A DNA stretch of 48,751 nt from Legionella sp. (GTDB taxonomy: Bacteria > Pseudomonadota > Gammaproteobacteria > Legionellales > Legionellaceae). The DNA lies in assembly GCA_027437055.1 (NCBI GenBank), contig DAIAOV010000001.1, positions 295 through 49,045 of the forward strand. Reading direction: 5' to 3'. The translations under genes were made by a program, and so were the position numbers. A model generated the notes under the pieces. The model searched no databases and had not been told where the DNA came from. It worked only from the letters and a program-made list of their open reading frames with translations. This document shows, in pieces, positions 1-48,751 of the stretch. Numbering within the stretch: the stretch's first letter is position 1; every line of letters begins with the position of its first letter.

Positions 1-1
1 A

Positions 2-373
2 CATGGTAGAAACTCCGGTGGTAATAAACCAAGTCATTTTTCTAATAAGGAATCGAGTAAGCAGTCCAGTTTAGGAACTTATGTTACTAAAGATACCTAC
101 ATAGGCCATAAAGGATACTCTTTAAACCTAAAAGGTTTGGATAAAGGATTTAATACTAATGCATACAATAGACGGGTTGTAATACATGGCGCATGGTACG
201 TTGAGCCCAATTTTATCAGAAAATCAGGACGTGCTGGTTTATCTTGGGGCTGCCCTGCTGTAGCACAGACTCTTGCTAAGCCTATTATTAACACCATCAA
301 AAATGGCTCTGTAATTTTTGCCTATTTTCCAGATAGATACTTTTTATCTCATTCAGGCTACTTAGTAGCATAA
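2..373 (+). CDS. Murein L,D-transpeptidase catalytic domain protein (3' part)
   Basis: The frame is open from the left edge, so the true start lies outside the window; 123 residues are visible. The order of motifs fits the YkuD_2-type L,D-transpeptidase catalytic domain: a YSLNLKGLDKGFN strand, VVIHGAWYV with the conserved His-Gly, then GRAGLSWGCPAV with the predicted catalytic Cys in SWGCP. Members of this family act in the periplasm on peptidoglycan stem peptides, forming or replacing 3-3 cross-links. The N-terminal signal region cannot be seen. The gene ends just before an 8-bp perfect hairpin at 388-406 and converges on the predicted small RNA at 423-561. Substrate and exact role are unknown; the family call is firm. 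Confidence 0.85.
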   Translation, partial: HGRNSGGNKPSHFSNKESSKQSSLGTYVTKDTYIGHKGYSLNLKGLDKGFNTNAYNRRVVIHGAWYVEPNFIRKSGRAGLSWGCPAVAQTLAKPIINTIKNGSVIFAYFPDRYFLSHSGYLVA

Positions 374-387
374 TAGGGAGTTCAAGA

Positions 388-406
388 TTGGGGTATTCTA
401 CCCCAA
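388..406 (+). terminator. Hairpin downstream of the L,D-transpeptidase gene
   Basis: The arms TTGGGGTA and TACCCCAA are perfectly complementary around a 3-nt loop, 15 bases after the stop codon. The T-run after it is weak (GTCTTTT), so this is a probable, not certain, rho-independent terminator. Confidence 0.5.
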
Positions 407-422
407 GAGCCGTCTTTTAGCA

Positions 423-454
423 TAAAAATAAAAAGCCAGGGTAAACCCTGGCTT
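423..454 (-). terminator. Rho-independent terminator of the predicted sRNA
   Basis: Perfect 10-bp arms AAGCCAGGGT/ACCCTGGCTT with a minimal loop, followed on the minus strand by a long T-rich tract (434 down to 423). It also stands between the convergent L,D-transpeptidase gene and the sRNA. Confidence 0.85.
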
Positions 455-561
455 CTTCGCAGTCATCCGTATAAGAACATCCCGTTCTTATTTGTCATCC
501 TGACAAATCAGATCCTTCTGATTACAAATCCTTTTGCTTGACTCATATCCTTACAAGCCGT
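423..561 (-). ncRNA. Predicted RsmY/RsmZ-type CsrA-sequestering sRNA (copy 1)
   Basis: Read on the minus strand, the region holds several hairpins that present GGA in the loop: AATCAG-AAGGAT-CTGATT (506-523), ATTTGTC-AGGAT-GACAAAT (490-508) and ATAAGAAC-GGGAT-GTTCTTAT (471-491). Further unpaired GGAT motifs lie before and after these. It ends in a strong rho-independent terminator, a 10-bp perfect stem followed by TTTTTATTTTT. The promoter read here is TTGCAC (591-596), a 17-bp spacer, and TAGATT (568-573), giving a start near 561 and an RNA of about 139 nt. A perfect LetA-type palindrome lies upstream at 733-746. Established knowledge: Rsm RNAs titrate CsrA through GGA-loop hairpins and are activated by LetA. 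The identity is inferred from architecture, not from sequence identity. Confidence 0.72.
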
Positions 562-567
562 GCTTAA

Positions 568-596
568 AATCTAGCAACTCAAAATAAGAAGTGCAA
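568..596 (-). promoter_or_regulatory. Predicted promoter of the sRNA at 423-561
   Basis: On the minus strand, TTGCAC (591-596) is separated by 17 bp from TAGATT (568-573). The base before the -10 is C, giving CTAGATT, which also resembles an RpoS-type -10. It is positioned to start the RNA near 561. Confidence 0.45.
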
Positions 597-732
597 GGAG
601 ATATCACGGACTGAAGCGTTGATTTTATACTAATCAAATTTCTTAACAACAAGAATAAATGTTATAAAACAATAAGTTACATTTTAGGTAAGCAAATAAA
701 ACTGGAAAAACCACCTTTATCTTACTATCAAT

Positions 733-746
733 TGAGAAATTTCTTA
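733..746. promoter_or_regulatory. LetA-type binding palindrome
   Basis: TGAGAAATTTCTTA matches the Legionella LetA consensus TNAGAAATTTCTNA at every defined position. It lies between the predicted sRNA (minus strand, start about 170 bp away) and the usp gene (start at 911), so it could serve either one. A degraded copy at 632-645 lies closer to the sRNA promoter. Confidence 0.7.
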
Positions 747-910
747 CAAAGAATAGAGCAAAAAATTTCTATTAGATCTCGTCTCAAACATGCTGAAGTG
801 AGGAAATACAAAAAAAAAGGTAAAGTAAGCTACACTTATTTTAAAATGAGTCATAACTTAAATATCAATGATGTGACTTAGTAAAATTGAAACGACTCAT
901 GGAGGAATAG

Positions 911-1843
911 ATGAACCAATTTAATAAAATTTTGTTTGTAAGTAATGGAATAAGCGAAGATACTGAAGCGATAGAACATGCTCTAAGATTAGCTTCTGAT
1001 AATAAAACAGCATTGGATATTCTGATAACTTGCCCATCTTTTAGTCATGGTCATGAGGAATATCAGAACTCCTATGAGACTTTTCTTATAGAAAAAATGC
1101 AGCGCACTATTGAGAGAGCGAAATCTACTTTAAAACAAAAAAATAATGTAACCGTTGAAATAGATATTGAGTGGGGAGGTACTCCTGATATTCGCATTAT
1201 TCAACGCGTGCTTCGTTACTCCTATAATTTGGTTATTAAAGCAGCAGAAAGCAATGAAGAAACAAAAGGCTTTAAAGCATTAGATATGTCGCTATTACGA
1301 AAATGTCCTTGCGCTTTATATCTCCACCGCCCATTTAATTCAACTAAATCTATTCATATAGCCGCAGCCATAGATCCAAAAGATAATGAAAGTTGTGGAC
1401 GAGATCTCGCACTTAGGCTTTTAACATTATCAAACGCACTTACTTTACACTATCATGGCGATTTAAGCATTATTTCTTGTTGGGATTTCCCTCTAGAAAA
1501 TTTTTTACGACAAAGTGTATTTGTTGATATCCCTAAACAAGAATTAGACAAAACAGTGATGCAAGAAAGCAATGCACATTACGAATTGCTCCATGAATTG
1601 ATTCATGAAGCAAATATAAAAAAAGAACCAACAATATTTTATCAAAAAGGCGAACCCACAGAGCTAATCCCGACTATTATTGATGAGCAAAAAATAGACA
1701 TTCTCGTAATGGGAACTGTTGCACGCACAGGTGTATCAGGTTTCATTATTGGAAACACCGCTGAAAATATTCTACAAAAAATTAATTGTTCTCTTTTCGC
1801 ATTGAAACCACAAGGATATGTATCACCGGTTAAAGCGTATTAA
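911..1843 (+). CDS. Tandem-domain universal stress protein (UspE-like)
   Basis: A 310-residue protein, the usual size for a two-domain Usp protein. The N-terminal half begins KILFVSNGISEDTEAIEHAL, the typical first strand and helix. The second half ends with the nucleotide-loop signature GTVARTGVSGFIIGNTAEN followed by LQKINCSLFALKP. A strong ribosome site, GGAGG, lies at 901-905. Usp proteins are cytoplasmic stress and stationary-phase proteins that often bind ATP or adenylate; the G-x2-G-x9-G(S/T) pattern in domain 2 is consistent with nucleotide binding. A LetA-type palindrome lies about 165 bp upstream, which would suit growth-phase control, but the site may belong to the divergent sRNA instead. 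The target process is unknown. Confidence 0.88.
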   Translation: MNQFNKILFVSNGISEDTEAIEHALRLASDNKTALDILITCPSFSHGHEEYQNSYETFLIEKMQRTIERAKSTLKQKNNVTVEIDIEWGGTPDIRIIQRVLRYSYNLVIKAAESNEETKGFKALDMSLLRKCPCALYLHRPFNSTKSIHIAAAIDPKDNESCGRDLALRLLTLSNALTLHYHGDLSIISCWDFPLENFLRQSVFVDIPKQELDKTVMQESNAHYELLHELIHEANIKKEPTIFYQKGEPTELIPTIIDEQKIDILVMGTVARTGVSGFIIGNTAENILQKINCSLFALKPQGYVSPVKAY

Positions 1844-1849
1844 TCTTGC

Positions 1850-1897
1850 AGGACGTAGGATGAGTGAAATATTGCTTTTTTATTTTATCCTGTGCAA
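1850..1897. repeat. Partial copy of the CTTTGCACAGGAC MITE family
   Basis: The segment from ACGTAGGATGAGTG to ATTTTATCCTGTGCAAA resembles the right half of the complete element at 33856-33961, including its terminal inverted repeat. The left end is missing. It sits just behind the usp stop codon. Confidence 0.5.
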
Positions 1898-1911
1898 AAA
1901 ATTTTCCCATA

Positions 1912-1931
1912 TTTAATATTATCTTAATCTT
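1912..1931 (+). promoter_or_regulatory. PmrA-type box upstream of the J-domain gene
   Basis: TTTAATATT-AT-CTTAATCTT reproduces the direct-repeat PmrA consensus of Legionella (cTTAATATT, 2 bp, cTTAATATT) with one mismatch per half, and a third CTTAAT follows. It lies about 47 bp before the start codon at 1978. PmrA activates many Dot/Icm effector genes. The match was made by eye. Confidence 0.55.
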
Positions 1932-1977
1932 CTTAATGTAACATCAACGTTATTTTGCTTGCTAAGGATTTATTACG

Positions 1978-4665
1978 ATGAAGCTGTTGGAAATATTGGG
2001 AATTCATGAAACTAGTTTTAAAGATGATGAAACGTTATTTACACAGATAAAAAAATCCTATAAAAAGCTAGCATTCACGTACCATCCAGATAGAACTAAT
2101 GGCGACGAACAGTTAGAAGCGCGTTTTAAAATGATATCAGAGATCTACGCGGTATTGTCAGATTCTAAATATCGAAAATATTACATAGATCATCATGCTC
2201 AACTCGATACTTATTTTCAAGAAGATAAATACTCAGATTTTCTAACACAACACATTAAAGGTGCAATAGTAGATACCGATAAAGTGAATCTTAATGCAGC
2301 GCTAAATATTTACACAGAACAATTAACGTACTTCTCTTATAATCAGTCCGGACTAAATCATATTCTATTAGCTATTGATGCAGCCAAAAAATCTAATACC
2401 AATAATCCTTTTTATCCCCCTATTCAACACCTGTCACATGAAGCAAAAGCTCAATACCTCCTCTTCATAGAAGGAAGAAAAGAGGAAATAGATATGGCCT
2501 TTGAAAGAGCTAAAAAAGTATTTTCTAGTCAAAATATTCAGCACGATCACCTCGGTTTGAAGCGTATTAATGACTTAATGAACCAATTACAGCGTAATGA
2601 TCATAATAATGTACCTAAGGATTTATTTGAAGGTATAGAGGAGAGTCGGTACCAGGACTATATTATTGCTTATTATGATGTGTTAAGTCTCCATAGAAAC
2701 CACATTGATTTTTTATATCATAGGGCTCAGTCTGTAGTTTCCCGACAACCCTATGAATACACGTTGCAGAGCATAGTACAACTCGGTAATCTAATAACTC
2801 AAATAAATGAAGGTAATTATGCAGGGATCCCTCAAGAATTATTTGTAGACGTTGATGAGAGTTCAAAAGCCTCCTTAACTCGTACTTATTTAGAGTGTTT
2901 AACCCTTCATAGAGATCAAATCGCATTCGTTTTCCAACGAGCAGAAGAAGTAATTAAGCAACAGAATTTTCTATGCAATCAGAAGAGTCTTGCCATCGTC
3001 AATGGTACAATAACCCAGATAACTCAAGGTAATTCTTTAGTGCTCCCGCCACAATTATTTGCAAATGTTGACGACAACTTTAAGGCTCCTTTACAGCATG
3101 CTTATTTAAATTGCTTAATCGGCTATAAGAATCATATCGAATTTACTTATAGCAGAGCACAGGCTGTAATTGACCGCCAAAATTTTCGATATGATCAACA
3201 CAGTTTGGAAATCATTAATCAACAAATAACTGAGATATCTCAGGGTAATCGTCGCCTTGTTCCTCAAGATCTATTTCTAAATGTACATGAAAACAATAGA
3301 GATGACTTAGTTTTTGTTTATGTTTCTATATTAGATCAGTATAAAACGCAGATCGAACAGCAACTTTTAGAAGAAAACCGACAGCGTTTAGAATTATTAC
3401 GCAAGGAACAAGAAGAGAAACAACGCATTGAAACACAACAACGTCTGTTGCAAGAACAACGCCATAATGCTGAAGTTTTGATTAACGATTGCATAGAACA
3501 AATAAACAAATTCCCTGTGTCGATTCCTGAGACTACAAGTATTGAGAGCATTCAAAAACAACGAACAAAATTATTGCAACAACTATCCGCTATAACACAA
3601 GGACAACAAAATTTGGCAGCAGCAATAAATATTCTGCATGCCAATGGTACATCTCCTGAAATAACTCATGCCATTGATACGAAAACAGAAGAAATTAATT
3701 TAGCAACAAAAAAAGCTGAAGAGATGTTACGCCTACGTGAAGAGCAAAAGATTTTGGCGGAACAACGCCGACAGGAAGAGCTAAATCGTAAACAAGAAGA
3801 ACATCAACGCTTGGAGGAACAGCGCGGTATCGCTGAAGTTGTGATTAACATCTATGTAGACCAAATAAACAAACTCCCTGTATCGATTCTTAAGACGACT
3901 AGCATTGAGACTATTCGACAACAACAAACAGAGTTATTGCAACAACTAACCGCTATAACACAGGATCAACCGGATTTGGCAGAAGCAATAAATATTCTGC
4001 ATGCCAATGGTAAATCTCCTAAAATAACTCGTGCCATTAATACGAAAACAGAAGAAATTAATTTAGCGACAAAAGAATCTGAAGAGATATTACGCCTACG
4101 TGAAGAGCAGAAGATTTTGGCAGAACAACGCCGACAGGAAGAACTAAACCGTAAACAAGATGAGCATCAACGTTTGGATGCACTACGCAAAGCACAAGAA
4201 AAACAAGACTTAGAGGCATCGTATAAAGAGCAACAACGTAAACGATTTATACGATTAGAAGAGAAAAAAATTGACAATATCCTTGATAATCTAGCACAAA
4301 GAGTTGGCGGTATTGATCAGCATCATTTTGACGAAGCTCGAGAAACTGCTGAAAATTTATTAAATGCATTACAAAAAGCCAAGATTGACTATCTAAATAA
4401 TCTTGATAATTTAGATACGAACATTGAGGATGCAAATGAAGACTTTAAGCAAATATGTAAAACCCTAATCGATGGAGCAAGATCAGTTCTAGAAAGAGAT
4501 TTGGGTTGGGGCAGTTATCTAACTAATCTATGCAAAACGCTTGGTAATGTACTTATTTTGGTAACTACCTTTGGCCAAGTAAATAACTTCTTTAAACTCG
4601 AACGAGCTGAATCAATAAGAGCAGCTGAGGAAGCAGAACTACAGTTAAATCCGGTGGCTATCTAA
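1978..4665 (+). CDS. Large J-domain, coiled-coil repeat protein; Dot/Icm effector candidate
   Basis: An 895-residue protein. Residues 1-70 form a J domain with the HPD motif at 36-38 (YHPDR) and the later helix SEIYAVLSDSKYRKYY, so it should stimulate an Hsp70 ATPase. Residues about 172-462 contain four diverged helical repeats of about 73 residues, each with a core like QGN..VPQ.LF..V. A 121-residue unit is then tandemly duplicated (363 bp at DNA level, from about 3430 and about 3793), rich in Glu, Gln and Arg and probably coiled coil. A moderately hydrophobic segment follows (LGNVLILVTTFGQV), then a Glu-rich tail (RAAEEAELQLNPVAI) resembling the E-block of Dot/Icm substrates. A PmrA-type box precedes the gene. 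Secretion is inferred; the J domain is clear. No cysteine-rich zinc domain is present, so it is not a canonical DnaJ. Confidence 0.8.
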   Translation: MKLLEILGIHETSFKDDETLFTQIKKSYKKLAFTYHPDRTNGDEQLEARFKMISEIYAVLSDSKYRKYYIDHHAQLDTYFQEDKYSDFLTQHIKGAIVDTDKVNLNAALNIYTEQLTYFSYNQSGLNHILLAIDAAKKSNTNNPFYPPIQHLSHEAKAQYLLFIEGRKEEIDMAFERAKKVFSSQNIQHDHLGLKRINDLMNQLQRNDHNNVPKDLFEGIEESRYQDYIIAYYDVLSLHRNHIDFLYHRAQSVVSRQPYEYTLQSIVQLGNLITQINEGNYAGIPQELFVDVDESSKASLTRTYLECLTLHRDQIAFVFQRAEEVIKQQNFLCNQKSLAIVNGTITQITQGNSLVLPPQLFANVDDNFKAPLQHAYLNCLIGYKNHIEFTYSRAQAVIDRQNFRYDQHSLEIINQQITEISQGNRRLVPQDLFLNVHENNRDDLVFVYVSILDQYKTQIEQQLLEENRQRLELLRKEQEEKQRIETQQRLLQEQRHNAEVLINDCIEQINKFPVSIPETTSIESIQKQRTKLLQQLSAITQGQQNLAAAINILHANGTSPEITHAIDTKTEEINLATKKAEEMLRLREEQKILAEQRRQEELNRKQEEHQRLEEQRGIAEVVINIYVDQINKLPVSILKTTSIETIRQQQTELLQQLTAITQDQPDLAEAINILHANGKSPKITRAINTKTEEINLATKESEEILRLREEQKILAEQRRQEELNRKQDEHQRLDALRKAQEKQDLEASYKEQQRKRFIRLEEKKIDNILDNLAQRVGGIDQHHFDEARETAENLLNALQKAKIDYLNNLDNLDTNIEDANEDFKQICKTLIDGARSVLERDLGWGSYLTNLCKTLGNVLILVTTFGQVNNFFKLERAESIRAAEEAELQLNPVAI
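3430..4157 (+). repeat. In-frame 363-bp tandem duplication inside the J-domain gene
   Basis: Two adjacent copies with a 363-bp period. GCTGAAGTT lies at 3469 and again at 3832, and GAAGAGCA followed by AAGATTTTGGC lies at 3739 and again at 4102. Each copy codes for 121 residues, with shared blocks such as AINILHANG and LREEQKILAEQRRQEELNRK. The closeness of the copies suggests a recent unequal crossover. Confidence 0.85.
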
Positions 4666-4732
4666 TAACTAATAATGAGCCAACGCATTATAACCAGAAG
4701 TATTTTCATACTAAAATAATGTATGGTTAGTA

Positions 4733-4877
4733 ACTGTTCACGTAATGTCATCAACTGAAGCTGCGCGATCCAATCGCGCGTCAGCAAGCGGGTGTAACCC
4801 AAGTCAACATCCGCTCCCTAATGATCTCGGATTGTTCCCGCGGTTATTGAGAAGTCTTCAGTTGACGCCATTACGTT
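4733..4877. repeat. Dispersed palindromic repeat, copy A (complete)
   Basis: The outer arms 4741-4760 (CGTAATGTCATCAACTGAAG) and 4856-4875 pair at 18 of 20 positions. The right part (GTTATTGAGAAGTC) recurs in copy D. The element abuts the stop codon of the dehydrogenase and could act as its transcript end. Confidence 0.75.
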
Positions 4878-5757
4878 ATAATTTGATAAACTCTTTGATA
4901 TTTTTTATTGCTAATTGTCCTTTGGTTCTAAGAGCCTCCTGAGTATTAAAACCAATATGAGGTGTTGCAATGAGATTAGGTGCCTGAAAAAGACTATAGT
5001 CTTCAGGTAATGGCGGCTCCATATCAAACACATCCAACGCAGCCCCTGCAATCAAACGTTGCTCTAGCGCTAGTTTTAGATCTCCATTAACTACTATAGG
5101 TCCTCTGGCACAATTAATTAAGTAAGCAGACTTTTTCATTTGCGATAAAAGTTTTAAGTTGACCATTCCTTTCGTTTCACTAGTGAGAGGGACATGCAAT
5201 GTAATAAAATCAGATTGAGAAAATAAGCCCTCCAGTGTCAGTGAGCCACTTCTATCATAAATGAGAGTCTTCATTTGAAATGCATTAGCAATTCTTTTGA
5301 CCTCAGAGCCTATAGCACCAAAACCAACAATACCTAATGTTTTATTTTTTAATTCAATACCGGTATTGGTTACTGCTTTTTGTCGAATATTCTGGTTATT
5401 GCGAGGAATATCGCGCGCTAGAGAAATCATAAAGCCAAATACCAACTCAGCTACTGCTGTATTCGCGTAGCCAGCGGCGTTTTTCACGAGAATATGTCTC
5501 AGGTGTACAGCATCAGCATTAATATGGTCAATTCCAGAGAAGGCAACAGCGATAAATTTTAATGCTGTTGCAGCGTTAATCACTGCTGCTGATAGCGGTC
5601 TATTAGTAAGCGCAATAATATCAGCATCTTTTATATGCTCAATAAGTTGCTCATCAGACCAATTACGACTATCACACTCGGTAATTGTATACCCTGATAA
5701 TTCAGATCTGATTTCTTCGCTACTAAGGCCTATTGGTTCAATGATAGCTATTTTCAT
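4876..5757 (-). CDS. NAD-dependent D-2-hydroxyacid dehydrogenase family protein
   Basis: A 293-residue protein. It has the full pattern of the D-2-hydroxyacid dehydrogenase family: a substrate-binding half (KFIAVAFSGIDHIN), the Rossmann motif LGIVGFGAIGSEVKRIA, the catalytic Arg in NCARGPIV, a Glu in DMEPPLP and the catalytic His in ATPHIGFNTQEA. It would reversibly reduce a 2-keto acid to a D-2-hydroxy acid with NADH; the substrate is not evident. At 293 residues it is somewhat shorter than the 310-330 usual for lactate, glycerate or phosphoglycerate enzymes, mainly at the N-terminus. It stands alone on the minus strand, with a palindromic repeat touching its stop codon. Pyridoxal-related (PdxB) or SerA roles are less likely because no C-terminal domains are present. 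Confidence 0.87.
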   Translation of the reverse strand: MKIAIIEPIGLSSEEIRSELSGYTITECDSRNWSDEQLIEHIKDADIIALTNRPLSAAVINAATALKFIAVAFSGIDHINADAVHLRHILVKNAAGYANTAVAELVFGFMISLARDIPRNNQNIRQKAVTNTGIELKNKTLGIVGFGAIGSEVKRIANAFQMKTLIYDRSGSLTLEGLFSQSDFITLHVPLTSETKGMVNLKLLSQMKKSAYLINCARGPIVVNGDLKLALEQRLIAGAALDVFDMEPPLPEDYSLFQAPNLIATPHIGFNTQEALRTKGQLAIKNIKEFIKL

Positions 5758-5843
5758 TTTTAATCCCTTAATCTAATCCAAAGTAATCTTGTATATTAGC
5801 CTATTACGTTATCTTTTCTACCCCGCCATCTCTGTTGTCATTA

Positions 5844-5857
5844 TAAGAAATTTCTTA
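5844..5857. promoter_or_regulatory. LetA-type binding palindrome upstream of sRNA copy 2
   Basis: TAAGAAATTTCTTA is a perfect 14-bp palindrome matching TNAGAAATTTCTNA. Its right end lies 46 bp before the predicted -10 at 5904, a plausible activator distance. Confidence 0.78.
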
Positions 5858-5902
5858 CCCAAGTTTGGAGTAATATCGCTATAGGTTATTTTTTCGGCTT
5901 TG

Positions 5903-5909
5903 CTATACT
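5903..5909 (+). promoter_or_regulatory. Predicted -10 element of sRNA copy 2
   Basis: CTATACT, preceded by TG, matches both the extended sigma-70 -10 and the RpoS-preferred CTAxxxT form. No good -35 is visible, as is common where an activator and RpoS drive transcription. Confidence 0.5.
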
Positions 5910-5914
5910 GAAAT

Positions 5915-6055
5915 CAGAGTAAAGACAATGGATGTTTTAAAAGGACTTTCGTCTAGGTATCAAGGAGGATACCCGCCACAAGGATGTGGATGATTACTCA
6001 AGCAATGGACTTCGGACTCATCTGAAAAGGATGAGTCGCCCCTTCTTCTCGTTAA
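5915..6055 (+). ncRNA. Predicted RsmY/RsmZ-type CsrA-sequestering sRNA (copy 2)
   Basis: About 140 nt follow the LetA box and the -10. Perfect hairpins expose GGA in their loops: GGTATC-AAGGAG-GATACC (5956-5973), CCACA-AGGA-TGTGG (5976-5989) and GACTCATC-TGAAAAG-GATGAGTC (6015-6037, with GGA at the loop edge). More GGA motifs lie in AAAAGGACTTTCG (5939 on) and AATGGACTTCGGA (6004 on). The last hairpin is followed by CGCCCCTTCTTCTCGTT, a weak U-rich tail, so the 3' end is approximate. In Legionella such RNAs are induced by LetA at entry into the transmissive phase and relieve CsrA repression of effector mRNAs. A short ORF starting at 5928 (about 21 codons) is judged fortuitous. Confidence 0.82.
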
Positions 6056-6060
6056 GCTAT

Positions 6061-6440
6061 TCCATCAAAATCTTATTTAATCCGTTCATTTTTTAAAACA
6101 CTAGGTCAAAAGAGAATTTACCTAGAAAACTCTCGTATTTTAGCAAATAACCAGAGTGTATTCACAGAGTTATCCACAGAAAATGGGGATAAGTTAGTCG
6201 CTGTCGCGAAATGATTTAGGCAATCTTAAGGAATAAAAATTTGAAAGAAATTTTTGATTCTGCATCGTCAAAAAAGTATCATGATTCGCAATAGATTTTC
6301 AATAGCCAATAACAGAAAGGATGGTAGAGCAGAGAATGATTTATCCATTAGATATCAAAAATAGATTGGTTGCGAAAAATAAAGATATGAGCATTGTCAG
6401 CAATACCAATGGGGTGTTGTTTAACTTATGTTGCATAAGG
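6061..6440. other. Intergenic region before the accessory islet
   Basis: No gene was recognised. It contains a perfect DnaA-box nonamer TTATCCACA at 6170-6178 with a reverse partial copy (GGGGATAAG) just after it. Other content is AT-rich sequence without clear coding or repeats. A diffuse half-palindrome AAGAAATTT lies near 6245. Confidence 0.4.
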
Positions 6441-6450
6441 GATGAATGTT

Positions 6451-7239
6451 ATGAAAATGATTCAATGGATTAAAAATAATGTGCTGATGGTTTTATTGTT
6501 GACCATCACAACACTATCTTATGCGGGTTCGCCCGTATGGACGCTCACACCCTTGACGGCAACCACCCTATCGGTTGCCTCGAATGACACGGCGACGGTT
6601 CAATATACTGTCACGAACCAATCAAGCAGAATACATACCTTGAGTATGCAATCGATAGCAGGGATTACGCAACTCACCACAGGGTTAGGTATTTGCGGCA
6701 ATCCGTTTATCCTGAGGGGGCATGCGTCTTGTACGTTATCGTTGCAAGTGAATGGCAGTCAGTTAACTTCCCCAATTAATGATGGGCCAATCGTATGTGA
6801 ACAAAGTTCAAGTTCGCAATGCTATCGTCCTGCATCAAGTGATATTCTTCATATTACGCAAGCATCAGCAATAACGGATGCAACGATAACCGTAACAGGC
6901 TCGCCGCTGACACTAACGACGAATGGCTCTACCGGAACATTAACGATTAATAATACATCATTAATTGTTGCAGCAACCAATATCACATCTGAATCAGGCA
7001 ATACCTGTTACAATGACTGGTTTTTGCCTGCTGGAGGTAATAATAGTTCCACGGGACAATTGAATTGTCTTTTTATGAATAAAACCGCCATTGGTGGTTT
7101 CAACTCCGCTGCTTACTGGGGTTCTACCGAGATCAATAGTAGCTCCGCGTGGTTCGAGAGTTTCTCTGGCGGTGGTCAGGGTTCTAGCCTCAAGAACAGT
7201 CAGGACTATTTTCGATGTGTGCGGACTTTTACCCCTTAA
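6451..7239 (+). CDS. Secreted DUF1566 (C-type-lectin-like) protein; likely diversity-generating retroelement target
   Basis: The 262-residue reading from ATG 6451 has an AAGGG ribosome site 9 bp upstream; ATG 6442 is possible. A signal peptide (MVLLLTITTLSYA) is followed by an Ig-like repeat region with a Thr-rich core (TATVQYTVTNQSSR, SCTLSLQVNGSQL) known from Legionella surface proteins. The C-terminus is a DUF1566 lectin fold: NDWFLPAGGNN, IGGFNSAAYWGSTE and a terminal FRCVRTF. The segment from about 7096 to 7210 has the layout of a DGR variable region: YW.STE..S..AW...F..G.....K....FRCVR, where the variable residues carry codons (TCC, GGC, TTC, ATC, AGT, GGT) reachable from AAC or AAT by changing only A. 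An avd-like gene follows directly. Function is probably ligand binding at the cell surface. Confidence 0.75.
   Translation: MKMIQWIKNNVLMVLLLTITTLSYAGSPVWTLTPLTATTLSVASNDTATVQYTVTNQSSRIHTLSMQSIAGITQLTTGLGICGNPFILRGHASCTLSLQVNGSQLTSPINDGPIVCEQSSSSQCYRPASSDILHITQASAITDATITVTGSPLTLTTNGSTGTLTINNTSLIVAATNITSESGNTCYNDWFLPAGGNNSSTGQLNCLFMNKTAIGGFNSAAYWGSTEINSSSAWFESFSGGGQGSSLKNSQDYFRCVRTFTP
7096..7225 (+). other. Candidate DGR variable region with downstream IMH-like segment
   Basis: This is the stretch coding for the YWGSTE...RCVRTF part of the lectin domain. Codons at the exposed positions look like adenine-mutagenised AAY codons, while scaffold codons (TAC TGG, ACC GAG, GCG TGG, TGT GTG CGG) are conserved. 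No template repeat was found elsewhere in the window, so the assignment rests on pattern and context. Confidence 0.55.
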
Positions 7240-7295
7240 ATCCTTTAGCTCTTTTGTTTCAGGCTGCGTAGCGGCCCATGATTTTTGAGAACAGC

Positions 7296-7496
7296 ATGGC
7301 ACTTTATACTGATTTACCCCTTTATCGCGACACGTACCAACTGATTTTAAAAGTGTTTGAGTATAGTGAGGAATTTTCAAAGGAATATAAATACATTTTA
7401 GGTCAGGATATGAAGTGCGATGCGCTGCGATTAGTACGAGGCATTTATCGTGCCAATAAAATGACCAATCGAAATGAGCATCTAGCCATTTTTTAG
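7296..7496 (+). pseudogene. Truncated Avd-like DGR accessory protein
   Basis: The visible product, MALYTDLPLYRDTYQLILKV..., continues with FSKEYKYILGQDMK and LVRGIYRANK. This is the characteristic first part of bacterial Avd proteins, the four-helix-bundle accessory factor (S23-like) that binds reverse transcriptase and template RNA in diversity-generating retroelements. Family members are usually about 110-125 residues; this one stops after 66, within a T-run at 7490-7496. Another frame continues LDEKDALFRSK for a few residues and then loses resemblance, so the last two helices are missing. The start was set at ATG 7296; ATG 7278 is in frame but adds residues not typical of the family. It lies 56 bp behind the DUF1566 gene, as expected for a DGR cassette. 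Confidence 0.72.
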
Positions 7497-7588
7497 ATGA
7501 AAAAGATGCTTTGTTTAGATCAAAACTGAGCAGTGACTCCAACAAATTGGTTCCAAAACAAAAAACAATACGATGACTTGAGCGTACA

Positions 7589-8611
7589 ATGAGTTTAGAT
7601 GTAGATGGATTTTCAAATGAGATTGAGGGTGGCGAGGTAACGATTAAAATCAACTCAGACCATCGATTGCTGAAATTAGCACGTAATCTTCCTTGGGATG
7701 AGATGCTGGATATTATTTTGCCAGATTTAAAATGCACCGAAAGAAAATGCTGGTGGATGGGACGCCCCATGCAGGTGCGTATTCATTTGGGTGTTTATAT
7801 TTTACAGCAAATGTTCGACTTAACCGACCGTGTGGTTGAACAGCAAGTACGTGATAACGCTGCTTTTGGTTTATTTTGTGGATATGGGTTGTTAAAAAAA
7901 TGGCATGCACCAGACCATACTAAAATTGAAGCATTTCGGTCTCGATTGACAGCGGAAACGCAGCGCAAGCTAGCGAATATGATGAGTCAGCAAGCGGTGA
8001 AGCTAGGCTATGCAAATCCAACGACGCTTGATATTGACTCGACTGTACAAGAGGCTAATATCGCTTATCCCGCTATTCCTAACTTATTGGTTAAAATTGC
8101 TATTCTTGCATCACGGGTTGGAAAAAAGCTTAAGCAATTGTGTCGTCATGGTGCAAAGCAATATCACGTTGGATTAACTAACCTAAAACAGATCGCGCTT
8201 TATTATTTTAATCTCAAGCGAAAGGATGTTGGGAAAGGAATTTTGTCGGTTGTGCTTCAGCGCTTGTGGCAAGAGACGTACACTGATGTGTTACCTATTT
8301 TGAATGATTTGTATTTGTTTGGTGATAAATTAGCGTTGGGCAAACAGTGGTCGCTTCGACGCGCGGTTGAGACTTTGAGTTGGCGCGGGGCCATGCTGCT
8401 TCAGAATCTACATGCTATATTTTTGAAGGCATTACCCGCGGTAGTCAATACCCATGAGCAATTGTTTGGTAAAGGTTTTTTAGCATCTATCAGGAAGTCC
8501 TTCGCTACGCTCTGGACGACGGTTGTTTTTTGTACAAATCATTACGCGACAGCGACAAGTTATAGTCTATGGAGCAGCGGATATAAAGTTATAAAGTCAC
8601 ATAGGATATGA
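7589..8611 (+). pseudogene. Truncated DDE transposase (DUF772-type N-terminus)
   Basis: The 340-residue reading frame starts like an intact transposase: WDEMLDIILPDLK, WWMGRPMQVRIHLGVYIL, then a DUF772 domain (FCGYGLLKKWHAPDHTKIE) and the first catalytic Asp region TTLDIDSTVQEANIAYP at about residue 150. The rest should carry the second Asp and the Glu over roughly 100-150 more residues. Instead, after about residue 300 the frame turns into ASIRKSFATLWTTVVFC..., which looks non-native, while the neighbouring frame reads SIYQEVLRYALDDGCFLY and stops. The element therefore seems broken and immobile. It directly follows the truncated avd gene and may have removed the rest of the retroelement. 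It resembles the ISNCY/IS1182-like elements of Legionella; exact family not determined. No convincing terminal inverted repeats were found. Confidence 0.75.
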
Positions 8612-8954
8612 TGTTTTGAAAAAATTAATTAAAAAATGGAGTGCTAGCTGTACTAGGGCAGAAAAGGATATCCACAGAGAGAATACTGATACGTAAAATC
8701 ACGCAATTTATCATCATAACAAAGAAAATAATAAAAAAACAGTCTTGACGAAGTGGTTTTTTATTTTTTACTCACATCTATGAAAACTATGATTAAATTA
8801 TATTTATCTACTTGCTATAATACTTTAGGCAGATGGTGTAAAATCCACAAAAATTATTTTCTAGTAGGCCTTAATAAAATTAAGACAAATTGCCTCTTGA
8901 TTATGCCATTAGATATGGTAGTTTATTCACGAGAGAATGTTTCAGAGTATAACT
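8612..8954. other. Non-coding stretch after the transposase remnant
   Basis: An AT-rich region with no supported gene. Short frames at 8753-8980 lack family features. GGATATCCACAGAGAGAATACTG at 8667-8689 faintly recalls the TTATCCACAGA sequence at 6170, on the other side of the islet, but not closely enough to call a boundary repeat. Confidence 0.35.
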
Positions 8955-9314
8955 ATGAACCAACAAGTCAATGCGGTTAAGAAAGATAAGCTTCAAATTA
9001 TAGACTGGCTTATTGAACATTTCCCTGGTGCTTTTTTTAAGAAAAGCAATCAAGTAAAGCCTCTTAAAATTGGGATATTTGATGATATTATCGATTTTTA
9101 TGAACGCTTAGATACCCCTCCATTCAGTAAAAAGTCTCTTAGAGAAGCATTGAGCTACTATAGTGCATCGCCAGCTTATCTTAGCTGTCAAAAACCAAAT
9201 GCTGCTCGAGTAGACATTTATGGAAATGAGGTCGATGTAGTTACCCCAGAACAAGCAAAATATGCACATCAACGTTTCCAAGAACGATATGCAAAGAAAA
9301 AAAATCCAGTATGA
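8955..9314 (+). CDS. Minimal ProQ/FinO-family RNA-binding protein
   Basis: From ATG 8955 the product is 119 residues, almost entirely one ProQ/FinO domain: KLQIIDWLIEHFPGAFF, VKPLKIGIFDDI, SKKSLREALSYYSASPAYL, then AARVDIYGNEVDVVTPEQA. Proteins of this fold are RNA chaperones that bind the 3' stem-loops of sRNAs and mRNAs; in Legionella another family member (RocC) controls competence. This one lacks the N- and C-terminal extensions of E. coli ProQ, so it is a bare domain with a short Lys-rich tail (RYAKKKNPV). ATG 8937 is an in-frame alternative; 8955 was preferred because MNQQVN leads straight into the domain. It stands alone, with a repeat element behind it. Its RNA partners are unknown. 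Confidence 0.87.
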   Translation: MNQQVNAVKKDKLQIIDWLIEHFPGAFFKKSNQVKPLKIGIFDDIIDFYERLDTPPFSKKSLREALSYYSASPAYLSCQKPNAARVDIYGNEVDVVTPEQAKYAHQRFQERYAKKKNPV

Positions 9315-9400
9315 TTTGCTGCCCCTAGCCGTCAGGCTAAAGAGTAATTGTTGAGTCGTTTCGACCCAATCTTCGTACTGTCAGCTGTGGGCGATTAATA

Positions 9401-9555
9401 ACGCCAACTTAAGCTTTTGTAACGTAGGTCGGGCTCTTTGGCCCGCAAAATGTTCTCTTTATGGGCAAGATACCCCCTTAAAATGTACCAATTGATGTTG
9501 GGCCAAAGGGCCCGACCTACATCTTAAGTTGGTGCCATTGCGTGAACGCTTACAG
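9401..9555. repeat. Dispersed palindromic repeat, copy B with nested inverted repeat
   Basis: The outer arms ACGCCAACTTAAG (9401-9413) and CTTAAGTTGGTGCC (9523-9536) share the core of copies A, C and E. Nested inside is a second inverted repeat, GTAGGTCGGGCTCTTTGGCCC (9424-9444) against 9500-9520, with one mismatch. The element lies between convergent genes. Confidence 0.75.
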
Positions 9556-9571
9556 ATTTTGGAAAATCTAG

Positions 9572-10264
9572 TCATCGTAATGCTAACAAATAATTAATTG
9601 ACACATCAGAACTTAACGAAGTAGTTCTGAAAATAGGATTATAATCCATTCCTTTCATATCAAGCAGATGCAAGTTAAATGAACGAGCCATAGCAACCAG
9701 CTCACTAGGTTGAATAAATTTCTGATAATCGTGTGTCTGTTTCGGTAAAAGATTTAAAATATATTCAGCAGCAACAATAACACTTGCATAAGCCTTCATT
9801 GTCCTATTAATAGTTGACAAAAATAATATGCCTTTGGATTTTAGTAAGCGTTTGCAATGCTTTAAAACCAATTCTGGATTTTGTACATGTTCAAGCATTT
9901 CCATACAGGTAATAACGTTAAACTTTTGGCTTTCAAATTCTTCTATTGGAGAACAGTGATAATCAATAGAAAGCTGGTTGTCTCTTGCATGTTGCTGTGC
10001 TACTTGAATCGCATCTTGCTCAGCATCCAAACCAGTAACTATTGCTCCTGCCTTGGCCATAGCTTCACATAAAATACCACCACCGCAACCGACATCTAAT
10101 ACCCTTACATCCTGTAAATTAACGTGATTGGTAATAAATTCTAGACGAGCATTATTTATATCATGCAGTGTTTTTAAAGGGCCTTCCTTATCCCACCATT
10201 CTTTTGCATGCTGAGCAAACTTAGATACTTCCTGAACATCAACAGTTGATTCAATATTTTTCAT
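9572..10264 (-). CDS. ubiG: Ubiquinone biosynthesis O-methyltransferase UbiG
   Basis: A 230-residue class I methyltransferase. The start MKNIESTVDVQEVSKFAQHA and the following EWWDKEGPLKTLHDIN block are typical of UbiG. SAM-binding motif I reads VLDVGCGGGILCEAMAKAG, and ITCMEMLEHV matches the post-I motifs. UbiG performs both O-methylations of the ubiquinone ring, using S-adenosylmethionine, at the inner membrane as part of the Ubi complex. An upstream in-frame ATG (10297) would add 11 residues that do not fit the family, so 10264 was chosen. The gene overlaps the 3' end of the upstream glycosylase-like gene by 14 bp, suggesting translational coupling. Length is close to E. coli UbiG (240). 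Confidence 0.93.
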   Translation of the reverse strand: MKNIESTVDVQEVSKFAQHAKEWWDKEGPLKTLHDINNARLEFITNHVNLQDVRVLDVGCGGGILCEAMAKAGAIVTGLDAEQDAIQVAQQHARDNQLSIDYHCSPIEEFESQKFNVITCMEMLEHVQNPELVLKHCKRLLKSKGILFLSTINRTMKAYASVIVAAEYILNLLPKQTHDYQKFIQPSELVAMARSFNLHLLDMKGMDYNPIFRTTSLSSDVSINYLLALR

Positions 10265-10973
10265 ATGCAAGTAGATCCATGGGTTTAAAAAATGCAATAA
10301 CGTGCTTATTGGTAATAAAGCTTACATTATACGGGTGTTCAGCGACTAGACCAACGGTTAATTTATTCTGCGAAACATGCTTTGCAATGTTACCTAACAA
10401 TATTAACTGTATTGAAGATTTAATCTGAGCTAATTGTGCAAAGAGGCTATTGATAAAAGGTTTCCAATGTCGTGCATGATATGAAACTTTTCCTTTACTA
10501 TAAACCAATGAGGCATTAAGTAATAAAACACCTCGTCGCATCATGTTTATAAAGAGTTGCTCGGCACTATGAATTAGTGTTGATTTATCAATCTGAGCAA
10601 TAGCTTGTTGCGTAACCTTTGTCTGCAAATCGCCTCGAGCAACTAACAACATTTTAATCAGATTCCGTAAAGAGGTTGCTTTGTTTACAGCGGTACTTAA
10701 ACCATGTGGACTCCATAGCTCTCCTACCGCGTTATCCCAAAAAGCGTAGCCATTAGCGGATAGGTTCCGGGGATAAGGAGATTCACCGACAAGGATATAG
10801 TGTGTTTGAGAAAGAGGTAAACTAAACGCTGCAAATAGATAACGCAATCCAGGCAGCCAATGACAGTCCTCTGACAATTCTTGGAGATAATTAGGCTCCA
10901 TCGATTGCAAAGCGGTCTTAACTAGGGTAGTCCATTCAGGATGACAAGCATTAATACTCTCTTCAAGTGTCAC
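10251..10973 (-). CDS. Uracil-DNA-glycosylase-like protein with altered active-site motifs
   Basis: A 240-residue protein with the layout of family-1 uracil-DNA glycosylase. The water-activating motif GQDPYH appears as GESPYP, and the next segment NGYAFWDN matches the GLAFS region. RGVLLLNASLVYSKGKVSYH matches the LLLN..LT......SH block, and the C-terminal HPSPLS-type motif is reduced to AEHPYNVSF. The catalytic Asp of GQDPYH is therefore Ser here, so removal of uracil by the usual mechanism is doubtful. It may be a diverged repair or decoy protein or an inactive paralogue. It is transcribed with ubiG, which it overlaps. A second, canonical ung elsewhere in the genome would be expected. Fold call fair; activity not supported. 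Confidence 0.7.
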   Translation of the reverse strand: MTLEESINACHPEWTTLVKTALQSMEPNYLQELSEDCHWLPGLRYLFAAFSLPLSQTHYILVGESPYPRNLSANGYAFWDNAVGELWSPHGLSTAVNKATSLRNLIKMLLVARGDLQTKVTQQAIAQIDKSTLIHSAEQLFINMMRRGVLLLNASLVYSKGKVSYHARHWKPFINSLFAQLAQIKSSIQLILLGNIAKHVSQNKLTVGLVAEHPYNVSFITNKHVIAFFKPMDLLAYEKY

Positions 10974-11166
10974 GACTTCGACCTTAATTATTGCTCCAAA
11001 ATATTACCTTATACTCTTTTGTAAGAATAAACTCAAAAATACCTTGTTTTATTATTTAGGCTCACTTGGGGCAGGAGTCAGGTATAAAGCAAGGGATTTC
11101 CCGAATAAGTGTATTAAACAAAATCACACAGATGTATAATCAAGCTTTTGTGAAAATGGAATCAAC

Positions 11167-12249
11167 ATGAATCGTTTTAAAGCAGTTTTATTTGGAGCCA
11201 CAAGAGTAGGTAAAACAGCAATTAATCAAAAACTATGTGGTTTAGCAGTAAGTCAGCGCTATAATACAACATTAGGTGCGGATTTTAATACACTGAAGAT
11301 TTCTAGTCACAACGGTATGGATGACATAACAATTGCTTTATGGGATACCCCTAGCGATCCTCGTTTTAAAGCATCATACTCAGCACTGACATTATCTAAT
11401 GTCGATTTGGGAATTTACTGCATTGATCTATCTGAGGAAATAACTGAAGAAATTATTGCTGGAATCAAATCGGATATTAATGAATTACAATCAAGAAACC
11501 CTAATGCTCAATTAATCTTAATAGGCACTAAAAGTGATTGTGCTCGTGAACAAGCCTTAGAAACAGCACGTCAAAAATTGGCAGCTATATCTTTTAATAA
11601 AATTATATCGACCTCTAGTTATGCTGACAATGGTGTAGAAGAGCTTTATGACTACCTTGCCAAGAGTGCTCATGATAAATACATTCAAGAAAAAATTAGA
11701 CTTTATAAAGCTAATGAACAAGGAAATGGGATTCTTTTTGCGAGAAACCTTTGCAATACACAATCTGAATTATATCGTGCTCTAGATAATTTATATAACC
11801 AAGCAAAGGATTTAAATAGCCAAACGTCTACAACACTGGGAAATATAACATGTGACCTCATGTTTAATTTACTGAATACTCAAGTAACCGATAAAATGGG
11901 AGCTATTAATTCATTTGTTCAACAGAGTAATGAATTACTGCAAAACAAATATAGTGGGATTGTAAACAGTATACTTACAGTAGCAATTACTGCTGTAGTG
12001 ACCGTTGTTGCAGCAATTATAGGTTTTGGTATTGGCGTTGCCTTAGGAGCTTGGTCTGGTCCCGGTGCATTTTTTACTGGATTATTAGCTGGTAGCGCCA
12101 GTGCACTAGCAGTTGCTGGTGGTAGTTCACTTGTTGGTGTGGGGACCTTAGCTTATACGGCATATCGCTTTTTCAGGCCATCTCCTGTTGTCGAGGCAAC
12201 AAATGAAGTTGCTGAAAAAGCGATGGCTAGTAATCTCCGTAGTATCTAA
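11167..12249 (+). CDS. Ras/Rab-like small GTPase with hydrophobic C-terminal region; effector candidate
   Basis: A 360-residue protein. Residues 1-170 form a small GTPase domain: P-loop FGATRVGKTA (G10 to T17), a G3-like WDTPSDPRF, G4 LIGTKSDC and G5-like STSSYADNG. Eukaryotic Rab/Ras proteins and several Legionella effectors share this pattern. WDTPS in place of WDTAGQ lacks the usual catalytic Gln, so intrinsic hydrolysis may be low. A helical linker follows, then two long hydrophobic stretches (about 262-295 and 300-328; ITAVVTVVAAIIGFGIGVAL) likely to insert in a membrane. No prenylation-type CAAX is present. A perfect hairpin follows the gene. It is monocistronic. Translocation by Dot/Icm is inferred from domain content. 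Confidence 0.78.
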   Translation: MNRFKAVLFGATRVGKTAINQKLCGLAVSQRYNTTLGADFNTLKISSHNGMDDITIALWDTPSDPRFKASYSALTLSNVDLGIYCIDLSEEITEEIIAGIKSDINELQSRNPNAQLILIGTKSDCAREQALETARQKLAAISFNKIISTSSYADNGVEELYDYLAKSAHDKYIQEKIRLYKANEQGNGILFARNLCNTQSELYRALDNLYNQAKDLNSQTSTTLGNITCDLMFNLLNTQVTDKMGAINSFVQQSNELLQNKYSGIVNSILTVAITAVVTVVAAIIGFGIGVALGAWSGPGAFFTGLLAGSASALAVAGGSSLVGVGTLAYTAYRFFRPSPVVEATNEVAEKAMASNLRSI

Positions 12250-12292
12250 CTAAGATCTCGCTGCGGCCAAGAGATAAGGTTGACACGTATCA

Positions 12293-12324
12293 CGTAGATT
12301 GGGCAACAAATTGCCCAATCTACG
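12293..12324. repeat. 14-bp perfect hairpin, possible terminator or repeat unit
   Basis: CGTAGATTGGGCAA and TTGCCCAATCTACG flank a CAAA loop. There is no T-run, so it is more likely a member of the same hairpin family seen at 14320-14341 and in the core of repeat copy B than a simple terminator. Confidence 0.55.
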
Positions 12325-12440
12325 ATAATCAAATAGCGCTACTAATCCATGAATTATCTTTAAAAATTGCCTGCAAAGTAAGAAAAAATCAGCCATAATA
12401 ACTACTAGCTGGATGGATTAATTTACAGGGAATAATCACC

Positions 12441-14153
12441 ATGGACTATATTCAACGCATTGATGAACAAGGAAAACCTTACTTTGAAGTTAAAACAACT
12501 GATTTTGCACTCCTAGCAAATCCTATTTTAAATAAAGGTTCAGGCTTTACGGAACAAGAGCGATTGGACTTTCATCTTCATGGATTACTACCTCCTTATG
12601 AGAGCGGCATTGACGAGCAACTTCACCGCTCATATGAGGCATTTAAAAGTAAAGCCTCTGATCTAGAAAAATACATTTACATGCGCGATTTGCAAGATTC
12701 TAATGAAACCTTATATTACAAGCTGCTAAAAGAACATATAGTCGAAATAATGCCTATAGTTTATACCCCGGTTGTTGGGGCTGCTTGTCAAAATTTCAGC
12801 CATATATACAGACGTCCCCGTGGTGTTTTCATTGCCTATCCCAATCGCGATAAAATAGATACTATTCTATCAAACCCACGATTTGAGCAAGTTCAGGCTA
12901 TTGTCGTTTCTGATGGAGAACGTATTCTTGGTTTAGGGGACCAAGGAGCTGGCGGCATGGGTATTCCTATTGGAAAACTAGCTTTATATTGTGCTTGCGC
13001 TGGAATCCATCCAGCAACAACCTTACCCATACTACTTGATACCGGAACTAATAATGCTGAACTTCTTAAAGATCCTCTTTACATGGGATGGAAACATGAA
13101 CGCATTCGTGATGCTCAATATGACGAATTTGTTGATGATTTTGTTCAAGCTCTTAAAAAAAGATTCCCTAACATACTCTTACAATGGGAAGATTTTGCAC
13201 TACAAAATGCTACCCGGCTCTTAGATAAATATAGAGGGCAATTGTGTACCTTTAATGATGATGTCCAAGGAACTGCAGCAATTGCAACTGGTACACTATT
13301 ATCAGCAGTACAAGTTACTGGTATTGGATTGCGCGATCAAAAAATTGTCATCGTTGGAGCTGGTACTGCAGGTTGCGGTATTGCCGAACTTATTGTTCAT
13401 GCCATGATGGAAGATGGAGCCTCTGAAAAGCAAGCCCGTTCGCAAATTTATATGATCGATCGCAACGGCTTACTGATTGAGGGAATGACAGGTTTACTTC
13501 CCTTCCAGGAAAAATTATTAAAAGATAAATCCTCAGTGGCAAGCTGGAAATGTGACAATGGCAATATGATCAGCTTAAAAGATGTTATCAAGAACTTACA
13601 CCCCAATGCATTACTTGGTGTATCAGCTCAACCAGGTCTTTTTACTGAGGAGCTTATTAGAGAAATGGCATCTCATGTGGACAAACCAATCATTATGCCT
13701 TTATCTAACCCCATTTCTCGTAGTGAAGCCGTTCCTGAGAGCATAATGAAGTGGACTAATGACAAAGCCGTAATAGGAACAGGGAGTCCTTTTGGAAATA
13801 TCATGAAAAATGGGAAACCATTCCGAGTAGATCAAACAAACAATGTATACATATTCCCTGGCATGGGATTAGGTTTGATTGCCACCAAGGCAAAAATGGT
13901 CACTGATAAAATGTTTATGGCTGCCGCGCAAGCCCTGGCCAGTTGTTCACCTGCTAAAAAAGATCCTCAAGCCAACTTACTTCCCCCATTGGAAACAGTA
14001 AGAGATGTCTCCTATAAAGTAGCTCTTGCTGTAGCTAAAGAAGCGGTTAAAAGTAATCTGGCTGATCCGATGTCTGATGAGCAATTAGAACGCTGTATTC
14101 GAAGCCATATATGGGAACCAGATTATGTCACTTATCACAGAGCACCTGTTTGA
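12441..14153 (+). CDS. maeA: NAD-dependent malic enzyme
   Basis: A 570-residue protein, matching the large malic enzymes (E. coli MaeA/SfcA about 565). It shows the N-terminal family start (GSGFTEQERLDFHLHGLLPP), the catalytic Tyr in IVYTPVVG (Tyr108), the active-site Lys region GGMGIPIGKLALY, the divalent-metal acidic cluster in WEDFALQNATRLL and CTFNDDVQGTAA, and the Rossmann motif VIVGAGTAGCGIAE from residue 303. It decarboxylates L-malate to pyruvate with NAD, feeding pyruvate from the TCA cycle, which is important in an amino-acid-burning bacterium. The start ATG 12441 follows a GGGAATAATCACC leader. Stand-alone gene, flanked by repeat hairpins on both sides. Confidence 0.93.
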   Translation: MDYIQRIDEQGKPYFEVKTTDFALLANPILNKGSGFTEQERLDFHLHGLLPPYESGIDEQLHRSYEAFKSKASDLEKYIYMRDLQDSNETLYYKLLKEHIVEIMPIVYTPVVGAACQNFSHIYRRPRGVFIAYPNRDKIDTILSNPRFEQVQAIVVSDGERILGLGDQGAGGMGIPIGKLALYCACAGIHPATTLPILLDTGTNNAELLKDPLYMGWKHERIRDAQYDEFVDDFVQALKKRFPNILLQWEDFALQNATRLLDKYRGQLCTFNDDVQGTAAIATGTLLSAVQVTGIGLRDQKIVIVGAGTAGCGIAELIVHAMMEDGASEKQARSQIYMIDRNGLLIEGMTGLLPFQEKLLKDKSSVASWKCDNGNMISLKDVIKNLHPNALLGVSAQPGLFTEELIREMASHVDKPIIMPLSNPISRSEAVPESIMKWTNDKAVIGTGSPFGNIMKNGKPFRVDQTNNVYIFPGMGLGLIATKAKMVTDKMFMAAAQALASCSPAKKDPQANLLPPLETVRDVSYKVALAVAKEAVKSNLADPMSDEQLERCIRSHIWEPDYVTYHRAPV

Positions 14154-14189
14154 AAAATAACTTTTGGCCACTTGGTTCCAAGTTAAAAT

Positions 14190-14291
14190 GTAACCATTCA
14201 GGCAATGGCGTCAACTTAAGCCACGCGATCAGAGGTTATTGAGACGTTACGTTATAAAAGATTAAGTTGACGCCATTACGTGAACGATTAC
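14190..14291. repeat. Dispersed palindromic repeat, copy C (complete, short)
   Basis: The left arm at 14190-14220 (core AATGGCGTCAACTTAAG) and the right arm at 14262-14291 are inverted copies with few mismatches, flanking a centre with GTTATTGAGACG. It lies behind the malic enzyme gene. Confidence 0.75.
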
Positions 14292-14600
14292 GTTAAAATC
14301 CCCGGAAAAAATAGTGTAGGTCGGGCAACAAATTGCCCGACGTTGGACTCTGCGCTGCCTCGAAACGACGGTCGTTAAGACAAATTACAAAAGAACTAGT
14401 TTATCTAAATTTTTAATACAAAATAAGACTTGAAATACACATTAATTTAGGACAATATTTGAACCGTTGAGTCTAGTATTATTTCATTTGCAGAATCTAC
14501 CATGGAACAGATAAATGCAGTGAAATTTTTCAAATGCTTTTCTTCAATCCAATTTTTATATCTTATTTAATAGGAAATATTATTTACAAGGAGCAGTACT
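14292..14600. other. Intergenic region upstream of a predicted effector gene
   Basis: It holds a hairpin GTCGGGCAA/TTGCCCGAC (14320-14341), related to the one at 12293, then AT-rich DNA. No gene was seen, and no PmrA or CpxR box was recognised with confidence. A good ribosome site (AAGGAGC) precedes the next gene. Confidence 0.45.
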
Positions 14601-15908
14601 ATGCTAGGCATATTAAAACATGATCCCCATAAACACGATTTTAATGACACATACGAAGCGCTTAAGCGGATTAATACAAAGTTAAAACACTGTAAAACGC
14701 TGGAAGCATACAACTCAATAGTCGAAGAGTACAAAAAGATCGATACTGCAACAGACTCTATTGTTCAATACACCACAGAACATAAAAGTGCACAGGCAAA
14801 ACTGACTACTGTGCAAGAAAAAATAGCAATATCCATGACCACACAAAAGCAAAAACTTGGAATAACAACAGACGAAATTCAAACATCCCCTCTCGACGCG
14901 GTAACTGGACATGCAACACCAGTAGAGGAAACTGATTCACAAAAAGAAGAAGAAGAAGAAACATCAAAAAATAAAAAACGTCATAGTCATAAAACTAGGA
15001 GCGAACGTGATTCTAGTTCAGAACAAGAAACCACTCGTAAACACCATCATGAATCCAAGTCACAAGACTCCGAATCTTCTAAAAAAACAACGAAAGCATA
15101 CCATCACCATCATTATAAAGTAGATACTGTTGAGCCTGAGATCGTTTCTGTAGAAACTCAGGTAGAACAAGCGGCTACTTCTCCAGAGCACAAAGAGGCA
15201 CCTATTGTTGTAGATACTCCAGTAGAACAAGTTGCCACCTCTTCAGAGCACAAAGAGACACCTATTGTTGTAGATACTCCAGTAGAACAAGCGGCCATTG
15301 CTCCAGAAGACAAAGAGACATCAAAAGCAATAGAAGTATCTGTTGAACAGGCTACTTCCCCTGAGGAAGAAAATGATCCTGAAATGGAATTTTTAATACG
15401 TGGTCCCTCTTTCGAAGAAGAATCACAGAATCAAGAAACCATACAAGCCACTATTGAAAGGAGTAAACGGGAACGGCAGCTAAGTGTATATACTGAATGG
15501 CTTAAGAAATTAGAAGAAAAACGTGATGAGTTGCATGCGCGATATCCACAAGATACAGAAGACGATGCAAGTAAAGCTTATGGGGCTGCATGTCAATTAG
15601 TTAATATTCTCAATGGGTATATTGAACAATATAAAGATCAGGATATTACTTTGAAGCAATTTAAAGAAAATTCATCACGCGTTATCCAAGATAAACGTCA
15701 AGGTGTGCTCAGCGAGCATCGAGGATTTAAAGAAATATTAATGAATCTTTTACTGGCAATTGGAACACTTGGGGTTGGTTATGCCATCGCCGCGATCTTC
15801 AAACAAAGTCTCACTCCAATAAAATGCAATACGGCTACAGTAAATCTACTGAATGACGTAGAACATAAATTGGATGAAGTAGATAATAGTACTAGCATAA
15901 GTATCTAA
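14601..15908 (+). CDS. Acidic, His-rich repeat protein with C-terminal hydrophobic segment; effector candidate
   Basis: 435 residues, no recognised enzymatic domain. The N-terminal 100 residues are helical. A charged linker (HSHKTRSERDSS, RKHHHESKSQ, AYHHHHYK) is rich in His, Ser and Lys. Residues about 184-263 comprise four copies of a 20-residue unit of the type VDTPVEQ.A.SPEHKE.PI, which at DNA level is a 60-bp tandem repeat. A second helical part follows (KLEEKRDELHARYP) and then a C-terminal hydrophobic helix pair starting at HRGFKEILMNLLLAIGTLG and a polar tail. The same kind of R.G(W/F)..L.NL..I.TLG tail occurs in the J-domain protein of this window. Such architecture is common among Dot/Icm substrates, but secretion is only inferred. 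A clear ribosome site, AAGGAGC, lies upstream. Confidence 0.72.
   Translation: MLGILKHDPHKHDFNDTYEALKRINTKLKHCKTLEAYNSIVEEYKKIDTATDSIVQYTTEHKSAQAKLTTVQEKIAISMTTQKQKLGITTDEIQTSPLDAVTGHATPVEETDSQKEEEEETSKNKKRHSHKTRSERDSSSEQETTRKHHHESKSQDSESSKKTTKAYHHHHYKVDTVEPEIVSVETQVEQAATSPEHKEAPIVVDTPVEQVATSSEHKETPIVVDTPVEQAAIAPEDKETSKAIEVSVEQATSPEEENDPEMEFLIRGPSFEEESQNQETIQATIERSKRERQLSVYTEWLKKLEEKRDELHARYPQDTEDDASKAYGAACQLVNILNGYIEQYKDQDITLKQFKENSSRVIQDKRQGVLSEHRGFKEILMNLLLAIGTLGVGYAIAAIFKQSLTPIKCNTATVNLLNDVEHKLDEVDNSTSISI
15150..15389 (+). repeat. Four in-frame 60-bp tandem repeats
   Basis: Units start at 15150, 15210, 15270 and 15330. The middle two are nearly identical (GTAGATACTCCAGTAGAACA at the start of each); the outer two are diverged. 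They encode the 20-residue VDTPVEQ-type units of the preceding CDS entry. Confidence 0.85.
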
Positions 15909-15937
15909 TCTGTCTCTTGCTCACATCTCTGCATACG

Positions 15938-15970
15938 CCCCTCGGCTTGTCCGAGGGGTCCATTGTTTTA
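15938..15970 (+). terminator. Rho-independent terminator
   Basis: CCCCTCGG-CTTGT-CCGAGGGG (15938-15958) forms a perfect 8-bp GC-rich stem followed by TCCATTGTTTTAG. It ends the 435-residue protein's transcript. Confidence 0.75.
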
Positions 15971-16114
15971 GCATAGATCTCCTAGAGCCCGCGAATAAGC
16001 TGCCTCATTTTTATGAATGGGTTTATTCCAAGAACACAATAATTTATAGTTAAAAAGACTACTCTATTCTTTTTGGTATTTTTTTGTTACAATATGTTCA
16101 ACATATAAACCAAG

Positions 16115-18013
16115 ATGGTGCCCATGAGCAATAAGGAAACTTCAAAATCAACTATAACAAGTGACATGGTGCATAATCGTAATTGTCATGCCTATCTTTT
16201 TCAATTAAAACCATTTGTTAATCAACATATTCTCAATTTAAATCAATCTTTTTTAGATCAAGTGGCAGATTTAAATGAAGAATATAATGAACATTTTCCT
16301 TATGGCAATTTATACTCCAATGCTATTAGCGCTTTAGAAGAGCAACTGGATTTACTGTACGAATGTGCCAATCCAGAACAAACTAAAGCTTTAGATAACT
16401 TAATTTTTGCGATCTATCACAATGATAATCGTATATTAGAACATGCAGCATGGATCAACCAAATTGGATTAAAAACGCGGCCAATAGATGTTGATACCAG
16501 CGAAAGAATTGAACAGGAGTTGGAAGATAATGCTCAACTAATCAATAAAATCTCTCCCAATACTACAGGCAGCATATTCAACAGATTGAGCACCATTCTT
16601 TCTGCAAATTTCAAGCCACAGCTAGCAACCAACCTCCCCTCACTTAAAAATTACTCATACAGAGAAAATATAAATCCAACTGAATATAGATTCGCAACTC
16701 AAGCTCAGCGGCATAATGGTGAAGTACGTGTCAGTCCATTATTTAAACGTTGGCTGTTAATTAATGCACGTAAATGCCCCCTTACTCAGCCTATATGTTA
16801 TATTTATTTTAATAACTTAGGTCTTGATAGAGGTCCTTTTGATATTGCAGGCTCAAAAGAAAAAGATTTATCTTTAGCCTTACAAGAACTGGAACACGAT
16901 TTATCATTAAAAATAGCGGTTATTACTTTGCCTGCAAATCATGGGCTTATGGATGACTCTGATTATAATAACACAGAAGTTCATCTTTCCTACGAAACGG
17001 TATTTACAGAACTGCTAAACGTAGCACAGGGCAAAAAACATCAAAGCGGCATTTCTGACTTTTGGATTAGCAAAGAAATCAGAAAACAACTATTTGGTAA
17101 TGAGGAAAAACAACTCAAGATACTTTCAGAATTATTAACTATTAGCTTTAACGTACATGGAATAAATCCTTCTGATACTTTATCGACAGCACAAAGACAG
17201 GCTATTTGGTTGCATTTTACCAAGTTTGAATTAACTAATTACATAATAACCACTCTAGCACCCCATGGTTATAATTTTTCTTGCAAAGATGCTATAGATA
17301 GAGGAGCGCTTTCTTCTGCTTATTATAATTTAATGAACTCTTTTAAATCGCAACGGCCAATGCAAAGAGAGGAATTCGAAAGAGCATTAGATACTGCTGC
17401 AGCAAATGTCAAAGGTCGAGGGATGAACTTTCATCGGAATATTATTTGGAATGTATTAGACAGCTACGTAAACGCAAATCACGAAGACCTGATGAGGGAT
17501 AAGCAAAAGTCATGGTTAATTTTTTGGCGTGACATGAATTGTCCACACCCGCGAGTTCATCAATTACTTGGCACTAGAGTTAATCAACTACAAAAGCAGC
17601 TTGATTCATTGTCCTCTTCAAATCAAGCGCTGCAAAAAATAGGGTACAAGCTCATTAATGCAGTAAAAGAACAATATGAGGCTCAAATTAATGGCCAAAG
17701 ACTATTACTTGAATTAATCTCGCGTACCTCACAACTACTCACTTCCAATTCCCCCTCACAATCATCAGTTCAAGCCTATGAGAATCTGGCTGAAGAATTA
17801 CAAATTAATAATCCTACATTGCAAATTATCGGTGGGTTAGCTAAAGCGTTTTTAGGGATTCTCTTATTTCTGCCTTCTTTTGGCTATTCAAAATCACTTA
17901 TTACCAACGGCATTTCTGCGTATAAAACTGGTTTTTTTGCTACCCAAAGAGCAAAATTGGGTGAAGATATTGTGGAATTTTCCTCAACCTATATTTGTTC
18001 TTCCGTTGCTTGA
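16115..18013 (+). CDS. CX5R-motif putative phosphatase; effector candidate
   Basis: 632 residues; a start at ATG 16124 is equally possible since neither has a strong ribosome site. The central part contains FSCKDAIDRGALSSAYYN with Cys390 and Arg396, i.e. a C-x5-R loop (CKDAIDR) like the active site of Cys-based phosphatases, including phosphoinositide phosphatase effectors. The motif is followed by helices and a long coiled-coil region (residues about 480-560), then a C-terminal hydrophobic hairpin (LAKAFLGILLFLPSFGYS) that could anchor it in membranes. N-terminal 200 residues: helical, no known domain. It is directly followed, 53 bp on, by another effector-like gene in the same direction. 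Phosphatase activity and secretion are inferences from the motif and layout. Confidence 0.65.
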   Translation: MVPMSNKETSKSTITSDMVHNRNCHAYLFQLKPFVNQHILNLNQSFLDQVADLNEEYNEHFPYGNLYSNAISALEEQLDLLYECANPEQTKALDNLIFAIYHNDNRILEHAAWINQIGLKTRPIDVDTSERIEQELEDNAQLINKISPNTTGSIFNRLSTILSANFKPQLATNLPSLKNYSYRENINPTEYRFATQAQRHNGEVRVSPLFKRWLLINARKCPLTQPICYIYFNNLGLDRGPFDIAGSKEKDLSLALQELEHDLSLKIAVITLPANHGLMDDSDYNNTEVHLSYETVFTELLNVAQGKKHQSGISDFWISKEIRKQLFGNEEKQLKILSELLTISFNVHGINPSDTLSTAQRQAIWLHFTKFELTNYIITTLAPHGYNFSCKDAIDRGALSSAYYNLMNSFKSQRPMQREEFERALDTAAANVKGRGMNFHRNIIWNVLDSYVNANHEDLMRDKQKSWLIFWRDMNCPHPRVHQLLGTRVNQLQKQLDSLSSSNQALQKIGYKLINAVKEQYEAQINGQRLLLELISRTSQLLTSNSPSQSSVQAYENLAEELQINNPTLQIIGGLAKAFLGILLFLPSFGYSKSLITNGISAYKTGFFATQRAKLGEDIVEFSSTYICSSVA

Positions 18014-18066
18014 CTGATTAAATTACTCTAACATCATTGAACCTATTTCATTACTAAGGAGTGGTT

Positions 18067-19740
18067 ATGCCCTTGGCGGACTATAACGTACAGGAGTTTG
18101 TAACAGAACAAGTTAATGTTTACTTACAAGACAATAAATTTACTTTTTCTGAGCTAAAAACATTAATCCTTAGTAAATCTCTTATCTCCGAACTTCATTC
18201 TCAAATGGTTGTTATTCTGACTCAAGCGAAACAACAGGATCAAGCAGAGGTAAAAAAAAAACTTGAGACACAAGCTAATAAAAAGCAACTTGAAGAAGAT
18301 AAAAGACAAATAAAAGAAGAGCATGCTGCAGCATTAAAAGACGAAGAATCAAAAGAACATTTAAATGCTGAATTAAAAGATAATTCATCACAATTGAACG
18401 CCAATGAAAACGAACTATTTCAACTTAAAATTCAACTAGCCAGGCTTATTGAAACTGAATCACGACAAGGTCAAGTTCATCAATATGAACAGGCGCATCA
18501 GCATGGTCATGAACATCAACGTGAGCACAGCCACCATTTAAAACCATCACTGACGACTCAAGATGAATCTAAAGCGGCTATTGCTCAGGTCAACAGAGAT
18601 ATTGAACAATGCAATTTTAAAATTCGAGCATTGTTAATCCAAAAAATTGATATACAAAAATCAATAGGTGACATTGAAACTCGCGCTAAAAAAAGGCTAG
18701 TGCTTCAACTAGAAAGAAACTCCCGGGAGCAAGCAAGAATTGGATATGAGACGACAAAGGGAGGACTACGTGATGCTCTATCCACTGAAAACTGGACGCA
18801 GTTATCAACTAACATTCAAAAACAGCATCGAGCGCTAGAAATAAAATGCGCTGAACTCATCAAAGCAATCGAGGAAATCAATTATATGCTTTTTTTGACG
18901 CAATTACCCCGTCATCTGGAGCATTTTTCACTTCAACTTACAGAAATAGATGCACTTAAAACTATTTTAAAATTAATAAAGCAAAACATACAACATGAGC
19001 AGGAAGCGAAAGACACTAGTGATAGTTTAAATAAACAAAAAGCGTTAATAGCTGAACACTATGGAAAATTAAGAGGATTTAAAGCAAAAATTACTGCATT
19101 ACATCAAGACAATCCAAGTTTGACCGCTAACAACGAACGCCTGATACAACGCAATAGCGAGCTCGTTACCTCTTTGGAGCAGAATACTAATTCACGCCAA
19201 AGTTATGCAACACCAACTTTATTATTATTTGCTTTAACTTTTTTACTGACCATCCCCCTTATCCTGCTTCTTAGTGGTGTTATTCCATTTTTTGCAGCCC
19301 CCGTTTTAGTATTTACTTTATTTATTACTCCTCCAGCAGCTTTATTTATAGGTACTCTAATTACCGGCATATCCTCAGCGGTTTACGCTTGCAAAGCATG
19401 TACTGATCAGAATGAAATGGATACTAATCAACAAATTATAGAGAACAATAAGAGCCAAATGAACAGGAATACTCAGGAACTGCGAACGTTACAAACAACC
19501 ACCATTCCAGAACTTGAAATGCACATCAAAAGTGAGGAGCTTATTCGAGATCGTCTCGTAGAGCCATTAGCAAGAGCAGAACTTCTGTCTCAACAAACAT
19601 TAGTGCAAGCTCAAAAAATAGAACCTATTTCTATTACTTATGGTTCATTCTTAACTCATGACAAAAAGACTGCTCCTAGTAGTCCATTAGATTCTTCCAT
19701 CTTAGAAGAAGAACTTCCTAAACTTTCTGTAGTATTTTGA
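18067..19740 (+). CDS. Coiled-coil protein with two or three membrane segments; effector candidate
   Basis: 557 residues from ATG 18067, preceded by a strong TAAGGAG ribosome site 5 bp upstream. The GTG at 18061 lies inside that site and is unlikely to be used. Residues 50-220 and 260-380 are predicted coiled coil (QLEEDKRQIKEEHAAALKDE). A His-rich island (QYEQAHQHGHEHQREHSHH) lies near residue 140. Residues about 380-450 contain strongly hydrophobic stretches (PTLLLFALTFLLTIPLILLL and FFAAPVLVFTLFITPPAALF) that should cross a membrane, followed by another coiled coil. It lies 53 bp behind the CX5R gene, probably in one transcript. No enzymatic motif was seen. A coiled-coil/hydrophobic-hairpin layout is typical of Legionella effectors that sit on host membranes; function unknown. 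Confidence 0.7.
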   Translation: MPLADYNVQEFVTEQVNVYLQDNKFTFSELKTLILSKSLISELHSQMVVILTQAKQQDQAEVKKKLETQANKKQLEEDKRQIKEEHAAALKDEESKEHLNAELKDNSSQLNANENELFQLKIQLARLIETESRQGQVHQYEQAHQHGHEHQREHSHHLKPSLTTQDESKAAIAQVNRDIEQCNFKIRALLIQKIDIQKSIGDIETRAKKRLVLQLERNSREQARIGYETTKGGLRDALSTENWTQLSTNIQKQHRALEIKCAELIKAIEEINYMLFLTQLPRHLEHFSLQLTEIDALKTILKLIKQNIQHEQEAKDTSDSLNKQKALIAEHYGKLRGFKAKITALHQDNPSLTANNERLIQRNSELVTSLEQNTNSRQSYATPTLLLFALTFLLTIPLILLLSGVIPFFAAPVLVFTLFITPPAALFIGTLITGISSAVYACKACTDQNEMDTNQQIIENNKSQMNRNTQELRTLQTTTIPELEMHIKSEELIRDRLVEPLARAELLSQQTLVQAQKIEPISITYGSFLTHDKKTAPSSPLDSSILEEELPKLSVVF

Positions 19741-19855
19741 ATAACTCTACTGGCGTAATGTTCTTTGAGCTACAGAGCCCCCTTATTTTAGGCTCTATTT
19801 GACGACGCCACCTCATTTAAGCTATTGTTAAAATTTAGTTTTAAGGCTAAAAGTC

Positions 19856-21079
19856 ATGATGAAGTCGTATCAAGAACTAATCACTACAGTAAAAAACAAT
19901 CAAGATACTATGGTGGATCAGCTCCATCAATTTTGTAACATCAACTCGGGAACTACTAATTTAGCCGGATTGGCTTTAATGGCTAAGGCTCTGCATTCCG
20001 CTTATGAGCCAATAGCTGATACTATAGAAAATAAACAGTTAACGCCCCTCTCCTTGATGAATATCATGGGAAATCATACCGTCCAAAATTTTGGTGATGC
20101 GCTATTCATCAGTAAACGACCTCACTTAAAACGTAGGATTTTATTAAGTGGGCATATGGATACTGTTTATTCTGCAAATAATCCATTCCAAAAGCTAACC
20201 TATGTCAATGACAATCATCTCAATGGTCCTGGTGTCGCGGACATGAAAGGTGGATTAATTGTCATGTTGCACGCTTTGTCTGCTTTTGAGCAAAGCGACT
20301 GTAGTGTCGATATGGGCTGGGACGTAGTAATCAATTCAGAGGAAGAAATTGGTTCGCCGGCCTCTAGTATATTATTTAATGAGTTAGCCCCTAATTATCA
20401 AGTTGGATTAGTTTACGAGCCGGCAATGACAGCTACCGGTACTTTAGCCAAAAATCGTAGAGGTAGTGGTAAATTAACCCTTGTTGCAACTGGAAAGGCG
20501 GCACATGTAGGAAGAGCGTTTGATGAAGGAAGAAATGCCATCTGTTATTTAGCAGAAGCAGTTTCAGACATTCATGCGTTAAATGGACAATGTGAGGGAG
20601 TCACTATCAATGTAGGTAAAATCGCAGGTGGTGAAGCATTGAATGTAGTTCCTGATAAAGCAGTCGCGCAACTCGACGTAAGAATCAGCTTACCGGAACA
20701 TGAATTTTGGGTTAGAGAACAACTCGATAAAATTATTAATACATTAAAAAGAGCAGATTATACTTTAAGTATACACGGTGGTTTTGGAAGACCAGTAAAA
20801 CGGGTTTGTGCTGGTACCGAACGTCTTTTTAACCGTATTCATCATTTGGGTAAAGAGTTAGGCTTAAATATAGATTGGAAAGATAGCGGCGGCTGTTGTG
20901 ATGGAAACAATCTTGCTCAACATGGTCTAGCAGTGCTTGACACCTTAGGGGTTAGAGGCGGAAATATACATAGTCCTGAAGAATATATATTGCTTGATAG
21001 TTTATCCGAACGTGCTGCTCTGAGCGCCTTATTATTAGTTGATTTGGCTCAGGGTAGTTTGGAGGATCTCAAAAAATGA
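19856..21079 (+). CDS. M20-family zinc hydrolase of the AST operon
   Basis: 407 residues. Metal and catalytic residues of M20 enzymes are in place: SGHMDTVY (His100, Asp102), GPGVADMKGG (Asp129), the INSEEEIGS acid pair around 162-164, a YEPA motif, and the C-terminal His in HSPEEY. Relatives include carboxypeptidase G2, ArgE and DapE. DapE-type members remove N-succinyl groups. It overlaps astA by 4 bp (TGATACTT/ATGATA), so it belongs to the arginine succinyltransferase operon. No AstE gene is in the operon. An inference is that this enzyme supplies the succinylglutamate desuccinylase step, but a peptidase or deacylase role is also possible. The start may be 19856 or the next codon (Met-Met). 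Confidence 0.85.
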   Translation: MMKSYQELITTVKNNQDTMVDQLHQFCNINSGTTNLAGLALMAKALHSAYEPIADTIENKQLTPLSLMNIMGNHTVQNFGDALFISKRPHLKRRILLSGHMDTVYSANNPFQKLTYVNDNHLNGPGVADMKGGLIVMLHALSAFEQSDCSVDMGWDVVINSEEEIGSPASSILFNELAPNYQVGLVYEPAMTATGTLAKNRRGSGKLTLVATGKAAHVGRAFDEGRNAICYLAEAVSDIHALNGQCEGVTINVGKIAGGEALNVVPDKAVAQLDVRISLPEHEFWVREQLDKIINTLKRADYTLSIHGGFGRPVKRVCAGTERLFNRIHHLGKELGLNIDWKDSGGCCDGNNLAQHGLAVLDTLGVRGGNIHSPEEYILLDSLSERAALSALLLVDLAQGSLEDLKK

Positions 21080-22119
21080 TACTTTTTCGCAGTGCCAAAG
21101 AATCTGATTTAGATGCAATACATCATCTCGCGGAACAAAGCGGAATCGGGATGACTACTTTACCTAAAAATAAAGAGCTACTGAAACAGCGTCTTCTTTG
21201 GGCATGCGATTCATTTAAAAAAGTGGTCACTAAACCTCTTAGTGAGTATTATTTTTTTGTCTTAGAAGATCAAAGCAGTAAAAAAATAGTTGGCACCTCT
21301 GCTATAGAAGCAAAAACAGGCCATGAATCGCCATTTTATTCCTATAAAGTTTCCAAACGCACTCGAATATGCCACTCTTTGAATATACGTAGTGAATATG
21401 AAGTACTCAGCCTAGTCAATGACAACCAGGGCTGTTCTGAAATTTGTACTCTTTTTCTTGAACCTAAATATAGGAAAAATGATAATGGTTTGTTACTTTC
21501 AAAAGCGCGCTTTTTATTTATGGCACAACATCCTACGCGTTTTGCTTCTATAGTCATTGCTGAAATGCGTGGTATTTCTGATGAGTATGGACAATCCCCT
21601 TTCTGGGATAATGTTGGATTTCATTTCTTTCATATGCCATTTTCTGAAGCCGATCGCCTTACTTTAGCGACCAATAAGCAATTTATTGCGGACTTAATGC
21701 CGCGAAATCCTATCTACGTGAAACTGCTTTCTCCTGAGGCACAAGCAGTCATCGGCAAACCTCATCACTCTACAGTACCAGCCCTGACCATTTTACAGCG
21801 AGAAGGATTTCGTTATAACAATTACATTGATATTTTTGATGCTGGCCCTACTATTGAAGCTCCTCTCTCAGAAATAAAAACACTCAATCTAAGCCACCTA
21901 ATGATTATCAAAAGTCTCAGTGATGAGGTAAGCAGCCATAAGTATTTGCTCGCTAATACTGAATTGGATTTCCGAGCCACTATTGAGTACGCCTTATTTA
22001 ACCTAAAAGAAAATAGCTGCATTATCAGTAAAGCGACCGCGGCTCTTTTAAACGTAACAATTGGTGACAGCATTCGTATTGCACCAGTACAAATAAGCGA
22101 CGCGCCTTCATTCCAATAA
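21076..22119 (+). CDS. astA: Arginine N-succinyltransferase
   Basis: 347 residues, matching AstA (about 344). The N-terminus [20 protein letters not shown] and the blocks [40 protein letters not shown] and [18 protein letters not shown] are characteristic of the family. It catalyses the first step of the AST pathway: succinyl-CoA plus L-arginine to N2-succinylarginine in the cytoplasm. It overlaps the upstream M20 gene by 4 bp and is followed 10 bp later by astD, so the three are likely co-translated. It points to use of host arginine as carbon and nitrogen source. Confidence 0.94.
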
Positions 22120-22129
22120 GGAAAAAAAG

Positions 22130-23617
22130 ATGTCTAAATTTCAAATGATGCAAAGCAAAGGTCAATATATTAATGGTTTATGGATAAAGGGAACTGGCAA
22201 CACCCTAGAGTCAATTAATCCATCCTATGGCACCCTTCTTTGGCAAGGAAATGTTGCTACCGACAATGAAATTGCCATGGCCTGCGTATCAGCACACCAA
22301 GCACTAGGCTCCTGGTCAACTTTAGATTTCGAACAACGCGCTCAATATACAAAAGCTTTTGCTCTACAAATAGAAAAAAATCGCGATCACTTGGCCCAAT
22401 TAATTTCTCTTGAAACTGGGAAACCTTTATGGGAGTCGCAAACCGAAGTAACAGCCGTTATAGGCAAAATTAATTTATCGATAAAAGCTTATAAAGAGAG
22501 AACTTGGCCTAAAGAATCCTCAACTCCAGAGGCTAATGCCTGTCTGCGTTTTAAACCTCAAGGGGTTGTAGTAGTTCTAGGGGCATTTAACTTCCCTGCT
22601 CATCTCAGTAATGGACATATAGTCCCCGCCCTACTTGCTGGGAATACTATTTTGTATAAACCTAGTGAACAAACACCGGCTGTTGCTGAGTTTATTATGC
22701 AGTGTTGGCATGACAGTGACATCCCCAAAGGAGTCATCAACTGTTTACAAGGAGATGCCTCTTGCGGAGCAACACTATTATCTCAAGATATTCAAGGTGT
22801 TTATTTTACGGGAAGTTATCCGACAGGATTACGAATCCATCAACAATTTAGCCAAAGGCCTGAAGTCATTCTCGCTCTAGAAATGGGCGGCAATAATCCT
22901 CTGGTGATTGATGAGATCAGTGACATTAACGCCGCGGTATACCATACTATTCTTTCAACCATGATTACCTCCGGTCAACGTTGTACTTGTGCCAGACGCG
23001 TCATTATTCCCAATACCCATCAAGGTGACGAATTTCTACGGCGTTTTATAAAAGCATGTACTCAACTAAAAGTAAGTCCTTTTGATATTGAACCACAGCC
23101 TTTTATGGGGTCTGTGATCAGTCATGTTCAAGCATTAAAACACTTGTATGCCCAAAAAAAACTAATATCCATTGGTGGAGAGTCGCTCCTGTCAATGAAC
23201 CTGCTTGTTGAATATACTGGATTGTTGTCTCCAGGAATTATTGATATGACTTCAGTTAAAAGTCCTCCTGATGAGGAAGTTTTTGCCCCATTTGTTCAAG
23301 TTTATCGATATACTCACTTTGATGATGCTATTCAACTGGCAAATCAAACACGTTATGGATTGTCTGCAGGCTTATTGAGTGACAAAGAACATCGCTATCA
23401 GCAATTTTATCGCTCTATACGTGCAGGATTAATTAATTGGAATAGACCCACTACTGGTGCTGCAAGTAGTCTTCCCTTCGGAGGAGTTGGTCTCAGTGGA
23501 AATCATAGGCCAAGTGCTTTTTTTGCAGCGGATTATTGCGCATACCCTGTGGCCAGCATGGAACAACCACTTTTAGCCACTCCGAGCCAAATACTGCCTG
23601 GAATAGTATTAGAATAA
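22130..23617 (+). CDS. astD: N-succinylglutamate 5-semialdehyde dehydrogenase
   Basis: 495 residues, a standard aldehyde dehydrogenase. It shows the NAD fold region ([20 protein letters not shown]), Glu251 in [10 protein letters not shown] and the nucleophile Cys285 in [19 protein letters not shown] and GGNNPLVI are characteristic of AstD. It oxidises N-succinylglutamate semialdehyde to N-succinylglutamate with NAD. AAGGAAAAAAAG precedes the start. In most AST operons the order is astCADBE; here astC (aminotransferase) is missing and the M20 gene occupies the first position. The aminotransferase step may be done by ArgD elsewhere. Confidence 0.94.
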
Positions 23618-23652
23618 TCATAGAAGAGCTTATTGCTTTTGAGGACAATATA

Positions 23653-25011
23653 ATGAATGTTTTTGAACTAAATATGGATGGTTTAGTGGGCTTAACCCAT
23701 CATTATGCAGGTCTTTCTTCTGGTAACATTGCATCCACGTCGAATGCACTAAGCGTGTCAAATCCTCAAGCAGCAGCGCGACAATGTCTAGAAAAAATGC
23801 GACTATTACATTCTATGGGGCTCAAACAAGGTATACTCCCTCCGCATCAACGGCCCAATCTGCATTTACTCCACAAACTTGGCTTTAAAGGCACACCAAC
23901 AGAACAGATCAATAAGGCCAATAAAGCGGCCCCTGAATTACTTAGTGCTTGTTATTCTGCCTCTAGTATGTGGACCGCCAATGCGGCGACTGTTTCTGCT
24001 AGCGCTGATACCATGGACCATAAAGTTCATTTTACAGCAGCCAATTTAGTGAGTAATCTCCATCGTCATCAAGAGTCAGACTTTTCTAGTAAATTACTAC
24101 GTACTCTATTTTCTAACTCTGATTATTTTACCCATCACTCCGTTTTACCCCAATCAATGACTACCAGTGATGAAGGAGCTGCCAATCACAACCGTTTATG
24201 TCGAAGTCATGCTCATCGAGGAATCAATTTATTTGTTTATGGAAAAAAGGCATTGAGAACAGCCAATCCTTATCCTGAACCTAAAATTTTCCCGGCAAGA
24301 CAAGCTAAAGAGGCCTCCGAAGCAATAGCACGAAATCATCTACTGGATCCTAATCACGTCATTTTTGCCTGCCAAAATGCCAATGCAATTGATCAAGGGG
24401 TATTTCATAACGATGTTATTTCAGTCGCGAATGAGTCCGTATTCTTAGTACATGCTGAAGCTTTTCATAATCAAAAAGAAATTTTAAAGACTCTAAGAGA
24501 ACAAGCTGAGTTCCCTTTAGTTATAATCGAGTTGTCTAATGAGCAGCTGAGCATTAAAGATGCGGTTGCTAGTTACCTATTCAACTCTCAACTGATTACT
24601 CTTCCTAGCCAAAAAGGCATGATATTAATCGCTCCGTCTGAATGTCAAAACAATCTTAACGCTAAAACCTGTATAGAGCTACTTTTAGCAGACTCAACCA
24701 ATCCTATTAATGAAGTGTATTATCTTGATCTGAAACAAAGCATGCGTAACGGCGGTGGTCCGGCGTGCTTAAGATTACGCATCCCTCTAAATGAAAGAGA
24801 ACTTTCAGCCATGCATCAGGGAGTTTTAGTTAATGAGCAGTTATTGGATAGCTTAGATCAATGGATATTAAAACACTATCGTACCGAATTGCATGCCAAA
24901 GATTTGGCTGATCCATTATTAATGGCTGAGAGTTTACATGCTCTTGATGAGCTAACCCAGATACTCAAACTAGGTTCTATTTATCCATTTCAAAGGGAGT
25001 TGACAGAATAA
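23653..25011 (+). CDS. astB: N-succinylarginine dihydrolase
   Basis: 452 residues from ATG 23653, which follows GAGGA by 7 bp. The frame is open further upstream inside astD, but the family begins with the [20 protein letters not shown] block used here. Other signatures are [33 protein letters not shown] and the C-terminal [17 protein letters not shown] that holds the region around the active-site Cys. It hydrolyses N2-succinylarginine to N2-succinylornithine, CO2 and two ammonia. E. coli AstB has 447 residues. The stop is immediately followed by the ATG of the next gene, indicating coupling. Confidence 0.95.
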
Positions 25012-25740
25012 ATGAGATGGAGGACCAAATTTGGCAGATGCATTTACGCCTCCCCATCTGGCTATAAAGTCTATCAAAATTTTTTTTATAGATGGCTAAC
25101 TTTAGGAAGCACGGCTCTGCAAACAGTGCTCTGGAGGCCAAATCCTATAAAGCCCGTCTTATACTACATACCTGCTCTTACTTTAATGGCATGCAAATTT
25201 CCTGGCTCTTGCTGCGTATTGGGCTTAGGTGGAGCCAGCGTACCCCGATTACTTAAATCAGAAAATCCTGAGCAAGATATTATTATTGTTGATAATAGTG
25301 AAGAGGTAATTGATATTGCAAAACGTTTTTTTATGGTAGACAGCATTCCTGGTTTAACTCTAGTACATCAAAACGCAAACGACTACGTGCGCGAATGTAC
25401 TACGCAATACAGGCATTTAATTATTGATTTATATGATGCCAATAATTTTCCTGCCGAATGCAACAATGAAGAATTTTTCATTCATGTCAAAAATAGATTA
25501 ACTAAAGATGGTTTTTTAGAAATTAATTTAGCAAACTATAAAGAACAATGGCCCATTTATCAGATTATTAAGAAATATTTTAAAAATACTTTAGTGATTC
25601 CAATAAAAAAAAGCGCGAATATGGTCATTATTGCTACTGCACATGGAAGTCATGACTATTTTATCAATCAAATACGTTCAAGTCATAGATTCAAGAAAAT
25701 TGTTTGGATGGATTCTTGGGGATTTGTTGCGAAGTATTAA
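25012..25740 (+). CDS. Spermidine-synthase-like methyltransferase-fold protein
   Basis: 242 residues. A Rossmann SAM-type fold is visible: CCVLGLGGASVPRLLKS (motif I, with the GGG-like turn of spermidine synthases), IIIVDNSEEVIDIAKRFF (acidic end of strand 2) and a third region HLIIDLYDANNFPAE, which resembles the DAYD/DxxD segment of SpeE-type proteins. It may be an aminopropyltransferase-like enzyme or an uncharacterised SpeE paralogue; the N-terminal beta domain is short. The start codon abuts the astB stop codon, so it is the last gene of the AST operon, and a 15-bp perfect hairpin follows the stop. A link to polyamine metabolism fed from arginine/ornithine is possible but unproven; no speD or speC was seen nearby. 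Confidence 0.72.
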   Translation: MRWRTKFGRCIYASPSGYKVYQNFFYRWLTLGSTALQTVLWRPNPIKPVLYYIPALTLMACKFPGSCCVLGLGGASVPRLLKSENPEQDIIIVDNSEEVIDIAKRFFMVDSIPGLTLVHQNANDYVRECTTQYRHLIIDLYDANNFPAECNNEEFFIHVKNRLTKDGFLEINLANYKEQWPIYQIIKKYFKNTLVIPIKKSANMVIIATAHGSHDYFINQIRSSHRFKKIVWMDSWGFVAKY

Positions 25741-25780
25741 CGGATGTTTGGCAATTTATTGCCAAACATCCGTCCTTGTT
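25740..25780 (+). terminator. Terminator of the AST operon
   Basis: Arms ACGGATGTTTGGCAA (25740-25754) and TTGCCAAACATCCGT (25759-25773) are perfect 15-bp complements with a TTTA loop. They are followed by CCTTGTT, so the T-run is poor, but the stem is very strong. It starts on the last base of the stop codon. Confidence 0.7.
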
Positions 25781-25815
25781 GTAATCCATCAATAAGTTCG
25801 GGAAAAGCAATCGTA

Positions 25816-25892
25816 CGCTCCCTTAAGATCACGGCTCAGATTGTTCTCGAAGTTATTGAGAAGTCCTAAGTTAACCCCATTGGATAAACGCT
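25816..25892. repeat. Dispersed palindromic repeat, copy D (right half)
   Basis: GCTCCCTTAAGATCACGG then GTTATTGAGAAGTC and CTAAGTTAACCCCATTGG parallels the right half of copy A at 4813-4875. The left arm is missing. It sits between the convergent AST operon and frr. Confidence 0.6.
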
Positions 25893-25903
25893 TGCTAACA
25901 AAC

Positions 25904-26461
25904 CTATATTTCCATCAAGTCTTTTTCTTTTTCTACAAGTACTGCATCAATTTCAGCAATATACTTGTCGGTTAGTTTTTGAATAACCTCTGCAGCACGA
26001 CGTTCATCATCTTCAGAAATTGCCTTTTCTTTAACAAGATCTTTTAGCTGAGTGTTTGCATCTCTTCGAATATTACGAATTGACACACGTCCTTGCTCTC
26101 CTTCATTCCGAACTACTTTAATTAACTCTTTTCTTCGTTCTTCAGTTAAAGGAGGCATAGGTACTCTAATGGCACTACCTGCAGTTGCTGGATTTAAACC
26201 TAAATCAGAAGTCAAAATAGCCTTCTCTATCGCTGCCACCATTGATTTTTCCCATGGCGTTACTAAAATGGTTCGCGAATCACTAGTAGTAACATTAGCA
26301 ACCTGATTTAATGGAGTTAAGTTTCCATAATAATCAACTTGCACATGATCCAACAAACCAGCATTAGCTCTACCTGTACGAATCTTAGTCATATCCGTAC
26401 GTAAGGCTTCAATGGTTTTTTTCATTCGCTTTTCAGAATCTTGCTTAATCTCATTGATCAT
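25904..26461 (-). CDS. frr: Ribosome recycling factor
   Basis: 185 residues, exactly the RRF length. The sequence runs [79 protein letters not shown] and a terminal [20 protein letters not shown]. With EF-G it splits post-termination ribosomes into subunits. Start chosen at ATG 26461, behind GGAG at a 6-bp distance; the longer frame to 26476 adds five residues foreign to the family. It overlaps the end of pyrH by 11 bp, so translation is coupled within rpsB-tsf-pyrH-frr. Confidence 0.97.
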
Positions 26462-27194
26462 GATTTGCTCCAACAATAGTTCCTACTCGCTCTCCAAGTA
26501 CAATCCGTTTTAGAGCCTTGGGTGCAGCCATATCAAAAACTTGTAATGGCATGCCTTGATCTTGGCATAAACAAATTGCAGTAGAGTCCATTACCTCTAA
26601 TCCCTTAGTGAGCACTTCTTTATAAGTTAAATAATCATAACGAACTGCATCAGGATTCTTCATGGGATCATCAGAATACACACCATCAACCTTTGTTGCT
26701 TTTAAAACAACATCAGCACCTATTTCTATAGCTCTCAAACAAGCAGCAGTATCCGTGGTGAAAAAAGGATTACCGGTTCCTGCTGCAAAAATCACCACAT
26801 GACCAGTACGTAAATGGGTAATTGCCTTTCTTCTATGATAGGAGTCAACTACTCCCATCATAGGAATAGCTGACATAATGCGTGCTGGAAGATCAATACG
26901 CTCTAAAGAATCTCTCATAGCCAGAGCATTCATTACTGTTGCCAGCATACCCATATGATCACCAGTAACCCTGCCTAAACCAGCTTTTGATAAGGCTTTG
27001 CCACGAAATAAATTGCCGCCACCTAGAACCAGACCAACTTCTATTCCCATATTAATTAGCTCGGCAATATCGCGGGCTAGAGCATCTAGCACCGCAGGAT
27101 CAATACCGAATTGCGACTTACCCATCAAGGCTTCGCCACTAAATTTGAGAAGTATCCGTTTATACTTTAATTGGGGGTGACTATCATTCATCAT
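26451..27194 (-). CDS. pyrH: Uridylate kinase (UMP kinase)
   Basis: 247 residues. The amino-acid-kinase fold of bacterial UMP kinase is evident: [79 protein letters not shown] and [14 protein letters not shown]. It phosphorylates UMP to UDP for RNA and cell-wall precursors; bacterial PyrH is a GTP-stimulated hexamer unlike eukaryotic UMP/CMP kinase. The start (ATG 27194, or the next ATG at 27191) overlaps the tsf stop in ATGA fashion. The operon order tsf-pyrH-frr is the standard proteobacterial one. Confidence 0.97.
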
Positions 27195-28072
27195 TTACGA
27201 ACCTGAGCCATCACTTCTTCAACAAAGTTATCTTCTTTTTTCTCAATACCTTCGCCCACTTCAAAACGAATAAATGCACTAACTTCTGCATTTTTCTCTT
27301 TTAAAAGTTGACCAACTTTGATGTTAGGATCTTTGACATAGGGCTGACCTAATAGGCTCACTTCATCAATAAATTTATTGATTCGGCCTTCAATCATTTT
27401 GTCGATAATTTCTTGTGGTTTACCGCTTTCTTTTGCTTGAGCAGTGAAAATATCACGTTCATTTTCAATTGCTTCTGCAGCTACTTGATCACGACTAACA
27501 ACCATTGGCTTACTTGCAGCAATGTGCATTGCAATGTCTTTAGCCAAATCTTCATCGCCATTTTTTAAGGCAACCATCACACCTATACGAGAACCATGTA
27601 AGTAATAACCTATTACCCCACCCTCGCAATGCATTCTTTCTATGCGGCGTAATTTAATGTTCTCGCCAATCTTAGCAACTAACTCCTGTCTTGCTTGTTC
27701 TACAGTAGTACCAGAAGACAAAATTTGGTTAGATAAAGCAGTAATATCTGTTACAGAAGTATCCAATGCAACTTGAGCCACTTTACTAGCGAAATTAGTA
27801 AAGTTTTCATCACGAGCAACAAAGTCAGTTTCACTATTGATTTCAATCATAACAGCTGAACGTCCATCAGTAGAACGAGCAATTACGATAATTCCTTCGG
27901 CAGCAACTCTATCTGCTTTTTTGTCAGCTTTTGCCTGACCCGCTTTACGCATTTCAGTAATAGCTGCTTCGATGTCACCGTTAGTTGCTATAAGAAATTT
28001 TTTACATTCCATCATGCCTGCGCCTGTGCGCTCACGAAGTTGCATTACTAATCCAGCACTAATTGTTGCCAT
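27191..28072 (-). CDS. tsf: Translation elongation factor Ts
   Basis: 293 residues. N-terminal [20 protein letters not shown] followed by [17 protein letters not shown] contains the EF-Tu-contacting [10 protein letters not shown] motif, and [12 protein letters not shown] lies in the core. C-terminal [20 protein letters not shown] is typical. EF-Ts exchanges GDP for GTP on EF-Tu. The gene lies 67 bp after rpsB with a terminator-like hairpin in between (28096-28125), as in other gammaproteobacteria where part of the rpsB transcripts stop there. The stop codon overlaps the pyrH start. Confidence 0.97.
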
Positions 28073-28090
28073 TTTTCAGTTCTCCACATA

Positions 28091-28125
28091 GCAAAAAGGG
28101 GGCTAATAAAAATTAACGCCCCCTT
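28091..28125 (-). terminator. rpsB-tsf intercistronic terminator or attenuator
   Basis: On the minus strand AAGGGGGC (28125-28118) and GCCCCCTT (28103-28096) pair, extended inward by AAT/ATT, with a T-run (TTTTT) after the stem. Partial termination here would lower tsf-pyrH-frr relative to rpsB. Confidence 0.8.
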
Positions 28126-28139
28126 AATTCAAATATCAA

Positions 28140-28889
28140 TTATTCCCCAGTTTTTCCTTCATCTTTAACTTCTACGAATTCTGCATTAGATGACATACCA
28201 CCTACGGTGTTACTGTTTTTGCCATCTAAAATTGCATCAGCAACGCAACGGACATAAATATCCACAGCTCGCATAGAATCGTCGTTACCAGGAATAACAT
28301 AATCAATGTTGTCTGGGCTATTGTTAGTATCAACAACACCAATAACAGGGATCTTTAATCGACGCGCTTCTTCAACAGCAATATGCTCAAAACCAACGTC
28401 AACAACAAAGAGAGCATCAGGTAAACCGCCCATGTTCTCAATTCCACCTAAGCCACGCTCTAATTTTTCAAGTTCACGGGTCAGCATTAATGCTTCTTTT
28501 TTGATCATGTCATTAAACAGACCTTTTTCTTTCATTTCTTTCAATTCTTTTAATCGGAATATAGATTGACGGACTGTTTTATAGTTGGTCAACATACCAC
28601 CTAACCAACGATGATCAACATAAGGCATGCCGCAACGTTTAGCATGTTCACGAATACTTTCTTGAGCTGCTCTTTTAGTACCGACAAAGAGTATTTTAGC
28701 TTTATTGGAGGCCAGTCTACCTACATAGTTTACTACGTCATTCAACATGGGTAGGGTTTTTTCAAGGTTTATAATGTGGATTTTGTTTCTTGCACCAAAT
28801 ATATACTCACCCATTTTTGGATTCCAAAATCGAGTTCTGTGTCCAAAATGAGCACCTGCTTCAAGCAGTTCACGCATACTTACATTCAT
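28140..28889 (-). CDS. rpsB: 30S ribosomal protein S2
   Basis: 249 residues. [20 protein letters not shown] is the universal S2 N-terminus, with [20 protein letters not shown] and [18 protein letters not shown] following, and the C-terminal signature [27 protein letters not shown]2 joins the small subunit late and recruits S1. It heads the rpsB-tsf-pyrH-frr operon. The ORF begins MNVSMREL at 28889; a start at the second Met (28877) is possible, but 28889 lies properly behind GGAG. The upstream leader has structure consistent with S2 autoregulation. Confidence 0.97.
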
Positions 28890-28988
28890 TTTTAATCTCC
28901 AGGGTTAAGCCTCCACACCCCCCATACGAAACCCACAAGGGACCCTATCGTATGTGTCGGAGCGTGTGTGTATTTTAAAAGCGCCATA
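28890..28988 (-). promoter_or_regulatory. Structured rpsB leader (candidate S2 autoregulatory element)
   Basis: The roughly 95-nt 5' UTR predicted from the promoter at 28989-29017 contains a perfect stem CATACGA/TCGTATG (28954-28948 and 28929-28923 on the minus strand) around an inner CCC/GGG pairing, and G- and CA-rich flanks that could form an outer helix. Leaders of rpsB are known S2 targets in gammaproteobacteria. Identity here is by position and structure only. Confidence 0.4.
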
Positions 28989-29017
28989 TTTATAACATAT
29001 TAGAGGAGATTCAGCAA
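28989..29017 (-). promoter_or_regulatory. Predicted rpsB promoter
   Basis: On the minus strand TTGCTG (29017-29012) is separated by 17 bp from TATAAA (28994-28989). Confidence 0.5.
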
Positions 29018-29420
29018 TCAAATTAAGTCAAAGTGAATGCATCAGAGTATCCTTTTTTTCTCTTACAAGATACAACTAGGAAGCATTCTTAGATTGAAGT
29101 TAAACCCTTCAGTGTGCATCCAATTAGGATCAATACCCACATTTACAGTTAAAGTATATTGTCTTCGAGGAGAAAGAATAGTTGATTTCACAACGATAAA
29201 AGCCATGGTCCCGTAAAATCAAAATGCGATACATAGTGTTATTGACATAGAAATAAACCCCTCATAAAATCACACACCTTAAACCTCTCACCACGCTCGC
29301 CGTAGTGAGGAAAGTGCAAGGAGACACGGAGCGCAGAACCGGAGTGTACACGCAGTCACATGAGAATTCGAGCACCGTATCGACGAAGCAATTTCCCGCT
29401 ACAGTAGAGTTTGAGGAGAG
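29018..29420. other. Intergenic region between rpsB and tenA with degenerate repeats
   Basis: No gene was seen. The stretch from 29311 to 29420 looks like repeated junk DNA. AAGTGCAAGGAGA recurs at 589-601, and GTATCGACGAAGCAATTTCC (29377-29396) with the following AGTAGAGTTTGAGG matches 32159-32199 with scattered differences. Confidence 0.4.
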
Positions 29421-29423
29421 GTC

Positions 29424-29513
29424 TATTTATCACCAGGGGTGCTGGACGTTCGTCCGGCTGAGAAAAACCCTTAGTACCTGATCTGGATAATACCTGCGAA
29501 GGAAGAGTGAATT
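29424..29513 (+). promoter_or_regulatory. TPP (THI-box) riboswitch
   Basis: Conserved TPP aptamer landmarks appear in order: AGGGGTGCT (29435-29443), the small P3 hairpin GGAC-GTTC-GTCC, CGGCTGAGA (29455-29463), ACCCTTAGTACCTGATCTGG and ATAATACCTGCGAAGGAAG. TCAC (29430-29433) can pair with GTGA (29507-29510) as P1. The Shine-Dalgarno GGAAG (29501-29505) lies within the 3' aptamer end and 8 bp before the start codon, so thiamine pyrophosphate binding probably blocks translation initiation of tenA. Confidence 0.93.
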
Positions 29514-30233
29514 ATGTTTAAATTGAAACACAGTTTTTTATTTTTTAATCAAGGCGCGCAAAATACTCAATTTTTGCCCTCCATGCTTCGAGCTAATAAA
29601 TCAACGCTACACCGGATTTATCAGCACCCTTTTAATCAGCAGTTATTCGATGGGACTTTATCCTCTGAGATATTTGGTCGTTATCTGCGCGATGACTATT
29701 TTTATTTACATCACTTTCCACTTGCCTTAAAAAGGCTCTCTGCTAAAACAATTAAAATAAACCCTGATCTGGCTAAATTGTTGCAATACATGGCCGAAGA
29801 TATTATTGACAGCGAATTACGTATGCAAGAAACATATGAAGAGTATTTCAAAGATATCAAGTCTTTTACACCCGGCCCTGCCATCTCTTCTTATGTAGCA
29901 TTTATATCAGAAATAACCATCAAAGCAGAAGTGCCAATAGGACTTAGTGCTGTTTTTCCTTGTTTTAAGGTTTATCATGATATGGGGGAACTGAATAAAA
30001 ACCCACCTAACTTTCACATCAATCCATATAAAAGATGGATACAGACCTATTCTAGTCCCGATTTTGTTCGCGTGACAAAACAATTATCTGAGACCATAAA
30101 CCTATTAGGAAATAAGGCAACACCAGAAGTACAGGCTAAGATGAGAAAGACATTTGCTTCTGCGGCACAGCATGAATTGGATTTTTTTGAAGAAGTATAT
30201 AATCCAAAACAGAATTTACAATTGATAGCCTAA
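29514..30233 (+). CDS. tenA: TenA-family thiamine salvage protein
   Basis: 239 residues. TenA/thiaminase II features: HPFNQQLFDGTLSSEIFGRY, the YLRDDYFYLHHF segment, a Cys at residue 150 in AVFPCFKVYHDMG (the LPC-type nucleophile) and AAQHELDFFEEVY near the end with the catalytic Glu. TenA hydrolyses aminopyrimidine breakdown products of thiamine to HMP for reuse. A TPP riboswitch lies directly upstream, which strongly supports the role. There is an N-terminal extension of about 25 residues over B. subtilis TenA. The gene is single and followed by a clear terminator at 30253; no other thi genes are adjacent. Confidence 0.9.
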   Translation: MFKLKHSFLFFNQGAQNTQFLPSMLRANKSTLHRIYQHPFNQQLFDGTLSSEIFGRYLRDDYFYLHHFPLALKRLSAKTIKINPDLAKLLQYMAEDIIDSELRMQETYEEYFKDIKSFTPGPAISSYVAFISEITIKAEVPIGLSAVFPCFKVYHDMGELNKNPPNFHINPYKRWIQTYSSPDFVRVTKQLSETINLLGNKATPEVQAKMRKTFASAAQHELDFFEEVYNPKQNLQLIA

Positions 30234-30252
30234 ACCGCGAACAAGTCACGAC

Positions 30253-30280
30253 AGCACTCTATAAATCTTAGTGCTTTTTT
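30253..30280 (+). terminator. Rho-independent terminator after tenA
   Basis: AGCACT (30253-30258) and AGTGCT (30270-30275) form a stem directly followed by a run of T. Confidence 0.75.
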
Positions 30281-30355
30281 AACTTATTAATTGTAAAGTG
30301 ATACTCGCATAATATGACTGAATTTGAATTTTAATCTAGTATAAGGAAATAAATC

Positions 30356-30865
30356 ATGGCGTTCTCAATGTACCAAGCTACTATTCCTGTTTTTATCCGC
30401 ATGTTAAATAATTTATCCGCTATTCTCACTAAAGCGTCACATCACGCTGAAGCAAAGAAAATTGATCCGTCTGTTTTGATTAATGCTCGTCTAGCTCCGG
30501 ATATGTTTGCACTAGCTCGCCAAGTACAGATTGCTTCAGATACAGCCAAAGGATGTGGCGCACGTCTAGCTAATATTGAGATCCCCACTTATGAAGACAA
30601 GGAAATAACTTTTGCTGAATTGCATGAACGCATTACAAAAACAGTACAGTTTTTGAAAAGTATTCCAGAAGAAAAGTTTAATGGCAGTGAGGAGCGTAAA
30701 ATTACACTAAAAATGCGCAGTGGCGAGATTCACTTTAATGGTCAGCAGTATGTTCTTACTTTTGCCCTACCCAATTTTTATTTTCATGTAACTACGGCCT
30801 ATGATATTTTACGTCACAATGGGTTAGATATAGGTAAAATGGACTTTTTGGGTTCAGTGCAATAG
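30356..30865 (+). CDS. DUF1993 domain protein
   Basis: 169 residues. FSMYQATIPVFIRMLNNLSA at the start, DMFALARQVQIASDTAKG in the middle and NFYFHVTTAYDILRHNGLDI-GKMDF at the end identify the DUF1993 family, a four-helix DinB-like fold found widely in bacteria and fungi. No biochemical function is established; the His in FYFHVTTAYDILRH could bind metal as in DinB proteins. AAGGAAATAAATC provides the ribosome site. It is monocistronic, behind the tenA terminator, and converges on a flavoprotein gene with a shared hairpin between them. Confidence 0.88.
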   Translation: MAFSMYQATIPVFIRMLNNLSAILTKASHHAEAKKIDPSVLINARLAPDMFALARQVQIASDTAKGCGARLANIEIPTYEDKEITFAELHERITKTVQFLKSIPEEKFNGSEERKITLKMRSGEIHFNGQQYVLTFALPNFYFHVTTAYDILRHNGLDIGKMDFLGSVQ

Positions 30866-30886
30866 CATTTGTTATGTTAAAAAAAT

Positions 30887-30923
30887 GGGTAGCCCGGTTG
30901 TAAGCAATCAGGCTACCCTTTCA
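30887..30923. terminator. Bidirectional terminator hairpin
   Basis: GGGTAGCC (30887-30894) and GGCTACCC (30911-30918) pair. T-rich sequence follows on the plus strand (CCTTTC), and an A-run before it (30879-30885) gives a T-run on the minus strand. It separates the two convergent genes. Confidence 0.7.
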
Positions 30924-30933
30924 ACTTGATGCA

Positions 30934-31989
30934 TCAAGTATGATATTTAAACCAAACAGGCATGATTTTATTCAAATAAACCATGAATTTCCACAGACCA
31001 ACCTGAGACTCAACGCTGCCAAAAGGATCTGATTTCTCTTCCGGATAAGCTATACCAAGCCCAAAGAGGCCAGGTCCTATAATACCGACATGGGGATTAT
31101 GTTTCGCATTTTCATAATCCCCTATTACCATGTTTTGACGTTTTTCAAAACCCACAGCATAAATAACCTTGTCGCACTCAGGTAAATAGCGTGCGATGTT
31201 CGGCTGGCTTGTATTATAACGCACTAGATTGGCTGGCAATACACCATCTATATGTTCTCTAGCCCATTCGGCTGTTTGGCCTTTAAGACCCGTGTTATCA
31301 AAAAGAATCCAATCTCCCATTTCTATTGCATAGCGGCATGGAGAACGATAAAAATTAATTATTTTTTTCACTCCTAACTCAACTAAATAACGTACGATGA
31401 TAATTGCAGAGTGAGAGGAACCAAAAACAGCATAAGTCTCCTTTTTATTAACTATATTTGCTAGTTTTTCTTTATCTATGGCTATATCAAAAGGAATAAC
31501 ATCGACACCTGGATAATTAAGACTAGAAGGAGATGCTCCAGTAGCTAATACTACATTTTGTGCTTCGAACGCTTGTGAGTCAGAGTGTAAAGTCCATAAT
31601 CTATGGGATAAATTCATTGAGGTAATCAGTGTTTTCTGTATTTCAACTTTTTGAGATAGTTGATCAGAGACCCACTGTAGTGGTTCAACAATATATTTTA
31701 AAGTACAGGTTTTATCTAAAGGTAAACTGGCTAAGGCATATTGCGTAGCGACCTCTTTATAAGAGAAGGATGACAGCGCATTTAAAAAATCGTTGAAATA
31801 TTTTACGCTAGTATTACTGGATACATTGCACCAATATAAACCTAAATCCCCTACATTAAAATAGGGATCTACCCATAAAATATCTTTAGGAGGTATACCA
31901 TAATCCAGTAACTTTCCAACAACAGCAATTCCTGCTGGCCCCGCACCAATAACAGCCCATTGAAAAGGTTTTGTATTCTTTTGATTCAA
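30934..31989 (-). CDS. FAD/NAD(P)-binding oxidoreductase
   Basis: 351 residues. The N-terminal FAD-binding motif is WAVIGAGPAGIAVVGKLLDY, a NAD(P)-type second motif is YAVFGSSHSAIIIVRYL in the middle, and the ATG-type motif is VVLATGASPSSL. VIYAVGFEKRQ matches the final FAD contact motif of this fold. The pattern is that of single-component flavin monooxygenase-like or pyridine nucleotide oxidoreductase proteins (lysine/ornithine hydroxylase-like), but no redox-active CxxC is visible, so disulphide reductase activity is unlikely. Substrate unknown. Monocistronic. Confidence 0.82.
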   Translation of the reverse strand: MNQKNTKPFQWAVIGAGPAGIAVVGKLLDYGIPPKDILWVDPYFNVGDLGLYWCNVSSNTSVKYFNDFLNALSSFSYKEVATQYALASLPLDKTCTLKYIVEPLQWVSDQLSQKVEIQKTLITSMNLSHRLWTLHSDSQAFEAQNVVLATGASPSSLNYPGVDVIPFDIAIDKEKLANIVNKKETYAVFGSSHSAIIIVRYLVELGVKKIINFYRSPCRYAIEMGDWILFDNTGLKGQTAEWAREHIDGVLPANLVRYNTSQPNIARYLPECDKVIYAVGFEKRQNMVIGDYENAKHNPHVGIIGPGLFGLGIAYPEEKSDPFGSVESQVGLWKFMVYLNKIMPVWFKYHT

Positions 31990-32246
31990 ATTAACCCCCC
32001 TAATCTATAAGAAATCAATAGATTTCTTTCTAAACTCACTGTAATAACAAGATTATCTTAGAAGAATTAGAACAGATTTTAAATTGAATAAAAAGCAAAA
32101 TACCTCTCATCTCTCTATATTTCTACAACCGAACCTCTTTCCCAAGATTAACCCAATGGTATCAACAAAGTAATTTCCCTTCCCCGTAAAGTTGGGAAAA
32201 AGGTTTCATAGAGTTGAGTTCAGTTTACAAATATAAATGTCAGTCA
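31990..32246. other. Intergenic region
   Basis: It contains a degenerate repeat (32159-32210) shared with 29377-29420; no gene was seen. TAAGAAATCAATAGATTTCTT near 32008 is an interrupted palindrome with AGAAAT arms that only loosely resembles the LetA site. Confidence 0.35.
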
Positions 32247-32552
32247 TTAGTAACAACTTTGTTGCAGCCAGCAATTTCCGTATACATTACATACTCGTAC
32301 TGTTTGGCAACCGTACCCATAATATCCGTAATACAATGGTGCTCCTATAATTACCGCACCACCATACCAGCCGCCACCATGCCAGCCACCACCATGCCAG
32401 CCACCACCGTGCCAACCGCCACCATGCCAACCGCCACCATGCCAGCCTCCACCACCGTGCCAGCCTCCATGAGCTGCAGCTGCTGTACTAAGCATAATAC
32501 TTAAAGCAAATACGAGAGTCCGTATTATACTTTTTTTATCTAGAGTATTCAT
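32247..32552 (-). CDS. Small secreted Gly/Trp/His-rich repeat protein
   Basis: 101 residues. A signal peptide, RTLVFALSIMLSTAAAAHG, with an Ala-rich cleavage site is followed by six units of the GGWHG type (15-bp repeats) ending in GGWYGG, then a Gly/Tyr-rich hydrophobic tail with three or four Cys (CQTVRVC, CWLQQSC). Short glycine-rich envelope proteins of this form occur in Legionella and other gammaproteobacteria; His-rich units suggest metal binding, which is an inference. GAGGAC precedes the start. The opposite-strand frame over the repeats is rejected because this strand has signal peptide, ribosome site and sense. Confidence 0.75.
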   Translation of the reverse strand: MNTLDKKSIIRTLVFALSIMLSTAAAAHGGWHGGGGWHGGGWHGGGWHGGGWHGGGWHGGGWYGGAVIIGAPLYYGYYGYGCQTVRVCNVYGNCWLQQSCY

Positions 32553-32830
32553 AACGTCCTCACTTTAATTTCGTCCTTTCTATAGTATAAGTATAGTTCA
32601 TTTAGCAACCATTAGATGATGTGAAAGCTTATCTCTGACAAATTAAATTTATTATTTGTTTTTATTAATCAATGAATTACGTATTAAACATGAGTGCAAC
32701 ATAAAAATAACGTATTCCTTATGTCGAACTCACGTTATTTATTTGGATGTACGTTAAAATTAACTGTTTTTTTGAATACCGCGAACACGCCGCGGTACAT
32801 AGGCGGGAATATATTATCTATATGTACTAG
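32553..32830. other. AT-rich intergenic region
   Basis: No gene, repeat or clear signal was recognised, apart from the leader of the GGWHG gene at its left side. A short palindromic CGCGGTA near 32790 is not part of the larger families. Confidence 0.35.
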
Positions 32831-33010
32831 TTATCGCTTAGGATAAACTGGAGCATCAAACTGTACGTCCATCTCATTTTCCTCTTCTGGTTCATCATCC
32901 TCTTGAACTACTAGTAAGCTAGGCTTATATCCTTTTGCTTTTTTATCAAAAAAAGAACCATTAACATTTTCATTTATTAGATGGTCATATTTGTCTTTCT
33001 TAGTTTGCAT
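32831..33010 (-). CDS. Small acidic protein, 59 residues, unknown function
   Basis: Reading from ATG 33010, MQTKKDKYDHLINENVNGSF to PVYPKR, with a stop at 32831. The C-terminal half is strongly acidic (VQEDDEPEEENEMDVQFD). A GGAAA ribosome site lies six bases upstream. It follows the 202-residue gene by 46 bp on the same strand, so the pair may be one transcript. The Glu-rich tail resembles the E-block of Dot/Icm substrates, but the protein is too short for a firm judgement. No known family was recognised. It is real enough to keep because of ribosome site, composition and context. Confidence 0.5.
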   Translation of the reverse strand: MQTKKDKYDHLINENVNGSFFDKKAKGYKPSLLVVQEDDEPEEENEMDVQFDAPVYPKR

Positions 33011-33056
33011 AATGGATTTCCAATTGTTAATAAGCTAGTAATTATATACAAATTTA

Positions 33057-33665
33057 TTACACTGAGGGAGCCATAATTACAGATTGTTTGCATTCTTCTT
33101 CTTTTTCTTTTACGCAAATAAGATTAGTGAACTCAACGGATACCAATGAATTGATTTGATAATCACCTGTACTCACATCAGAGGCAGTCATTGCAATGGT
33201 ATTTTCACCAGTATTCAAGTTAATCTCTACAGATAAAGTCTCATTCTCTTCAGCAACAACTGGCGCCATCAAACGTAATTTTATAGGGATTTTTTTAGCT
33301 AATTCTTTAGAGTATTTAACTAAAAAATCACACATATCAACAGACTCGTGGAAAAATTCACGTCCACCTGCGATTACCATGATCAACCCCTTTTCGCTTA
33401 GTGTGGTATTTTCCATAAATTCTCTTACTAATGACTCTACATGTTCCACTTGTTTTAAAGTAATAAAATGAACTAGTAGAGTTGAAGAGTCATGTGGATT
33501 AATTAAAGCAAATGCGACACAAGTTCTGAGCCCATCTGTACGCACATAACTATAGGAGTCTGATGCTTTAATAAGTACACCGTGGCTGGTTAATACTTGA
33601 TAAGTTTTCGATTTGCTTGTAGAAGGAGATGAGAGTAAATCGCTTGCAAGAAAAAAATTATACAT
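33057..33665 (-). CDS. Uncharacterised protein, possibly secreted effector
   Basis: 202 residues, no recognised domain. The middle part ACVAFALINP-like pattern (TCVAFALINPHDSSTLLVHF) followed by LVREFMENTTLSEKGLIMVI-AGGREF gives an alternating strand/helix pattern that faintly recalls CheD-like amidase folds, but the CheD catalytic residues were not identified. The C-terminus is acidic and charged (CVKEKEEECKQS), like Dot/Icm signals. A PmrA-like direct repeat lies about 150 bp upstream, and a 59-residue acidic gene follows. In L. pneumophila the genes next to legAS4 include effectors of unknown function (recollection, unverified). Function not assigned. Confidence 0.6.
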   Translation of the reverse strand: MYNFFLASDLLSSPSTSKSKTYQVLTSHGVLIKASDSYSYVRTDGLRTCVAFALINPHDSSTLLVHFITLKQVEHVESLVREFMENTTLSEKGLIMVIAGGREFFHESVDMCDFLVKYSKELAKKIPIKLRLMAPVVAEENETLSVEINLNTGENTIAMTASDVSTGDYQINSLVSVEFTNLICVKEKEEECKQSVIMAPSV

Positions 33666-33811
33666 AAATAGTCTCTAAAAATAATCAACTCCTTTTGTAC
33701 CCATAATACGATACGCGTAAGCTGTACATTCTTAGAGGAATAAGTGACGCACAAAACTTTTATAGCACCGCACAAAAAAATCATTCAAATTGACTGTTAT
33801 TTTACCCTAAA

Positions 33812-33831
33812 ATACTTAACAAAATATTAAA
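33812..33831 (-). promoter_or_regulatory. PmrA-like box (weak) upstream of the 202-residue gene
   Basis: On the minus strand TTTAATATT-TT-GTTAAGTAT reproduces the repeat spacing of the PmrA consensus with one mismatch in the first half and two in the second. It lies about 147 bp before the start codon, so its relevance is uncertain. Confidence 0.35.
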
Positions 33832-33855
33832 CCACAACAATTAATTCAATCTTCA

Positions 33856-33961
33856 CTTTGCACAGGACCAAAATAAAAAAACAGTATTTCGCCCTCCCTA
33901 TATCCCGCGGCTTATCCTCGGAACGTAGGCTGGGAGTATTTGATTTTTGTCCTGTGCAAAG
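33856..33961. mobile_element. Complete MITE-like element of about 106 bp
   Basis: The terminal inverted repeats CTTTGCACAGGACCAAAAT (33856-33874) and ATTTTTGTCCTGTGCAAAG (33943-33961) match at 18 of 19 positions. The flanks CAATCTTCA (33847-33855) and CAATCTGCA (33962-33970) form a 9-bp direct repeat with one mismatch, as expected of a target-site duplication. There is no coding content. A part-copy lies at 1850-1897. The parent transposase is not in the window. Confidence 0.78.
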
Positions 33962-34109
33962 CAATCTGCATTACTCTCAGAAAACATATATATTGATCAA
34001 TAAGATAATTACGTTAGATTATAAGAAATAATACGCCGGCCCACTTTTTTTAAACTATATCTTAATGGATTGACAGTGCGAAAGCCGGGGCAAAAAGCCC
34101 CAACAACTT

Positions 34110-35207
34110 TTATTGTTTCGCATGTAACAATCTATTTAACAACTGGTTGCCTAAATTAGCAGCTTTACCTTTGGCTTTATTTGTTAACACAACAACTCCT
34201 AGCTGTTTCGATGGAGAAAAACCAATGAAAGTACTAAACCCAATATTAGCACCATTTTTAGTAATCAATAATTGTTGGCCACGTTTAACACGCTGCCACC
34301 CTAAGCCTAAAACAAATCGTGGATTTACAACAAAATGGGGTTGTTGGGCAAATTGCATTGCTGATAATAGCTGGGGTGATGCATTCTCAACTTTGATACC
34401 TAAATTTGCTTTCATAAACGTTAGCATATCTGCAGCCGAAGAACGTAAAGCCCCTCCTCCTAAAAAATTAGCTGGAACATAGTGTGGCGCAGGATTATTG
34501 TTTGGATGATAGCCTTGAGCTTGAAGTGCCAATTTATCCTGAGGTAATGTAAAATAAGTGTTAGTCATTCCCAGTGGTTGGGTGATATTTTCTCTAAGTA
34601 AATTGGCCAATGGTTCACCTGTTGCATTCACTAAAACATATCCTAACAACCCAAAGCTCACATTAGAATATAAATAATGGCTGCCTATAGGTGTTTTTGG
34701 CTGCCAGGTTTTCAATTTATTAAAAAAGCCTTTAACATTTCCTGCCTTTATCCCAAACTGTTCCAATTGCCTATAAAAACTCGCAGTATGAGTTGCCAAA
34801 TGGACCACTTGCACTTGATCTATAGGTAACCCTTTAGTATTTGACAATCGCGGAATATATTTCACAACGGGATCCGTTAAACCCAATTTTCCAGCTTGTA
34901 CCTCTACACCGAGTAACGTAGTAACAAAAATTTTAGTGATAGAAGCTAATTCGAAAATGGTATCTTTGGTGACCGGGGTATTTTTACTTTTGTCAGCAAC
35001 TCCGTAATTAAAATAATAATCTTGCCCATTATAATAAATAGCTATAGCAGCTCCAGGAATTTGGTTATTAGCAAGAAAAGGTTTAACCGTTTTATTTACT
35101 ATCTGATTCACAGCCACATTGTCATCAGCTGCCTGAACAAAAGTAGTTAATAATGACAAGGCTGTAAACAATGATAAGAAAGTTTTAGAAAAATGATGCA
35201 GTCTCAT
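34110..35207 (-). CDS. Class C beta-lactamase-family serine hydrolase
   Basis: 365 residues with a signal peptide (FLSLFTALSLLTTFVQA). Serine-hydrolase motifs: S-x-x-K as ASITK (Ser89, Lys92), Y-x-N as LYSNVSF (Tyr180, Asn182), and the third box as TKNGANIG (317-319), where true AmpC enzymes have KTG. The LGMTNTYFTLP and LGGGALRSSAADMLTFM blocks are typical of AmpC-like proteins. It could be a beta-lactamase, a D,D-peptidase or esterase of the same fold; the Thr-to-Asn change in KTG makes the substrate uncertain. Periplasmic. It stands alone, without an ampR neighbour, so no beta-lactam induction circuit is visible. Confidence 0.85.
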   Translation of the reverse strand: MRLHHFSKTFLSLFTALSLLTTFVQAADDNVAVNQIVNKTVKPFLANNQIPGAAIAIYYNGQDYYFNYGVADKSKNTPVTKDTIFELASITKIFVTTLLGVEVQAGKLGLTDPVVKYIPRLSNTKGLPIDQVQVVHLATHTASFYRQLEQFGIKAGNVKGFFNKLKTWQPKTPIGSHYLYSNVSFGLLGYVLVNATGEPLANLLRENITQPLGMTNTYFTLPQDKLALQAQGYHPNNNPAPHYVPANFLGGGALRSSAADMLTFMKANLGIKVENASPQLLSAMQFAQQPHFVVNPRFVLGLGWQRVKRGQQLLITKNGANIGFSTFIGFSPSKQLGVVVLTNKAKGKAANLGNQLLNRLLHAKQ

Positions 35208-35515
35208 AATAAGCTTCGTCCTTAATACTTAAATAATATGAATGAATTCCAATTTGCATCTTACTGTATCAAAAATATAAAATAAATTCACATGCTCCTG
35301 CCATCCAAAGCGCGCGGCTGTCCCATCTTAATTTGCTCTGAGGCTACTCAGTTAGCGCGATCTGCTCCCTTCGCCCTTGAGGGAGAAGGGTTGGGGATGA
35401 GGGTGCAGGGCAATAGCGAGGCCCAACAAAATATCGGATAATTGTTGGGTTACGCTATGCTAATTAGTTAAGGAAAGCCCAGATACGATTATGGATGTAT
35501 ACAGAGCAGAACAGA
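35208..35515. other. Intergenic region with inverted repeat
   Basis: GCCCAACAA (35422 on) and TTGTTGGGTTACGC (35444 on) form an inverted repeat around AATATCGGATAA, preceded by a GGGAGAAGGGTTGGGGATGA purine block. It resembles dispersed intergenic elements of Legionella; no gene was seen. Confidence 0.4.
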
Positions 35516-37210
35516 TTAACAATTCATGCTTGCACTGGCAGTACTCATAACGGCTAGCTCTTTTAAAAGATATTTCGGAACCTTATATTCTGTCGCGTTA
35601 AGCACCTCGATAAGCTCTGCTTTATTATCAGCAGACAAGTCTTCAATAGCTAATTGAAATTCTTCGATAGCTATTTTCTTATTAGATTGGCTTACATGAA
35701 CAAATTGAGAAGCAAAATACGTGGGATAAAGATCCAGTAAAATTTTGACTTTGGCTATCTCTTCATTTTTAATGCAACGTAACACAATGTCTAAATTATC
35801 TTTATCAAGATGATTAAATAAATCAGCAAAAATCTCGTCCTGTTTGCTTATTAAAGTCATAATAAGTTTGAAATCTTCATCTGAAAGAATTGAAATTGCT
35901 TGATGTACAAAGGTCTTATCCTCTCTATCATGGGCTAATGTATTTGCCCCTTTTCTTATTAAAATTTGAAGTATATTTATATAAACCATTTTCTCTTCTG
36001 TTGCAGCTTGAGCATAACCCTCTAAAGCCAAAAATAATGGGCAATTACCCGAATGATTTTGTTGTCTATTAATATTAACGCCATGGTTTACTAACCAGCA
36101 CACATTATCCAATTGCCCGTTGAAACAAGCATACATTAGAGGAGTAAATGCATCAGCCTTATCAAAGTCTAAAATCGCTCCGTCCTTGCTCCTTTTAAGA
36201 TAGGGAAAATCGAAGGTAGAGGCATCAAGAGAATCCTCATCTAATTCTAATAAAGATCGATTCTCAAGAACGACCTCACCAACCTCAGTAGCATATAGTT
36301 TGTCATTTTTACGCAGGTTGAATATTTTTATATTCATGAGAATGTACATTGGAGTGTAATGTTTAGAATTATCTTCATGTAATTGTTGTGCTGACATTTC
36401 ACCATCTTCAGGATTTAAAAAGAAATACACTTTAGAGGTCTCTTCACTGTATTCACTATAATCAATAAGAATCGAAGTACCTGGTTGTATATCTTTAGTT
36501 GTGACCACCTTGGCAACTACCTTTTGCTGAAATGTCCCCCGCTGGAATTTAGCATTATTTTGGGTATCAGAAAAATTGGCGTAGCGAGTAAAATTACCTT
36601 TTTTTACAGCATCAACAAATTTCCCACCAACCTTCATTGTATAACTATTATCTGCTTGCGGATTGTTTTCAAAATATTCACTAAATTCCTCCTGACTCAT
36701 AAAAAGTTCACCCGTATAGAGCCCAAGACACGTTCCAGCAGGTATAAATGTTCTTGCAACTAATCCTCTCCCATTATGTTTTTGTAGGAGATTGACGGGC
36801 TTTACTGATACTAACTCAGGTTTGTCTAGCGGGCTTGAGATGTAATCCTCTGGTTGCATATTATCAATACCAAGATCGTTTAATAATTGTTCTTGAACCT
36901 TAGGAGAGTCAACATCCATGGCATTTGCATTTTTTTTCTTTCTAGGAGTTGAAAAGAACGTATGTCTTTCTTTGGTCACTCCATGTTTACTCTTTATTTC
37001 GTCTCTAATCTTTTTTCTTTTTTCTTTAGGGGATGCAAATTTAGTAAAACTAGTTTCATAACCATCAAATTTCGATGGGATTTTTATAATTCTCTTTGCT
37101 TTGTTTGTTTGCTTTACTTGATTTATTTGCTTTACTTGATTTGTTTGCTTTACTTGATTTGTTTGCTTTGTTTGCTTAGGCACGATTCTTATCCCAATAG
37201 AAAAGCACAT
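35516..37210 (-). CDS. SET-domain plus ankyrin protein (LegAS4/RomA-like effector candidate)
   Basis: 564 residues from ATG 37210 (GTG 37219 is an in-frame alternative; neither has a good ribosome site). The N-terminus has pentapeptide repeats (QTNQV/VKQTN) and basic clusters (KEKRKKIRDEIKSK, TPRKKK), likely nuclear or nucleolar signals. Residues about 144-254 form a SET domain: GRGLVARTFIPAGTCLGLYT, NFTRYANFSDTQNNA (the RFINHS..PN position), and DIQPGTSILIDYSEYS. Residues about 352-442 hold ankyrin repeats (AFTPLMYACFNGQLDNVCWL). The same combination is known in Legionella LegAS4/RomA, which methylates host histone H3. RYANFSD lacks the exact NHS triplet, so activity needs testing. It sits between the beta-lactamase-like gene and map, as in L. 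pneumophila by recollection. Confidence 0.85.
   Translation of the reverse strand: MCFSIGIRIVPKQTKQTNQVKQTNQVKQINQVKQTNKAKRIIKIPSKFDGYETSFTKFASPKEKRKKIRDEIKSKHGVTKERHTFFSTPRKKKNANAMDVDSPKVQEQLLNDLGIDNMQPEDYISSPLDKPELVSVKPVNLLQKHNGRGLVARTFIPAGTCLGLYTGELFMSQEEFSEYFENNPQADNSYTMKVGGKFVDAVKKGNFTRYANFSDTQNNAKFQRGTFQQKVVAKVVTTKDIQPGTSILIDYSEYSEETSKVYFFLNPEDGEMSAQQLHEDNSKHYTPMYILMNIKIFNLRKNDKLYATEVGEVVLENRSLLELDEDSLDASTFDFPYLKRSKDGAILDFDKADAFTPLMYACFNGQLDNVCWLVNHGVNINRQQNHSGNCPLFLALEGYAQAATEEKMVYINILQILIRKGANTLAHDREDKTFVHQAISILSDEDFKLIMTLISKQDEIFADLFNHLDKDNLDIVLRCIKNEEIAKVKILLDLYPTYFASQFVHVSQSNKKIAIEEFQLAIEDLSADNKAELIEVLNATEYKVPKYLLKELAVMSTASASMNC
37096..37176 (-). repeat. 15-bp tandem repeats in the SET-ankyrin gene
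   Basis: GCTTTACTTGATTTG units (plus-strand reading) repeat about four to five times with slight variation. They encode the VKQTN pentapeptide array near the protein N-terminus. Copy number is likely to vary between strains. Confidence 0.8.
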
Positions 37211-37386
37211 ATTATACACAATTGAGCATAATTAGCGCAACAAGATCTTTTTTTGCCAGCCATTGCCTGTTATAGTTGTCTCATCCAAACAAAATGACCT
37301 GCTTAATAAAAAGTTGAAGTGAGGAACTCTGTTGCTCGACTAGCGCATGTGCTAACATTAAGATAATGTGATATTTGGGATACCAT

Positions 37387-38151
37387 ATGGCTGTTACAAT
37401 TAAAACACCCGATGAAATTGAAAAAATGCGCGTTGCTGGCCAACTTGCCGCCGAAGTCCTTGAAATGATTGGTCCTCATGTACAAGAAGGTGTTAGCACT
37501 GAGGAATTAAATACTATTTGTCATGATTACATAGTTAATGTGCAACAAGCGATCCCGGCCCCCTTGAATTACAATGGATTCCCGAAATCTATTTGTACCT
37601 CGATAAATCATGTAGTGTGTCATGGAATTCCAGGAAAAAAGATTTTAAAAAAAGGCGATATCATTAACATTGATATAACAGTCATTAAAGAGGGGTATCA
37701 TGGAGATACTAGTAAAATGTTTTTTATCGGTTCTCCCTCTATCAAAGCAAAACATGTAGTCGAAGTTGCTCATGAATGTTTATTCATTGGAATTGATATG
37801 GTCAAGCCAGGTGCTTTACTCGGTGATATCGGTCATGCCATCCAACAACATGCAGAAAAAAATCGTTGTTCTGTAGTGAGGGATTATTGTGGTCATGGCA
37901 TTGGACGGGTCTTTCACGAAGATCCTCAAGTCTTACACTATGGCATACCCGGTACTGGAATGAGATTGGAGCCAGGTATGACCTTTACCATAGAGCCTAT
38001 GGTAAACGTTGGTAAGCATCATACCCGCTTATTACCAGATAATTGGACTGTGGTGACTAAAGATCATAGCCTTTCGGCCCAATGGGAGCATACCTTGTTG
38101 GTTACTGATGATGGTGTAGAAATTTTAACTCTGCGCAATGAAGAACGATAA
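37387..38151 (+). CDS. map: Type I methionine aminopeptidase
   Basis: 254 residues from ATG 37387, with GGGAT six bases upstream; the longer frame from 37375 lacks support. The five metal ligands of type I enzymes are in view: Asp in INIDITVIKEGYHGDTS (two Asp), His in CGHGIGRVFHEDP, Glu in FTIEPMVNVG and the final Glu in SAQWEHTLLVTDDG. HGIPGKKILKKGDIIN and NHVVCHGIP are family blocks. It removes the initiator Met from nascent proteins. It overlaps glnD by 14 bp, a coupling also seen in other gammaproteobacteria (map-glnD). Confidence 0.96.
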   Translation: MAVTIKTPDEIEKMRVAGQLAAEVLEMIGPHVQEGVSTEELNTICHDYIVNVQQAIPAPLNYNGFPKSICTSINHVVCHGIPGKKILKKGDIINIDITVIKEGYHGDTSKMFFIGSPSIKAKHVVEVAHECLFIGIDMVKPGALLGDIGHAIQQHAEKNRCSVVRDYCGHGIGRVFHEDPQVLHYGIPGTGMRLEPGMTFTIEPMVNVGKHHTRLLPDNWTVVTKDHSLSAQWEHTLLVTDDGVEILTLRNEER

Positions 38152-40723
38152 TCACATTCTTAAAAACACCATTCGACAATTTAAAGAAACTTTATGCACC
38201 GAATTTAGTCAAAAAGGGAATATTAGCTCTGTTACTCGTAAGTTAGCTGTTTTTATTGATACTATTTTAATTACCTTATTTGAAAAAAATAAACTTGGTC
38301 AAGGAGAGCATTTCTGCCTCCTTGCCCTTGGAAGCTACGGACGCAGAGAATTACAGCTTCATTCTGACATCGATTTATTATTGTTACATACAGACAAGGT
38401 TTCCAAAACACTCCTCAATCGCGCGCAAACCTTTATTCAAGATTGCTGGGATATAGGCCTTGAGGTCAGCCATCAAATTACTACTGTTCAATCCTGCGCT
38501 TCCCTGGCCGCTGAAGATTTAAGTGTTATTTCCAGCATTATGGATATGTTTTTATTATGCGGTCGTGGTACGCTAATGGAAGAATTAATATATCAAACGC
38601 ATCCCTTGCATATGTGGCCCAGCCATGAATATTTTTTTGCCAAGCAACAAGAACAAAAAAATCGCTATGAAAAATATGGGGAAACAGCTTATAACCTAGA
38701 ACCTAATGTAAAATATGGACCAGGTGGCTTACGTGATTTGCACATTTTACTGAGTATCAGCAAGCGCCATTTTAATGTCAAAAAACTAGCTGATGGCATT
38801 AACTACGGATTTATCACCGATAAAGAATACGAAGAATTAATCTATTGCCAACACTTTCTTTGGAAAGTGCGCTTTGCCCTGCATATGCTTGCTGAGAAAC
38901 CAGAAGAACGTTTGTCTTTTGATTATCAAGTCAAGCTGGCCCAAGTTTTTGATTATCAAGATGAGCCACATTCTCTTGCTATTGAACAATTCATGAAAGA
39001 CTATTTTAAGATTATCAAACGTACTAGAGAACTAAATGAAATGCTCTTGCAATGGTTTGATGAAACTATAGTCCATCATCAAAAACAAAAATTAACTCGA
39101 TTAGACAATGAGTTTCAGCTATCTAATAATTACATTGAAGTTCGTAATACACGAATATTTAATCATCATCCACAGTCATTACTCAAATTGTTTTTGTGGA
39201 TAGCTCAAAGACCTGAGATTGATGGTGTCAGAGCCAGCACCATCCGTTTAATTAGAGAGTCACTTTATTTAATGAATAGGCGGTTTAGAAGCTCTCCAGA
39301 AGCAACTGTAACCTTTCTTAATATTCTAAAAACAGGCAATGATCCTTATGAGGCCTTACAAAGAATGAATCGTTATGGAGTTTTGGCTCATTATCTAGAT
39401 TGCTTTGCCGCAGTTACAGGGCAAATGCAGTATGATTTATTTCATGCTTATACTGTAGATCAACATACTCTTTTTGTTATTCGTAATATTGCTCGATTTA
39501 AGAAAAAACAATATGAAAAGCAATTTCCCTTATGTGCCAAAGTGATCAGTACTCTAGATAAGCCTGAAATTTTATATTTGAGCGCCCTATTTCATGACAT
39601 TGCCAAAGGCCGCGGAGGTGACCATTCAGAATTGGGAGCAATTGAAGTCCAACAATTCGCTCAACGCCACCAAATGGAGCAAGAAGACACTGAATTATTA
39701 GTATGGCTTGTTCGCTATCATCTATTAATGTCTCAAACTGCCCAACGACAAGATATTTATGATCCCAAAACCATAGAACACTTCTGTCAATTATTGCCAC
39801 AATCCAGGTATCTGGATTATCTTTATTTGCTCACTGTTGCAGACATATGCGGTACTAATCCTTCTTTATGGAATGCGTGGAAAGATTCTCTGTTGAAGGA
39901 GTTATATAATGCAGCTAAGCATATGTTTCAAAAAGAACAAAAGCTAATGGATGAAACTGCACTCATAGCTGCTCGTAAACAATATGCTTTAAATATTTTA
40001 GTTTCAGAAGGCATGCAATCCGATGCTATTAATAGACTGTGGAATCAATTCAAAGGAAAATATTTTCTTCATGAGTCCCCTGAAGTCATAGCAAGGCATT
40101 CTAAAGCGATTCTAACAACCAAACAATTTCCTTTAGTAATGATCATGCCTCATCACAGTCAAGGAGGAACAGAGGTCTTTATTTATATGCCCCATAGAGA
40201 TGAACGTTTTACCATCACTACCTCTGTATTAAGCAATCATCATGTCACGATTCAAGAAGCAGCAATTATTACCTGTGATAATCAGTTTGATTTGGACACC
40301 TATGTTATTTTAGATGAGCAAAATCAAGCTTTTTTTGACGAGCACCGTACAGCAGAGATTCAAAAGGACTTATGTTTTCATTTGAGTAATCAAGAGCATC
40401 TACCTCTTATTTCACGAAAAAGACTACCTAGAGCTCTAGCTCATTTTAATGTCAAAACACAAATCATTTATAATGAAGATGAACTTCATCAGCATACTCG
40501 TATGTTTTTAGTCGCTAATGACAGGCCTGGTCTTCTCGCCATGGTAAGTAGAGTTTTTCTTGACCTATCGATACATTTGCATAATGCTAAAATTGCAACT
40601 GCAGGAGAACGTGCTGAGGATACATTCTATATTACCAATCATGAAAACAAACCGCTTGATGCAACGGAAAAAGAAATTTTACGTCAGAAATTAAGTGACA
40701 CTCTATCAAACTCATCAGAGTAA
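38138..40723 (+). CDS. glnD: Bifunctional [protein-PII] uridylyltransferase/uridylyl-removing enzyme
   Basis: 861 residues. The nucleotidyltransferase domain has GSYGRRELQLHSDIDLLL (Gly65 to Asp79), the HD domain has LFHDIAKGRGGDHSELGA (His486, Asp487), and two ACT domains follow: around 695-760 (VFIYMPHRDERFTITTSV) and at the C-terminus (MFLVANDRPGLLAMVSRVFL). The order NT-HD-ACT-ACT is that of GlnD, the glutamine sensor that adds or removes UMP on PII proteins and so controls glutamine synthetase. The start overlaps the map stop region. A part-copy of the palindromic repeat follows. Confidence 0.95.
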   Translation: MKNDNHILKNTIRQFKETLCTEFSQKGNISSVTRKLAVFIDTILITLFEKNKLGQGEHFCLLALGSYGRRELQLHSDIDLLLLHTDKVSKTLLNRAQTFIQDCWDIGLEVSHQITTVQSCASLAAEDLSVISSIMDMFLLCGRGTLMEELIYQTHPLHMWPSHEYFFAKQQEQKNRYEKYGETAYNLEPNVKYGPGGLRDLHILLSISKRHFNVKKLADGINYGFITDKEYEELIYCQHFLWKVRFALHMLAEKPEERLSFDYQVKLAQVFDYQDEPHSLAIEQFMKDYFKIIKRTRELNEMLLQWFDETIVHHQKQKLTRLDNEFQLSNNYIEVRNTRIFNHHPQSLLKLFLWIAQRPEIDGVRASTIRLIRESLYLMNRRFRSSPEATVTFLNILKTGNDPYEALQRMNRYGVLAHYLDCFAAVTGQMQYDLFHAYTVDQHTLFVIRNIARFKKKQYEKQFPLCAKVISTLDKPEILYLSALFHDIAKGRGGDHSELGAIEVQQFAQRHQMEQEDTELLVWLVRYHLLMSQTAQRQDIYDPKTIEHFCQLLPQSRYLDYLYLLTVADICGTNPSLWNAWKDSLLKELYNAAKHMFQKEQKLMDETALIAARKQYALNILVSEGMQSDAINRLWNQFKGKYFLHESPEVIARHSKAILTTKQFPLVMIMPHHSQGGTEVFIYMPHRDERFTITTSVLSNHHVTIQEAAIITCDNQFDLDTYVILDEQNQAFFDEHRTAEIQKDLCFHLSNQEHLPLISRKRLPRALAHFNVKTQIIYNEDELHQHTRMFLVANDRPGLLAMVSRVFLDLSIHLHNAKIATAGERAEDTFYITNHENKPLDATEKEILRQKLSDTLSNSSE

Positions 40724-40738
40724 GTTAGAGTTTTGGGG

Positions 40739-40764
40739 TAACTGTTCAAGCAATGGCGTCAACG
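40739..40764. repeat. Dispersed palindromic repeat, copy E (left arm only)
   Basis: GTAACTGTTCAAGCAATGGC followed by GTCAAC matches the left arm of copies A and C. No right arm is present before tadA. Confidence 0.6.
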
Positions 40765-40792
40765 GTTGCGTTTTTTGTTGCTCGACCGATAA

Positions 40793-41248
40793 CTATCGGC
40801 ATGCTTTAAAAAAATCAGTTAACAGCAAAGAACACTCTTGCTGCATAATCCCTTCATCTATAATCACTTTATGATTCAAAGGATATCCTTGCAGTAAATT
40901 AAATACTGATCCCGCCGCACCAACCTTCAGATCTCGGGTTGCAAAAACTAAGCGTTTAATGCGCGCATGAACAATAAGCCCCGCACACATAACACAAGGC
41001 TCGAGCGTAACATAAAGAGTTGTATCTAATAATCGATGATTTTTAACGATTTGAGAAGCTTGTCTTATCGCATTAATTTCAGCATGCCCTGAAGGATCAT
41101 GGCTATTTTGTAGGGTATTTCTGCCTAAACCTATAAGCTCGTTGTTCTGATTAATTAACACAGCTCCAACAGGCACCTCCCCTGCGGATTGCGCAAGAAC
41201 AGCCTGTTGATATGCCTGTTGCATCCAATAACGGTCACTCATTCCCAT
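40793..41248 (-). CDS. tadA: tRNA-specific adenosine deaminase
   Basis: 151 residues. Zinc site: HAEINAI with the His and catalytic Glu, and PCVMCAG with two Cys ligands. [20 protein letters not shown] at the start is typical of TadA, which converts A34 to inosine in tRNA-Arg(ACG). The start is ATG 41248 or 41242. It overlaps guaA by 10 bp and is the last gene of the guaB-guaA-tadA run. Confidence 0.95.
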
Positions 41249-42816
41249 TCTATTGTTGCTGGTGGTTTACCTGAAATATCGTAAGTAACTCGAGACACTC
41301 CAGCCACCTCATTGATGATTCGGTTGGATACATTAGCGAGAAAATCCCAAGGCAGTTGAGACCAATGGGCTGTCATAAAGTCCACTGTTTCTACTGCACG
41401 TAGACAAATAACATAATCATAGCGACGTCCATCACCCATGACCCCAACGCTTTTTACGGGTAAGAATACAGCAAATGCTTGACTTACTTTATGATAGAGC
41501 TCAGCGAGTCGTAATTCTTCGATAAAAATTGCATCCGCTTTTCTCAAAATATCGGCATATTCCTTTTTCACTTCCCCCAAAATACGTACCCCTAACCCAG
41601 GACCGGGAAAAGGATGTCGATAGACCATTGCATGAGGTAATCCTAATTCCAAACCAACTTGCCTTACCTCATCTTTAAATAATTCTCGTATGGGCTCCAA
41701 TAATTTTAATTTCATCTGCTCTGGCAAACCACCGACATTGTGATGCGATTTAATAACCGCAGAAGCCCCGTTAGTGCTCGTTGCAGCGGACTCTATCACA
41801 TCAGGATAAATGGTTCCTTGGGCTAACCAGCTTACCCCGGAAATTTTATGAGCCTCTTTATCGAATACCTCAACAAAAGTTCGTCCAATGATCTTGCGCT
41901 TCTCTTCTGGACAAGTAACTCCCTTAAGCGCCTTCATAAATTGTTGTTCTGCGTTGACGGCAATAATATGTATTCCCATATGCTGGCCAAACATATTCAT
42001 CACTTGATCTGCTTCATTTAAACGCAATAAGCCTGTATCAACAAAAACACAAATTAATTGCTTTCCTATAGCTTTATGTAATAACGCAGCGACAACGGAA
42101 GAATCTACCCCCCCGGATAATCCTAGTAATACTTTATCACTCCCTACTTGCTGTCTTATTTTACTAATTGCCTCATCAATAATATGTTCAGGAGTCCAAT
42201 CAGTGGAGGCATTACAAATCTCAACGACGAAACGACGTAAAATACTAACTCCCTGAGCGGTATGAGTGACTTCAGGGTGAAATTGAAGTCCATACATCTG
42301 GCGACTCTCATCAGCCATTCCTGCAATGGGAGCATTACGAGTTTCACTGATAATACTAAATCCCTCGGGCAATTGAGTCACCTTATCACCATGGCTCATC
42401 CACACATCTAATAAAGAATGCCCTTCTGACGATCGCCTATCTTCAATTTCCGAAAAAAGCTTATTTTTACCATGCAATTTTAATTCAGCATAACCAAATT
42501 CTCTTACTGAAGAGGATTGCACTTCACCACCTAATTGTACCGCCATGGTTTGCATACCATAGCAAATACCTAGTATAGGAACCCCAGCATGAAACACCCA
42601 CTCTGGTGCGCGAGGATTAGCGTGATGAGTTACTGTAGAAGGACCACCAGAAAGAATCACGCCACAAGGATGAAGTGCCTCGAATTGCGACTGTTCCATG
42701 TTATAAGGATGAATCTCACAATAAACACCTAATCCACGAATACGTCGCGCTATTAGTTGTGTATATTGTGAACCAAAATCAAGAATAAGTATGGGACGCT
42801 GTTTTAAATCATTCAT
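41239..42816 (-). CDS. guaA: GMP synthase (glutamine-hydrolysing)
   Basis: 525 residues, the standard GuaA size. The class I amidotransferase half has [15 protein letters not shown] with the nucleophile Cys and [11 protein letters not shown] with the His. The ATP-pyrophosphatase half has the P-loop [17 protein letters not shown], and the dimerisation domain shows [17 protein letters not shown]. It aminates XMP to GMP. It starts 2 bp after guaB stops, so the two steps from IMP to GMP are encoded together, and it overlaps tadA. Confidence 0.97.
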
Positions 42817-42818
42817 TG

Positions 42819-44363
<1,545 letters not shown>

Positions 44364-44488
44364 TCATAAATATTACACTTTATCTCATAATATAAGTTTA
44401 ATTCCAATTGAAGAACTTGACAGCTTGAATTAATGATGCAATAGCGTGTAAACTGTTGGTTAATTATTGTGTTAGAAAGGGTTCTACT

Positions 44489-45319
44489 TTGGCTAAAATA
44501 ATTGTAATCACTTCAGGTAAGGGCGGAGTAGGAAAAACTACTTCTTCTGCGGCTATTTCTTCTGGTCTTGCACTACAGGGACATAAGACTGTTGTGATAG
44601 ATTTTGATATAGGATTAAGAAATCTTGATATCATTATGGGGTGCGAAAGACGCGTCGTCTACGACTTTATCAACGTCATTAATGGAGAAGCAACTCTTAA
44701 TCAAGCGTTGATTAGAGATAAGCGTGTTTCTAACCTTTATATATTACCTGCATCCCAAACACGTGATAAAGATGCCCTTACTATCGAAGGAGTAGAAAAA
44801 GTCCTAAATGAGTTATCAAAAGATTTTGATTTCATCATTTGCGATTCCCCTGCTGGTATTGAAATGGGTGCTTTAATGGCTATGTATTTTGCAGATCACG
44901 CAGTCGTAGTCACTAATCCTGAAGTATCCTCAGTGCGAGATTCAGACAGAATTTTAGGTATTTTAGCCAGTAAGACCAAAAGAGCTATTGAAAACGCATC
45001 CCCTGTTCAAGAACACTTATTGTTAACACGTTATGATCCCGAGCGTGTAGAACGAGGCGAGATGCTCTCAGTAAATGATGTTAAAGAAATTTTAGCCATC
45101 CCTTTGATTGGTGTTATACCAGAATCAAAATCGGTTCTTAGAGCGTCGAATACAGGTACTCCTGTAATTCTTGATGAAGGCAGTGATGCAGGTCTTGCCT
45201 ATCAAGATGCTATTGCGCGTTTTCTTGGTGAAGACAAACCAATGCGTTTTATTAATACAGAACGTAAAGGAATATTGCGTCGCTTATTTGGTAAAAACAA
45301 GGAGGAAGTGGGCGTATGA
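44489..45319 (+). CDS. minD: Septum-site determining ATPase MinD
   Basis: 276 residues from a TTG start at 44489, preceded by AAGGG at 7 bp. An in-frame ATG at 44456 would add residues that do not belong to MinD. The deviant Walker A motif [20 protein letters not shown] begins at once, [20 protein letters not shown] is the family block, [13 protein letters not shown] is Walker B, and the C-terminal amphipathic helix GILRRLFGK is the membrane-targeting sequence. With MinC and MinE it positions the division septum. minC is not adjacent upstream, where guaB is found instead. Confidence 0.95.
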
Positions 45320-45579
45320 GCATATTTAACTATTTGCGTAGAAGAAACTCTACAGCATCTGTTGCTAAGGAGCGTTTGCAGATAATAATTTCTCATGAGC
45401 GTTCGCAACGGAATACTCCAGATTATTTACCTAAGCTACAAGAAGAAATCCTGGCTGTTATTGCTAAATACGTAAGTATTTCTCGTGACCAAGTCAGTGT
45501 TAATCTAGAGCGTTCAGGGGATAGTGCTGTTTTAGAGCTAAACATTACTATGCCTGATGAAGCGTTAGAGGAAGGGTAG
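45316..45579 (+). CDS. minE: Cell division topological specificity factor MinE
   Basis: 87 residues. [20 protein letters not shown] is the membrane-binding N-terminus, [13 protein letters not shown] is the MinD-contact helix, and the topological domain ends [20 protein letters not shown]. MinE triggers MinD ATPase release and drives pole-to-pole oscillation. The start overlaps the minD stop in ATGA form, so they are coupled. Confidence 0.96.
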
Positions 45580-46029
45580 AAAAAAACTTAAAGTCAATTT
45601 TTCCTCGTTGCCTCTTCTATCATTTCATTATTCATTGGAAGTGTTCACTTTATCAAAAAAATAGCCTCGTTTGCTCATTTTGCAATGAATTTTCTTATTA
45701 ATACAGTGGTAATACACTAAGTTAAGATGAACAGCGTTACAAAAATCCCGCTTACTGACGTGTGCGGCTCGGATAAGAAGTTATATAATCCGAGCTGCAG
45801 TTCAAAACCCAACCTACATACCCACTAGACTACGCGCGGTGGAGAGGGGATCAACGCTATGAGTAATAAAAATTAAGCATTCAAAAAAATGCCAGGACTC
45901 CTTAGAGTGTAGATGGGAATCCATTTTTGTATTAGCATTGTACCAAAATAGGAGTAGATTCCCGCCTACGCGGGAAAAACAACTACCTAAATTGTCTTAA
46001 CCTGACAGCTATAGGTTACGCGCATTAAG
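45580..46029. other. Intergenic region between convergent minE and leuB
   Basis: It contains a hairpin CTCGGAT/ATCCGAG (45774-45804 area), and a segment at 45812-45850 whose reverse strand has a tRNA D-arm-like GTAGTCTAGTGGG that does not complete a tRNA. It also has a REP-like hairpin TTCCCGC-CTAC-GCGGGAA at 45959-45976. No gene was seen. Confidence 0.4.
45959..45976. repeat. REP-like hairpin
   Basis: TTCCCGC and GCGGGAA flank CTAC, within GTAGATTCCCGCCTACGCGG. It belongs to a short palindrome type that is common in bacterial intergenic DNA, and it lies behind leuB. Confidence 0.55.
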
Positions 46030-47118
46030 CTATAAGTTTTTTATTGTATTCAGTTGCTCGATAACCTTATCTCCCACCTCTGTTGTAGACACCAAAGTTC
46101 CGCCTGGGATCATAATATCTTTGGTATAAAATCCGCACTGTAACACATTACTTACAGCCTCCTGTAACAAGCGAGCTTCTTGTGTCAACTTAAAAGAATA
46201 ATCAAACATCATCGCAACACTTAGTATAGTCGCTAAAGGATTTGCCTTATTTTGTCCCGCAATATCCGGTGCAGAACCGTGGATAGGCTCATACAATGAA
46301 TGATGCACACCTAGAGAAGCTGAAGGTAACATCCCCAGTGATCCGGTTAGCATGGATGCTTCATCAGACAAAATATCTCCGAATAAATTCGACGTCAACA
46401 TCACATCAAACTGCTTAGGTTGACGAATTAACTGCATGGCCGCATTATCCACATACATATGAGACAAACTCACCTCAGGATATAAGCGATCTCGAATCTG
46501 TTGTACTGTATTACGCCATAATAAAGAGGTTTCTAATACATTGGCTTTATCAACAGAACACACCCTGCTATTACGCTGTTTTGCTAACTCAAAGGCAACT
46601 ATAGCGATACGCTCTATTTCCGTTTTTGAATAACGCATTGTATTAACTCCAATTTCGTCATCTTCCGTCGAAACGATACCGCGCGGCTCACCGAAATACA
46701 GATCGCCAGTGAGCTCCCTAATGATCATCAAATCCAGCTCCTCTATATATTCCTTCTTTAAAGGCGATGATTCCGCAAGGGTTGGAAAGTAAGTCACCGG
46801 TCTTAAATTGGCAAACAGCTCTAATTCCTGACGGATTTTGAGCAAGCCTTTTTCTGGTTTACATGGATTAGCAATCCCATCCCACTTGGGACCACCAACA
46901 GCCCCCAACAAAATACTGTCCGCTTTTTTCGCCATAATAAGACATTCATCATTCAAAGGAACTCCACTATGATCAATAGATGCTCCACCTATCAACCCAT
47001 AAATTAGCTCAAAATGATGAGTTGTATTTTGGTTAAACCACTGGATGATTTTTGTAGCCTCACGAGTCACTTCAGGACCTATACCATCCCCCGGTAAAAT
47101 TAAAATAGTTTTATGCAT
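46030..47118 (-). CDS. leuB: 3-Isopropylmalate dehydrogenase
   Basis: 362 residues from ATG 47118, behind AAGGAG at 6 bp; the longer frame (47136) adds six residues without support. [32 protein letters not shown], the Arg-rich [17 protein letters not shown] and the Asp-rich [20 protein letters not shown] are family signatures. [20 protein letters not shown] binds NAD. It oxidises and decarboxylates 3-isopropylmalate to 2-ketoisocaproate. It is the third gene of leuC-leuD-leuB; leuA is not in the window. Confidence 0.97.
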
Positions 47119-47128
47119 CGTGAACTCC

Positions 47129-47725
47129 TTATTCAAAAAGCCAAGGTTGATTTATTTTTTGCTTCACCTCAAATGTTGCTATTTTATCTTCATAAAGTAA
47201 TGTTTGTGCTATCTCATCTAATCCTTTGAGTAGGCTTTCTTTTCTATAAGCATCAATGGAAAATGGAAATGTTAGTGAATGGAAACGAATGAGTTGCAAC
47301 TCTAAATTGACGGTAACTAATTTTTCTTTATGTTCTCTAAGCAATTCAATTTGCTCTTTGGTTAAAACAATAGGAAGTAATCCGTTTTTAAAGCTGTTAT
47401 TATAAAAAATATCGGCAAAACTTGGCGCAATGACTACCTTAATCCCAAAATCAAGTAAAGACCAAACCGCATGTTCTCTGCTGGAACCACAGCCAAAATT
47501 CTCTTCTGCTAATAAGATTTCAGTACTTTTATAGCCCACCTGGTTTAAGATGAAATCCGCTTTAGGATTATTGGCTTCATCATAACGCAGTTCTGCAAAT
47601 AAATAGGTTCCTAATCCGGTTCGTGTAACTGTTTTAAGATATTGTTTCGGTATGATCATATCGGTATCTATATTGGCTATAGGTAAATAAGCCATAACAC
47701 CAGTTATTGTTTTAAATGCTTGCAT
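47129..47725 (-). CDS. leuD: 3-Isopropylmalate dehydratase small subunit
   Basis: 198 residues. The swivel-domain signatures are present: [20 protein letters not shown] and [20 protein letters not shown], then [20 protein letters not shown]. With LeuC it forms the isopropylmalate isomerase that converts 2- to 3-isopropylmalate. It starts on the base after the leuC stop, and its stop lies 10 bp before leuB, a tight operon. Confidence 0.97.
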
Positions 47726-48751
47726 CTACTTATCCTCCCACATTAACGCTCTTACATCTGTTAATTTTCCTGTAATAGCTGCTGCAGCTGCCATGGCAGG
47801 GCTCATTAAATGAGTTCGCCCGCCTCTCCCCTGTCTTCCCTCAAAGTTTCTATTCGAGGTTGAAGCACAACGCTCCCCTGGTTTTAATCTATCGGCATTC
47901 ATGGCCAAACACATAGAACAACCTGGCTCTCGCCAATCAAAACCACTGGCTATAAATAGTTGATCTAACCCCTCTCGCTCGGCTTGCTCTTTAACAATCC
48001 CAGATCCAGGGACAATCAAAGCATGAACGCCATTTGCTACCTTATGATCGCGAACAACTGCAGCAACTTGGCGTAAGTCTTCGATACGACCATTAGTGCA
48101 AGAACCGATAAATACTTTGTCTATTTTAATATCCTGGAGAGAAATTCCTGGTTTAAGTCCCATATAGTCCAAGGCACGTATTAGATTGTTGCGTTTTACA
48201 GGATCTGATTCGCTCTCAGGATCGGGAATAAATTCATCGATAGGTAGTGCCGTTTCAGGGCTTGTTCCCCAAGTGACATAGGGTTTTAACGTATTGACGT
48301 CAATCGTAACCTCTTGATCAAATACTGCACCTGGATCACTGTACAAAGAAGACCAATAGGCAACTGCTTTATCCCATAAAGCTCCGCTTGGTGCATAAGG
48401 TTTACCATGGAGATAATCAAACGTCACTTGATCAGGAGCAATTAAACCTGACCGTGCCCCTGCTTCAATAGACATATTACACAAAGTCATTCGCCCCTCC
48501 ATTGAAAGAGACTTAATGGCAGAACCAGTAAATTCGATCACATAACCAGTTCCTCCTGAGGTTCCTATTTGTGCAATGAGGGCTAGAATAATATCTTTAG
48601 CAGTTACCCCAAAAGGTAGCTCCCCTTCGACACGGACTCGTAAATTTTTAGATTTTTTTAAAATCAACGTTTGCGTTGCAAAGACATGCTCTACTTCACT
48701 GGTTCCAATACCAAAAGCTAAAGCACCAAAAGCACCATGAGTTGAAGTATG
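47726..48751 (-). CDS. leuC: 3-Isopropylmalate dehydratase large subunit (5' part outside window)
   Basis: 342 codons are visible; the frame runs open through the right edge ([20 protein letters not shown]), so the start is missing. Typical [4Fe-4S] ligands: [15 protein letters not shown] and [19 protein letters not shown] (the C-x2-C pair), plus the C-terminal [20 protein letters not shown] substrate loop. The aconitase-type large subunit carries the cluster and works with LeuD. The apparent start at 48667 is inside the gene and is not a real start. Confidence 0.97.

What the first reader, a model, noticed from the sequence alone, without database searches (positions are those of the whole stretch)
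6451..7500. Decayed diversity-generating retroelement: lectin target plus truncated Avd, without template repeat or reverse transcriptase
Seen: a DUF1566 C-terminus whose variable codons are consistent with A-only changes of AAY codons, followed 56 bp later by an Avd-like N-terminal half. Established: DGRs diversify C-type-lectin-fold proteins using avd, TR and RT. Inference: the diversifying machinery was lost, freezing one variant of a surface protein, unless an RT and TR act in trans.
Basis: partly seen in the sequence, partly recalled or inferred. Interest (0 to 1): 0.8.

Follow-up and report, generated by a model that had tools for sequence, protein, structure and literature searches.

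The report
Deleted relic of lectin-mutating transposon
This stretch of a Legionella-type genome looks like the shrunken, dead remains of a jumping gene whose intact relatives carry a machine that rewrites a surface-type lectin gene, which explains why the lectin and half an accessory gene are left without the enzyme that changed them.

Summary
Window 6442-7239 encodes a protein ending in an Lcl_C/DUF1566 domain; 56 bp later an Avd gene starts (7296) and breaks off at 7493. No template repeat or reverse transcriptase was found in the host assembly, 88% complete. Window 6197-8556 lies between 22-bp inverted repeats with AAGTTA duplicated outside, and carries an RT-gene tail and a broken IS5/ISNCY-like transposase. 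One relative has the empty site with a single AAGTTA. In other Legionellaceae the same ends enclose 6.2-6.9-kb elements with target, Avd, TR, RT and transposase. In L. antarctica five copies share one template; the copies compared differ by substitution only in the variable region, at template adenines. So the window holds an internally deleted copy of a DGR-carrying transposon. DGRs near transposons and decayed DGRs are known; the searches made found no report of this kind of element.

The parts
6170..6192 (.). palindrome TTATCCACAGAAAATGGGGATAA just outside the element: pre-existing insertion target
   Evidence: 0 expected in 100 shuffles; also present at the empty site of relative G008
6191..6196 (.). 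left target-site duplication AAGTTA
   Evidence: identical 6 bp at 8557-8562; single copy at the empty site
6197..6218 (+). left terminal inverted repeat
   Evidence: 1 mismatch to the 22-bp repeat of intact elements; 21-nt arm, 95% complementary to the right end
6219..6359 (+). conserved left subterminal segment of the element; about 945 bp, holding an outer-membrane-protein-like gene in L088, is missing after it
   Evidence: blastn to L088, L092, L096, L100, L219
6442..7239 (+). shortened DGR target: signal-type N-terminus (by eye), one repeat domain, partial Lcl_C lectin-type domain
6959..6995 (+). region holding the internal deletion junction of the target (about 732 bp missing against L100)
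7096..7225 (+). former variable region (VR)
7262..7276 (+). imperfect hairpin after the VR, at the place of the hairpin of intact relatives
   Evidence: read by eye
7296..7496 (+). avd, N-terminal part only (homology to 7493)
7529..7576 (+). tail of the reverse transcriptase gene (SSDSNKLVPKQKTIR, stop TGA)
   Evidence: comparison with RT C-termini in the same place just upstream of the transposase
7589..8611 (+). IS5/ISNCY-like (DUF772) transposase, broken: two internal deletions, conserved C-terminal part missing; the ORF runs out past the right end
8535..8556 (-). right terminal inverted repeat
8557..8562 (.). right target-site duplication AAGTTA

Best explanation
Window 6197-8556 is a non-autonomous, internally deleted copy (2.36 kb) of a Legionellaceae transposon whose cargo is a DGR. 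Shown by sequence: terminal inverted repeats, 6-bp target duplication, an empty site in one relative, relatives with the same ends and gene order, an Avd half and an RT tail on the two sides of the deletion, and a transposase without its conserved C-terminal part. Inferred working of the intact element: the IS5/ISNCY-like transposase moves the whole block, often to the edge of a TTATCCACA...TGTGGATAA palindrome. After landing, the DGR (Avd, RT, template) rewrites adenine-derived codons of its own lectin gene, so copies become different lectins. Inferred for the window: after insertion between the 4876-5757 gene and the ProQ-like gene (8937-9314) the copy lost about 0.95, 0.73, 1.6, 0.17 and 0.42 kb, which ended diversification and self-mobility and left one old variant of the lectin.
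For: Inverted repeats at 6197-6218 and 8535-8556, the only two in the window with up to 3 mismatches, 0 in 100 shuffles. AAGTTA on both sides; the G008 site has one AAGTTA beside the same palindrome and no element. One search was given 21 loci and listed 15 end pairs: 8 pairs, which are 7 elements (W, L088, L096, L100, L214, L215, L219), have exact 6-bp duplications; across rows 3 of 210 ordered pairs agree, two of them L096 against itself. Read past a group II intron lying 1 bp outside one end, 3 of 5 L. antarctica copies also match and the other 2 carry each other's partner. A DGR RT lies within 300 bases of the transposase in 14 of 19 loci with that much upstream sequence. End pattern in 14 of 45 genus genomes, reversed control in 0 of 45. 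L. antarctica: L092 and L111 differ at 22 of 6308 bp, all 22 in the VR at template adenines; templates identical in 5 of 5 copies. RT tail in place before the transposase.
Against: Transposition was not observed, only inferred from ends and copies. The empty site rests on one relative: of 29 ProQ loci given to only L181 (G008) also aligned to the left flank. Five of the 19 transposase loci have no adjacent RT: the window (tail only), L132 (45-46% identical, near a contig edge), L133 and L134 (fragments) and L218. One end pair, L221 in G036, has no matching duplication. The window VR differs from the best template at 20 of 74 non-A positions, so the adenine signal is moderate; homologues in genomes without Avd (L101, L102) show a similar excess (p 0.03 and 0.001), and L103 and L104 show none (p 0.26, 0.53). 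A third end repeat in the own genome (contig C94) stands alone beside an NRPS-like gene (named by eye) and is unexplained.
Confidence: 0.9

Rival explanations
1. A chromosomal DGR decayed in place, and the transposase is an unrelated insertion sequence that landed beside it and truncated avd.
For: DGRs broken by insertion elements are described (PMC3521204, passages read), and the transposase resembles IS5/ISNCY transposases.
Against: The inverted repeats enclose target, avd and transposase together and the 6-bp duplication lies outside all of them. The same transposase follows RT in 14 of 19 loci. The RT tail sits between avd and the transposase. The empty site in G008 lacks the whole block.
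Confidence: 0.04
2. A frozen but useful lectin: after a good variant arose the machinery was lost and the remaining protein is kept by selection.
For: The target ORF stays open after a loss of about 732 bp. Elements with ends and target but no RT or Avd occur elsewhere (L100 in G044, L221 in G036), and L100 is fresh: its VR against the G028 (km772) template has 20 of 38 A and 2 of 82 non-A mismatches. A loss-after-optimum idea is in print for cyanobacteria (PMC7517822, passages read).
Against: About 244 codons are gone just before the W-LPA motif of the lectin-type domain; how much of the lectin fold went with them is unknown, since the Lcl_C profile starts late in intact relatives too. Transposase and avd are ruined as well. 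No strain comparison or selection test was possible.
Confidence: 0.25
3. The target is still diversified in trans by a DGR elsewhere in the same cell (chromosome gap or plasmid).
For: The assembly is 88% complete in 290 contigs. G024 holds a DGR with RT (L097) and a second target-avd cassette without RT in the sequence fetched downstream (L098, L114), whose VR fits the first one's template with 4 of 87 non-A mismatches.
Against: No RT or TR in the assembly; the window VR differs from each of 14 templates at 20-35 non-A positions, against 0-4 for VRs with their own template.
Confidence: 0.05

Closest known systems
Diversity-generating retroelements (BPP-1 type; L. pneumophila DGR of Arambula 2013, paper not held, known from recall and from citations in papers read in passages)
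   Same: lectin-type target, Avd, TR/VR with adenine bias, RT with IGNxTSQ and YVDD motifs in intact relatives
   Different: here the cassette is cargo between transposon ends with its own transposase; the window copy has lost TR, RT and half of avd
DGRs near Tn7-type or other transposases (Vibrio RC586, Shewanella pSbal02; PMC3521204, passages read)
   Same: DGR associated with a mobile element
   Different: there the link is vicinity to Tn7-type sequences or to a transposase/integrase gene; here end repeats, target duplications, an empty site and a transposase that follows RT in 14 of 19 loci define one element
Transposon-degraded DGRs of Thiohalocapsa PB-PSB1 (PMC10907252, passages read)
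   Same: RT or TR lost from DGR loci, MITE-like repeats present
   Different: there repeats matching remote IS elements replace DGR parts; here the deletions lie inside the DGR's own transposon
IS5/ISNCY-like (DUF772) insertion sequences
   Same: transposase related by NCBIfam and Pfam (DUF772 47.3 bits over cut-off 23.1), terminal inverted repeats
   Different: NCBIfam scores below curated cut-offs (144.9 of 275 bits IS5_1; 106.9 of 325 ISNCY_1); element of 6.2-6.9 kb with a DGR as cargo; 6-bp duplications

Membership tests
Diversity-generating retroelement (window copy) | DGR-type reverse transcriptase | tested here: not met
   only a tail at 7529-7576; no RVT_1 and no DGR RT in the own assembly
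Diversity-generating retroelement (window copy) | template repeat paired with the VR | tested here: not met
Diversity-generating retroelement (window copy) | target with lectin-type C-terminus and adenine-derived variable codons | tested here: met
   Lcl_C below cut-off; adenine excess (moderate) and NNY codons against relatives' templates
Diversity-generating retroelement (window copy) | complete Avd | tested here: not met
   profile 1-57 of 104 only
Diversity-generating retroelement (intact relatives) | TR/VR pair differing at template adenines | tested here: met
   12 of 12 framed pairs: 11-22 mismatches at A, 0-4 elsewhere; L216 and L219 not framed there, biased; L097 has N in its VR
Diversity-generating retroelement (intact relatives) | RT with IGxxxSQ and YxDD motifs next to Avd | tested here: met
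   7 of 7 RTs examined
Diversity-generating retroelement (intact relatives) | mutagenic retrohoming in action | not testable with these tools
   only indirect: L. antarctica copies compared differ by substitution only at template adenines
TIR transposon with DDE transposase | terminal inverted repeats | tested here: met
TIR transposon with DDE transposase | target-site duplication | tested here: met
TIR transposon with DDE transposase | intact transposase (autonomy) | tested here: not met
   window copy lacks the conserved C-terminal part (catalytic residues judged by eye and recall). Full-length or nearly full-length open frames in 5 L. antarctica copies, G013 and G007
IS5 / ISNCY family | score over the curated family cut-off | tested here: not met
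   144.9 against 275 and 106.9 against 325 bits for the intact transposase

The most novel reading that the evidence does not exclude
Legionellaceae carry a self-diversifying transposon: a transposase found mostly beside DGR reverse transcriptases moves a whole DGR around the genome and onto plasmid-sized replicons. Each copy then mutates only its own lectin, turning one mobile element into a growing family of different surface lectins, while internally deleted copies such as the window's leave fixed lectin variants behind.
Probability: 0.65. Interest if true: 0.75.

Novelty: new variant of a known kind. Interest (0 to 1): 0.6.

Why it matters
How DGRs spread has been argued from neighbouring transposases; here ends, target duplications, an empty site and near-identical multi-copy elements make the DGR itself the transposed unit. 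The five L. antarctica copies are a natural experiment: the copies compared are alike apart from VR adenines (and, in one comparison, 28 gap positions; L093 also has an insertion in avd), so diversification and transposition can be set against each other in one genome. The window relic shows how such elements decay into lectin genes without machinery, which could otherwise be taken for orphan adhesin-like genes.

Tried and rejected
Rejected: an unrelated insertion sequence beside a decayed DGR (the inverted repeats enclose both). Rejected: a conserved chromosomal DGR locus (empty site in G008). Led nowhere: Avd fragment against plasmids and phages (no match at 1e-5); Avd fragment against PDB (none to 0.1); lectin part against PDB (only HbP1, E 5.7e-4); Rfam on 4500-10500 (none up to E 0.5); Pfam 23S_rRNA_IVP in the own genome (rang nowhere, uninformative). 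The structure prediction of the shortened target had not returned after eleven collecting calls, so no fold claim is made. Literature on a DGR inside a defined transposon: searches listed no paper that I recognised as describing one; most listed papers were seen as listings only, and Arambula 2013 and Wu 2018 are not held, so absence from print is not claimed.

Full report
What is in the window. The target ORF 6442-7239 ends in an Lcl_C/DUF1566 domain (E 8.3e-5, below the cut-off). Avd starts 56 bp after the target stop and breaks off after about 57 of 104 profile positions. The genome (G000, 3.5 Mb, 290 contigs, 88% complete) belongs to the genus of L. antarctica: one genus member, G002, has a plasmid of the same length as pTUM19329-1 and shares an exact 2-kb stretch with it.

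The missing parts. RVT_1 does not match the own genome, nor does the DGR RT of L. antarctica. The VR finds only itself above chance level, and a relative's template finds only pieces of 14-32 bases with E 0.29 or worse. Avd occurs in 9 of 45 genus genomes and RVT_1 in 26 of 45 (many of these are not DGR RTs).

Intact relatives. Several genus members hold cassettes with template and variable repeats whose differences fall at template adenines. Of 12 framed pairs, each has 11-22 mismatches at A and 0-4 elsewhere. The order is (outer-membrane-protein-like gene)-target-avd-TR-RT-transposase. Among loci that hold the transposase, the first gene was matched in L088, L092, L093, L096 and, broken, L219, not in L214-L217. 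The window transposase ORF 7589-8611 is 64% identical to that of L. antarctica. Just before it the window keeps SSDSNKLVPKQKTIR-stop, which corresponds to the end of RT in relatives.

A transposon. The L. antarctica element has perfect 22-bp terminal inverted repeats. The window has both, one mismatch each, at 6197-6218 and 8535-8556. AAGTTA flanks both. In G008 the same intergenic region, about 80% identical, has a single AAGTTA next to the same palindrome and no element; it is the only one of 29 ProQ loci whose left side could be aligned. Of 15 end pairs listed from 21 loci, 8 pairs (7 elements) have exact 6-bp duplications. The seven without are six L. antarctica pairs with a group II intron beside one end and one pair at a contig end. 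Across rows, 3 of 210 ordered pairs agree: L096 with its own second row (twice) and L216 with the window. Reading past the intron, L093, L111 and L112 match, while L092 and L110 carry each other's partner, as an inversion between them would cause (inference). L221 (G036) has ends but no matching duplication. The end pattern occurs in 14 of 45 genus genomes and its reversed control in none. The palindrome lies beside 18 of 48 distinct non-intron ends against 61 of 20,000 random 36-mers.

Transposase and DGR. In the genus the transposase occurs in 8 of 45 genomes at E 1e-20; a named scan gave 10 loci, among them L. tunisiensis, L. maceachernii, Legionella sp. km772 and Legionellaceae MAGs. I gave 21 transposase loci: two have only 2 bases upstream; of the other 19, 14 have a DGR RT within 300 bases, the window has an RT tail, and L132, L133, L134 and L218 have none. 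The intact transposase matches IS5 and ISNCY models below their cut-offs.

Mobility and diversification in one genome. The five L. antarctica copies have the same template. L092 and L111 differ at 22 of 6308 positions, and their VRs differ at 22, all template adenines; L092 and L110 at 22 over 6204 bp, likewise 22 in the VR; L092 and L112 by 2 substitutions, both there, and by 28 gap positions. L093 was compared in the VR only in that call, where it differs from the others at 2 or 22 positions, all template adenines; it also has an insertion inside avd. The copies have therefore moved recently and changed, by substitution, only with the DGR signature.

Decay of the window copy. Against intact elements it lacks about 945 bp before the target (L088), 732 bp inside the target (L100), 1.57-1.62 kb from avd to RT (L217, L211, L214), and about 170 and 420 bp in and after the transposase (L092). 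Added to 2,360 bp this gives about 6.2 kb, the size of intact elements. The adenine signal of the window VR is moderate (22 of 37 against 20 of 74, best of 14 templates by non-A identity; 9 of 14 below p 0.05), as expected without a cognate template. It is not exceptional among target homologues compared in the same way: L100 (4100 copy) p 0.01, L101 0.03, L102 0.001, L105 0.004, L095 0.07, while L103 and L104 show none (0.26, 0.53) and the L100 (7100 copy) and L098 are fresh (2 of 82 and 4 of 87 non-A mismatches); L143 could not be framed.

Against the literature. DGRs hitchhiking with transposons and DGRs with broken RTs are described (PMC3521204, passages), as are transposon-degraded DGRs (PMC10907252, passages) and RT-less dispersed targets in cyanobacteria (PMC7517822, passages). 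The L. antarctica genome paper counts insertion sequences; a word search of its main text gave no 'retroelement' or 'reverse transcriptase' (PMC8528123, passages). I found no description of this element, but two key DGR papers are not held.

Verdict. The finding is real and read correctly in kind. The window copy is a relic; its interest lies in the element that it reveals.

Noticed in passing
window 5930-6060: Conserved intergenic stretch with several GGA motifs just upstream of the element, preceded by TTATAAGAAATTTCTTAC; resembles a CsrA-binding RsmY/RsmZ-type small RNA (recalled). No Rfam match up to E 0.5.
   Followed up: partly
window 6170-6192 and TIR flanks of other loci: Palindrome of two inverted TTATCCACA 9-mers (DnaA-box-like, recalled) beside 18 of 48 distinct non-intron element ends; its own nature is unexplained.
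   Followed up: partly
L092, L093, L110, L111, L112 (L. antarctica): A 1886-bp group II intron sits 1 bp outside one end of all five copies and of a short end-repeat pair in L110; L092 and L110 flanks look swapped, suggesting an inversion between copies.
   Followed up: partly
L100 (G044), L221 (G036): End-repeat elements with a target gene in genomes without Avd or RVT_1 matches; L221 also holds an ORF that looks like another transposase (by eye, no family search) and shows no target duplication.
   Followed up: partly
L098 (G024): Target-avd cassette without RT or TR hit downstream, in a genome that has a complete DGR (L097) whose template fits it: a candidate for diversification in trans.
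   Followed up: partly
L220 (G000 contig C94) 2796-2817: Lone terminal repeat beside an NRPS-like gene (by eye) in the window's own genome; its surroundings match the left end of a DGR element in G028 (L091), 92% over 287 bp.
   Followed up: partly
L097 (G024) 371-516: Variable region written with many N, 19 of them opposite template A; ambiguous or withheld bases.
   Followed up: no
window 9425-9535: Inverted pair AGGTCGGGCTCTTTGGCCCGC / GGGCCAAAGGGCCCGACCTACA downstream of the ProQ-like gene, REP-like, seen by eye.
   Followed up: no
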